Part shown: positions 1-38,019 of the stretch, piece after piece
How positions within the stretch are numbered: the stretch's first letter is position 1
How the letters are laid out: every line of letters starts with the position of its first letter
Source: a bacterium
GTDB taxonomy: Bacteria; Myxococcota_A; UBA9160; UBA6930
NCBI GenBank assembly: GCA_024228115.1
Contig: JAAETT010000540.1
Location: forward strand, 1-38,019
Length of the DNA stretch: 38,019 bases
Direction of reading: 5' to 3'
The notes under the pieces: model-generated
Database searches by the model: none
What the model was told of the DNA's origin: nothing
Seen by the model: the letters and a program-made list of their open reading frames with translations, nothing else
Made by a program: the position numbers and the translations under genes

Positions 1-135
1 AGAGCCTGGAACCCGAAGAGAGAAACGAAAGTCGGAGACGAGGGAGGAACGACGCGCCCAAGAAACAACGCTGCTCCAAGAGGGCAGGCGTCAGGGGACG
101 TCACTGCCTGTTGACAACCGGGGGCCTGATAGGTG

Positions 136-300
136 TTAGACAGCAGTGCGCTCAGAAGTGAATGCCACGGTCGCGAGGCGAACGAACAGGAGAACCGCCA
201 CAAGGAGCCCCAAAGCGAGGACTGCCAGGTGTGGCCACGGGGCCGCGACGACGAACTCATTGGCACCTTGCAGATGGCCTTGATCCCCCCAGTCATGCAT
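136..300 (-). CDS. Small single-pass membrane protein
   Basis: A 54-residue protein with one hydrophobic segment in the second half (PHLAVLALGLLVAVLLFV) and a polar N-terminus. I place the start at the ATG at 300-298 because it overlaps the stop of the preceding small membrane gene (ATGCATGA), which suggests translational coupling; the reading frame also extends upstream to 360. I recognise no family. A membrane partner of the neighbouring small protein is an inference from the coupling and shared hydrophobicity. Confidence 0.45.
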   Translation of the reverse strand: MHDWGDQGHLQGANEFVVAAPWPHLAVLALGLLVAVLLFVRLATVAFTSERTAV

Positions 301-568
301 CCGGGTCGCCTGTGCCTGGGATGCTCTCCCGTAGGAGTCGGATGCACAGCACGATGACACAGAGGTTCACGGCGATCCGGACGAGCCCCGGGGCCGATGC
401 GGGGAGGCCGAGAGCACTGGTAGCTGGCCCCGCGAGAACGAAACAACCGGCCAATGCGAGCATGAACCACAATCTTCGCTGATTGCCTCGTCTTGCAGCG
501 AATGGCCCGAGGAGGATGCCGGCAAGAACCAGAGCCGCAATGACCAGCAGTGCGCCGACAGGACCCAT
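293..568 (-). CDS. Small three-helix membrane protein
   Basis: About 91 residues with three hydrophobic stretches (LLVIAALVLAGILLG, FMLALAGCFVLAGPA, AVNLCVIVLCIRLL) separated by short arginine-rich loops, so an inner-membrane protein is likely. I prefer the ATG at 568 over the GTG at 583 because GGAG lies 9 bases upstream of it (GGAGCAACTCAAGATG). Its stop overlaps the start of the next small membrane gene on the same strand. The family is not recognised and no function is proposed. Confidence 0.5.
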   Translation of the reverse strand: MGPVGALLVIAALVLAGILLGPFAARRGNQRRLWFMLALAGCFVLAGPATSALGLPASAPGLVRIAVNLCVIVLCIRLLRESIPGTGDPDA

Positions 569-583
569 CTTGAGTTGCTCCAC

Positions 584-834
584 CGTCCAGCGAGTTGGTA
601 GCCACCTGAAGATGCCACCCTCGTACTACGATACACCGACATGCGGAGACCTGGAACTCGTTCCTGCTCGCCCCGCGCCCCGAGATCCCCCTCGATCCGC
701 TGAAGCGCCGTGGCCCGGGAGAAAGAACCGGGTTGGAGTGAGCCCTGGCGAAAGCATGCCCGGCTGCGCTGGTTTATCCTCGTTGGCTCTGTGCGCCTTC
801 CTCGGATCTCAACCGGGCCCTACTCCACGAACCC
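584..834. other. Intergenic region between divergent genes, no feature seen
   Basis: About 250 bases between the small membrane protein pair (-) and the cation antiporter (+). It should contain promoters for both directions, but I see no convincing -35/-10 pair, operator or hairpin. Short reading frames here look like chance frames of GC-rich DNA. Confidence 0.3.
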
Positions 835-1803
835 TTGACGTCTGATCTTCTCACTACCCTCGTCGGCCTGGCCCTGCTCCTGGGCGGCGGCGATGTCATG
901 GTGCGCGGCGCCTCGGCGCTGGCACACCGGCTCGGTGTTTCGCCCCTCGCGATCGGGCTGACCGTGGTGGCCTTCGGCACGAGCGCGCCGGAGCTGGCGG
1001 TGAACATCACTGCCGCCGTGCGTGGCAACGGCGCCATGTCCTTCGGCAACATCATGGGTTCGAACATGGCGAACATCGGCTTGATCGTTGCCGCCACCGC
1101 GCTCTACAAGCCCCTGCATGTGAAATCGCCGGTGATCGTTCGGGAGTTGCCGATGATGCTCCTGGCTACGGCGGCAGCCGCGGTGCTCGGGCTGGATTTC
1201 TGGCTGCGAGGCACCGAGAGCGTCTACGACCGCTCGGACGGCATGATCCTCCTGCTCCTGTTCACCGTCTTCGTCTACTACACGGTGAACGATGTGATTG
1301 CCCAGCGACGGGCCAGATCGCCGGAAGCCGCGGAGCCGGAATTCACTCACCGCATGGGCTACGGCACCGCGTTCGCTCTCACCGTGGCGGGCCTGGCAGG
1401 CCTCATCTTCGGGGCTCAGCTCACCGTCGATGGTGCGGTGGGCCTGGCCCGGGGCCTGGGCGTTTCCGAGGCCATCATCGGCCTCACCCTGGTCGCCATC
1501 GGGACGAGCCTGCCCGAGCTCACCACCTCCCTGATCGCCACGGCCAAGGGCTTCCCGGATCTCGCCATCGGCAACGTGGTCGGCTCGAACATCTTCAATT
1601 TGTTGCTTGTACTGGGCGCCAGTTCCAGCCTGCGCCCGGTGCCGGTCCCCGAGGGCGGCGCGTCCGATCTGGCGATCGTCGGCTTCCTCTCGCTTCTGCT
1701 GTTGGTCACGTCCTATACCCGCGGCCAGCGCATCATTCGAACGGAAGCCGTGTTGTTAGGTGTGTTCTATTTCGCGTACATGAGCTTCCGAGTCACCGGC
1801 TAG
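835..1803 (+). CDS. Calcium/sodium antiporter, CaCA superfamily (YrbG-like)
   Basis: A 322-residue inner-membrane protein expected to exchange Ca2+ (or K+) for Na+ or H+. It shows the two inverted alpha-repeats of the CaCA superfamily: the first near residues 37-70 (GLTVVAFGTSAPELAVN followed by GNIMGSNMANIG) and the second near residues 216-262 (GLTLVAIGTSLPELTTS followed by GNVVGSNIFNLL). The acidic residues of both GTSxPEL motifs, which bind the cation, are intact. The length matches YrbG-type exchangers and about ten hydrophobic segments are visible. The start is a TTG at 835; no stronger start with a good ribosome site was seen upstream. It stands alone, converging on the endonuclease III gene. 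Confidence 0.9.
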   Translation: MTSDLLTTLVGLALLLGGGDVMVRGASALAHRLGVSPLAIGLTVVAFGTSAPELAVNITAAVRGNGAMSFGNIMGSNMANIGLIVAATALYKPLHVKSPVIVRELPMMLLATAAAAVLGLDFWLRGTESVYDRSDGMILLLLFTVFVYYTVNDVIAQRRARSPEAAEPEFTHRMGYGTAFALTVAGLAGLIFGAQLTVDGAVGLARGLGVSEAIIGLTLVAIGTSLPELTTSLIATAKGFPDLAIGNVVGSNIFNLLLVLGASSSLRPVPVPEGGASDLAIVGFLSLLLLVTSYTRGQRIIRTEAVLLGVFYFAYMSFRVTG

Positions 1804-1808
1804 TCGAT

Positions 1809-2462
1809 CTACTTGCGGCGTGCTTCCTCGGCGTGGCGGCGCTTGCTTGCCGCCCAACCACAGATCGTGCAGGTTGCCAGCTCATGGCCGCGGGCCGGGC
1901 AATGCTCGCGGCCGAAGAAGATCAGCTGAAGGTGGAGCCGGTTCCAGGCCTCGCGCGGGAAGACGCGCTTCAGATCGCGTTCCGTCTGTTCGACATTGCG
2001 TCCGTTCGAAAGCCCCCAGCGCGCCGCAAGCCGGTGGATGTGCGTATCCACCGGGAAGGCCGGCACGCCAAAGGCCTGGGCCATCACCACGCCCGCCGTC
2101 TTGTGTCCGACTCCGGGCAATGCCTCGAGCGCCTCGAAGCTCTTCGGTACCTCACCGCCATGCTCGGCGAGCAGGAGTTTCGAGAGCGCCTTGATGTTCT
2201 TGGCCTTCTGGGGCGCCAACCCGCAAGAGCGGATCTTCGCGCGGATCTGCGCGACCGAGAGCGCCGCCATCGCTTCCGGATCGGGGCCGATCTCGAACAG
2301 GCCGGGAGTCACCTTGTTCACCCGTTCGTCGGTGCACTGAGCCGAGAGCAGCACGGCCACGAGCAGGGAAAACGGGTCCCGATGCTCCAGCGGAACAGGC
2401 GGTTGCGGGTAGAGGCGATCCAGGATCTTGTGGATGCGCTCGGCCTTCTCGGCGCGCTTCAA
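1809..2462 (-). CDS. nth: Endonuclease III, DNA glycosylase/AP lyase, with a degenerate Fe-S loop
   Basis: A 217-residue base-excision-repair enzyme that removes oxidised pyrimidines and cleaves at abasic sites. The helix-hairpin-helix LPGVGHKTA carries the catalytic lysine (K121), and FPVDTHIHR the catalytic aspartate (D139). In E. coli Nth four cysteines (C-X6-C-X2-C-X5-C) hold a 4Fe-4S cluster. Here only C188, C198 and C201 are present, with a longer first gap and no fourth cysteine, so a normal cluster is unlikely. The gene starts with TTG overlapping the stop of the upstream reductase gene (TTGA), with AGGAGG just before it, so it is probably translated by coupling. An A/G-specific adenine glycosylase is unlikely because the C-terminal MutT-like domain is absent. 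Confidence 0.92.
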   Translation of the reverse strand: MKRAEKAERIHKILDRLYPQPPVPLEHRDPFSLLVAVLLSAQCTDERVNKVTPGLFEIGPDPEAMAALSVAQIRAKIRSCGLAPQKAKNIKALSKLLLAEHGGEVPKSFEALEALPGVGHKTAGVVMAQAFGVPAFPVDTHIHRLAARWGLSNGRNVEQTERDLKRVFPREAWNRLHLQLIFFGREHCPARGHELATCTICGWAASKRRHAEEARRK

Positions 2463-3814
2463 CCCTCCTGCACCTTCTCGCGCATGGTCACGAACTCTTC
2501 GGCCGAGGTCGGATGGATGCCGATCGTCGCATCGAATTGGGCCTTGGTGGCACCGAGCTTCACGGCGATCCCGACGCCCTGGAGGATTTCCGCCGCATCC
2601 GCGCCGATCATGTGAGCACCAACGACCCGATCCGTCTTCGGATCGACCAGCAGTTTCATCATCGTCTGTTCGTCACGGCCGGTCAGGGTGTGTTTCAGCG
2701 GCCGAAACTTCGATCGGTAGACGTCGATGCTGCCCAGCCGTTCTCGTGCCTCCGCTTCCGTGAGCCCCACGGTACCGATGGGCGGTTGACTGAAGACAGC
2801 GGTCGCCACATCGGCGTGGTCGGGACGGGTAGGCTCATCACCGAAGACGGTGCGGACGAACGCCATGGCTTCGGCGATCGCCATGGGTGTGAGGTTCAGG
2901 CGGTCGGTCACATCACCCAGAGCCCAGATGCTAGGTACGTTGCTGCGCGAATAGGGATCGACCAGGATCTCGCCGATCTTTCCCATCTCCACGCCCGCTT
3001 TCTCGAGGCCGAGATCCTTCGTCTTCGGCACGCGGCCGGTGGCATACAGGATCTGGTCGACGACCAGCTTGCTCCCGTCCGAGAGCGTCAAGTGCAGGCC
3101 GTCATCCTCGCGGCGGATTTCGGAAACGTCCGTCTCGAAGCGCAGGTCGATGCCCTTCTTCGGCATCTCTTCGGCGAGCGTCTTTCGCAGATCGTCATCG
3201 AAGCCGCGCAGGAAGAGGGGCCCGCGATAGATCTGGGTCGTCTCGACACCCAATCCGTTGAAGATGCCGGCGAACTCCACACCGATGTAGCCGCCGCCCA
3301 CGATCGCAGCGCGCTTCGGAAGCTCCTCCAGATAGAACGCTTCGTTGGACGAAATGGCGTGCTCGATGCCCGGGATGTCGGGCAGATGCGGCCACGAGCC
3401 GACCGCGACCAGGATGTTCTCGGCCGTGTAGCGCTGCTCGCCTACCTCGACGGTATGCGCGTCCACGATCGTCGCCCGGCCGGAAATCAGCGTCACGCCC
3501 GCGCCATCGAGCATGCGCTGATAGACGCCGTTCAGCCGGGTGATCTCCTTGTCCTTGTTCTCGAGCAGCGTCGGCCAATCGAAGCTGCGCGGGCCGACGC
3601 TCCAGCCGAAGCCCGCAGCGTCCTCGAAATCCTCGGAAAAATGCGAGGCCAATACGAAGAGCTTCTTGGGAATGCAGCCGACGTTGACGCAGGTACCGCC
3701 AAGCCGGTCGTCCTCGGCCACGGCCACACGCGCGCCCTGGCCCGCGGCCATACGGCTCGCACGCACCCCGCCGGAGCCGGCACCGAGCACGAAGAGATCG
3801 AAATCGTGTTCCAT
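2459..3814 (-). CDS. gor: Glutathione-disulfide reductase-like flavoprotein
   Basis: A 451-residue cytosolic pyridine nucleotide-disulfide oxidoreductase. Domains in order: FAD-binding LGAGSGGVRAS near the N-terminus, redox-active disulfide GGTCVNVGCIPKKL near residue 40, NAD(P)H-binding GGGYIGVEFAG near residue 170 with a nearby arginine (LRGFD) typical of NADPH users, a second FAD contact WALGDVTD, and the dimer domain ending in HPTSAEE with the catalytic His-Glu pair. This pattern fits glutathione reductase better than dihydrolipoamide or mercuric reductase, but trypanothione-like or other low-molecular-weight thiol substrates cannot be excluded. It overlaps nth by 4 bases and follows the transglycosylase gene by about 50 bases. 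A glutathione transferase near 16 kb fits glutathione use in this cell. Confidence 0.9.
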   Translation of the reverse strand: MEHDFDLFVLGAGSGGVRASRMAAGQGARVAVAEDDRLGGTCVNVGCIPKKLFVLASHFSEDFEDAAGFGWSVGPRSFDWPTLLENKDKEITRLNGVYQRMLDGAGVTLISGRATIVDAHTVEVGEQRYTAENILVAVGSWPHLPDIPGIEHAISSNEAFYLEELPKRAAIVGGGYIGVEFAGIFNGLGVETTQIYRGPLFLRGFDDDLRKTLAEEMPKKGIDLRFETDVSEIRREDDGLHLTLSDGSKLVVDQILYATGRVPKTKDLGLEKAGVEMGKIGEILVDPYSRSNVPSIWALGDVTDRLNLTPMAIAEAMAFVRTVFGDEPTRPDHADVATAVFSQPPIGTVGLTEAEARERLGSIDVYRSKFRPLKHTLTGRDEQTMMKLLVDPKTDRVVGAHMIGADAAEILQGVGIAVKLGATKAQFDATIGIHPTSAEEFVTMREKVQEG

Positions 3815-3862
3815 CCCGCGAGGATAGCGAGGAGGCGGTGGCCTCCGCTGGCCGGCGAGGCG

Positions 3863-4609
3863 CTAGCCTCCGATGGCGGTGGCCAGCTCGCCGGTATCCC
3901 GCCGCAGTGCGTGGTAGCGGCTCATCACGGTACGCACGTAGGGTCCCCGCGGACGCCAGCCGCGCTTCACCCGGGCGCGTACCCGGGTCGGGCCGATGTG
4001 ATAGGCGGCCAGGGCCAGCTCGAGATCACCGAACTCCTCGTGCAGCTCGGCCAGGAAGCGGATGCCGATGGCCACGTTGAGTTGGGGTTGAAAGAGATCG
4101 GGCGTCCTGTGGAAAGGCAGATGGTGGCGGTAGGCGACGTCCGCACCCACGAAGGGACGGATCTGCATGAGCCCGAGCGCGCCGCGCCGGCTCTTGGCGG
4201 TGGGGTCGAAGCGGCTCTCGTGCTCGATCACCGCCAGGAGCAGAAGGGCCGGGAGATCATGCTCCCGCTCGGCCACCACGATCTCCGCGGCGGTCGCCGC
4301 GCGTTCGGCCTCGGAAAGAGCCGGTGCGCGCTCGACGAGCACCGCTTCCACCGTCGCGAGGAGCGGATCCACCGGCTCCGGGACGACGGGCTCCGGCGCA
4401 AGAGCAGCCGGCGGCGGAGCAGCCTCCGGGGCCCGGGACGGAGGCGGCAGCGAGACGGTCGGCGGAACGGGCGCCAGGCTGGGCCCGGTGGGCGGCGGGC
4501 TCGCGCACGCGGCCCCCAACAACAGGCAGGCCGCCATGGCCATCCGGAAAGGAAGGCCGGGCCTTCGGCCGAAGCGCTGGTCGCGAAAGACGGAAAGGCA
4601 GCGGAGCAC
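3863..4609 (-). CDS. Lytic transglycosylase lipoprotein with SLT domain
   Basis: A murein-cleaving enzyme, probably anchored in the outer membrane. After a lipobox (LLLGAAC) comes a Pro/Ala-rich linker of about 40 residues and then a C-terminal SLT domain with the usual marks: catalytic glutamate in IEHESRFDP, GALGLMQIRP, and the late AAYHIGP motif. I chose the GTG at 4609 because it supplies the arginine-rich n-region needed for export; starting at the ATG at 4543 leaves a very short uncharged signal. The C-terminus lacks LysM or other binding modules. It heads a minus-strand run with the reductase and nth genes and is divergent from yhbY, about 33 bases away. A much longer reading frame extends upstream but that part is antisense to the CoA transferase gene. 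Confidence 0.85.
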   Translation of the reverse strand: MLRCLSVFRDQRFGRRPGLPFRMAMAACLLLGAACASPPPTGPSLAPVPPTVSLPPPSRAPEAAPPPAALAPEPVVPEPVDPLLATVEAVLVERAPALSEAERAATAAEIVVAEREHDLPALLLLAVIEHESRFDPTAKSRRGALGLMQIRPFVGADVAYRHHLPFHRTPDLFQPQLNVAIGIRFLAELHEEFGDLELALAAYHIGPTRVRARVKRGWRPRGPYVRTVMSRYHALRRDTGELATAIGG

Positions 4610-4642
4610 GACGGGCGCGCATGCTAGCCTCCTTCGCTCCCC

Positions 4643-4960
4643 GTGTCCCATTCCAACCCCCATTCTCCCACCACTCTCGGCGGCGCCCAGCGCAAATGGC
4701 TGCGTGGCCAGGCTCACGCTCTGCGCCCGATCGTCCAGGTTGGCGGGGGCGGGCTCAGCCAGGCCGTGCTCGGCGCAGTCGACCAGGCGCTCCTGGCCCA
4801 CGAGCTGGTCAAGGTGCGGCTCGTCCAACCGGAAGACAAGAAAGCCGCCGCCCAGGAGCTGGCGGAGCGGTCCGGCTCCGAGCTCTGTGGTCTGGTTGGG
4901 CATACGGTGATCCTCTACCGGCCCCATCCCGAGGAGCCGAAGATCGAGCTTCCGAAGTAG
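4643..4960 (+). CDS. yhbY: YhbY-type CRM-domain RNA-binding protein
   Basis: A 105-residue single-domain CRM protein of the YhbY family, which associates with pre-50S ribosomal particles. The fold is visible as GAQRKWLRGQAHALRPIVQVG, the glycine loop GGGGLSQAV (replacing the usual GKNG), then ALLAHELVKVRL and a final GHTVILYRP strand. It starts at a GTG; the first dozen residues (Ser/His/Pro-rich) precede the domain, so the exact start is uncertain. The next gene downstream is separated by a tandem repeat and has its own strong ribosome site. Confidence 0.88.
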   Translation: MSHSNPHSPTTLGGAQRKWLRGQAHALRPIVQVGGGGLSQAVLGAVDQALLAHELVKVRLVQPEDKKAAAQELAERSGSELCGLVGHTVILYRPHPEEPKIELPK

Positions 4961-4980
4961 CCTTCCCGGAGTCAGTTCCT

Positions 4981-5046
4981 GCGGTCGGCGTTGCCGTATC
5001 ATTGCCCGCTCCAGCGGTCGGCGTTGCCGTATCATTGCCCGTTCCA
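4981..5046. repeat. 33-bp tandem repeat, two copies
   Basis: Two adjacent 33-base units, 4981-5013 and 5014-5046, identical except for one base (CGCTCCA versus CGTTCCA at the end). Each contains GTTGCCGTATCATTGCCCG. They lie between yhbY and the CoA transferase gene and end just before the transferase ribosome site AAGGAG. Each unit holds a TATCAT box that could act as a -10 element, but no well-spaced -35 is obvious. Confidence 0.9.
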
Positions 5047-5062
5047 GCCAAGGAGTTCTGTG

Positions 5063-6208
5063 ATGTCTGGCCCTCTCAGCGGTATCAAGGTGATCGAGAT
5101 CGCGGGCATCGGCCCGGGCCCCTTCTGCGCGATGATGCTCGCGGATATGGGCGCGGACGTGCTGCGCATCGATCGCACGGCCTCGGTCCGGGACGAAATG
5201 CCGGACCGACCGTCCCCCGATCTCCTGAACCGCGGGCGCCGCAGTGTGGGCGTCGATCTCAAACATCCGGAAGGGGTGGCCACCATCTTGCGTCTCGTCG
5301 ACCAGGCGGACGTCCTGATGGAGGGCTTTCGACCTGGCGTCATGGAACGCCTGGGCCTCGGCCCCGAGGTCTGCCTCGAGCGAAACCCGGGGCTCGTCTA
5401 CGGGCGTATGACCGGCTTTGGCCAGGAAGGCCCGATGTCCCAGGCGGCTGGCCACGACATCAACTACATCGCGCTCGCCGGTGCGCTCGGCCACATCGGG
5501 CGCAAGGGCGAAAAGCCCCTTCCCCCGCTCAACCTGGTGGGGGATTTTGGCGGCGGTGGAATGTTCCTGGCCTTCGGAATTGCCACTGCCCTGGTAGAGC
5601 GCGCCAGCTCCGGCAAGGGTCAGGTGGTCGATGCGGCCATGGTCGATGGCGCAGCCGTGCTGATGACCATGATGCATGGCTTCCAGCAGCTCGGCGGCTG
5701 GAGCGACGAGCGCGGCACGAACCTGCTGGATACCGGCGCCCACTTCTACGACACCTACGAAACGAAGGACGGTGAGTTCGTATCGGTCGGCTCGATCGAG
5801 CCGCAGTTCTACGCGGAGTTGCTCCGCCTCACGGGGCTCGCGGACGAAGAACTGCCTCATCAGATGGACAACGCACATTGGGAGCCGATGCGGGAGCGTC
5901 TTGCCGCGATCTTCAAGGCCAAGACCCGCGAAGAGTGGAACGGCATCATGGAGGGAACGGATGTCTGCTACGCGCCGGTCCTCAGCATGGGCGAGGCCTA
6001 CGAACACCCGCATAACAAGCTTCGCGGAACCTTCGTCGAGTCCGGTGGTTTTCAGCAGCCGGCACCGGCGCCGCGCTTCAGCCGTACACCGGGCAGCATC
6101 GACCGGCCCTCTCCCCACGCAGGGCAGGACACGGACGAAAGCCTCGTCTCCTGGGGCCTGACGACTGAGGACGTGGCGAAGCTCCGCGAGCTCGGCGCAA
6201 TCAAATAG
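5063..6208 (+). CDS. CaiB/BaiF family III CoA transferase, alpha-methylacyl-CoA racemase type
   Basis: A 381-residue cytosolic enzyme. It most resembles alpha-methylacyl-CoA racemase, which inverts the 2-methyl centre of branched acyl-CoA esters for beta-oxidation. Key marks: N-terminal [25 protein letters not shown] with the active-site histidine near residue 130, [10 protein letters not shown] with the paired aspartate near 161, GAHFYDTYE and [11 protein letters not shown] with the glutamate seen in racemases. Formyl-CoA or succinyl-CoA transferases of this family use an aspartate in another context, so racemase is favoured. I start at the ATG at 5063, preceded by AAGGAG 8-13 bases upstream; the open frame further upstream runs through the tandem repeat. 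A giant palindrome begins right at its stop codon. Confidence 0.88.
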
Positions 6209-6301
6209 AATCGGGGACGTTCTTTCCGCTGTTTCCGTTACGGGCCGGGCGCGACGCGCCCGGCCCGTAACGGAAGCAGCGGAAAGAACGTCCCCGATTC
6301 T
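6207..6301. repeat. Long palindrome 1 (47-bp arms, REP/terminator-like)
   Basis: Arms 6207-6253 and 6255-6301 are complementary except for one T-G pair, around a single central base. The outer ends read TCGGGGACGTTC on the left and its complement on the right; the middle is very GC-rich. It fills the gap between the converging CoA transferase and phosphatase genes, starting inside the transferase stop codon. As RNA it would form a huge hairpin in either direction, so it may end transcription for both genes. It lacks a U-tract and has no open frame of its own. Confidence 0.9.
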
Positions 6302-6307
6302 GCTTTG

Positions 6308-6916
6308 CTAGGCGGGGCCCTTCACCTCGGCATCCTCGAGATGCCGGGCGCAATTCAGCAGACGAACCCTGAAGGGCGGCTCCCGGTCGAGGATCGTGAC
6401 CGAGGTGTTGAACCAACCGTATCCCGAAGCCGGGGCTTCGCCCGCTTCGGCCAGGCGCGTGACGACCGAACGGCATACGAGACCGTGGGTCACGACGGCC
6501 AGGTTGCCCTCCACTCGCGTGGCCAGCGCGGCGACCTGCTCCCAGGCGCGATCCACACGCTGATGGAAGACCTCCCAGGTTTCACCGTTCGGCGGTGAAT
6601 AACCCGCGGCGAACGGATCGAAATCCAGCTCCGAGTAGGCACGTCCGCGGAGATCGCCGAGGTTGCGCTCGCGAAGCAGCGGCTCCGATTCGAGCGCGAC
6701 ACCGGTAGCGCGCTGAACGGCAGCGGCGGTCATCGCCGCACGCGCGTAGTCACTTGCCAGGATGTGGGCGATGCCCTCGTCGACCAGCCGGGTAGCCAGA
6801 CGCTCGGCCTGACCAAGCCCATTCTCTGAAAGCGGCGTCTCCGGCGATTGCATCACGCCGCTTGCGTTCAGGGCCGTCTCGCCGTGACGGATCAGGTAGA
6901 TCGCCATCGGGCGCAC
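6308..6916 (-). CDS. Histidine phosphatase family protein (GpmB/CobC-like)
   Basis: A roughly 202-residue branch-1 histidine phosphatase. The phospho-accepting histidine sits in YLIRHGETALN, SDYARAAMTAA supplies the second arginine, RERNLGDLRGR carries the acidic region, and VVTHGLVCRS the second catalytic histidine. Members include phosphoglycerate mutases, alpha-ribazole phosphatase and broad phosphatases; I cannot pick a substrate. The start may be the first Met (6916) or the Met three codons on (MAIYLIRHGE). The 3' end abuts palindrome 1. A zinc-ribbon gene lies about 30 bases upstream on the same strand. Confidence 0.85.
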   Translation of the reverse strand: MRPMAIYLIRHGETALNASGVMQSPETPLSENGLGQAERLATRLVDEGIAHILASDYARAAMTAAAVQRATGVALESEPLLRERNLGDLRGRAYSELDFDPFAAGYSPPNGETWEVFHQRVDRAWEQVAALATRVEGNLAVVTHGLVCRSVVTRLAEAGEAPASGYGWFNTSVTILDREPPFRVRLLNCARHLEDAEVKGPA

Positions 6917-6945
6917 AGCCTAGCGAAGACGAAGAAAGGAAGCGG

Positions 6946-7209
6946 CTACGTCTCGAGAGCGGGATCGTCGAGGACGCCGGCCAGGGCGAGGTGCTCAGGA
7001 ACACTGCGGGGCTCACCACCGCAAGGGTCGGTGCCGCGTCGGCCGTTGAAGCAAAGAGGGCAGAGCCCGGACTCGTAGCGGACGAACATCGTGTCGCCGC
7101 AGTGCGCACACTCGTAGCGGCGGCCCTGTACAGTGAGCGCCTTGATCAGGAAGGAGCTCGGCAGAAGGGTCCGAGGGCCCCTGCTGAGAACGCGGTGTTT
7201 CCTTGCCAT
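6946..7209 (-). CDS. Small zinc-ribbon protein, unknown function
   Basis: An 87-residue protein whose middle has two CxxC knuckles (YECAHCGDTMF and GLCPLCFNG), the pattern of a zinc ribbon. The N-terminus is basic (MARKHRVLSRGPR), compatible with nucleic-acid binding, and the tail is unremarkable. It sits between the phosphatase and an unknown gene, all on the minus strand. The family is not recognised. Confidence 0.55.
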   Translation of the reverse strand: MARKHRVLSRGPRTLLPSSFLIKALTVQGRRYECAHCGDTMFVRYESGLCPLCFNGRRGTDPCGGEPRSVPEHLALAGVLDDPALET

Positions 7210-7304
7210 GCCTGGAGAGTGGCCCGGAGACGGTCGCGGGTGTCAGCCCAATCCCACCGGGGCAGGCAACTTCCGCCCGAGAGCCGCGTCCGCCATGAGA
7301 AAAG

Positions 7305-7715
7305 TCAAACCACGATACGAACGGCAACTGCCTCGGCTTCGGCCGCCAGAACGAAGAGTTTGGGCGACGAATCGTCCGCCCGGAACTGCACCAGCAAGCC
7401 GCCTCCCTCCTGGGCGGCCACCCGCGTGAGGGCGCTTCCGAGCACGGTCCACCAGGGCTCGTCCTCGTCGGCGTTGATCAGCGTGCCTTCCGCTTCCGCC
7501 GCGCTCGCCATCAAGCCACCGGCTTCGGCGTGCAACTGGATCGCGCCCACATCGAAGCTGAGCCGCAGTTGGCGAGAGAGCTGGGCCCCGCGCGGGCCCG
7601 GCATCGGCTCCCTCTCGACCCGCAGCAGCTTGCCGCTAGCTTTCGCGATGCGCTCGAGCACACCCCGGGTCCGCAAGTCGTTTCTGTTCTCCACCCGGTC
7701 GCTCACAGCCGCCAT
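7305..7715 (-). CDS. Hypothetical protein, 136 residues
   Basis: I do not recognise this protein. It begins MAAVSDRVENR, is rich in Ala, Glu and Arg, has no signal peptide or membrane segment, and ends in alternating hydrophobic residues (KLFVLAAEAEAVAVRIVV) that suggest a beta-strand-rich C-terminus. I chose the ATG at 7715; the open frame runs much further but into glnE antisense. It is divergent from glnE with about 20 bases between the starts, so the two may share a regulatory region. Confidence 0.5.
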   Translation of the reverse strand: MAAVSDRVENRNDLRTRGVLERIAKASGKLLRVEREPMPGPRGAQLSRQLRLSFDVGAIQLHAEAGGLMASAAEAEGTLINADEDEPWWTVLGSALTRVAAQEGGGLLVQFRADDSSPKLFVLAAEAEAVAVRIVV

Positions 7716-7735
7716 CCTTACACATTTACGCGGTG

Positions 7736-10702
7736 ATGCACCCGATGGACACGGCCAGCCAGGCGCTGGAATCTCTTGGCCTCGAAGCCGCGCTGGCCGT
7801 TGGCCCCGAGCCCGAGCTGGCCGTTCGACGCGCCCTCGACGTGCTGGAGAGTGCTGCCCAGGCGGATGCCAACGCATTGGGCCATGCCGTAGCTGAGCAT
7901 CCGGACAACCTGCGCCGTCTGCTCGCCGCCAGTTGTGGCACGGCTCCCTTTCTGGCCGCGCGCCTTCGGGCACGCCCCGAGCAGCTCTTCGGGCTGGCCG
8001 CCGAAGATCTCTCACTCCCGCGCACGGTCGGTGAGCTCTCGGATCGGCTGGCAGCCAGGCTTGCTTCGATCCCAACGGACGACGTACCTGCCGAACTCCG
8101 GCGCTTCAAATACGAAGAACTCCTGCGCATCAGCACCCGCGAAGCCAGCGATGCGCTCGTCCCACTCGAGAACGTCAGTGAGGCCCTCGGTGAGCTCTCC
8201 GACCTTGCCGAAGTGCTGCTCGCGGCCGCTCTCGCCCACGTCGATGCGGAGCTCGAAGTCAGCACGGGGCCGGCGATCTGGCGAGCGGCCGGCGGCGAAG
8301 AAGTACGCCTTCGCTTCACCGTTCTCGGCCTCGGGAAGTTGGGCGGCGAAGAGCTCAACTACTCGAGCGATGTCGATCTCATCTACGTCCACGAGAGTCC
8401 ACCGACCGGCGCCGAACCCCTTCGAGACGGCCCCGGTGATCTGGCGCCCGCCGAGTACTTCCGGCGTCTGGCCGTACGCTTCGGAAAGCTGGTCGAAGCG
8501 AACACAGAGGATGGGTTTCTCGAACGTGTAGATCTCGACCTGCGCCCGGAGGGGAGCCAGGGTGCGATCGTTTCGTCTTCGCGCGCACTGGCGGACTACT
8601 ACGACGGCTGGGCCGCCACCTGGGAGAAGGCGGCCTTCATGAAGGCCCGGCCGGTGGCGGGCGATCTCGCCTTTGGCTGGGAAATCGCCCGCGCCATCGA
8701 CCCGATGATCTACCAATCGTCCGTCGATCTCGCGACGGTCGATGCCATCCGTGAGATGAAGAGCAAGATCGAAGCCGCCCATACGAGCGATGCGGAGCGC
8801 TTCAACGTGAAGCTCGGCGCGGGCGGCATCCGCGATGTGGAGTTCGTTGCCCAGGCCCTGCAGCTCCTGCACGGCGGGCGCGTCCCCCAGGTGCGCGGCC
8901 GCTCGGCCCCGCGTGCGTTGGATGCCCTGGCGGATGTCGGCGCGCTCCCGCCGAAAGCCCGGGATGAACTCCTGGCCGCCTACCGCTTCTTGCGTCGGGT
9001 CGAGAACCGCCTTCAGATGGAGGCCGAACGCCAGACCCATGTCCTTCCGCCTCCCGGGCCCGCACGCGAGCGCCTGGCCCGCACGATCTATCCCTCCGAG
9101 AGCGGTGGGGAAGACGTAGCTGCCCAGCTGGACGAAACCCTCACCCTGCATACCGGCAAGGTGCGCAAACACTTCGAGGCCTTGTTCCGCGAGAGTGGCG
9201 CCGGCCGCGTACTCGACTTGTTTGCGCGTGCCGCGCCGCGCATCGCCGTGGTGCCCGAGAACCGCCAGCTCATCGAGGCGCTGGCCCAGCGCTTTGCCAG
9301 CGAAATCGAGCGCTCCACCGATCCGGAACGTGCCATGGGCAACATGGAGCGCTTCGTCGAAGGCATGGGTGCGCGCACCTTCTACTACGGCCTGTTGGCG
9401 GATCGCCAGGAGTTGATCCCGCGCCTCGTCGCACTCTTCGCCGCCTCGCGCACGCTCTCCGGAATCGTCGCCAACCTGCCCGAACTGATCGAGCCGCTCT
9501 TCGACGACCCGAGCCGGCTGCTCGTCGAACCGGCCGAACTTCGCGAAGAGCTCCAATTGCTGCGCGCCGAAGAAGCCAAGCGCCAGGGCCAAGCCGATGT
9601 TGAAACCGATCTCGCTGCATTGCGACTCTTCCAGCAACGAGAGCTCGTGAACATCGGGCTCCTCGATCTGTCGGACGTGGTCGACGCCAAACAAGTGGAG
9701 GGCGCCCTCAGTGATCTCGCCGAGGTCTGCCTGGGAGAAGCCCTGCGCATGGGTCGCGATCAGCTCTCCCGCACTCCGAAGGCGGCCGCATGGGTAGACG
9801 AGGGCGAGTTCCTGGTCGTCGGCCTGGGCAAGCTCGGCAGCCGCGAACTTGGCTACGGCAGCGACCTCGACGTGATCTTCCTCTACGACCTTCCGGGCGC
9901 GGATCCGGTACGCCTGATGGAAGCCCAGGAGGCCTACGTGCGTCTCGCCCAGAAGCTGGGCTGGGCCCTTCAAACCCGCACCGCCCAGGGCGTTTGTTAT
10001 GAGGTGGACGCGCGGCTCCGGCCCTCGGGCAATCAAGGCATGCTCGTCACTTCCCTGGCCGCATTCGAACGCTACCACCGGGGTGAGACGGGCACCGACG
10101 TCGCCGCCATCTGGGAACGCCAGGCCCTGCTACGCGCGCGGCCGATCGTCGGAAGCGACGGCCTGGCGAAACGCTTCGAGGCGCTTCGCCTGGATTTTCT
10201 CAGCGCACCCTTGCCGGAAGGCACCGGCGCAGAGATCCACCGCATCCGCAGCCGCATGCAGCAAGAAATGGCCCGGGAGACCGACGACCGCCGCAACCTG
10301 AAGACGGGCCGCGGCGGGCTGTTGGATGTAGAGAGCATCTGCCAATGGTTGCAGCTGCTGCATGGCGCCGAGCACCCGGAACTGCTGGTGGCGCGGCGCA
10401 TCGAGGCGACGCTCGCCGATCTGGCCAGCCACGGCTTCCTCTCGGACGAGCATGCCACCATCCTTGCGGAGGGTTGGGCGTTCCTCCAACGCCTCTCGAG
10501 CCGCCTGCGCGTGGTGGAGAACCGCTCGATCGCCGATCTCGAACAGGACAGGACGGATCTCGACTCGGTCGCTCGCTCCCTGGGATACGCCGTTTCCGAA
10601 CGCAGCGGCACCGCCCGGCTGCCTCTCCTGGACGATTACGCCCGCCACACCGAGGCCATCCGCGCCGTCTATGATCACGTCCTCCCGTCGGAAAACGGCT
10701 AG
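7736..10702 (+). CDS. glnE: Bifunctional glutamine synthetase adenylyltransferase/deadenylase
   Basis: A protein of about 988 residues (E. coli GlnE 946) that adds and removes AMP on glutamine synthetase according to nitrogen status and PII signals. Two nucleotidyltransferase domains are visible: the N-terminal deadenylase with YSSDVDLIYVHE near residue 210 and the C-terminal adenylyltransferase with YGSDLDVIFLYD near residue 710. Each is followed by the family signatures: VDLDLRPEGSQG with GAGGIRDVEF, and VDARLRPSGNQG with GRGGLLDVES. Both metal-binding aspartate pairs are intact, so both activities should be present. The frame opens with GTG then ATG; I use the ATG at 7736. It precedes serC by 14 bases. 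Confidence 0.96.
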   Translation: MHPMDTASQALESLGLEAALAVGPEPELAVRRALDVLESAAQADANALGHAVAEHPDNLRRLLAASCGTAPFLAARLRARPEQLFGLAAEDLSLPRTVGELSDRLAARLASIPTDDVPAELRRFKYEELLRISTREASDALVPLENVSEALGELSDLAEVLLAAALAHVDAELEVSTGPAIWRAAGGEEVRLRFTVLGLGKLGGEELNYSSDVDLIYVHESPPTGAEPLRDGPGDLAPAEYFRRLAVRFGKLVEANTEDGFLERVDLDLRPEGSQGAIVSSSRALADYYDGWAATWEKAAFMKARPVAGDLAFGWEIARAIDPMIYQSSVDLATVDAIREMKSKIEAAHTSDAERFNVKLGAGGIRDVEFVAQALQLLHGGRVPQVRGRSAPRALDALADVGALPPKARDELLAAYRFLRRVENRLQMEAERQTHVLPPPGPARERLARTIYPSESGGEDVAAQLDETLTLHTGKVRKHFEALFRESGAGRVLDLFARAAPRIAVVPENRQLIEALAQRFASEIERSTDPERAMGNMERFVEGMGARTFYYGLLADRQELIPRLVALFAASRTLSGIVANLPELIEPLFDDPSRLLVEPAELREELQLLRAEEAKRQGQADVETDLAALRLFQQRELVNIGLLDLSDVVDAKQVEGALSDLAEVCLGEALRMGRDQLSRTPKAAAWVDEGEFLVVGLGKLGSRELGYGSDLDVIFLYDLPGADPVRLMEAQEAYVRLAQKLGWALQTRTAQGVCYEVDARLRPSGNQGMLVTSLAAFERYHRGETGTDVAAIWERQALLRARPIVGSDGLAKRFEALRLDFLSAPLPEGTGAEIHRIRSRMQQEMARETDDRRNLKTGRGGLLDVESICQWLQLLHGAEHPELLVARRIEATLADLASHGFLSDEHATILAEGWAFLQRLSSRLRVVENRSIADLEQDRTDLDSVARSLGYAVSERSGTARLPLLDDYARHTEAIRAVYDHVLPSENG

Positions 10703-10716
10703 GATCCCCCTCCGCC

Positions 10717-11805
10717 ATGAACGATCGCATCCTCAATTTCTCCGCCGGCCCCGCCACCCTTCCCGAAGAGGTGCTGCGCGATGCCCAGGAAGCCCTCTGG
10801 GAGCTGGGTACCACGGGCATCGGCGTGATGGAGCACAGCCATCGGGGCGGTCCCTTCAAGGCCGTCGCCGAAGGAGCCGAGGCAGCCTGCCGGAAGCTCG
10901 CCGGCATTCCGGACGATTACGCCGTGCTCTTCCTCCAGGGCGGCGCTTCCACGCAGTTCTTTCAGCTGCCGGCCCATTGGCTTGCGGACGATGCGACGGC
11001 GGATTACCTGATCACCGGCAGCTGGTCGGTGAAGGCGGCGAAGGAAGCCGCGCGCTACGGCACCGTCCACGAGGCCGCATCCACCAAGGATCGGGATTTC
11101 AACATCATCCCGCGGGCCGACGAGATCCAGTACTCGGATGCGCCGACCTACGTCCACTTCACCTCGAACAACACGATCTTCGGCACCCAATGGCAAGAAG
11201 AGCCGGCAGCTCCGGGCGAAGCCTGGCTCGCTTGCGATGCGTCGAGTGACATCTTCTCGCGGCCCGTCGACATCACCCGCTACGGCGTGCTCTACGCCGG
11301 CGCCCAGAAGAACCTCGGGCCTTCGGGAGTCACACTCGTCATCGTCCGGCGAGATCTCCTCGACACACCCGTCCGTGATCTTCCGACCATGCTGCGTTAC
11401 GCCACCCACGCGGAGCAGGGTTCGCTCTACAATACACCACCCACCTTCGGCATCTATGTCATGGGCCGCGTCTTCCGCTGGATCGCCGAGCAGGGCGGCC
11501 TCGAGGGGATGGCGAAGCGGAACCGCGAGAAGGGGCAGATCCTGTATGACGCCCTCGAAGCCCAGGATTTCTATTCGTGCACGGCCGGCGAGGGCAGCCG
11601 CTCGCTGATGAACGTGACGTTCCGCACGCCGAACCCGGAACTCGATACCGCCTTCGTGAAGCAAGCCGAGGCGGCCGGGCTCTCGGGCCTCAAGGGCCAC
11701 CGCTCGGTGGGCGGCATGCGCGCCAGCATCTACAACGCCTTCCCGAAAGAGGGTTGCGAGGTGCTCGCCAGCTTCCTGCGAGATTTCGCCGCGAAGCAGG
11801 GGTGA
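10717..11805 (+). CDS. serC: Phosphoserine aminotransferase
   Basis: A 362-residue PLP enzyme of serine (and often vitamin B6) biosynthesis, converting 3-phosphohydroxypyruvate and glutamate to phosphoserine and 2-oxoglutarate. The N-terminus has the family start NFSAGPATLPEEVL, followed by MEHSHRG and LFLQGGASTQF; the PLP lysine is in GAQKNLGPSG, and the C-terminus holds GLSGLKGHRSVGGMRASIYNA. Length matches E. coli SerC. It starts 14 bases after glnE and its stop overlaps the helicase start (GTGA), so the three may be one transcript. Confidence 0.96.
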   Translation: MNDRILNFSAGPATLPEEVLRDAQEALWELGTTGIGVMEHSHRGGPFKAVAEGAEAACRKLAGIPDDYAVLFLQGGASTQFFQLPAHWLADDATADYLITGSWSVKAAKEAARYGTVHEAASTKDRDFNIIPRADEIQYSDAPTYVHFTSNNTIFGTQWQEEPAAPGEAWLACDASSDIFSRPVDITRYGVLYAGAQKNLGPSGVTLVIVRRDLLDTPVRDLPTMLRYATHAEQGSLYNTPPTFGIYVMGRVFRWIAEQGGLEGMAKRNREKGQILYDALEAQDFYSCTAGEGSRSLMNVTFRTPNPELDTAFVKQAEAAGLSGLKGHRSVGGMRASIYNAFPKEGCEVLASFLRDFAAKQG

Positions 11806-14357
11806 GCTCCGACACTTCGAGGCTGATCGACCGCGTCCCCCTTGGCGACGCGTCGCTCCTCGATTCGAGTTCGGTTGTCGACCCGGGTTCGGTTCTCGAT
11901 CTCTTTCTCGGCTGGATGCACGACACGGGCATCGAGCCCTATGCCCATCAAGAAGAAGCCCTGCTCGAAATCGTCTCCGGCCGCCACGTCGTGCTTTCGA
12001 CACCTACCGGCTCCGGCAAGTCGCTCGTCGCTCAGGGCCTTCACTTCAAGGCGTTATGCGAAGGCAAGCGCTCCTTCTACACGGCGCCGATCAAGGCGCT
12101 CGTCTCCGAGAAGTTCTTCGATCTCTGCAACGTGTTCGGTGCCGAGAACGTCGGCATGCTCACCGGCGATGCCAGCATCAACTGGGCCGCCCCCATTCTG
12201 TGCTGCACCCAGGAAGTGCTGACGAACATGGCGCTGCGTCAGGGAGAAACGACCGACGCTCCCTACGTGGTGATGGACGAGTTCCACTACTACGCGGATC
12301 GCGACCGCGGCCATGCATGGCAGATCCCGCTGCTCACCTTGCCGCGCACCACATTTCTCCTGATGTCCGCGACCCTCGGGAACATGGCGAACATCGCCGA
12401 GCGGCTCACCGTCTACACGGGGCGCGAGGTCGCGGAGGTCTACTCCGAGGTGCGGCCCGTGCCGCTCTCCTACGAGTATCGCGAGACGCCCCTCCAGGAA
12501 ACCGTGGAGAAGCTGCTCGACGCGGGGCGCGCGCCCATCTACGTCGTGAGCTTCACCCAGCGCGAAGCGGCCGAAGTGGCCGGTGCGTTGACCAGCGCCA
12601 AGGTCACCGATAGGGAAGGGCGCAAGGCGATTTCCGAGGCCGTGCAGGATTTCCGCTTCGATACACCCTACGGGAAAGACATGAAACGGATCATTTCCCA
12701 TGGGATCGGCGTGCATCATGCGGGGCTGCTTCCCAAGTATCGCCTGCTGGTAGAGCAGCTGGCACAACAAGGCCTGCTGAGGGTGATCTCCGGAACCGAT
12801 ACGTTAGGCGTGGGCGTGAACATTCCGATCCGCACCGTATTGTTCACCAAGCTCAGCAAATACGATGGCGAGAAGGTGCGCGTCCTCTCCGTGCGGGATT
12901 TCAAGCAGATCGCCGGGCGGGCAGGGCGCAAGGGCTTCGACGACGCAGGCTGGGTCGAATGCCAGGCACCGGAGCATGTCATCGAGAACAAGCAGGCGGC
13001 GGCCAAGGGCAAGGGGCGCTCCCGAAAACCCGCACGCAAGAAACCGGCGCCGCGAGGCTTCGTCGCCTGGAATCGGGAGACGTTTCGGCAACTGGTGGAT
13101 CGGCCACCGGAGACCCTCGAAACCCGGTTCCGTGTCTCCCACGGCATGCTGGTGAACCTTCTCCAGCGTAGGCCGGAGCAAGCTGGGCCCCGCGGCGGCT
13201 ATGGCGCATTGGCCGAACTGGTCGCGCGCTCTCACGAGAGGCCGCACCGTAAACGCAGGCTCTTGCGTGAGGCGGCCGGGCTCTTCCGTTCCCTTCGCAA
13301 GGCAGAAATCCTACGCGTGCAGGATCATCAGGTCATCGTCGACGAGGAACTCCAGCGAGGTTTCTCGCTTCATCAGACGCTCTCGCTCTACCTGGTCGAG
13401 GCGCTCGATGCTCTCGATCCGGAGCAGCCCGGTTACGCGCTGGACGTCGTCTCTGTGGTCGAAGCCGTGCTCGAAGATCCGGTACCGATCCTGCGCTCCC
13501 AGGCGCGCAAGGCACGCGACGAATTGTATGCCCAGTTGAAATCCCAGCGGGTGCCCTACGAGGAGCGCCAGGCGAAGCTCGAGCGCGTCACCTACCCGCG
13601 TCCCCTCGAAGAATTCCTCGAGGAGACGTTTCGGATCTTCGCAGAGCATCATCCCTGGGCCAGCCGCGAAGCGATCAAGCCGAAATCCGTGGCCCGGGAG
13701 ATGATCGAGCACTACGCCGCATTCGACGACACCGTAAAGCGTTACGGCCTGCAGAGGGTGGAAGGGCTCTTGCTACGGCATCTGGGCCAGGTTCTCTCGA
13801 CCCTGAACCAGACGGTGCCCGACACCGCCAAGACCGATGACGTGCATGACGTGCTCGCCTACCTGCGTGCTTTGATTCGCGGGGTGGATTCGAGCCTGCT
13901 CCAGGAATGGGAACGCATGGTTCGGCCAGGCGATGAGCCGGATCCGAGCGCGCAGGCCTCGGAGGCACCGCGCCATCAGGCCCTCACGCCCAAGGCGTTC
14001 CGAGCTCGGATCCGCGCGGAACTCCACGCGCTCCTCCGAGCCTTGTCGCTAGGCGATCTGGAGGAGGCCGTGCGCTGGTTGGCCCCGGATCCGGATGGCC
14101 CTTGGGACGCTCCCCGCCTTGCAGAGCTGCTGGCGCCGTTTCTCGAAGCCCATCGGAACGTTCGCTTCGATGCAGAGGCGCGCCGGGCCTATCACACGGC
14201 CCTCCACGAGGCCGGACCGCGGCGCTGGACCGTCCATCAGACGCTCCTCGACCCTGAGGGCGAAGGAGATTGGGCTCTGGTGGGGGAGATCAACCTCCCT
14301 CCGGGGGATCCGGATGAACGCCCCCTGTTTCAATTACGAGCGCTCCAGGAGGCCTAA
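11802..14357 (+). CDS. Ski2-like DEAD/DEAH RNA helicase, DUF3516 type
   Basis: About 851 residues. The helicase core shows motif I STPTGSGKSLVA near residue 66, motif II as DEFHYY near 160, motif III MSATLGN, and a C-terminal RecA domain with HHAGLLPKYR, SGTDTLGVGVN and QIAGRAGRKG. These are the marks of Ski2/Mtr4-like helicases. The remaining C-terminal part resembles the DUF3516 helicases found in actinobacteria and myxobacteria; a basic insert follows motif VI (AAAKGKGRSRKPARKKP). RNA unwinding in decay or processing is plausible by family. The start is the GTG overlapping the serC stop; the frame upstream is antisense-like noise within serC. Coupling to serC is probably organisational rather than functional. 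Confidence 0.88.
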   Translation: MSSDTSRLIDRVPLGDASLLDSSSVVDPGSVLDLFLGWMHDTGIEPYAHQEEALLEIVSGRHVVLSTPTGSGKSLVAQGLHFKALCEGKRSFYTAPIKALVSEKFFDLCNVFGAENVGMLTGDASINWAAPILCCTQEVLTNMALRQGETTDAPYVVMDEFHYYADRDRGHAWQIPLLTLPRTTFLLMSATLGNMANIAERLTVYTGREVAEVYSEVRPVPLSYEYRETPLQETVEKLLDAGRAPIYVVSFTQREAAEVAGALTSAKVTDREGRKAISEAVQDFRFDTPYGKDMKRIISHGIGVHHAGLLPKYRLLVEQLAQQGLLRVISGTDTLGVGVNIPIRTVLFTKLSKYDGEKVRVLSVRDFKQIAGRAGRKGFDDAGWVECQAPEHVIENKQAAAKGKGRSRKPARKKPAPRGFVAWNRETFRQLVDRPPETLETRFRVSHGMLVNLLQRRPEQAGPRGGYGALAELVARSHERPHRKRRLLREAAGLFRSLRKAEILRVQDHQVIVDEELQRGFSLHQTLSLYLVEALDALDPEQPGYALDVVSVVEAVLEDPVPILRSQARKARDELYAQLKSQRVPYEERQAKLERVTYPRPLEEFLEETFRIFAEHHPWASREAIKPKSVAREMIEHYAAFDDTVKRYGLQRVEGLLLRHLGQVLSTLNQTVPDTAKTDDVHDVLAYLRALIRGVDSSLLQEWERMVRPGDEPDPSAQASEAPRHQALTPKAFRARIRAELHALLRALSLGDLEEAVRWLAPDPDGPWDAPRLAELLAPFLEAHRNVRFDAEARRAYHTALHEAGPRRWTVHQTLLDPEGEGDWALVGEINLPPGDPDERPLFQLRALQEA

Positions 14358-14394
14358 AGGAATCAACCCAGAAGCGGAGCAGGCCGATGAGCCC

Positions 14395-15123
14395 ATGAGG
14401 ATGGCAGCACGCGCCCAGGCATTGGTGATTGGCTTCGGCCACGAGGAAGCGAAGATCGCACTCTGCGACCGCCTTTGGGCCGTTGGCTTTCGAGCCCTGC
14501 CCGCCCGGGATACGGTCCATGCTGCGGACCTGCTCGCACGCGATGAGCCGATTCGGATTGCGCTGGTCAGCAGTGAAGCGCCCGACCCCGCGAGCCTGAT
14601 CCAGTGCCTCCGCGAGGCCCGTCCTACCGAGAACCTTCGCATCATCGTCATCGGCATGCGTCCTGATGTCGAAACGATCGATGCTTGCCGCGCGACGGGC
14701 GCCAGGTTCGGCCTATGGGAGCCCTACCACGACAGCGAATTGCGCTTCGTCGTCAACCAGGCAGCCTTCGACGAAACCCGCGGCGACGTGCGCGACGAGC
14801 TCCGCGTTCCGACTCAGCTGGCTGCCCTCGTCTACGCCGGCTCGGGCCGCAAACCCACAGGCGTCTACAACCTCTCCCTGCGCGGCGCCTATCTGGAAAC
14901 TCCGCGGCCTACTGGCAGCGGCGCCAGTATCAAGATCGAGTTCCTCATGGAAGACGGCCCGATCATCGTCCAGGCCGAGGTCACCAGCACCAACGTGCCA
15001 GGCAACCTGCGCAAAGCGAACCGCCCCATCGGAATGGGTGTCCGCTTCACCGAAGTTGGCGCCGAAGAGGAAGAGGCCCTCGAGAAGTACATCCTCATCC
15101 GCACGGGCATCTACAGCCTCTAG
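14395..15123 (+). CDS. Pseudo-receiver plus PilZ domain protein, c-di-GMP binding
   Basis: A 242-residue cytosolic protein. Residues 5-115 follow the alternating pattern of a response-regulator receiver (QALVIGFG, IRIALVSSEA, RIIVIGM), but the phospho-acceptor aspartate is replaced (LVSSEA) and the late lysine is missing, so it is probably not phosphorylated. Residues about 130-240 form a PilZ domain that keeps both c-di-GMP motifs, RDELR (RxxxR) and NLSLRG (NxSxxG). It should therefore bind c-di-GMP and relay it to an unknown partner, for example in motility or surface export. I chose the ATG at 14395; 14401 is also possible. It ends 15 bases before the converging Atl gene. Confidence 0.82.
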   Translation: MRMAARAQALVIGFGHEEAKIALCDRLWAVGFRALPARDTVHAADLLARDEPIRIALVSSEAPDPASLIQCLREARPTENLRIIVIGMRPDVETIDACRATGARFGLWEPYHDSELRFVVNQAAFDETRGDVRDELRVPTQLAALVYAGSGRKPTGVYNLSLRGAYLETPRPTGSGASIKIEFLMEDGPIIVQAEVTSTNVPGNLRKANRPIGMGVRFTEVGAEEEEALEKYILIRTGIYSL

Positions 15124-15138
15124 GCACGGAGGGGCCGC

Positions 15139-15435
15139 TCACCAGCGGAAGCGTCTCAGGTCGATCTTGCCGCTGGCGGAGAACACCACGCCTTCGGCTT
15201 CGAGGATGGCGCGTTGAACGGGCTCGCTGCCGGGAACGGCGCGGGCGCTCACTTCGCCGCGCGCGTTCACGACGCGCTGCCACGGGACGCTGGAACCGTG
15301 GGGCAGGGCGTACCCGACCTGACGTGCCTGCCGGGGGAGATCGGCCAACTCGGCGATTTGACCGTAGGTGGCGACGCGGCCCGGGGGGATGCGCCGAACC
15401 ACCTGATAGATCTTCTCGTAGTTTCCCTCGCCCAC
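15139..15435 (-). CDS. Alkyltransferase-like (Atl) DNA repair protein
   Basis: A 98-residue MGMT C-domain protein. It has the helix-turn-helix part (VRRIPPGRVATYGQIAEL) and the arginine-finger region, but the active-site PCHRV of O6-methylguanine methyltransferase reads PWQRV, with Trp replacing the alkyl-accepting Cys. This is the mark of Atl proteins, which bind O6-alkylguanine without repairing it and hand the lesion to nucleotide excision repair. uvrA is in this window at 19.5 kb. The start is a GTG at 15435. It is the last gene of the minus-strand operon, 11 bases after the selenoprotein gene. Confidence 0.9.
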   Translation of the reverse strand: MGEGNYEKIYQVVRRIPPGRVATYGQIAELADLPRQARQVGYALPHGSSVPWQRVVNARGEVSARAVPGSEPVQRAILEAEGVVFSASGKIDLRRFRW

Positions 15436-15446
15436 GGCGGGGCAGG

Positions 15447-15674
15447 CTATCCCAAGCGCTGCTTCAGCGCGTCCAGGATCTCGCCGTCTTCGGGGAAACG
15501 TCCGGCCTCGTGCTTGGAAAAGATCCGTTCGCCGTCGACGGCCACGTCATAGATGCCGCCCGCGCCCTCGTGAAGCTCTGCCTCGATTCCGAACTCGTCC
15601 TGCAATGCGGCCGCCAGACTGGCGGCCCGGGGCAGGTAGTTTCAAGCCCCGCAGTAGGTGATCTCGACCTTCAT
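15447..15674 (-). CDS. SelW-like (Rdx family) selenoprotein with in-frame UGA
   Basis: A 75-residue protein if UGA at 15644-15642 is read as selenocysteine. It starts MKVEITYCGA, then Sec11, then NYLPRAASLAAAL and ends in ERIFSKHEAGRFPEDGEILDALKQRLG with a TAG stop. The CxxU redox motif reads C-G-A-U, the same as in eukaryotic SelW, at the expected place after the first beta strand; the IFSKHEAGRFPE region is typical of Rdx proteins. Start support is strong: AGGAGG lies 7 bases upstream of the ATG. Gaps to its neighbours are 19 bases (glutathione transferase) and 11 bases (Atl), so it fills the operon exactly. Ordinary ORF calling misses it because of the UGA. A thiol-based redox role is inferred from the family; a frameshift or pseudogene is less likely because both sides of UGA are conserved in sense. 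Confidence 0.88.
15609..15627 (-). promoter_or_regulatory. SECIS-like hairpin after the UGA codon
   Basis: On the minus strand GGCCGCCA and TGGCGGCC form a perfect 8-bp stem around GTC, beginning 14 bases after the UGA codon. The apical loop, AGUCU if the A-U pair opens, presents a GU about 23 bases after UGA. The E. coli fdhF SECIS has a comparable distance and a loop with the essential GU. It lies inside the coding region, as bacterial SECIS elements do. The assignment is by eye. Confidence 0.65.
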
Positions 15675-15693
15675 GACATCCTCCTGTGGGCGT

Positions 15694-16287
15694 TCACGCT
15701 TTGACCAGCGCAGAGACCCGGGCCGTATGATCCATCAGCGCGGTGCGGGATTCCATCACCTCGGCTACCTCTGGCCCGACGGCCCGGCGCACACCCTCGA
15801 GGAAGGACCAGACCGCCAGATCTGCACGCCCGGGGACATCCGAGTAGAAGAACGGGCGCCCGCCGAGGAAGTTCACCAGATCGTCCAGACGCTGGGCGAA
15901 CTCACCGGCCAGGCCAGGCCGCGACGGCGGTCCACCGTCTTCCTCGTTCACCAGCCCGCGCAGGTAGTGGGTCCAGTAGAAGGTAAACGCCGATTCGGCC
16001 CACTGCTCGAGGCGGCGTTGGCTCTGGGCCGACTTCGGATCCGACGCGACCAGAGGCGGGTCGGGAAATCGCTCTTCGATGAGATCCAGGATCCGAGCCG
16101 AATCATGCACCCGCTCACCGTCCACGTCGATCAACGGAAGCAGACCCGTCTCTGGATTCCAGCGCCGGTAATCCTCCGGGCTCTGAGGCTCCACGAAGTC
16201 GTAGGGCAGCTTCTTGAGCGCGAGCGCCCCCTGGACTTTTCGAGTGAAAGGCGCCGTGATGGGTCCGTACAGGACGATCTTGCTCAT
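15694..16287 (-). CDS. Glutathione S-transferase family protein
   Basis: A 197-residue soluble GST-fold protein. The N-terminal thioredoxin-like domain has IVLYGPITAPFTRKVQGAL with the short active-site loop, NPETGLLPLIDVDG with the cis-proline that binds glutathione, and the DSARILDLIEERF helix. The C-terminal helical domain follows (GRADLAVWSFLEG). The catalytic Ser/Tyr position is not certain because the loop reads ITAPFT. It follows the AhpD-like gene by 37 bases and precedes the selenoprotein gene, so a role in peroxide or electrophile detoxification is inferred. Confidence 0.88.
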   Translation of the reverse strand: MSKIVLYGPITAPFTRKVQGALALKKLPYDFVEPQSPEDYRRWNPETGLLPLIDVDGERVHDSARILDLIEERFPDPPLVASDPKSAQSQRRLEQWAESAFTFYWTHYLRGLVNEEDGGPPSRPGLAGEFAQRLDDLVNFLGGRPFFYSDVPGRADLAVWSFLEGVRRAVGPEVAEVMESRTALMDHTARVSALVKA

Positions 16288-16324
16288 GCGCGGCGAAGCC
16301 TAGCAGTTCGGTCGGGCCGCGTTT

Positions 16325-16864
16325 TCATCCGGCGAGGGCCAGGCGTTCCAGTCCATCGTCAGGGATCTCGAGCGCCAGGTTGATCAGGTTGTAATAGTTC
16401 TCGAGGGCACACACTGCGGTGATCTCGGCGATTTCGCGTTCGCCCCAATGCTTGCGCAGCTCTTCGAAAACCCCGTCATCGACACATCGGTCGCTCATGG
16501 CTTCCGCGTAGGCCAGAGCCGCACGCTCCGCGTCGTCGAAGACGTCGCTCTCCTGCCACTGCGCGAGGGCATCGAAGCGTTCGATTCCCATGGCCTGCCG
16601 GATTGCAAAGGCTCGGGCGATATCCACGCAGAACTCGCAGCCGTTGCGTAGCGCAATCTGCGTCTGCAGCAGCAGCGCCAACTCCTTCGATATCGCGAGG
16701 CTGTTCGTAAGGCGAAGGTTCGCCCACGTGACATTCCAGAGCCGCGGCACCCGGTTGTAGAGCACCTTTGCCGGCATGATCGTCTGGCCCAGCCCGCGCT
16801 GCATGCCGAAGGACATCACGCGCCCCAAGAACGAAGACGGTCGCTGGATCGGTTCGAGTCGCAT
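16325..16864 (-). CDS. AhpD-like carboxymuconolactone decarboxylase family protein
   Basis: A 179-residue protein of the AhpD/CMD fold. The redox CxxC sits in ALRNGCEFCVDIA (Cys76, Cys79) after the usual SKELALLLQTQIA helix. AhpD has a histidine four residues after the second cysteine; here it is an alanine, so alkylhydroperoxidase activity is uncertain. I start at the ATG at 16864 because AAAGGAG lies about 8 bases upstream and it follows the regulator stop (TGA) by one base, which suggests translational coupling. It is the second gene of the operon. Confidence 0.85.
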   Translation of the reverse strand: MRLEPIQRPSSFLGRVMSFGMQRGLGQTIMPAKVLYNRVPRLWNVTWANLRLTNSLAISKELALLLQTQIALRNGCEFCVDIARAFAIRQAMGIERFDALAQWQESDVFDDAERAALAYAEAMSDRCVDDGVFEELRKHWGEREIAEITAVCALENYYNLINLALEIPDDGLERLALAG

Positions 16865-16865
16865 C

Positions 16866-18338
16866 TCATTGCTCCTTTGCACAGATTCCGAGCCGCGCGA
16901 TGCCCTCGCGCACATCTCCCTCGCTCACGGCACCGACGGCCAACAGCAGGTTGCGTCGCAGCCCACTGCCGATGTTGTCACCAGTCGCGAAGCCGGCACC
17001 ATGGAACGCCAGGACATCGGCCTTGCGTGCGCTGCGGACCAGTGCGCGTGCATCGAAACCCTCGGGAAGCGTCACCCACAAGCCAGCGCCGCCCGCAGGC
17101 CGACGCACCGCGGTGCCCTCCGGCATGTATTCCGCGATCGCCTCCATTCCCGCGTCTACACGCAGGGCCATCTCCCGTCTCACGCGACGCACATGGCGCG
17201 CGAAACCTTCGCTGCGGATCCATTCCGCCAGCACGGCTTGTTCCAGGGCCGGCGTCGTGAGTGCGCTACTCAGCTTCGCCGTGGCGAGCCGATCGAGGAG
17301 CGGTGCTGGAGCCACCAAGTAACCGAGGCGCAACGCGGGAAAGATCGCCTTCGAGAAGGTGCCCACATAGATCACCTGGCCGGCCTGATCCGCGGTTTTC
17401 AGCGCTGGCCGCACCGGATCGTCGAGACGCAGCTCGCCGTCGTAGTCGTCCTCGAGGATCGGTACGTGAGCCGCCGCCGACAGCTCGAGCAGGTGTGCGC
17501 GGCGCTCGTCCGAGAGCACGACGCCCGTCGGCTGTTGGACCGCTGGCGTCGCGATGATGAGTTTCAGGCGACCGTGGGCCAGCACCCGGGCCAGGTCATC
17601 GGTGATGAGCCCGTTCTCGTCCACGGCGATCGGAATGCGGTGGGCGCGGGCCGCACGGAACGCGAAATCCGCACCGAAGTAGCCCGGGGTCTCGAGCGCG
17701 ACCGCATCGCCTGGGTCGATCAGCACCCGCGCGACCAGGTCGAGCGCCTGCTGCGCCCCCGCGACCACGACGACCTCGTCCGCTTCGCAGCGAACGCCGC
17801 GCGCCACCAGTGCCCTGGCGATCGCCTCGCGCAGGGGGGGCCAACCACGCGGATCGAGGTGATTCGCCAGCTCGGCTGCCTGGTTCTCGAACACCCGGCC
17901 GAACAGACGGCGCAGCTCGCTCAGGGGTAGAAGCTCCGGCGCGACGCGGCCGGGCCGGAAATCGAAGGCGGTCGCCGCGGGCTCTGCCGGGAGCCCGGCC
18001 GGTAGCGCCCGGGCCGGGCCCGAGAACAGGCTCTCCCAGACGAAGCTGCGGCCCCCGTCCCGGCACCCGACCCGCTCGGCTGGGATGGGCGCTTCGTCCC
18101 TCACGAACGTTCCCTGGCCCACCCGCGCCCGCAGCCGATCCCGATCGATCAGGGTCTGGTAGGCCTGATTCACCGTGTTGCGCGCCAGCCCCAGCGAAGC
18201 CGCCAGATCTCGACTGGCCGGCAGGCGCTCGCCAGGCTGCAGCCGGCCGCTCGAGATCAGGCGGCCGAGATGATCGGCCAGTTGGAGATAGACCGGCTCC
18301 GGAGCGTTCCGATCCGGCGAGAACGGCAGTTCGTGCAC
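16866..18338 (-). CDS. MocR/PdxR-type GntR regulator with aminotransferase domain
   Basis: A 490-residue transcription factor. Residues about 15-80 form a GntR winged helix (PVYLQLADHLGRLISSGRL, LPASRDLAASLGLARNTVNQAY, GQGTFV). From about residue 120 to the end lies a fold-type I aminotransferase domain with LETPGYFG, an ILEDDYDGELR aspartate and the PLP lysine near residue 330 (GTFSKAIFPALRLGY). Such regulators sense PLP or an amino-compound. The start is a GTG. It is the first gene of the minus-strand operon with the AhpD-like, GST, SelW and Atl genes, so it probably regulates this operon and itself; it is also divergent from surA. The real effector is unknown. Confidence 0.9.
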   Translation of the reverse strand: MHELPFSPDRNAPEPVYLQLADHLGRLISSGRLQPGERLPASRDLAASLGLARNTVNQAYQTLIDRDRLRARVGQGTFVRDEAPIPAERVGCRDGGRSFVWESLFSGPARALPAGLPAEPAATAFDFRPGRVAPELLPLSELRRLFGRVFENQAAELANHLDPRGWPPLREAIARALVARGVRCEADEVVVVAGAQQALDLVARVLIDPGDAVALETPGYFGADFAFRAARAHRIPIAVDENGLITDDLARVLAHGRLKLIIATPAVQQPTGVVLSDERRAHLLELSAAAHVPILEDDYDGELRLDDPVRPALKTADQAGQVIYVGTFSKAIFPALRLGYLVAPAPLLDRLATAKLSSALTTPALEQAVLAEWIRSEGFARHVRRVRREMALRVDAGMEAIAEYMPEGTAVRRPAGGAGLWVTLPEGFDARALVRSARKADVLAFHGAGFATGDNIGSGLRRNLLLAVGAVSEGDVREGIARLGICAKEQ

Positions 18339-18357
18339 CCGGTCAGGATAGGGGGTG

Positions 18358-18382
18358 CCAATTTCACCAACTAGACCAATTT
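18358..18382. promoter_or_regulatory. Candidate MocR operator with direct repeats
   Basis: Two CCAATTT direct repeats start at 18358 and 18376, 18 bases apart, with an ACCAAC between them, 20-45 bases before the GTG of the MocR-type gene. MocR-family regulators often bind spaced direct repeats next to their own gene. A TATCCT box (complement of 18345-18350) could be a -10 for the regulator. Placement and family habit support this; binding is untested. Confidence 0.35.
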
Positions 18383-18461
18383 GGCTCTTTCAGGAGGGGC
18401 CATTCGATCGGGGCTCCTCGTTCGTCTCCAGCTCAACCGTTACCTTCCGCGGCTTCCCGAG

Positions 18462-19478
18462 ATGAGGCCCCCGATGCGACTGCTCACCGCACTCCTCTTC
18501 GTCACCCTCGCCCTGGCCGGCCCGACCCGTGCCCGCGCAGAGATGATCGACGGCATCGCGGCCCAGGTAGGCTCCGAGATCGTTCTGGTTTCCGATGTGC
18601 TGCACGCCGCACGCCCTGCCGAGAGCCGCCTCCGGGAAGAGGGCGGCGGCGACAAGGACGTCGCGATGCTCCACCTGGAGATCCTGGAGCATATGATCGA
18701 GCGCGCGCTCGTACGCCAGATCGTGAAGCGCGCCGAGCTTTCCGCGAGCGACGGCGAGGTGGATTCGTCGATCGCCGACATCGCACGGGAGAATCAGCTC
18801 ACGGTCGAAGAGCTGCGCGCGAGTGTCGATTCCCAGGGGATGCCCTTCGAGGTCTACCGGGAGCGGATCCGCGGCGAGATCGAGCACCAGAAGGTGATGA
18901 GCGGAATGGTCGCCTCCAAGGTTCGACTCGATGAAGCTGACGTCCGTGAGGTCTACGATCGGGAATTCACCGACCAGCCCGTCGGCGGCGAAGAGTTCTA
19001 TCTGCGTCAGATCATGGTGGCCTTCCCGACCGACCAGAAGAATGCAAAGGCGACGAGCTGCATGCGGGTCGGCGCGGCGCGGGCACGCATTCGCAGCGGC
19101 GAAAGCTTCCGGGATGTCGCCAGCGAGGTATCCGAGGTCAATCCGGAGGTCGGAGGAACAATCGGCTGGCTGCATGAACGCGAAGTCGCGGCCTGGATGC
19201 TGAAAGCAATCGGCGAACTCGGGCCCGGTGATATCACGGACGTGGTCGAGGCACCGTTCGGCTGCAACTTGATCGAGATCGTCGAGCGACGGCCCTTCGA
19301 GAAGATCACCTGGGAGCAGGCCCGAAAGCCGCTCGAGGGCCAGCTCTTCGAGCAGCGCATGGCCGAGGAATACAAGAAGTTCATCGACCGCATCCGCGAG
19401 CAGACCTACATCGAGCGCAAGGGCATGTTCGCAGATTCCGTAGATCTCGATTTGAGCCAGGACACCGGATCGCTTTGA
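18462..19478 (+). CDS. surA: Periplasmic SurA-like parvulin peptidyl-prolyl isomerase/chaperone
   Basis: About 338 residues. A signal peptide is clear ([22 protein letters not shown]) and the mature protein starts [21 protein letters not shown], the classic SurA N-terminus. An N-terminal chaperone helix region follows, then one parvulin domain near residues 180-280 ([44 protein letters not shown]). E. coli SurA has two parvulin domains; this one has one. Role: folding of outer-membrane proteins. The start could be 18462 or 18474 (MRLLT). Its stop overlaps the uvrA start. Confidence 0.88.
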
Positions 19479-22282
19479 ACTCCCCCCGCATCGCCGTCCG
19501 AGGCGCGCGGGAGCACAACCTTCGGGACGTGGATGTCGACATCCCCCGAGAGCGGCTCGTCGTGATCACGGGGCTGTCGGGTTCGGGCAAGTCGTCGCTG
19601 GCTTTCGACACCTTGTACGCGGAAGGGCAGCGACGCTACGTCGAGAGCCTCTCCGCCTATGCTCGTCAATTCCTCGATCAGATGGCCAAGCCGGATGTCG
19701 ATTCCATCGATGGGCTCTCGCCCGCCATCTCGATCGAGCAGCGCGGCATCACGCGCAGTCCCCGGTCGACGGTCGGAACGATCACCGAGCTCTCCGATTA
19801 TCTGCGCCTGCTCTACGCCCGGATCGGGCGCCCCCATTGCTGGAGTTGCGACAAGCCCATCACCCAGCAGACCGTGCAGGAGATGGCCGAGCGGGTGCTC
19901 GGGCTCGGCGAGGGCGCGAAGGTCTCGCTGCTCGCGCCGGTCATTCGCGGACGCAAGGGCGCCTACAAGAAAGAGCTGGCCCGCTTCGCCGAGCAGGGCT
20001 TCGTACGTGCGCGCATCGATGGCGAGATGCGCGATCTCTCGGAGCCGATCCAACTCGCCCGCCAGCAGAGCCACGACATCGATCTCGTCATCGACAGGGT
20101 GGTGGTCAAGGAGGCGGCGCGAGCACGCATCGCGGATTCGATCGAGACGGCGCTACGCATGGCGGATGGTCTGGCCAAGATCGAGTGCGGCGATGCCTGC
20201 GAACTGCTGAGCCAGGCCAATGCCTGCATCGACTGCGGTGTCTCCTATCCGGAGCTCGCCCCGCGGCTTTTCTCCTTCAACAGCCCGGCAGGTGCTTGCC
20301 CGCGCTGCGGTGGGCTCGGCACCTGCGACGAGCTCGACCCGGAGAAGATCATCCCGGATCCGAGCCGGAGCCTGGCCGATGGCGCCATCGCAGCCTGGGG
20401 CGGGAAGCGCATGGGCCGCTACTACAAACGGTTGCTCGAGGGCGTCGCCGCTCACCTGGAGATCGATCCGGACACCGCTTGGGAAGATCTTCCCAAGCGC
20501 GTCCAACGAGCCCTCTTGCACGGCACGGGGAAAGCAGAGATCCCGTTCCGCATTCGGCGACGCCAGACCATCCAGCGCCGCTTCGACGGTGTGATCGGCG
20601 AGCTCGAGCGTCGTCGACGCGACGGCGAGACCAGCCATGACGATCTCGCAAAGTACACGCGCCCCGGGCCGTGCCCCGAGTGCGAGGGTGCGCGGGTCGG
20701 CCGGGCCGCTCGGCATGTTCGGCTCGGAGAGCCCGGCCTCGCCATCCACGAACTCCAGGCCCGTGGAATCGCAGAGGTTGCCGATTTTCTCGAGAAGCTC
20801 GAACTCGGCGCGACCCAGCGCGCCATCGCCGATCTCGTCTTGAAGGAAATCCGCGAGCGCTTGGGCTTCCTGATCGACGTCGGCGTTTCGTACCTCACGC
20901 TCGATCGGGCCAGCACGACACTTTCAGGTGGCGAGAGCCAACGCATTCGTCTCGCGACCCAGGTCGGTTCTCATTTGTTAGGCGTACTCTACATCCTGGA
21001 CGAGCCATCGATCGGCCTGCATCCCCGGGATAACGAGCGGCTACTCGCGAGCCTCATCAAGCTGCGCGATGCGGGAAACACGGTGCTGGTGGTCGAGCAC
21101 GATGAAGCGACGATCCGGCTGGCGGATTGGGTCATCGATATGGGGCCCGGCGCTGGCGTGCACGGCGGCGAGTTGACCGCCGAAGGGACTCCGGCTGCGA
21201 TCGAGAACGATCCATCCTCCCTCACCGGCGCTTACCTCTCAGGCCGACGCTGCATTCCTCTGAGGGAACCGCGCAGTCTGGAAGACGCGCCTCTCTTGCG
21301 CCTTCTCGGTTGCAGACAACACAATCTCCGGAATCTCGATCTCGAGCTGCCCCTCGGTCGCTTCACGGTCGTCACCGGCGTATCCGGTTCCGGAAAATCC
21401 ACCTTGATCAGCGATACACTCCACCGGGCATTGGCGCGCACGCTCCATCGGGCCGAAGCGATCCCTGGCACATTCGATCGCCTCGATGGTGTCGAAGCCC
21501 TCGACAAGGTGACGCTGATCGACCAGAGCCCGATCGGGCGTACGCCGCGCAGCAATCCGGTCACCTATACCGGCGCGTTCGACGGCATCCGTCAGCTCTT
21601 CAGTCAGGTGCCTGAGGCCCGGGTGCGCGGCTACGGGCCGGGGCGGTTCTCCTTCAACGTGAAGGGCGGCCGCTGCGAATCCTGTCAGGGCGACGGCCTG
21701 ATCCGGGTCGAGATGCACTTCCTGCCGGACTTGTTCACGGAATGCGAAGTCTGCCGTGGCAGGCGCTACAACCGGGAAACCCTCGAGATCACCTTCAAGG
21801 GCAAGAACATCGCGGACGTGCTCGAGATGAGCGTCGAGGAAGCGCTGTCATTCATGGAGAACGTGCCACGGGTTCTGCGACCCTTGCGCACCATGGCCGA
21901 TGTCGGCCTGGGGTACGTCCATCTGGGTCAGCCGGCGACGACGCTTTCCGGCGGTGAAGCCCAGCGCATCAAGCTCTCCCGGGAGCTGGCCAGACGCAGC
22001 ACCGGACGAACCTTGTACCTGCTCGACGAACCTACGACGGGACTCCACTTTGCCGACGTCGAACGCCTGCTTGCCGTCCTGCATGAGTTGGTGTTGCGCG
22101 GCAACACAGTCGTCGTCATCGAACATCACCTCGATGTCATCAAGACGGCCGACCACGTCATCGATCTCGGCCCCGAAGGCGGAGCGGAGGGTGGTCGGAT
22201 CGTCGCGGAAGGCACCCCGGCACAGGTCGCCGGAAATCCGGAGAGCCATACCGGGCGTGCGCTGCAGAGCGTTCTGAAATGA
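19475..22282 (+). CDS. uvrA: Excinuclease ABC subunit A
   Basis: A 935-residue damage-recognition ATPase of nucleotide excision repair, the usual length. Two ABC modules: Walker [10 protein letters not shown] near residue 32 and GVSGSGKST in the second half, each with the LSGGE signature ([28 protein letters not shown]) and [11 protein letters not shown] or [11 protein letters not shown]. Zinc modules are visible: CWSCDKP with CGDACELL and CIDCG..CPRCGG in the first half, and [17 protein letters not shown] in the second. The start is TTG overlapping the surA stop (TTGA). It partners with UvrB/UvrC elsewhere and possibly with the Atl protein at 15.1 kb. Confidence 0.97.
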
Positions 22283-23118
22283 ACTCCGCCGAAGATCCCG
22301 AGGCCTTCCCCAGCCCGGCGATCGCGACGGCGCTCACTTTGGCTGCCCTGATGGTGATGTTGCTCGTGGTGGCGCCCTTCTTCACGGCGGGCCACATCGT
22401 CGCTGGGCTCGCCGCGGGCACCGTCGTGGGCTTTGGCGGCGTCGGAAGTCTGGCAGCGCGGCGGGTGCCCGCGCCGGCAGACCAGCACCTGGGCCTATGT
22501 GGCGTGCCCCTGAAACGACTCCTGATCGTGCTGATGTTGGTCCCGCTCGTTCTCTGGCTCTCGGAGCTCGAGAACATCGTGGCCCTCTGGCTCGAGCGAC
22601 CGGAACCGACGCCGCCCCCGGAGCCCGGCTCGAATGGCATCAGCGAAGGCCTGCGTTCCCTCGAGATCGCCCTCTTCGTCGTTCTGCTCCGGCCGGTCGT
22701 CGAGGAATTCTTCTTTCGCGGTGTCATCCAGCAGGGAGTGGTGGCTCATCTCGGCCCGGGCTGGGGAGTGCTGCTGAGCACGCTGCTCTTCAGCCTCTCG
22801 AGGGGGCTTACCGGCCCGACGAGCGAGTACGGCGCCGTGGTTGTCGTCCTCCAGATGCTCGTGTTGGGCGGGGTCCTCGGCGCCCTACGCCTGGCGACCG
22901 GCTCCCTGTTGCCAGGCATCCTCCTCCAGGGCCTGATGAACAGCATCGAGATCCTGGCCCTATCCGTCGCCGAAGACTTCCCGATCCAAGGCTTCACGAC
23001 CCTCGACAGCCACACCCACCCCGCCCTGTTGCTACCCGCCGCACTCCTCATCGCCTGGGCCATCGCAAAGATGCGCCACCTCAACAACTCAACTAGCGGG
23101 GACGGGGTTTACAATTGA
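22279..23118 (+). CDS. CPBP-family membrane protein, probably catalytically impaired
   Basis: A 279-residue polytopic membrane protein with the fold of CPBP (CAAX/Abi) intramembrane metalloproteases. Motif 1 (EExxxR) is intact in VVEEFFFRGV near residue 142. Motif 2, usually FxxxH, reads FSLSR near 171, and the histidine of motif 3 is replaced by Gln (LLQGLMN) near 215. The missing histidines would be metal ligands, so it may be a non-protease relative. Its start overlaps the uvrA stop (ATGA). Its last residues, after NNST, are encoded by the left arm of palindrome 2, which also supplies the stop codon. Confidence 0.75.
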   Translation: MNSAEDPEAFPSPAIATALTLAALMVMLLVVAPFFTAGHIVAGLAAGTVVGFGGVGSLAARRVPAPADQHLGLCGVPLKRLLIVLMLVPLVLWLSELENIVALWLERPEPTPPPEPGSNGISEGLRSLEIALFVVLLRPVVEEFFFRGVIQQGVVAHLGPGWGVLLSTLLFSLSRGLTGPTSEYGAVVVVLQMLVLGGVLGALRLATGSLLPGILLQGLMNSIEILALSVAEDFPIQGFTTLDSHTHPALLLPAALLIAWAIAKMRHLNNSTSGDGVYN

Positions 23119-23177
23119 CTTGTTTGGCGGCGCTGCCGCCAAACAAGTCAATTGTAAACCCCGTCCCCGCTAGTTGA
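23089..23177. repeat. Long palindrome 2 (43-bp perfect arms)
   Basis: Arms 23089-23131 and 23135-23177 are perfectly complementary around a three-base loop. The arm contains GCGGGGACGGGGTTTACAAT and then TTGACTTGTTTGGCGGC. It contains the stop codon of the CPBP-like gene in its left arm and that of the CotH gene (converging) in its right arm. It shares its core with palindrome 3, and a GGGGACG foot with palindrome 1. It may terminate both transcripts. Confidence 0.95.
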
Positions 23178-26100
23178 CTTTTCGCCGTCTGAGGGCTGCG
23201 GCAGATACGGCCAGTAGCAGAATGGTTGCGGGTTCGGGAACAGACGCGCCACTGAAGATCGTCGAGGCTGCCAGCGCTTCGCCTCCGCTTCCGAAGAGGC
23301 CGTCGGTGCCGGTGTTGAAGAAGCCTGCCATCAGGTCGATCCCATCCGGCACCACGTTGGCCGTCACGCTGAACGACAAGAGCGCAACGACGAAGCTGGC
23401 ATTCACGACACCCACACCCGTCGCCCCCGCTGCGAAACTCAAGAGCTCGCCGGCTGTGCCGCTTCCGCTCTCGGTCGTGGAGAGCGGGCCCGAGCCGCCG
23501 AGATCAATGTTGAAGGCCGTGTCGAGCAGCTCGATTGCGCCCACCAGATCGAGTTCGTTGGCACCGTCGGCATCGAAGCGCACCGAGAGGCCGTAGCTGC
23601 TCACACCGGTCGCATCCGCCGTGACCCGAAGTAGGGCCTCCAGGGTATCGCCCGCAACGGCGTTCACGTTCGCCGTCGGCGCAATGGCTCCGCCGTTGTG
23701 TGTGGTGAACAACAACTCGACCATCGGTGTGGCTTCCGCAGCCTGAGGAGCCGTCAGCATCACGACCACGAAGAGGACGGTCGTCGCGAGCCCAAACGCG
23801 TGGCCCCTGCGACGGCGGCGCCATAAAGCCAGCAGCGGGATCACGATTCCAAGCTCGGCGCCCACTCCGCAGGCGCTGGTACTACCGCCGCCTCCCACCG
23901 GGAGCGGGGGCAGCGGGTTCACCGGAGCCGGCGTGAACGATACGATGTCCGCGGTGAGTTGACCGACCACGGCATCGCCCGGGTTGACACCAAAGGCCGT
24001 GAGATGGAGCTGGGCACGCGTGAGGAAGCCGAGAAGGCTGAACGCCGTGGGATCCGCGAACGGGGCCTCCCCCACGAGGCCATTGCCGAGGCCATCGATG
24101 ATCGGCACCGTGGCGGGAAGCATTTGCGGAACCAACGTCTCATCGACCGAGGCCAACACGATCGTCGAGTTGGGAACGTCCCCGATGACGGACAGCAGCC
24201 CGAACTCCGATCCACCGCCCGCGTTGACAAGCCTGTCGAAGGCCTGCAGGGGGTTCGGGAAGAACGTCGGAGGCACTCGCGTGACACCTCCGATCGTCAC
24301 CTGTGCAGTGGTGCATGTCACACACGCAAGCGGGTTGGCGCCGGTATCGGTGACGAGCGTATCCACGTCCATGATGACCGAGTCCGTGGGGTCCAGGGGT
24401 GCAACGCAGAAGCGAGATCCGAGCGGACTTGCCGTCGGCAGCGCGAGCAGTTCCGCTTCGACGTGGTCGAAGCGATTGATCACCCACTGACGGACCTCAT
24501 CGATGGCCAGCGTCCGAGCCGGGTCGAACCACGGGTCGCCTGGATCGTTGACCTGCGACTCCATGCGATCCACTTCGGCGATCATCGCCGCACTCCCACC
24601 CTGGGGAAAGAGTTGTGCCCGAAGGGCCTGAAGCTCCACCAGGTACTGCGTCCGGAATGCGGGGATCTGGAACAGGCGGCTGGAGAGCTGAGAGTCGAGG
24701 AAGATCGAGGGGGAAATCGGTGCCGGATTCACGAAGCCACCGAACTCCCCGAAGGTCGCGTCAGCACCCCAAGGGAAGAACCGCAACTTGGTGGCTGGAT
24801 CGTTGTAGACGTAGAAGTTGTTGTTGTTGGGGCCGTTGTATCCGTCCCAATGGCCGATCAATCCCTCCATCGCCCAGAACGTCATGAACGCGTCCACGTC
24901 CATGTGATTGCCGAGCTCGAGGGCGATCTCCGCATCGCTCTTCTCGAGCAGATGGGCGAGCCGGAGGAGGTCGACGCGATCGCCTCCGTTCTTGATCTCG
25001 AAACGTCCGAAGAAGCTCGAGCGCAGATCGGCGACGGCCCCCTCGTAGAGATTCCCCTGAGCTGTCCCGAAGTTCCGGATCAGGAACGGGTTCTTGATGC
25101 TCTCGACGTTGGCGAAGATGCCCATCGGCACGCCGTTGACGGTCACCTTGGCGTAGTTGCAACGCGGCGCGGGCACACCGGCCTGCCGCATCGCGTAGTA
25201 GGACAAGCAGGTATTCATGCTCGTCGCGTCCTGGCGCATGTTGTTCAGCGTCAGACGATCCAGGCCCTTGTACTTCTGCCCCGGAACGAACTCGGTGAAG
25301 TCGACCTTGAGTGACGGGCGGGAGGAACTCAGCGAGCCCTGGAACCCCTTCTTGCGCACGCCGACGTTCGTGAGGACCTGGCCATCGACGGTCACCGTTG
25401 CGGGGTAGTAGGTGAAGGGGCTGGTCGGTGCCACTTCCTGGCAAGTGAGAGATTCCTCCAGGAGGCGGGTCTGGACCCGCAGTGCGTCCCAGTCAGCCTG
25501 CGTGATCTGGATGTCCACATTCAGGACGATCGTCGGGTCGAAGATCGCGTCGGTGGGATCGGTGACGTCACACAACGGGTCAGCGACGGCACCGGGGCCC
25601 GGCGGTTGACCAAAGAGCGCGTTCAATGCGTTTACGTCGAGGATGTCGATCGCCTGATCGTCGTTCAGGTCGAAGAGATCGTCGTAGCCCGGGTCGCCCA
25701 GCCCAAGACCCAGGTTGGCGCGGAGCGCGTTGAAATCACTGGTGCCAACGACGCCGTCGTTGTCGAAGTCCGGATCGCAGGCGTTGCCTGCTCCGTCGCC
25801 ATCGGAGTTCTCCTGGGCCGGGTTGAAGACGTCCCTGCAGATGTCCCGGCAGTCGGCGATACCGTCGAAATCGGCATCGAGGATCGGCGTCCCACCTCGC
25901 AGAAGCGAGAAATCCTGCACAAGGGTTCCCGCGCTGAACAGGTTCGGCGCGCCGAACGTGCTCGAAGTACCGTCGTTGTATCCGAGGTCGGCCTCGGTCA
26001 CGAGAGCGCTCGGATCCGTCTCGAGCTTGAACACCTCGGTGCTGCCGATGCCGCCACCGATGATGACCTCGCCGGTCGGTCCGAACATCACCCGCCCACG

Positions 26101-26604
26101 ATCGTCCAGGATCGTCAGCTCGAAATCCTTGTTCGAAACATCGATGTCGACCTGTGGCACCACGAACGTCGGGAGCGTGCTCGCGTTGCCGTTCACGCGT
26201 ACTGCGAGCCGATGATCCGTCGCATCCGTGTCTTCAGGGATGTCGTCGGCTTCGAAGACGACGATGATCGTTCCGGCCGCAAGGTTGGCCCAGAGCGGAT
26301 CGGCCGTGAACGTGACGAGCTGAGCCGGATTGCCATCGTCGATCAGCTGAAGGCTCCAGCCCCGGATGTCCAGACCATCGGCGACGACCACCAGCTCCAG
26401 CCAATCGTTCTGCTCGCCCACGGGCAGCCCCAGCGAGCCGTTCCCATCCACCGGCGTGCCCGGCGGTGTCCCCAGAAACGGATCCGAGGCGCCGTTCTTG
26501 AGCAGCTTGTCCTCACTGACCGCGTTGTATTCGTTGAGGATCAGCGGTGCCGCCAGAGCCGGACCCGAAACGAGCAGAACCAGCACGACCAGGAAAACAC
26601 GCAT
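23170..26604 (-). CDS. Secreted CotH-kinase protein fused to a PEP-CTERM protein
   Basis: A 1144-residue exported protein. Order: signal peptide (1-19), a lamin-tail-like domain (20-190), calcium-binding thrombospondin-3/dockerin-like repeats (243-330, e.g. DADFDGIADC, NSDGDGAGNACDPD), a CotH kinase domain (about 360-620; GIFANVE, GHWDGYN, NNNFYVY), a region of unknown fold, then CGVGAELG, a hydrophobic helix and RRRRR (911-933). This looks like a complete C-terminal sorting signal. Immediately afterwards comes a second signal-peptide-like helix (936-957), about 160 residues, and a PEP-CTERM (VPEPATILLLAVSAAALRRR). So two precursor proteins appear fused in one frame. In the CotH domain the usual PWDxD reads PWGAD. 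SD GGAGG precedes the ATG. Surface display is likely; kinase activity is unproven. Confidence 0.85.
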   Translation of the reverse strand: MRVFLVVLVLLVSGPALAAPLILNEYNAVSEDKLLKNGASDPFLGTPPGTPVDGNGSLGLPVGEQNDWLELVVVADGLDIRGWSLQLIDDGNPAQLVTFTADPLWANLAAGTIIVVFEADDIPEDTDATDHRLAVRVNGNASTLPTFVVPQVDIDVSNKDFELTILDDRGRVMFGPTGEVIIGGGIGSTEVFKLETDPSALVTEADLGYNDGTSSTFGAPNLFSAGTLVQDFSLLRGGTPILDADFDGIADCRDICRDVFNPAQENSDGDGAGNACDPDFDNDGVVGTSDFNALRANLGLGLGDPGYDDLFDLNDDQAIDILDVNALNALFGQPPGPGAVADPLCDVTDPTDAIFDPTIVLNVDIQITQADWDALRVQTRLLEESLTCQEVAPTSPFTYYPATVTVDGQVLTNVGVRKKGFQGSLSSSRPSLKVDFTEFVPGQKYKGLDRLTLNNMRQDATSMNTCLSYYAMRQAGVPAPRCNYAKVTVNGVPMGIFANVESIKNPFLIRNFGTAQGNLYEGAVADLRSSFFGRFEIKNGGDRVDLLRLAHLLEKSDAEIALELGNHMDVDAFMTFWAMEGLIGHWDGYNGPNNNNFYVYNDPATKLRFFPWGADATFGEFGGFVNPAPISPSIFLDSQLSSRLFQIPAFRTQYLVELQALRAQLFPQGGSAAMIAEVDRMESQVNDPGDPWFDPARTLAIDEVRQWVINRFDHVEAELLALPTASPLGSRFCVAPLDPTDSVIMDVDTLVTDTGANPLACVTCTTAQVTIGGVTRVPPTFFPNPLQAFDRLVNAGGGSEFGLLSVIGDVPNSTIVLASVDETLVPQMLPATVPIIDGLGNGLVGEAPFADPTAFSLLGFLTRAQLHLTAFGVNPGDAVVGQLTADIVSFTPAPVNPLPPLPVGGGGSTSACGVGAELGIVIPLLALWRRRRRGHAFGLATTVLFVVVMLTAPQAAEATPMVELLFTTHNGGAIAPTANVNAVAGDTLEALLRVTADATGVSSYGLSVRFDADGANELDLVGAIELLDTAFNIDLGGSGPLSTTESGSGTAGELLSFAAGATGVGVVNASFVVALLSFSVTANVVPDGIDLMAGFFNTGTDGLFGSGGEALAASTIFSGASVPEPATILLLAVSAAALRRRKVN

Positions 26605-26687
26605 CGGGACCCTCCACTGCTACTAGGGGGTATGTGGTGTGAGCCCCATCGAAATGTCACAACCCCCGGGGGTCGACACCGAATACG
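26605..26687 (-). promoter_or_regulatory. Upstream region of the CotH gene with a GC palindrome
   Basis: The 83 bases between the CotH start and palindrome 3 hold the ribosome site GGAGG just upstream of the ATG and a 12-base perfect palindrome ACCCCCGGGGGT (about 26663-26674). The palindrome could be an operator; no -35/-10 pair is convincing. Confidence 0.25.
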
Positions 26688-26774
26688 TCAACAGCGAGGA
26701 CGGGGTTTACAATTGACTTCTTTGGCGGCTCTGCCGCCAAAGAAGTCAATTGTAAACCCCGTCCTCGCTGTTGA
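26688..26774. repeat. Long palindrome 3 (42-bp perfect arms)
   Basis: Arms 26688-26729 and 26733-26774 are perfectly complementary around TCT. The sequence matches palindrome 2 across nearly the whole arm, but AGCGGGGACGG is AGCGAGGACGG here and GACTTGTTTGG is GACTTCTTTGG; in both cases the opposite arm carries the matching change. It ends 1 base before the egtB stop codon and lies upstream of the CotH gene, same strand. Confidence 0.95.
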
Positions 26775-26775
26775 G

Positions 26776-28047
26776 TTACTCGTCGCGAGCGAGGCGGATT
26801 CCGCTGAATTGCCAGCGGGCGTCCGGGTAGAAGAAATTGCGGTAGGTCGGCCGGAGGTGGGCGTTCGAGGTTGCGCAGGAGCCGCCGCGGAGTACGAGCT
26901 GGTTGACCATGAACTTGCCGTTGTACTCGCCGATCGCACCAGGCGCAGCCCGATAGCCGGGATAGGGTGAGTAGGCGCTGGCCGTCCACTCCCACGTATC
27001 CCCGAAGAGCTGGCGTGGGCCATCCGCAGGTTCACCCGTCGGTGCCGGGGTGGGATGGAATCGGGCGTTCTCGACAAAATTTCCCTTCATCGGCTGGGAT
27101 GCCGCAACGACCTCCCACTCCTGCTCGGTGGGCAAGCGTGCGCCGGCCCAGCGGGCGTAGGCATCGGCTTCGTAGGCGCTCACGTGTGTGACCGGCTCGC
27201 TCAGGCAAAGCCCCCGAGGCCCGCCGAGCGTCTGGATACACCGGGCACCGTCTTCATCGAACCAGTAGAGGGGCGCGCACCATCCGCGCTCGTTCACCGT
27301 CGCCCAGCCGTCGGATAACCAATGCTCTGGCCGACGATAGCCGCCGTCCTCGATGAACTCGAGGAACTCCCCGTTCGTCACCAGGCGCGAAGCAAGCCGG
27401 GCCTCCCGCAACAGGACTTCGTGTTGGGGCGCTTCGTTGTCGAACGCAAAACCCGGGCCCGCGTAGCCCACCTGATGGATCCCACCGGGCACGGCATGCC
27501 AACCCAACGTTTCGACCGATCCCTCGTGAGGAGTTTCGAGATCTTCGCGGTAGGCGGGATGACTGGGATTGCGCGCGAGCAGATGTTTCACATCGGTGAG
27601 AATCAGCTCCTGGTGTTGCTGCTCGTGGTGAAGACCTACTTCGACCACGCCCTGCTCCGATGTACTGAGCGCACCCGCCTCGAGCAGGCGCAACATGGCC
27701 GCGTCCACGTGCTCCCGGTAGGCCATCACCTCTGCGAGCCCGGGTCGAGTGACCAGGCCGCGCTCCGGGCGAAAGAACTGATCCCCGACCGCGTTGTAGT
27801 AGGAGTTGAAGAGCACGCGAAATTCCGGATGGAAGGGTCTGAAGCCGTCTTCGCTTTGCTCCAGGATGAAGGTCTCGAAGAACCAGCTGGTGTGGGCGAG
27901 ATGCCACTTCACCGGGCTCGCCTCGGTCATCGATTGCGCGGTGCAATCCTCCGGCGAAAGTGGAGCGACGAGCGCTCGGGTGGCTTCTCGGATCGCCAGG
28001 TAACGACGGGCCAGATCGGCCTCGGCAGCTTGCGAATGCTCCGGCAT
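26776..28047 (-). CDS. egtB: EgtB-type sulfoxide synthase
   Basis: A 423-residue non-haem iron enzyme that joins hercynine and a thiol (cysteine or gamma-glutamylcysteine) by an oxygen-dependent C-S bond in ergothioneine biosynthesis. The N-terminal DinB-like domain gives the iron ligands: KWHLAH (His52) and HHEQQH (His141 and His145). The C-terminal formylglycine-generating-enzyme-like domain includes YEADAYARWAGARLPTEQEW, QLFGDTWEW and the terminal RPTYRNFFYPDARWQFSGIR. egtD (hercynine synthase) is not next to it. The selenium homologue SenA is possible in principle but no senB/senC neighbour is seen. It follows tmk by 11 bases. Confidence 0.9.
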   Translation of the reverse strand: MPEHSQAAEADLARRYLAIREATRALVAPLSPEDCTAQSMTEASPVKWHLAHTSWFFETFILEQSEDGFRPFHPEFRVLFNSYYNAVGDQFFRPERGLVTRPGLAEVMAYREHVDAAMLRLLEAGALSTSEQGVVEVGLHHEQQHQELILTDVKHLLARNPSHPAYREDLETPHEGSVETLGWHAVPGGIHQVGYAGPGFAFDNEAPQHEVLLREARLASRLVTNGEFLEFIEDGGYRRPEHWLSDGWATVNERGWCAPLYWFDEDGARCIQTLGGPRGLCLSEPVTHVSAYEADAYARWAGARLPTEQEWEVVAASQPMKGNFVENARFHPTPAPTGEPADGPRQLFGDTWEWTASAYSPYPGYRAAPGAIGEYNGKFMVNQLVLRGGSCATSNAHLRPTYRNFFYPDARWQFSGIRLARDE

Positions 28048-28058
28048 GGCTTGGAAGT

Positions 28059-28676
28059 CTACACGACCCGGCCGAGATGCTCAGAAACGATCTGTTGCAG
28101 GGAAGCGGCCACGGTTTCCTCCGATCCGCTCGCGTCCACGCGCATGAAGAACGGAAATGCGAAGGAGCGGTAGATTTCAGCCACCGCCTGGAGGCGCTCC
28201 TGGTCTTCGAACACCGGTTCGGCTGGGTCGCCGCGGGAGGCCACGCGTTCCAGCCCGGCTTTCGGCGCAAGATCGAGGTACAACACGAGATCCGGCGTCG
28301 GAAATTCCGTCTCGCTCTCTCTCAAGATGCGCTCAGGATCCAAGCCCCGCGCGCCTTGGTAGGCGGCCGAAGAAAAGTAGTAGCGATCACATACCACGAT
28401 GTGGCCGGCCGCCAGCGCGGGCTCGATCACATCGCGCACGTGCAGGCGACGCTGCTCCTGGAACCAGGCCAGTTCCTGCTCGGCGCTCACGCGCTTGCCA
28501 CTGCGCGCCATCTCGCGAATCCGCCGCCCGGCCTCGCAATCGTGTGGTTCCCGGGTGGCCACCACTGTGTGTCCCGCTTCTTCCAGCCACGCAACCAGCC
28601 TCGCCACCTGGGTCGATTTGCCGCTGCCATCGACGCCTTCGAAGACGATGAACACACCCCGCGCACCTGAGTTCAC
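28059..28676 (-). CDS. tmk: Thymidylate kinase
   Basis: A 205-residue dTMP kinase that makes dTDP for DNA synthesis. The P-loop is FEGVDGSGKST (residues 12-22), followed by the TREPHD motif (substrate region; the usual REPGG is shortened to REPHD), the DRYYFSSAAYQGARG motif and a lid region with arginines. It starts with GTG at 28676 preceded by GGGGAG. The next gene egtB begins 11 bases downstream, so the two are probably cotranscribed without a functional link. Confidence 0.93.
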   Translation of the reverse strand: MNSGARGVFIVFEGVDGSGKSTQVARLVAWLEEAGHTVVATREPHDCEAGRRIREMARSGKRVSAEQELAWFQEQRRLHVRDVIEPALAAGHIVVCDRYYFSSAAYQGARGLDPERILRESETEFPTPDLVLYLDLAPKAGLERVASRGDPAEPVFEDQERLQAVAEIYRSFAFPFFMRVDASGSEETVAASLQQIVSEHLGRVV

Positions 28677-28874
28677 GGCATGTCTCCCCGGCTAGGTTCA
28701 CGGCGATCGCCAGGCGCGGGTTGCCCGGTTCTGCAACTCCGCGTTGGTGTTCGTGATTCGATGCAATCGTGCACCGGCAGAGAGTGGCACGTGGATTGCG
28801 ATTACGAAATGGCATGACGCTTCACGGCGTCCGCCCGCAAGCATCCCTCGACGGGACCGGGGATCACGCGGGCA

Positions 28875-28958
28875 GAAGCCTCCGGGCGGGAGCTTGGTTG
28901 CGGCTCGGGGAATCAACACGGGGTGAGCCCCGCGTCGCTGCTCCCACCCGGAGGCTTC
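28875..28958. ncRNA. Possible structured RNA, multi-stem element
   Basis: The outer arms 28875-28893 and 28940-28958 pair over 19 positions with one C-A mismatch; the inner 46 bases fold a second hairpin (28919-28932). The structure stands alone in the atpE-tmk gap. Read on the minus strand it would lie in the tmk leader. It could be a leader element, a small RNA or a decayed repeat; I match it to no known family. Confidence 0.35.
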
Positions 28959-28978
28959 ACTTCCGCCCCTGAAATGAC

Positions 28979-29016
28979 GAACGGCCCGGCAGCGCGAAGC
29001 CACCGGGCCGCCGTTC
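28979..29016 (-). terminator. Terminator-like hairpin after atpE
   Basis: GAACGG and CGGCCCGG pair with CCGGGCCG and CCGTTC, leaving a small bulge, starting about 20 bases after the atpE stop. There is no clear U-tract, only GTCATTTC after the stem, so termination may be partial. Confidence 0.5.
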
Positions 29017-29034
29017 AGGCAGTGATTGCCGAAA

Positions 29035-29355
29035 CTATTGGATCTTGCCCTGGAGCAGGAAGCCAATCACGAGGCCGTAGATCGCGATCGACTCGATCAG
29101 GACCATGCCCAGGATGAAGTTGGTGAACATCGCTCCGGCCGCACCCGGGTTGCGAGCGATACCCGCAGTGGTGTTGCCGGCGGTCAGGCCCTGGCCGATG
29201 CCGCAGCCGAGACCCGCGAAGCCGATCGCGATCCCAGCACCGAGGGCGTAGCCCCAGCTGGCGTCGCCGCCGCCGCTGCCGTCCTGCGCGAAGGCCGCCA
29301 TGGGCACGAGGTAGACGACGAGCGTCCAGAGAAGAAGGTTGCCGAACTTACGCAT
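29035..29355 (-). CDS. atpE: ATP synthase F0 subunit c with signal peptide
   Basis: A 106-residue proteolipid. An N-terminal signal peptide (about residues 1-23, ending AAFAQ) precedes the two membrane helices. The GQG of helix 1, the loop AGIARNPGA and helix 2 with MVLIESIAIY carry the ion site. The essential carboxylate is Glu88; Gln55, Ser89 and Tyr93 also match positions that bind Na+ in Ilyobacter-type c rings. Na+ coupling is therefore possible, but proton-driven enzymes of related bacteria share some of these residues. It is last in the minus-strand F0 operon, 24 bases after atpB. Confidence 0.95.
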   Translation of the reverse strand: MRKFGNLLLWTLVVYLVPMAAFAQDGSGGGDASWGYALGAGIAIGFAGLGCGIGQGLTAGNTTAGIARNPGAAGAMFTNFILGMVLIESIAIYGLVIGFLLQGKIQ

Positions 29356-29379
29356 TGGGAAGGATCTCCTTGGTGAGAG

Positions 29380-30099
29380 CTAGTGCGCCTCTTCGAGGGC
29401 CAAGCCGATGTAGATCATCGAAAGCATCGCGAACACATAGGCCTGGAGGAACGCGACGAGCACGCCCAGACCCATGAAAATGGCCGGTACGACGACCGGA
29501 ACGAGACCGAGCCAGACCGCGACCACCGTGTGGTCAGCGAACATGTTCGCCAGCAGTCGGACTGCAAGCGTGAAGACCCGAGAGAGATGCGAGAGCAGCT
29601 CGATGGGCGCATAGAGCGGTGCCATCAGTCTGAGGTGGTAGGTCTTCTCGCCTAGCTTGAGGTCATACAGGCTGGGTCCGAGGAAGTGGTTCACATAGGA
29701 CCAGCCGTGCTCTTTGATTCCAACGTACTGGTGGATCACGAACGAGATGATCGCCCACGCCCAGGTGGTGCCCGCGCTGCTGGTAGCGCCGTCGAGGGTC
29801 GGAATCAGCCCGAGCAGGTTCGAGAACAGGATGAACAGGAAGAGCGTCCCGATGAAGGGGAAGTACTTCCGCCAGTTCGGGCCCATGTTCTCCTGCGCGA
29901 GGCCAGAGAGCATCTCGACCAGCAACTCGATGACGTTGCGAAGGGTGAATCCCTCATCGGGAATGACCCCGCCGTTGGCCGAGGCGAGCTTGGAGCGAAT
30001 CATCACGCCGGTCAGTAGCAGCAAGCCGCCGGCGAACAGCGAAGACCAGATCACCCACGGAATGTGGGTCGCATGCTCGAGGCCATGGAAGACGTTCAC
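29380..30099 (-). CDS. atpB: ATP synthase F0 subunit a
   Basis: A 239-residue inner-membrane protein forming the ion half-channels next to the c ring. The essential arginine lies in LAVRLLANMFADHTV (the family motif xLRLFxNxxAGH), and the last helices end LQAYVFAMLSMIYIGLALEEAH, typical of subunit a. The start overlaps the atpI stop by 4 bases (ATGA). Confidence 0.95.
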   Translation of the reverse strand: MNVFHGLEHATHIPWVIWSSLFAGGLLLLTGVMIRSKLASANGGVIPDEGFTLRNVIELLVEMLSGLAQENMGPNWRKYFPFIGTLFLFILFSNLLGLIPTLDGATSSAGTTWAWAIISFVIHQYVGIKEHGWSYVNHFLGPSLYDLKLGEKTYHLRLMAPLYAPIELLSHLSRVFTLAVRLLANMFADHTVVAVWLGLVPVVVPAIFMGLGVLVAFLQAYVFAMLSMIYIGLALEEAH

Positions 30100-30584
30100 G
30101 AAATCTCGTCCTCTTCTTCATCCGGCGGCGCGTTCTCATGGGCCAGCCAGGGGTTCCAGATATCCCATGCGGGATCGTCGTCGGGCAGAGCGGGAGCGGT
30201 CGGATCGATCGCCGGGCGGGAGCGCCAGGCCGCGACCACGACCGCGGGCATGATCAGGGAGAGCCCCACGAGCAGGCCGACCGGGTGCATGCCCTCGCGA
30301 AGGGCAAAGAACAACACGGCGGCCAGCAGCAGGAAGCGCAAACCGAAGGCTCCCACAGCAGGCCCTGCGCCAGAAACGCCCTCGGTTCCCATGCCGAAGA
30401 TCCGATGACAGGAGCTGTAGAGGGAACGGAAGTTCATCACCTCGAGGCCCGCACCCAGCGCCAACGCAAACGCGAAACGCGGAGACACCCACGCATAGGA
30501 CGCCGCCGTGGCCCCCGCGGAAAACGCGAGGTTCCAGCCGAGCACGGAGCCTTGCTGCATGGTGTCAATCGGTTGAGTCGTCAT
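30096..30584 (-). CDS. atpI: ATP synthase accessory protein AtpI-like
   Basis: A 162-residue membrane protein with about four hydrophobic segments and an acidic C-terminal tail ending DEEEDEIS. Sequence similarity to AtpI is weak by eye, as is usual; the call rests on size, topology and its place before atpB. AtpI helps c-ring assembly. It overlaps atpZ by 20 bases and atpB by 4. Confidence 0.75.
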   Translation of the reverse strand: MTTQPIDTMQQGSVLGWNLAFSAGATAASYAWVSPRFAFALALGAGLEVMNFRSLYSSCHRIFGMGTEGVSGAGPAVGAFGLRFLLLAAVLFFALREGMHPVGLLVGLSLIMPAVVVAAWRSRPAIDPTAPALPDDDPAWDIWNPWLAHENAPPDEEEDEIS

Positions 30585-30942
30585 CGTCTCTGTCGCCCAG
30601 GATCATCCAACCCGGGTGGTCGTCATCGTTGTTCGGTTCCAGCCAGGCGGCTGGGTCTTCATCTTGTTGCGGTGCGGCGAGCGCTTCAGCCTCGACCATC
30701 TTTCGGAGCCGGAGCAGGTTCCGAACGAATGCGGCGAATCCCAATCCCAGACCGATCATCACCAGCCAGGGATCCGTCCCGAGCCAACGATCCACCGCCC
30801 AGCCGATGCCCCCACCAATGGGGATGGCAAGAACGGCCTCGCTGGCGCGGGCCATCGCGCGGCTGCCCCCACCGGGGAGGCTTCCGTCGGACCCGTCGTC
30901 CCGACCGTCCTGGCCATGCTGGCCGAACTGATCCTGCTTCAC
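30565..30942 (-). CDS. atpZ: AtpZ-like F0 accessory membrane protein
   Basis: A 125-residue protein with two membrane helices (VLAIPIGGGIGWAVDRWLG and WLVMIGLGLGFAAFVRNLLRL) joined by a short turn, the pattern of AtpZ, a small partner of AtpI proposed to form a Ca2+/Mg2+ channel. Long polar N- and C-terminal tails (GQHGQDGRDDGSDG, DRDDDDSTD) are unlike the compact E. coli-type AtpZ. First gene of the atpZ-atpI-atpB-atpE run; the F1 genes are not in this window. Confidence 0.8.
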   Translation of the reverse strand: MKQDQFGQHGQDGRDDGSDGSLPGGGSRAMARASEAVLAIPIGGGIGWAVDRWLGTDPWLVMIGLGLGFAAFVRNLLRLRKMVEAEALAAPQQDEDPAAWLEPNNDDDHPGWMILGDRDDDDSTD

Positions 30943-31024
30943 GATCTGTACCTGCCTCCGGGGACTGGCCGAGCCAACCCCGGTAGGGAAGCGGCGCGGA
31001 TCCTAGCCGATGGCCCGGAGGGCC

Positions 31025-32335
31025 TCAACGCACCCGAGCGGCCTTTTCGAACGCGATTTCAGCCGCTTGGAGGGTCTCGCAAAGCTCCGAGGGACGATGG
31101 GCCAGGGAGACGAAAGCCGCCTCGAACGGAGAGGGCGCCAGATAGACCCCCTGCTCCAGCAGGCTCTTGAAAAAGACCTGGAAGCGGGCCTCGTGAGCCT
31201 TCTTGGCGTCCTCGAAGTTCCGCACCGGGCCGGGGTGGAAGAAGAACCCGAACATCCCGCCGACCGCGGTGGTGGTGAACTCGATATCTGCCGCCTTGGC
31301 GCGCTGGGCCAGGCCCTCGGTCAGGAAGGCGGTCTTCTCGGCCAGGGCGTCGTAGACTCCGGGCTCGGCCAGGCGTCGAAGGGTCTCCCGCCCGGCGGCC
31401 ACCGCCAGTGGATTTCCCGAGAGTGTCCCCGCCTGGTAGACCGGCCCGGCTGGAGCGATCTCCCGCATCAGGTCCCTGCGCCCGCCGTAGGCCGCAGCCG
31501 GCAAGCCCCCGCCGATCACCTTGCCGAACGTCGTGAGATCCGGCTTCACCTTGTAGAGGCACTGGGCCCCGCCCCAGGCGACCCGGAAACCGGTCATCAC
31601 CTCGTCGAAGATGAGTAGTGCACCGTGCCGATCGCAAAGATCCCGCAGGCCCTGCAGGAAGCCCGGCAGGGGTGGCACGCAGCCCATGTTGCCCGCCACC
31701 GGCTCGACCAACACGCAGGCCAGATCCGCACCGTGATGCTTGAAGGCCGCCGCCACCGACGAGAGATCGTTGAAGGCCGCTTGAATGGTGAGCTTCACGA
31801 ACTCTTCCGGTACACCGGGGGAGCCGGGAATACCGAGGGTGGCGACGCCGGAGCCGGCGCCTACCAGCAGCGCATCCGAATGGCCGTGATAGCAGCCGGT
31901 GAATTTCAGGATCTTCTTGCGGCCGGTCGCAGCCCGGGCCAGACGAATCGCGCTCATCGTGGCTTCCGTGCCCGACGACACGAAGCGCACCTGCTGCACG
32001 CTGGGAACGGCCTTGCAGACCTGTTCTGCGATTTCGATTTCGCCCTCGGTCGGCGCACCGAAACTCGTGCCTGCCGAGGCGGCTTGCTTGACCGCCCGTA
32101 CGACACGCGCGTCCGAGTGGCCGAGGATCAGCGGCCCCCAGGAACCCACGTAATCGATGTAACGATTGCCATCCACATCGGTGACATGGGCTCCCTTGCC
32201 GGAAGCGATGAAAGGCGGCGTACCGCCAACCGCTCCGTACGCTCGCACCGGGCTGTTCACGCCGCCAGGGATGAAACGCTTGGCGCGGCGGAAGAGCTCT
32301 TTCGAGCGAGAGAGGTCCAGGCCTTTGGGGGGCAT
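31025..32335 (-). CDS. hemL: Glutamate-1-semialdehyde 2,1-aminomutase
   Basis: A 436-residue PLP enzyme making 5-aminolevulinate for haem and tetrapyrroles by the C5 pathway. It begins SKELFRRAKRFIPGGVNSPVRA, has DVDGNRYIDYVGSWGPLILGH, DEVMTGFRV and the PLP lysine in TFGKVIGGGLP near residue 270, and ends in the usual YLAPSPFEAAFVSLAH. The start is the ATG at 32335; the open frame upstream is not supported by family similarity. It sits about 80 bases upstream of atpZ on the same strand, so it might share a transcript with the F0 genes. Confidence 0.95.
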   Translation of the reverse strand: MPPKGLDLSRSKELFRRAKRFIPGGVNSPVRAYGAVGGTPPFIASGKGAHVTDVDGNRYIDYVGSWGPLILGHSDARVVRAVKQAASAGTSFGAPTEGEIEIAEQVCKAVPSVQQVRFVSSGTEATMSAIRLARAATGRKKILKFTGCYHGHSDALLVGAGSGVATLGIPGSPGVPEEFVKLTIQAAFNDLSSVAAAFKHHGADLACVLVEPVAGNMGCVPPLPGFLQGLRDLCDRHGALLIFDEVMTGFRVAWGGAQCLYKVKPDLTTFGKVIGGGLPAAAYGGRRDLMREIAPAGPVYQAGTLSGNPLAVAAGRETLRRLAEPGVYDALAEKTAFLTEGLAQRAKAADIEFTTTAVGGMFGFFFHPGPVRNFEDAKKAHEARFQVFFKSLLEQGVYLAPSPFEAAFVSLAHRPSELCETLQAAEIAFEKAARVR

Positions 32336-32436
32336 GGGCGGGTATTTAGCCCGCGTCGTGCGAGGGGCAAGGCCGGATGTCCCCGTGGGGAGTTCCCGCT
32401 GCGGGTCGTTCGATCGACACGGTAGACGCCGTGCAA

Positions 32437-32458
32437 CGCCCGAAGGTTTCCTCGGGCG
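32437..32458. terminator. Hairpin after the CARDB-like gene
   Basis: CGCCCGAAGG and CCTCGGGCG pair around TTT with one bulged A. It lies 26 bases past the stop of the CARDB-like gene on the minus strand and about 100 bases before hemL. No U-tract follows, so its role as a terminator is tentative. Confidence 0.4.
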
Positions 32459-32484
32459 CTTGCCGGGGGAGCCGATGCCCCAGC

Positions 32485-33744
32485 TCAGAACCCCGAGCGG
32501 CCCTCCGCGACAGGCTCGAAGCAGATCTGCGCAGGGTAGACTTCGTGGCCCTCCGGCTGGATACGCGGATGCGGCGTTCCGCCGACCTCCCCAGAGCTGC
32601 TCCAGCCCCTCATCTCGTGAACCGACTGCCTGGCGTCGCAGTTGCCCGGGAAGCCCGGCCAGAAGTGAGGAACCTGGAAGCGGTGGACGCGCTTGCCCGT
32701 ATTGCCACGGCGGCAATCCCGGTCTCGACTGCAGTCCATGTCCCGCGCCTTCATCACGAACTCGATCGTCTCGCCCTCGTAGGCATAGGCTTCAGCCGTC
32801 GCCGCGTGCGGGACTCCCACGAGATCGCCATCCCGCACCTTGAGATGGCTTGGGCTGTGTGCGAGCCGGTCTCCCGATCGTCCAGACTGCATGATGCCGA
32901 GATTCGGGTGGTCATGGGTCGTTTCGCTTGCGTTGTGAAGCTGGGTCTTGATCCACTCGATCTCGCAGACGTCGCCGGCACCCCGGCCGCAGCGCATCCA
33001 GAAGACGAGATTCGAGAGCTTGACGCGCACCCTTCGCTCCCCACGCGCGGCCGGCGTTTGGCGATCATCGCGGAGCACCTCCACCAGACGCGCGGACACC
33101 CGATCGTTCGCCGGGTTCGGATCCGCATAGCCTTCGCCACGCCGCATCGAGGGGCTCACGGATGCATGCACCGAGAGTTCTTCGCGCGGGCGGGTATAAC
33201 GCTCGGAGCATCGCGGGTTGCGGGTGCGAACGACGACTTGGCGCGTCTCACCCACTCGGAGGCCTGAGACCGGAACGACGGGATTGCCACTAGGCCAGTC
33301 GCAGGCGTCGCCCGCGTCGACGCGCACGGAGACGATCGCCTTGCGGGCGAGCGCAGTGGGACCGTTGTTCTTCACCTCGACGACGACCTCGACCCGAGGC
33401 AGGACGGCCTCGACGATGCGGATGCCGATATCGGCTTTCGGCCGGCTATCGACCTGGTTCGGATCGAGCTGCCCCATTCCCGGCCGCATTGGCGAAGGCC
33501 TCACGGCGCCCGGCGTGGTGACCTCCTCGGGCACCTTGCCTTTGCGCGGGTCGTGCCGCTTCGGCTTCGGAACCCGCTTCTGCGGCGCGTCGGGATCCTG
33601 CGCCGGCACGGGGCTCGTCACCTTGCCCTGCCCACCGAGCGGATCTCCCTCGAGCAGGTCTTCGCGGACCTGCGCCGCGCCCGAGGCCGCGACCAGGCAG
33701 GTAAGGGCGAGCACCAGGACCCATTGCATCGCTCGAATCGACAT
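32485..33744 (-). CDS. Secreted CARDB-domain protein, unknown function
   Basis: A 419-residue exported protein. Signal peptide: MSIRAMQWVLVLALTCLVAASGAAQ. After a Pro/Lys-rich linker, residues about 95-220 look like a CARDB adhesion-type beta-sandwich (KADIGIRIVEAVLPRVEVVVEVKNNG, GLRVGETRQVVVRT, ADPNPANDRVSA). The last 180 residues contain several cysteines (CSRDRDC, ICFEP) and I recognise no domain there. I chose the ATG at 33744 because GGGAGG precedes it by 7 bases. It is the last housekeeping-side gene before the scarred region. Confidence 0.7.
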   Translation of the reverse strand: MSIRAMQWVLVLALTCLVAASGAAQVREDLLEGDPLGGQGKVTSPVPAQDPDAPQKRVPKPKRHDPRKGKVPEEVTTPGAVRPSPMRPGMGQLDPNQVDSRPKADIGIRIVEAVLPRVEVVVEVKNNGPTALARKAIVSVRVDAGDACDWPSGNPVVPVSGLRVGETRQVVVRTRNPRCSERYTRPREELSVHASVSPSMRRGEGYADPNPANDRVSARLVEVLRDDRQTPAARGERRVRVKLSNLVFWMRCGRGAGDVCEIEWIKTQLHNASETTHDHPNLGIMQSGRSGDRLAHSPSHLKVRDGDLVGVPHAATAEAYAYEGETIEFVMKARDMDCSRDRDCRRGNTGKRVHRFQVPHFWPGFPGNCDARQSVHEMRGWSSSGEVGGTPHPRIQPEGHEVYPAQICFEPVAEGRSGF

Positions 33745-33923
33745 CGGTTTCCTCCCGGAGACAGACCATCTCACATCTGAGTCGTCGGGGGTGGCCCGGT
33801 GGTTCAATCCGGAATGGCGGAAGCCGAAGCCACCGCCGGGCGCAGAAAGGGAGGTTGCGGTCTTCCTCCTCCGGAATGCTGCCAGCCAATGGCGGTGCCG
33901 AACCCATCCGGCGACGATGCGGC

Positions 33924-33990
33924 ACAGAAAGGTCGATTCGAACCCCCGACCCCCAGGTTCGAAGCCTGGTGCTCAACCACAGCCGGCGAC
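33924..33990 (-). pseudogene. Degenerate tRNA-Arg(TCG)-like sequence
   Basis: On the minus strand there is a perfect anticodon arm (CCAGG, loop CTTCGAA, CCTGG; anticodon TCG), a partial D-arm (GGCTGTGGTTGAGCA, which looks like GGCTcaGTGGTTGAGCA with two bases lost) and a T-loop GGGGGTTCGAAT. The T-stem has mismatches (GGGGG against CGACC) and no matching acceptor stem can be found, so it is probably a remnant. It lies just before repeat copy A and could mark an old integration site. Confidence 0.45.
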
Positions 33991-34018
33991 CGAGACACGA
34001 GCGGATGCGGGCGTGATT
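33991..34018. other. Short intergenic stretch before repeat copy A
   Basis: Between the tRNA-like remnant and repeat A nothing identifiable is present. Together with 33745-33923, which also shows no gene or clear structure, this makes about 370 bases without an intact gene between the CARDB-like gene and the GGDEF fragment. Confidence 0.4.
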
Positions 34019-34121
34019 CCCAATGGGCGCTCCGCTAGCGATGAGTCCTCATTCTCCCCAGAGGGACTTGTCAAATCACCCCCGTATCGGACACGAATCA
34101 CCCGTTGGAACTCCTATTCTC
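34019..34121. repeat. 103-bp direct repeat, copy A
   Basis: Matches copy B (37469-37571) at all but about seven positions, in the same orientation. It contains the near-palindrome ATGAGTCCTCAT and two similar blocks, GGACTTGTCAAATCACCC and GGACACGAATCACCC. The GGDEF-like gene on the minus strand runs into it and stops within its first few bases. Confidence 0.9.
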
Positions 34122-34413
34122 GACAGATCGCTTCCAGGTTCTCGATGCGGCACACCGCCAGGGCCAGGGCGTGCTCGCGACCCTGGCTGCGCGAGATCTC
34201 CCCGTGAATGCGCTTGGAGATGTAGCTCGCGTTGGGGAGCCCCGTCTCCTCGTCGAAGTTCCGGTGTCGGCGGGCCCGGGCCTGGAAGAGGGGGTTCATG
34301 ACCGCGCACCCCACGTAGGAGACGAAGTGCGAGAAGCTCTGGAAGTCGTCGGTGCCGAAGTGGTCGGCGTAGAAGTGATCCGGGAGGGAGAGGAACTCCA
34401 ACAGGGGATCCAT
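34114..34413 (-). pseudogene. Truncated GGDEF-like protein
   Basis: A 99-residue remnant. After about 53 residues of unknown type it shows the start of a diguanylate-cyclase-like domain: FDEETGLPNASYISKRIHGEI followed by ALALAVCRIENLEAI, then it stops at a TAG inside repeat A. The catalytic GGDEF motif and the whole C-terminal half of the domain are missing, so no cyclase activity is expected. It is divergent from the LuxR-type gene. Confidence 0.6.
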
Positions 34414-34478
34414 GTGCGATAAGGGGTGTGCCTTGACAAGAAGAAGAACACACACCCGGGGGGGCGGGGACGAATCGC

Positions 34479-34498
34479 CTACAGGGCAACCCCTGTGG
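34479..34498. promoter_or_regulatory. Candidate operator between GGDEF fragment and LuxR-type gene
   Basis: CTACAGGGCAACCCCTGTGG has perfect 6-bp inverted halves, ACAGGG and CCCTGT, around CAAC. Its 20-base length is like that of lux-box operators, although the halves are not the lux consensus. It is nested in a wider inverted repeat, CGAATCG (34471) and CGATTCG (34513). It sits 70-90 bases before the first possible start of the regulator. Confidence 0.35.
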
Positions 34499-34566
34499 GA
34501 ACGTGCGTTCGTCGATTCGCCTCGGATCGAGCCGGAATCCGATAGAATGGCCTCCAGCGGGCCGAG

Positions 34567-35670
34567 TTGTCTACCGGCTTCACGCGAGACAGGGTCTCGC
34601 CCATCGACCAGGATCCGAGTTGGATGCGCAGGATCAAGCCGAGCGAAACGCTGCACGGAACCCGGGATGGACAGCTCACGATCGATCATCGACTGGCCGA
34701 GCGCTACGGACTGACGGAGCGCGAGTCCACCTGTGCCACGCTCCTCGGGCGCGGGCTCTCGGCGCAGGAGATCGCAGAGCGACTCGAGATCGCGATGTCC
34801 ACAGCCGAGAAGCACCTGCTGGGACTCCGGCGCAAGCTCGGCGTCGCCACGACCCGCGAGGCGGCAGTCGCAGTCCTCCGCGCCAAGGATGAGGCCACCG
34901 CTCGCATTCCGGATTCCTTTGGTGTCGTCCTGCCTGTCGGGGACCCACGCGATGAGGCGCGGGCCCCGGGCCTGGTGCAGGATCTGCGCACGGCCGAGGC
35001 CCTCGAGGCGATGCTCGATCGACTCAGAGAGGATCTTCGCGACGACGGAATCGAAGCGCTTTTCTATTACTTCGTCCCGATGGCGGCAGCCAGCTTTCGC
35101 AAGAGGGACGTGATCCGGGCCCACTCCGCACCGTCCCGCCTTCTGCATGCCTTCCGGGAGGACGGTGGGATCACCCAGCTGCGCATCGCGGCGCGCATCT
35201 TCGACGAGCCGGACGTGCCGCTGGTCGTCGATCTCGACGACCAGCGCCTGATCTCGCCGGGGGTGGCCGCGGCGTGCCGTCGAGCCTCGCTTCGACGGGG
35301 GATCACGGTCGGCTCCCCGTTCGGCGTGGGCTACGTCGTGCTCTCCACCTTCTGCAAAGCCAGCGCCGACGGCCCGGAGGCCGGGGAGGAAGCGCGAATC
35401 GCGCTGATTCGCAATCGACTCCTCCTCTTGCAGGGCCTCGCCTTCTCTCTTGGGGTGTTGGCCCGAACCGCGGGGTTGACCACGCGGGAACGCGACGCTC
35501 TCGCATCCATGGCCGTTGGGCGCAGCACGGTGGCGTCGGCCGATGCGATGGGGATGAGCGAACGGGCGCTCCGGCAGACCCTTCGCTGCGCCCGGGAGAA
35601 GCTCGCTGCGGACACCACGACCGAGGCGGTCGCCAAGGCGATCACGTTGAATGCCCTCGTCTTTCTCTGA
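34567..35670 (+). CDS. LuxR-type regulator with HTH domains at both ends
   Basis: About 367 residues (348 if the ATG at 34624 is used). Residues 48-105 form a LuxR-type HTH (GLTERESTCATLLGRGLSAQ, EIAERLEIAMSTAEKHLLGL). The middle 150 residues resemble an autoinducer-binding-like domain (ALFYYFVPMAAASFRK, LISPGVAAACRRASLRRGIT) but the aromatic ligand residues of LuxR/TraR are not evident. The C-terminus holds a second LuxR-like HTH (GLTTRERDALASMAVGR, SERALRQTLRCAREKL, TEAVAKAI). Ordinary LuxR solos have only the C-terminal one. TAGAAT at 34543-34548 could be a -10 just before the TTG start. It is a DNA-binding regulator; its signal is unknown. Confidence 0.8.
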   Translation: MSTGFTRDRVSPIDQDPSWMRRIKPSETLHGTRDGQLTIDHRLAERYGLTERESTCATLLGRGLSAQEIAERLEIAMSTAEKHLLGLRRKLGVATTREAAVAVLRAKDEATARIPDSFGVVLPVGDPRDEARAPGLVQDLRTAEALEAMLDRLREDLRDDGIEALFYYFVPMAAASFRKRDVIRAHSAPSRLLHAFREDGGITQLRIAARIFDEPDVPLVVDLDDQRLISPGVAAACRRASLRRGITVGSPFGVGYVVLSTFCKASADGPEAGEEARIALIRNRLLLLQGLAFSLGVLARTAGLTTRERDALASMAVGRSTVASADAMGMSERALRQTLRCAREKLAADTTTEAVAKAITLNALVFL

Positions 35671-35732
35671 GGTGCGAGCTCCAGGGGCAAGAAGCGGTCT
35701 TCAGGCGTCGGCCATCACGCCCTGCTTCCTTC

Positions 35733-36704
35733 CTACTCTCTTCCCCTGCGCACGCGTCTTCCGGAGAGGCACGCGGCCAAACCCGCCATCGCGATGAGCC
35801 AACTCGCGCGTGCTTCAGGCACGGCGCGCGGGTCATACCAGACGTTGTCGAAGATGTTCGCGTCCGCCACGTCGACGCTCCAGCCTGGCGGGAGGTCGAA
35901 GGCCGGCCGACCGCTGGCGAAGGTCAGCGAGTTCGCCGCATCCACGATGGCGAGCGCATCGAAGTCCGCATGGCCGTTGGCGCCTGCGCCGGCGGAAAGG
36001 GACATCCCGATCGTCAGCCTGCGGGTCGGATCGATCATCGCGACCCCTGTCTGTAGGGTGGCCCCCAACGAATCCGTGTCTGTGTCCACGGGCTGGCTGA
36101 GGTTGGCTGATGCCGCCGCGCTGGCGGAGGCGGTGTCCGTCATGGTGACGGTGGAGAAGTTGGAAGTGAACCCGGTGAAGCCGATCTGCGCCGTCAGGGT
36201 GGCACCGCTTGCACGTCCACCGAACCTCGAAAGCGACGCAGCGTAGGCCGAGGTGGTCCCCGACACGTCGGCGCCGAAGCTGAAGGGGATCTTGCCGCCG
36301 GTATAGCCGCTGGGGGCAATCAGGACGATTTCATAGGAGCTCGAGGCCGTGGCACCCACTCGCCCCTGCACACTGGAGCCCGTGTCCTTCTGGTAGGTCG
36401 CCGTCACGGTTGCGACGCCGCCCCCCGCCGTAGCGGAGACCGACACCGAGCAATTGCTGCCGGAGGAGGAGAAGCCGCCTCCGACAGGGCCGTTGTCGAT
36501 CTCTTGGATGTTGAAGCCTGGCGCCATTCCGCACGGCGCGTTGGCAACACCCAATCCGTTGGTTCCCGTAACCTGGTTGATCGTGGCGGCCGATGCCGGA
36601 GCACCCGCCAGCACCAGGGCTGTGAACGCGAGTCGAAGCGCTGTGCAGAGCCCTCGGAGGGTTCGACATCGGAGAGTGGACTTGAGAAAGCAGTTTGCGT
36701 GCAT
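35733..36704 (-). CDS. PEP-CTERM exported protein
   Basis: A 323-residue secreted protein. Signal peptide: LRLAFTALVLAGAPASAA, cleaved near residue 40. The mature part is rich in Ser, Thr, Gly and Ala, has two Cys (positions 58 and 85), and looks beta-strand-rich (SSYEIVLIAPSGYTGGKIPF). The C-terminus is a PEP-CTERM sorting signal: VPEARAS, a hydrophobic helix and RRVRRG, for processing by an exosortase. The rest is unrecognised. I start at the ATG at 36704; the open frame upstream runs into the IS remnant. It converges on the LuxR-type gene. Confidence 0.8.
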   Translation of the reverse strand: MHANCFLKSTLRCRTLRGLCTALRLAFTALVLAGAPASAATINQVTGTNGLGVANAPCGMAPGFNIQEIDNGPVGGGFSSSGSNCSVSVSATAGGGVATVTATYQKDTGSSVQGRVGATASSSYEIVLIAPSGYTGGKIPFSFGADVSGTTSAYAASLSRFGGRASGATLTAQIGFTGFTSNFSTVTMTDTASASAAASANLSQPVDTDTDSLGATLQTGVAMIDPTRRLTIGMSLSAGAGANGHADFDALAIVDAANSLTFASGRPAFDLPPGWSVDVADANIFDNVWYDPRAVPEARASWLIAMAGLAACLSGRRVRRGRE

Positions 36705-36736
36705 GGTTCCCCCGCAACAGCCTTCCCAAGGCACGA

Positions 36737-37468
36737 TCACCCTACGCTGGAGGGTGCTCCGGTTCCATGGCGGGAATTGCCCGTTGCCTTCCGGATTGCG
36801 CACGCTGACTGACATCGACAAGGTAGAGCTGCCGGAACCTGCGGGGATTGGCGGGTTCCCGCCAGCTTCCGCCGCCTGTACACCTCGGCGGGCGTCGCCT
36901 TCGATCGCAGGCCGAGCCACTTCCACATTGGAGCCTTCAGGGCGTACTCCACCCGTTCTCCGTCGAGAAACGAGAAGATCTCCGGGTGAAAGAAGGCCGC
37001 GTCCATGCGTAGCTCCACTGGAAGGCGATGCCCGAACCGGCCTCGGAGATCCTCGAACACGCCGCCGAGAAAGCCGGCAGCATTGTGACTGTCGTGCACG
37101 TTCCCCGGCCGATTCCAGACGCGAAGGATCTGGCCGTGCTGGGTAAGATGCGCCGTGGGCGGGTAGTAGGAGAGATCCTTGAGATGGTGCGGGTTGAAGC
37201 CCCGTTCTGCTCCGTCGACCTTCGTGCCAGTTCGCAGCACCGTTCCATCGCGGTCGATCGTCAACCGGGAAAGGCCGCAACGCTCGACCTGGTCGTACAC
37301 GAGCTCCCGGATCAGCTCCGACAACTTCTCGAGCATCTGGGGGGTGAAGGCCTTCAGCCAGGCCACCACCGTGCGGTCGGAAGGCGTGAGATGGAGTCCC
37401 GCGAAGCGCAGCAACACTGGATCGGTCCCGACGAACACGAGATGCGTGACGCGCAGGCCTCCGATCAC
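36737..37468 (-). mobile_element. IS1380-family transposase remnant, both ends lost
   Basis: About 240 codons of the middle and later part of an IS1380-type DDE transposase: TDPVLLRFAGLHLTPSDRTV, then LTIDRDGTVLRTGTKVDGAERGFNPH with the first catalytic Asp, SYYPPTAHLTQHGQILRVWNRPGNVHDS, ELRMDAAFFHPEIFSFL with the second Asp, and YALKAPMWKWLGL. The N-terminal quarter is missing: the frame begins at the edge of repeat copy B. The last 40 residues lose similarity. It is therefore inactive. It shows that IS activity preceded the repeat insertion or rearrangement here. Confidence 0.8.
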
Positions 37469-37571
37469 CCCAATGGGCGCTCCGCTAGTAATGAGTCCTC
37501 ATTCTCCCCAGAAGGACTTGTCAAATCACCCCCTTGTCGGACACGAATCACCCGTTGGAACTCCCATTCTC
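37469..37571. repeat. 103-bp direct repeat, copy B
   Basis: Same sequence as copy A with about seven differences (for example TCGCTAG-type GCGATG versus GTAATG, GAGGGACT versus GAAGGACT, CGTATCGG versus CTTGTCGG). Its left edge cuts the IS1380 transposase and its right edge cuts the SRPBCC gene. Distance to copy A is 3450 bases. Confidence 0.9.
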
Positions 37572-37708
37572 TCCAGTGTGCCGCCCTTGCGATAGTCCGG
37601 AGAGGAAGCCTGCGTGAACCACTCCGCGATGCCGGCCGTGCTAGCCACGCGCCGGTACACGCTCTCCGGCGTTGCACGAATCCGAACGAGATGGGCGATC
37701 TGTGCCAT
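37526..37708 (-). pseudogene. Truncated SRPBCC/AHSA1-type protein
   Basis: The first 45 or so residues of an SRPBCC (START-like) protein: MAQIAHLVRIRATPESVYRR, then IAEWFTQASSPDYRKGGTLE. The family is usually about 140-160 residues; here the reading frame enters repeat copy B at 37571 and ends after 15 unrelated residues. Probably a broken gene. The family binds hydrophobic ligands; no function remains to be inferred. Confidence 0.6.
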
Positions 37709-37746
37709 CCGGGCGCTTCCTCCTGCCGCCCAACGGATCCGGCGAT

Positions 37747-37874
37747 CAGCTGCCGCCAGGCCAGGAATGTTGGGACAAGCATACGCGCCCGCCGCCAAGC
37801 ACCTCAAGACGCATGCCAGGGCGTAGCCCTGGAACATGCGACGCCCCTCGACCACGGCACCTGGCGGTCAGCTG
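37747..37874. ncRNA. Possible structured RNA upstream of IS110-type gene
   Basis: Outer arms 37747-37760 and 37860-37874 pair over 14 bp with one bulged base; inside, arms 37810-37822 and 37826-37840 form a 13-bp hairpin with a two-base bulge and a GTA loop (CCAGGGC..GCCCTGG). The structure ends 99 bases before the ATG of the IS110-type transposase. IS110 elements carry a bridge RNA in their non-coding end upstream of the gene, so this is a candidate, but it could also belong to the flanking DNA. Confidence 0.35.
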
Positions 37875-37932
37875 CATTGCCTTGATCCTCATCCAGGCCC
37901 CCTCCTGAACCCACTCGGCCATCGAGTAGGTT

Positions 37933-37956
37933 GGATGCACATAACACAGAGCATCC
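37933..37956. repeat. Short inverted repeat before the IS110-type gene
   Basis: GGATGC and GCATCC flank 12 bases (ACATAACACAGA). It lies about 18 bases before the ATG and may be part of the element end or a leader hairpin. Confidence 0.45.
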
Positions 37957-37973
37957 GCTCAGAAGGAGACCCG

Positions 37974-38019
37974 ATGAGATTCTACACGAACAGCCATATG
38001 CACTCCTGCGGGATCGATC
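37974..38019 (+). CDS. IS110-family transposase, N-terminus only (window edge)
   Basis: Fifteen codons before the window ends: MRFYTNSHMHSCGID. The Tyr-Thr start and the CGID sequence match the N-terminus of IS110-type DEDD transposases, where this Asp is the first catalytic residue of the RuvC-like domain. AGAAGGAG lies 6 bases upstream of the ATG. The rest is outside the window, so family assignment rests on this short match. Confidence 0.55.
   Translation, partial: MRFYTNSHMHSCGID

Follow-up and report, generated by a model that had tools for sequence, protein, structure and literature searches.

SelW-like selenoproteins are a long-known family in bacteria and have been described from the Sargasso Sea, from GOS samples and from sequenced bacteria, Geobacter and Desulfotalea among them (PMC1088965, PMC1794560, PMC2398784, PMC13188914). 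A 2026 review lists the SELENOW-like family under PF10262 with a CxxU motif and one selenocysteine (Sec) only (PMC13188914), and a 2006 survey found very few Cys homologues of SelW-like proteins in Sec-using bacteria (PMC1794560). In the bacterial SECIS (bSECIS) model of the 2026 review, a stem of 4-16 bp carries a loop of 3-9 nt with a G in its first two positions, located 16-37 nt from the UGA, with an MFE of -7.5 kcal/mol or lower (PMC13188914). The present analysis concerns a candidate member of this family, referred to below as rdx, found in a 38,019-nt stretch of DNA (the window) that makes up positions 1 to 38,019 of contig JAAETT010000540.1 (assembly GCA_024228115.1; Myxococcota_A, UBA9160, UBA6930).

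Results

The rdx gene occupies positions 15447-15674 of the window on the minus strand. A sequence-only reading of the window had given the same coordinates with the strand left unstated; translation of the plus strand over this interval gives no sensible product. An AGGAGG Shine-Dalgarno sequence (15680-15685, minus strand) lies 5 nt ahead of the ATG (15674-15672), and GGAG-type sites precede the gene in many of its relatives. The codons TGC-GGG-GCT lead into an in-frame TGA at codon 11 (15644-15642), giving the motif C-G-A-U, and the frame then runs unbroken to a TAG (15449-15447). With the TGA read as Sec the product has 75 residues (MKVEITYCGAUNYLPRAASLAAALQDEFGIEAELHEGAGGIYDVAVDGERIFSKHEAGRFPEDGEILDALKQRLG) and a CxxU motif formed by C8 and U11. 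Spacing to both neighbours is tight: the ATG lies 19 nt past the stop of the upstream gene, and the start of the next gene is 11 nt past the rdx TAG. The ATG with its AGGAGG, the C-G-A-U motif, the open frame to the TAG and the tight spacing had been recognized in the sequence-only reading and were seen again in the minus-strand sequence. The 64-codon open frame past the TGA is weak evidence on its own, as a frame of this length has a chance of about 0.2 at 65% GC. No other Rdx gene was found in the same genome.

Membership of the Rdx family, also proposed earlier, was borne out by profile matches, by solved relatives and by the predicted fold. The product matched Pfam Rdx (PF10262) with 67.5 bits against a gathering score of 22.6 (E 1.2e-18), and TIGR02174 with 56.5 bits against a cut-off of 34.2. 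The best NCBIfam model was NF041051 (SelTWH_Campy), which matched over nearly the full length; its 84.3 bits fall under the curated equivalog cut-off of 88, and the protein is therefore filed under Rdx/TIGR02174. Relatives of solved structure, identified by sequence, include MIEN1 (C17orf37) along with several SelW-related proteins from bacteria. A structure predicted from a 38-sequence alignment, with Sec entered as Cys, reached a pLDDT of 92 and displayed a thioredoxin-like fold in which the CxxU motif (C8-G-A-U11) lies between the first strand (residues 3-8) and the first helix (14-28). The top fold matches were the SelW-related crystal structures 2fa8, 2obk and 2ojl (TM up to 0.92), and mouse SelW (2npb) gave a TM of 0.73. 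In the alignment of relatives Y7 and C8 are invariant; the part ahead of the UGA is thus conserved as protein, and so is the part that follows it.

Conservation of the in-frame UGA was examined in the class and in public genomes. Of the 91 class genomes, 69 have a close relative of rdx that contains a single in-frame TGA, among them all four other members of the genus. Two of the class matches had been listed with an extra TAG, which proved to be an ordinary gene end in both. A search of GTDB contigs, based on the conserved peptides flanking the motif and hence not requiring a TGA for a match, recovered 74 relatives from several phyla, all with TGA at the CxxU site. Altogether, TGA provides the U of CxxU in 104/104 loci read, without a frameshift, and the rdx UGA aligns with this U in every one of them and with Cys in paralogous Rdx proteins. 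One relative (L119:1466-1666, JAJZXK010000134.1) carries TGA at both motif positions, UxxU (TAC TGA ACG AGT TGA GGG); it keeps the same hairpin, but the closest ATG on its upstream side lies in another frame and its coverage is about 2.5x, so that an assembly error is possible.

The hairpin noted earlier 14 bases past the UGA, with GU in its loop, was found exactly as claimed. It spans 15609-15627 (minus strand): a perfect 8-bp stem opens 14 nt past the UGA, with positions 15-22 pairing with 26-33 to close a 3-nt loop, GUC, at 15619-15617 (+23 to +25 after the UGA). With its loop 22 nt from the UGA and a folding energy of -25.3 kcal/mol, it agrees with the bSECIS model (PMC13188914), as do 93 of 99 distinct relatives in loop, spacing, G and MFE. 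The loop reads GUY in 96 of the 99, at a fixed distance with G at +23. Pair 18-30 is a standard pair in 98/99 relatives and occurs as six types (CG, UA, GC, UG, GU and AU), pair 21-27 is standard in all 99 and occurs as four (CG, GC, UA and AU), while pair 20-28 is CG throughout. Since positions 18, 21, 27 and 30 each fall on the third base of a codon, most of this covariation is synonymous, and conservation of the protein does not explain it. With relatives of shared ancestry p values are only indicative, yet the pairs come in many distinct types. When the 99 relatives were taken together, 553/594 pairs were formed in the correct register as against at most 284/594 in slid registers. The serine codon that provides the first bases of the loop is AGU in 88/88 cases, compared to 25/394 of the other serines in the same genes. 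For 96% of relatives, the region 3' of the UGA folded more stably than its synonymous recodings did; z averaged -1.07 and was -2.15 in the window copy. An Rfam search of the whole window at gathering thresholds returned no matches, a result of little weight given that bSECIS elements vary widely.

The genes selA, selB, selC and selD, whose presence had been predicted and whose absence would have spoken against a selenoprotein, were all found in the same genome. SelA (509 bits) and SelB (285 bits) were both matched, and the tRNA-Sec (71 bits) was identified by ARAGORN as tRNA-SeC with anticodon tca. Two selD-like genes scored above the cut-off, and the better one (353 bits) has an in-frame TGA of its own (LARTCGUAAKIGP). 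Across the class, SelA was present in 68/69 genomes with a UGA-containing Rdx gene versus 16/22 without one (Fisher p 6.6e-4; this value and the p value for the AGU preference are indicative only, as they overstate the independence of relatives that share ancestry). The single exception, G085, is an 85% complete genome. SelB was below the cut-off in 22 of the 91 class genomes, including G078 of the same genus and other carriers of a UGA-Rdx gene; these are mostly fragmented assemblies in which SelA is mostly present. SelB is a poorer co-occurrence marker than SelA because its matches break up in fragmented assemblies, and its gaps blur the co-occurrence of UGA-Rdx with the Sec machinery. In the flanks of the relatives' loci compared for the hairpin, selA, selB and selD were not found; the one selB neighbour seen is in the class member G005 (C87:26743-28935; L142), where a UGA-rdx gene lies directly 3' of selB, a context link between the SelW-like selenoprotein and the Sec machinery. 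At G000:C99:7755-8669 (L019), a second SelD-like gene lies within a 750-residue open frame devoid of TGA; it may be an Ndh-SelD fusion like those described in PMC2398784.

The genes flanking rdx on the same strand were also inspected. Immediately upstream is a GST-like gene (15694-16287; Pfam GST_N_3, 3.7e-9), which ends in a true TGA stop, and downstream is a gene for an alkyltransferase-like protein with an MGMT DNA-binding domain (15139-15435; Pfam DNA_binding_1, 1.7e-21). The site of the latter reads VPWQRV and contains no cysteine; active MGMT has the motif PCHR at this site. Further upstream are an AhpD/carboxymuconolactone decarboxylase-like gene with a Cys-type CxxC, GCEFC (16325-16915; Pfam CMD, 2.5e-7), and a MocR-like regulator. 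The GST gene adjoins rdx in all five genus members and the alkyltransferase-like gene in four of the five, and in the DNA compared the CMD gene is near rdx in three of them; outside the genus, none of these three neighbours was found beside rdx in the DNA compared. The earlier description of the locus as a detoxification operon thus holds only in part, and the DNA compared did not extend it past the genus; as drawn from genus-restricted neighbours, the label is reasonable but tentative.

Several other features of the window were recorded. A glutathione-disulfide reductase gene (2459-3814, minus strand; 665.9 bits) is consistent with the use of glutathione. An EgtB gene of ergothioneine synthesis (26776-28047, minus strand; 572.7 bits) also matched the SenA (selenoneine synthase) model, with a score of 364.8 that is below the cut-off of 420. 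A 108-nt direct repeat is present at 34019-34126 and 37469-37576 (93% identical, 3450 nt apart), and a fragment of an IS1380-like transposase (36737-37468, minus strand) directly adjoins the second of its copies.

Discussion

Taken together, these data make it very probable that rdx encodes a true SelW/Rdx selenoprotein, its UGA being read as selenocysteine by way of the downstream hairpin. Decisive for this reading are the homology, the conservation of the UGA and the covariation of the hairpin. At the level of sequence, the family, the conserved UGA, the conserved and covarying hairpin and a complete Sec machinery are established; from them we infer the actual insertion of Sec and the redox chemistry of the product.

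Three other explanations of the TGA were weighed. It may be a true stop with the start of translation downstream, which would leave just the stretch 3' of the TGA to be made; this is what a standard gene caller, unable to read through TGA, would propose. Such a product would be missing both strand 1 of the fold and its redox Cys. A Shine-Dalgarno sequence and an ATG precede the UGA, and the residues from the ATG to the UGA are conserved, Y7 and C8 without exception; we consider this explanation very unlikely. The possibility of a Cys-type Rdx gene in which the TGA arose by nonsense mutation, or stands for a misread TGC or TGT, draws on the fragmented draft assembly from which the contig comes (700 contigs) and on the occurrence in the class of Cys-type Rdx genes with TGC or TGT at this very site. 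An error of this kind is hard to reconcile with a TGA at the exact position in 104 loci of several phyla from independent assemblies, with third-position covariation in the hairpin, or with conserved protein past the UGA in the relatives, and is extremely improbable.

A reassignment of UGA to another amino acid (Trp or Gly) would account for read-through of an in-frame TGA in both rdx and selD. However, TGA ends the four neighbouring genes of the same strand, and such ordinary use of UGA as a stop excludes a change of code; moreover, 45 of 99 relatives terminate rdx itself with TGA, the genome has a tRNA-Sec whose anticodon is tca, and Cys-type Rdx proteins have Cys at the UGA site, neither Trp nor Gly. 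The chance that reassignment is the explanation is vanishingly small, and UGA has two meanings in this organism, Sec and stop, set by context.

In the selenoprotein reading, SelA and SelD would make Sec-tRNA(Sec), and the hairpin 3' of the UGA, with its GUC loop, would recruit SelB bearing Sec-tRNA(Sec), allowing the ribosome to insert selenocysteine. In the small thioredoxin-like protein predicted here, the CxxU would cycle between the thiol/selenol and the selenenylsulfide forms, a redox role suggested by motif and fold. A function in glutathione-linked reduction or repair, beside GST and alkyltransferase-like genes that apparently belong to the same operon, is suggested more weakly, and the confidence expressed above does not extend to it. 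The Sargasso Sea paper mentions an interaction of SelW with glutathione (PMC1088965), an observation that fits the GST neighbour, though it is no test of it. That the Sec-containing SelW, the GST and the cysteine-less alkyltransferase-like protein form a dedicated, glutathione-linked module against electrophile or alkylation stress is a tentative proposal which we regard as rather unlikely; if true, it would give the SelW-like bacterial selenoproteins a concrete pathway. The genus-conserved GST neighbour is one lead on the function of these proteins.

As the family has long been known, rdx is not a new kind of selenoprotein but a well-supported additional member. It is a clean, testable gene of a sort that is truncated or overlooked by standard gene callers, and its alignment displays how tightly a SECIS within the coding region limits the choice of codons across phyla. 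With the bacterial SelW-like proteins described before, it has in common the family, the CxxU motif, the single Sec and a hairpin in which a G starts a small loop; it differs in lineage and in its neighbours, GST and alkyltransferase-like genes here versus some Prx/SelW pairs in the GOS study. NF041051, which represents a SelT/SelW/SelH family (seleno)protein, is the nearest NCBIfam model, with rdx just under its cut-off. Within the class, the Cys-type Rdx proteins are homologous and carry CxxC in place of CxxU; those read form a separate subfamily, of the RWLLRAAWLAQELL type, with approximately 33-49% identity and a TGC or TGT codon for the Cys. The scarcity of Cys homologues reported in 2006 (PMC1794560) agrees with the uniform presence of Sec in the rdx group. 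Eukaryotic selenoprotein W has the fold and the CxxU motif in common with rdx, but its SECIS is located in the 3' UTR (PMC1088965), whereas that of rdx lies in the coding region directly past the UGA.

Follow-up and report, generated by a model that had tools for sequence, protein, structure and literature searches.

The 103-nt repeat found as two direct copies in the window (the whole 38,019-nt stretch of DNA analysed) belongs, with a probability of about 0.7, to a lineage-restricted family of small, non-autonomous interspersed repeats made of two modules. The family is previously unnamed and of a known kind, that of the small interspersed repeats. A copying process whose machinery is provided in trans would have spread its copies, which would then have recombined with one another, leaving copies or half-copies at the joints of core genes and inserted DNA. 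The three copies in the window are probably joints of this sort, in the variable slot that separates hemL from the gene for an RND transporter.

The repeat family and its copies in the window

The features of the window that bear on this reading are as follows.

34019..34121, minus strand: full-length repeat copy A, of the recent subfamily 1
34126..34260, minus strand: GGDEF fragment, covering the domain start (weak match to Pfam GGDEF positions 2-46 of 161, E 0.005, under the curated cut-off)
34387..34497, plus strand: repeat copy C, diverged and in the opposite orientation to A and B
34567..35670, plus strand: LuxR-type (GerE) regulator, 367 aa (GerE E 2.5e-14; paralogue on contig C43, homologues in genomes G333 and G300)
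35733..36704, minus strand: PEP-CTERM-like secreted protein gene (VPEA, hydrophobic stretch and basic end of the C-terminus read directly from the sequence; no family model matched)
36896..37465, minus strand: IS1380-family transposase, internal fragment (NF033539 positions 60-249 of 419, E 3.7e-23; both ends missing)
37469..37571, minus strand: full-length repeat copy B, also of subfamily 1, with 94% identity to A
37529..37708, minus strand: SRPBCC-like fragment, covering the domain start (weak match to Polyketide_cyc2 positions 1-46 of 142, E 0.003, under the curated cut-off)

Copies A and B lie in direct orientation 3450 bp apart, as the first-pass annotation had described, and match over 103 nt with an E-value of about 1e-38. 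In the orientation of the element, which for A and B is the minus strand, the sequence runs 5' GAGAATAGGAGTTCC ... CCCATTGGG 3'. The annotation had missed copy C; the GGDEF fragment sits between copies A and C.

The search for further copies that the annotation had proposed revealed a dispersed family, so that the repeat does occur elsewhere: there are 30 matches (E<=1e-3) in the window genome (G000), 16 in a congener (G003) and 5 in one genome of the same order, and none in the three other congeners and nine further members of the bacterial family searched. Full copies (n=35) are 98-111 nt long, with sharp ends and unrelated flanks. Six copies of subfamily 1, which stem from a fragmented assembly of 700 contigs (A and B on contig C540, two on C43 and one each on C154 and C99), are 93-99% identical, while the mean identity of their 100-nt flanks is only 26-28%. 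Older copies resemble one another much less (identity as low as 55%, median 70%), and some of these may therefore be relics with eroded ends.

The copies have a GC content of 57.5%, against 65.4% for the window, and avoid reading frames. With ORFs called mechanically, 16 of the 35 full copies overlap none (3.5 expected at random places), and in 25 of the 35 the overlap is 50 nt or less (5.2 +/- 2.1 expected at random). A 108-nt query had no match in phage and plasmid collections, nor had an exact pattern in viral contigs. A structured RNA was rejected, as no Rfam family reached its gathering score and the consensus fold is weak.

Two modules and the edges of insertions

The repeat consists of a left module of about 53 nt (...TGTCCGATAAGGGG...CTTGACAAGT) and a right module of about 45 nt (GGGGAGA...CCCATTGGG), which have partly separate histories. 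Distances between copies in the two modules correlate at 0.27, against 0.67 +/- 0.07 for random column splits, none of 200 being as low. Each module is also found alone (7 left, 7 right), and three copies are chimaeric (C341, C635 and g3C202): in C341 the left module is of subfamily 1 and the right of another type, and in C635 the left is of subfamily 2 and the middle of subfamily 1. In having modules that occur separately and recombine, as in its intergenic location, the repeat agrees with a BOX-like modular small interspersed repeat. The junction of the modules is also occupied by an ISNCY-family IS in C310, C635 and C99, and likely in C581.

Copies are present at the edges of insertions. 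In congener G004, the one genome in which a clean empty slot is available, hemL and the RND, MFP and gyrA genes are contiguous. G003 carries an 8.1-kb insertion between hemL and RND that is absent from G004; homology to the G004 RND gene resumes at about 18 nt from a full copy, and the reading frame of the G003 RND gene ends inside the repeat. At the hemL edge of this insertion no copy was found within 500 nt. In the window genome, the gyrA homology has its edge about 26 nt from a right half-copy, which adjoins a second insertion. Within the window, everything from about 32.4 kb up to the end of the contig occupies the hemL/RND slot that is empty in G004, and the segment between A and B is only part of this stretch. 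The annotation's view of A-B as a defined island is thus not borne out. Of its description of the repeat as a discrete mobile or recombinogenic module with no transposase of its own, the discreteness, the multiple copies, the lack of a transposase and the recombination (chimaeras, decoupled halves) are supported, and A-B as a mobile unit is not. The evidence partly supports a repeat that is non-autonomous and recombinogenic and sits at the edges of islands; recombination between A and B could in principle delete the segment between them.

Much of this could also be read as the work of a site-specific recombinase, with exchange in the core TCCGATAAGGGG swapping or excising the segments between copies like cassettes. 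A recombinase site would explain the copies at island edges, with their core/accessory joints, and a LuxR-type and PEP-CTERM gene pair that is bounded twice, since both full-length LuxR homologues of the genome lie between direct copies of subfamily 1; the C341 and C635 chimaeras, moreover, look reciprocal and switch within or next to the core. The switch points lie, however, in the longest stretch shared by the copies, where homologous recombination would also be favoured. Further evidence against it is that 8 of 13 neighbouring pairs of copies are on the same strand and 5 on opposite strands (the split C581 copy left out), with no array polarity. An integron attC site was rejected, as R'' and R' boxes at the two ends occurred together in 0 of 35 copies on either strand. 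Nor does any transposase or recombinase family recur beside the copies among 172 neighbouring ORFs; this Pfam comparison covers the 25 most frequent families out of 88 and out of 108, and a single-copy transposase could be hidden among the others. A recombinase site is accordingly unlikely. Its more specific form, in which the repeat would be the crossover site of an undescribed cassette-like system whose TCCGATAAGGGG exchange reshuffles modules and moves accessory genes, with the recombinase encoded elsewhere in the genome, is slightly less probable still.

Transposition marks and the genes between the copies

The size (below 200 bp), the copy number, the non-coding nature, the lower GC content and the intergenic bias of the repeat are those of a classical MITE, that is, a form derived by deletion from a DDE or Y1 (RAYT) transposon and mobilised by the transposase of the latter (bacterial MITE criteria as given in PMC2229807 and PMC3049150). 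The expected marks of one are nevertheless missing. No terminal inverted repeats were detected in 35 copies (mean z 0.59; z>2 in 3 of 35), and of the sharp ends and target duplications for which the annotation had proposed a search only the former were found, the mean longest shared word being 2.86 in the 35 copies against 2.89 +/- 0.15 for shuffled partners. No strong fold was seen in five strands of three copies (DNA fold z 0.25, -0.72, -0.07, -1.99 and -1.81); the alignment fold has -9.4 kcal/mol, and 2 of its 16 pairs show changes on both sides. An origin from RAYT/REP elements was rejected, as none of the 30 Y1_Tnp loci scanned across five genomes of this genus has a copy within about 1.5 kb. 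A classical MITE is thus improbable.

For the two-module family, a precise empty site of a lone copy was sought with the joined flanks of four loci, and none was found; beyond the source genomes the search matched only gyrA (C563), one g3C312 flank and a short repeat beside C250. No mover was found either, and transposition of the 103-mer itself is accordingly an inference.

The neighbours of the copies are as the annotation described, GGDEF at A and SRPBCC and IS1380 at B, and all three are fragments. The SRPBCC-like reading frame enters copy B and stops inside it. The N-terminal side of the IS1380 fragment abuts copy B, and its other end is also cut, with no repeat there. The other halves of the broken genes are absent across the repeat in either case among the window ORFs, so simple insertion of a 103-mer does not explain the truncations; the claim that the repeat had truncated three genes is not supported. 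The clipped pieces would rather be debris of rearrangement than the outcome of single insertions.

That A and B bound a composite mobile island with the LuxR-type and PEP-CTERM genes as cargo gains some appeal from a second such pair on C43, which also lies between direct copies of subfamily 1. The two LuxR proteins, however, are 44% identical, against 93-97% for the repeats around them, and the genes are arranged in a different order, so that cargo and repeats have not moved together in recent times. The pair also occurs in G333 and G300, where no repeat copy was found in either genome and no direct repeats flank the pair. A composite island is therefore very improbable, and the LuxR regulator was rejected as part of the repeat system, as its G333 and G300 homologues occur without the repeat. 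Enrichment of PEP-CTERM motifs near the copies is not convincing (10 matches within 119 kb close to copies and 10 within 235 kb away from them; of the former, those on C175 and C563 look false).

That the repeat belongs to a longer known IS or to a coding domain, as the annotation had allowed, or is an assembly artefact, might be suggested by the IS1380 fragment at copy B, the ISNCY element in the middle of several copies and the many copies near contig ends. It is highly improbable, since the flanks are unrelated, one-base indels between subfamilies shift the frame, no Rfam family was matched at gathering score, and identical overlaps of about 137 nt are shared by contig ends, suggesting an assembly word longer than the repeat, which would support the joints across it.

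Relation to known small repeats

Most of the known small interspersed repeats come from cultured bacteria. The family described here is from an uncultured lineage and, without the usual marks of transposition, is yet abundant, partly recent and modular, and is present at joints of core genes and inserted DNA. No report of a comparable repeat, whether for this lineage or for uncultivated genomes, was found in the openly accessible literature. If its spread is confirmed, the family raises the question of how a 100-bp sequence can move that has neither inverted ends nor a target duplication. The repeat would also serve as a marker for island edges in these genomes.

According to PMC2759123 and PMC2229807, ERIC/IRU (RU-1), RU-2 and RU-3 of enterobacteria are, like the present repeat, about 100-170 bp long, intergenic and present in tens of copies, and are sometimes fused to the 3' ends of genes whose frames then end in the repeat, as is seen here for the G003 RND gene and the SRPBCC fragment. 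ERIC is listed there with a TIR and target duplication, and all families of the same review with stable stem-loops, none of which was found in the present repeat. CIR of Caulobacter and Brucella, compared by description only, is likewise listed without a TIR and as intergenic (PMC2229807); in CIR, long stem-loops are formed by the 5' and 3' parts and TA is present at the ends, unlike the repeat here, in which neither was seen. REP sequences are IS targets (PMC1525189), and in several copies here the ISNCY-family IS lies at the module junction; the present repeat differs from them in having no strong palindrome or linked Y1 transposase.

BOX of Streptococcus pneumoniae is described in PMC3049150 as having TIRs, target duplications and a good fold. 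None of the three was found in the present repeat, which has two modules, with no repeated middle module seen. Like BOX, it is a small interspersed repeat whose modules also occur alone and which is found mainly in one species and its near relatives. No common descent with BOX is claimed; the likeness would be that the repeat works like BOX.

Anatomy of the repeat

The window is contig C540 of its source assembly (6.4 Mb, 700 contigs, 97% complete) and carries two direct copies of the repeat spaced 3450 nt apart, as the first-pass annotation reported; they are real and 94% identical. A third copy is also present. In element orientation (minus strand) the sequence reads GAGAATAGGAGTTCCAAC...CCCATTGGG.

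34019-34121, minus strand, copy A, direct with B
37469-37571, minus strand, copy B, direct with A
34387-34497, inverted relative to A and B, diverged copy C

Between and beside these copies are the start of a GGDEF gene, a LuxR-type gene, a PEP-CTERM-like gene, an internal piece of an IS1380 transposase and the start of an SRPBCC gene. Elsewhere in the window are two self-complementary 77-nt palindromic repeats, 94% alike (23095-23171 and 26693-26769), and a hairpin with 47-nt arms and a 1-nt loop (6207-6301), which we take to resemble REP-type hairpins, and two 33-nt repeats in tandem that are 94% alike, with a unit length that is a multiple of three (4977-5042).

In total, 49 copies and part-copies were placed in 35 regions; 35 are full, 98-111 nt long, with a GC content of 57.5% (window, 65.4%). 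Six copies of subfamily 1, the recent group that includes A and B, share 93-99% identity, while their 100-nt flanks average 26-28%. Of the exact ends and target duplications raised in the first-pass annotation, the ends are sharp; duplications are absent (longest shared word 2.86, against 2.89 with shuffled partners). Terminal inverted repeats are absent (mean z 0.59) and no strong fold was found in the copies. Forward frames are open through just 6 to 12 of the 35 full copies. Although 29 of 35 stay open in one reverse frame, one-base indels separate the subfamilies, which argues against a coding sequence, the alternative considered earlier. Copies are intergenic far above chance, and show no preference between 3′ and 5′ gene ends (31 against 30). 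Two copies (extracted loci L117, 4930-5039, and L120, 1794-1902) have a left module longer by about 10 nt and are perhaps an older form. Unrelated short dispersed repeat families occupy the same spacers of these genomes (L017 2364-2464, L046 6058-6158, L129 2355-2467, L124 371-428 and others).

The left and right modules have partly separate histories. With the alignment split after the core GGGG, the left-right distance correlation was 0.27, compared with 0.67 ± 0.07 when columns were divided at random (none of 200 such divisions gave so low a value), and seven left and seven right modules occur alone. Recombination between copies, anticipated from the A-B pair, is supported by chimaeras: contig C341 has a left module identical to subfamily 1 and a right module 32% different; C635 joins a subfamily-2 left part to a subfamily-1 middle; and in the congener G003, the left half on contig g3C202 is identical to that on g3C26, with the right half closest to g3C180.

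Distribution and neighbourhood

A model built from 24 copies, on sequence only, matched 30 times in the own genome, 16 times in G003 and five times in G049 (same order, other family; contigs C47 and C87, loci L042 and L213), so the repeat does occur elsewhere. There were no matches in three other congeners or nine further family genomes, and BLAST against 60 relatives found the same three genomes. A strict left-core pattern, scanned against 84,980 species genomes, a set perhaps without the own genome, matched only two metagenome-assembled genomes, G003 and G049, both labelled Deltaproteobacteria and named Meg19_02 (Bin_150, Bin_77). Viral contigs gave no pattern matches, and phages and plasmids no blastn matches. 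The G049 copies may reflect horizontal transfer or misbinned contigs, the latter being possible because G003 and G049 bear the same sample name; the composition of these contigs is near that of the genus and not decisive.

The genes around the copies are ordinary and varied. Among the families listed for 172 ORFs within 3 kb, scanned as two halves of 86, no transposase or recombinase family appeared twice in either half, in keeping with the earlier view that the repeat has no transposase of its own. In C310, C635 and C99, and probably in C581, one end of an ISNCY-family IS (NCBIfam E 7e-142) lies where the two modules join.

L045 (C99), ~12115-13686, ISNCY-family IS at junction
L017, 5485-5625, the same
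L014, 1-138, the same

It is as if the repeat were a target of this IS in at least three places, for which REP sequences offer a precedent, as excerpted from PMC1525189.

Core-gene joints and the LuxR-type gene

In the congener G004, hemL (called from an aminotransferase class III match), an AcrB-type RND gene, its membrane-fusion neighbour (called from gene position) and gyrA are contiguous. This stretch is an insertion hot spot: insertions break it at two points in the own genome and, in G003, at one point or more.

Window, 32396 to contig end, hemL-gyrA insertion region
L036, 6611-14748, the same
L124, 469; L122, 4773; L214, the same

In G003, 8.1 kb separate hemL from RND. The L036 copy (14648-14748) stops about 18 nt short of the point at which homology to the G004 RND gene restarts, and the G003 RND frame terminates within the repeat (...LLPKGEV-GIGVPTGDSMSDMGIT) with its Pfam domain complete. 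In the own genome, the variable stretch with A, B and C comes after hemL (31025-32716), and RND is on a separate contig, C46. A second break separates the fusion-protein gene from gyrA: C46 has a left half-copy, and on C563 a right half-copy lies about 26 nt from the edge of the gyrA homology. The repeat thus marks joints at two sites, one fully documented (the L036 copy) and one with these half-copies. No copy lies within 500 nt of the hemL edge in G003.

The own genome has only two full-length LuxR-type homologues, on C540 (the window) and C43 (44% identity); both sit between direct subfamily-1 copies and adjoin a PEP-CTERM-type gene. In a 377-genome phylum sample (E ≤ 1e-10), the only others, in G333 (53%) and G300 (43%), also adjoin PEP-CTERM genes, with no repeat-model matches in these genomes and no direct repeats flanking the homologue. 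The pair is therefore an independent unit; the cassette that it first resembled, and the island delimited by A and B that had been proposed, are not supported. In this patchy unit a regulator carrying HTH regions at its two ends adjoins the PEP-CTERM gene, in varying order.

Window, 34567-36704, LuxR-type/PEP-CTERM pair
L043, 1706-3680, the same
L206, 4604-6964, the same
L207, 2163-4143, the same

Nature of the repeat

The family most likely consists of small interspersed repeats that are non-autonomous and were amplified in two species of one genus. Copies would spread by transposition-like copying supplied in trans, would then recombine homologously with one another, and would thus collect at rearrangement joints. 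The family is not filed as a bacterial MITE because it lacks three defining MITE features; as far as the excerpted sources describe them, BOX and ERIC-type repeats work in a similar way (PMC2759123, PMC2229807, PMC3049150).
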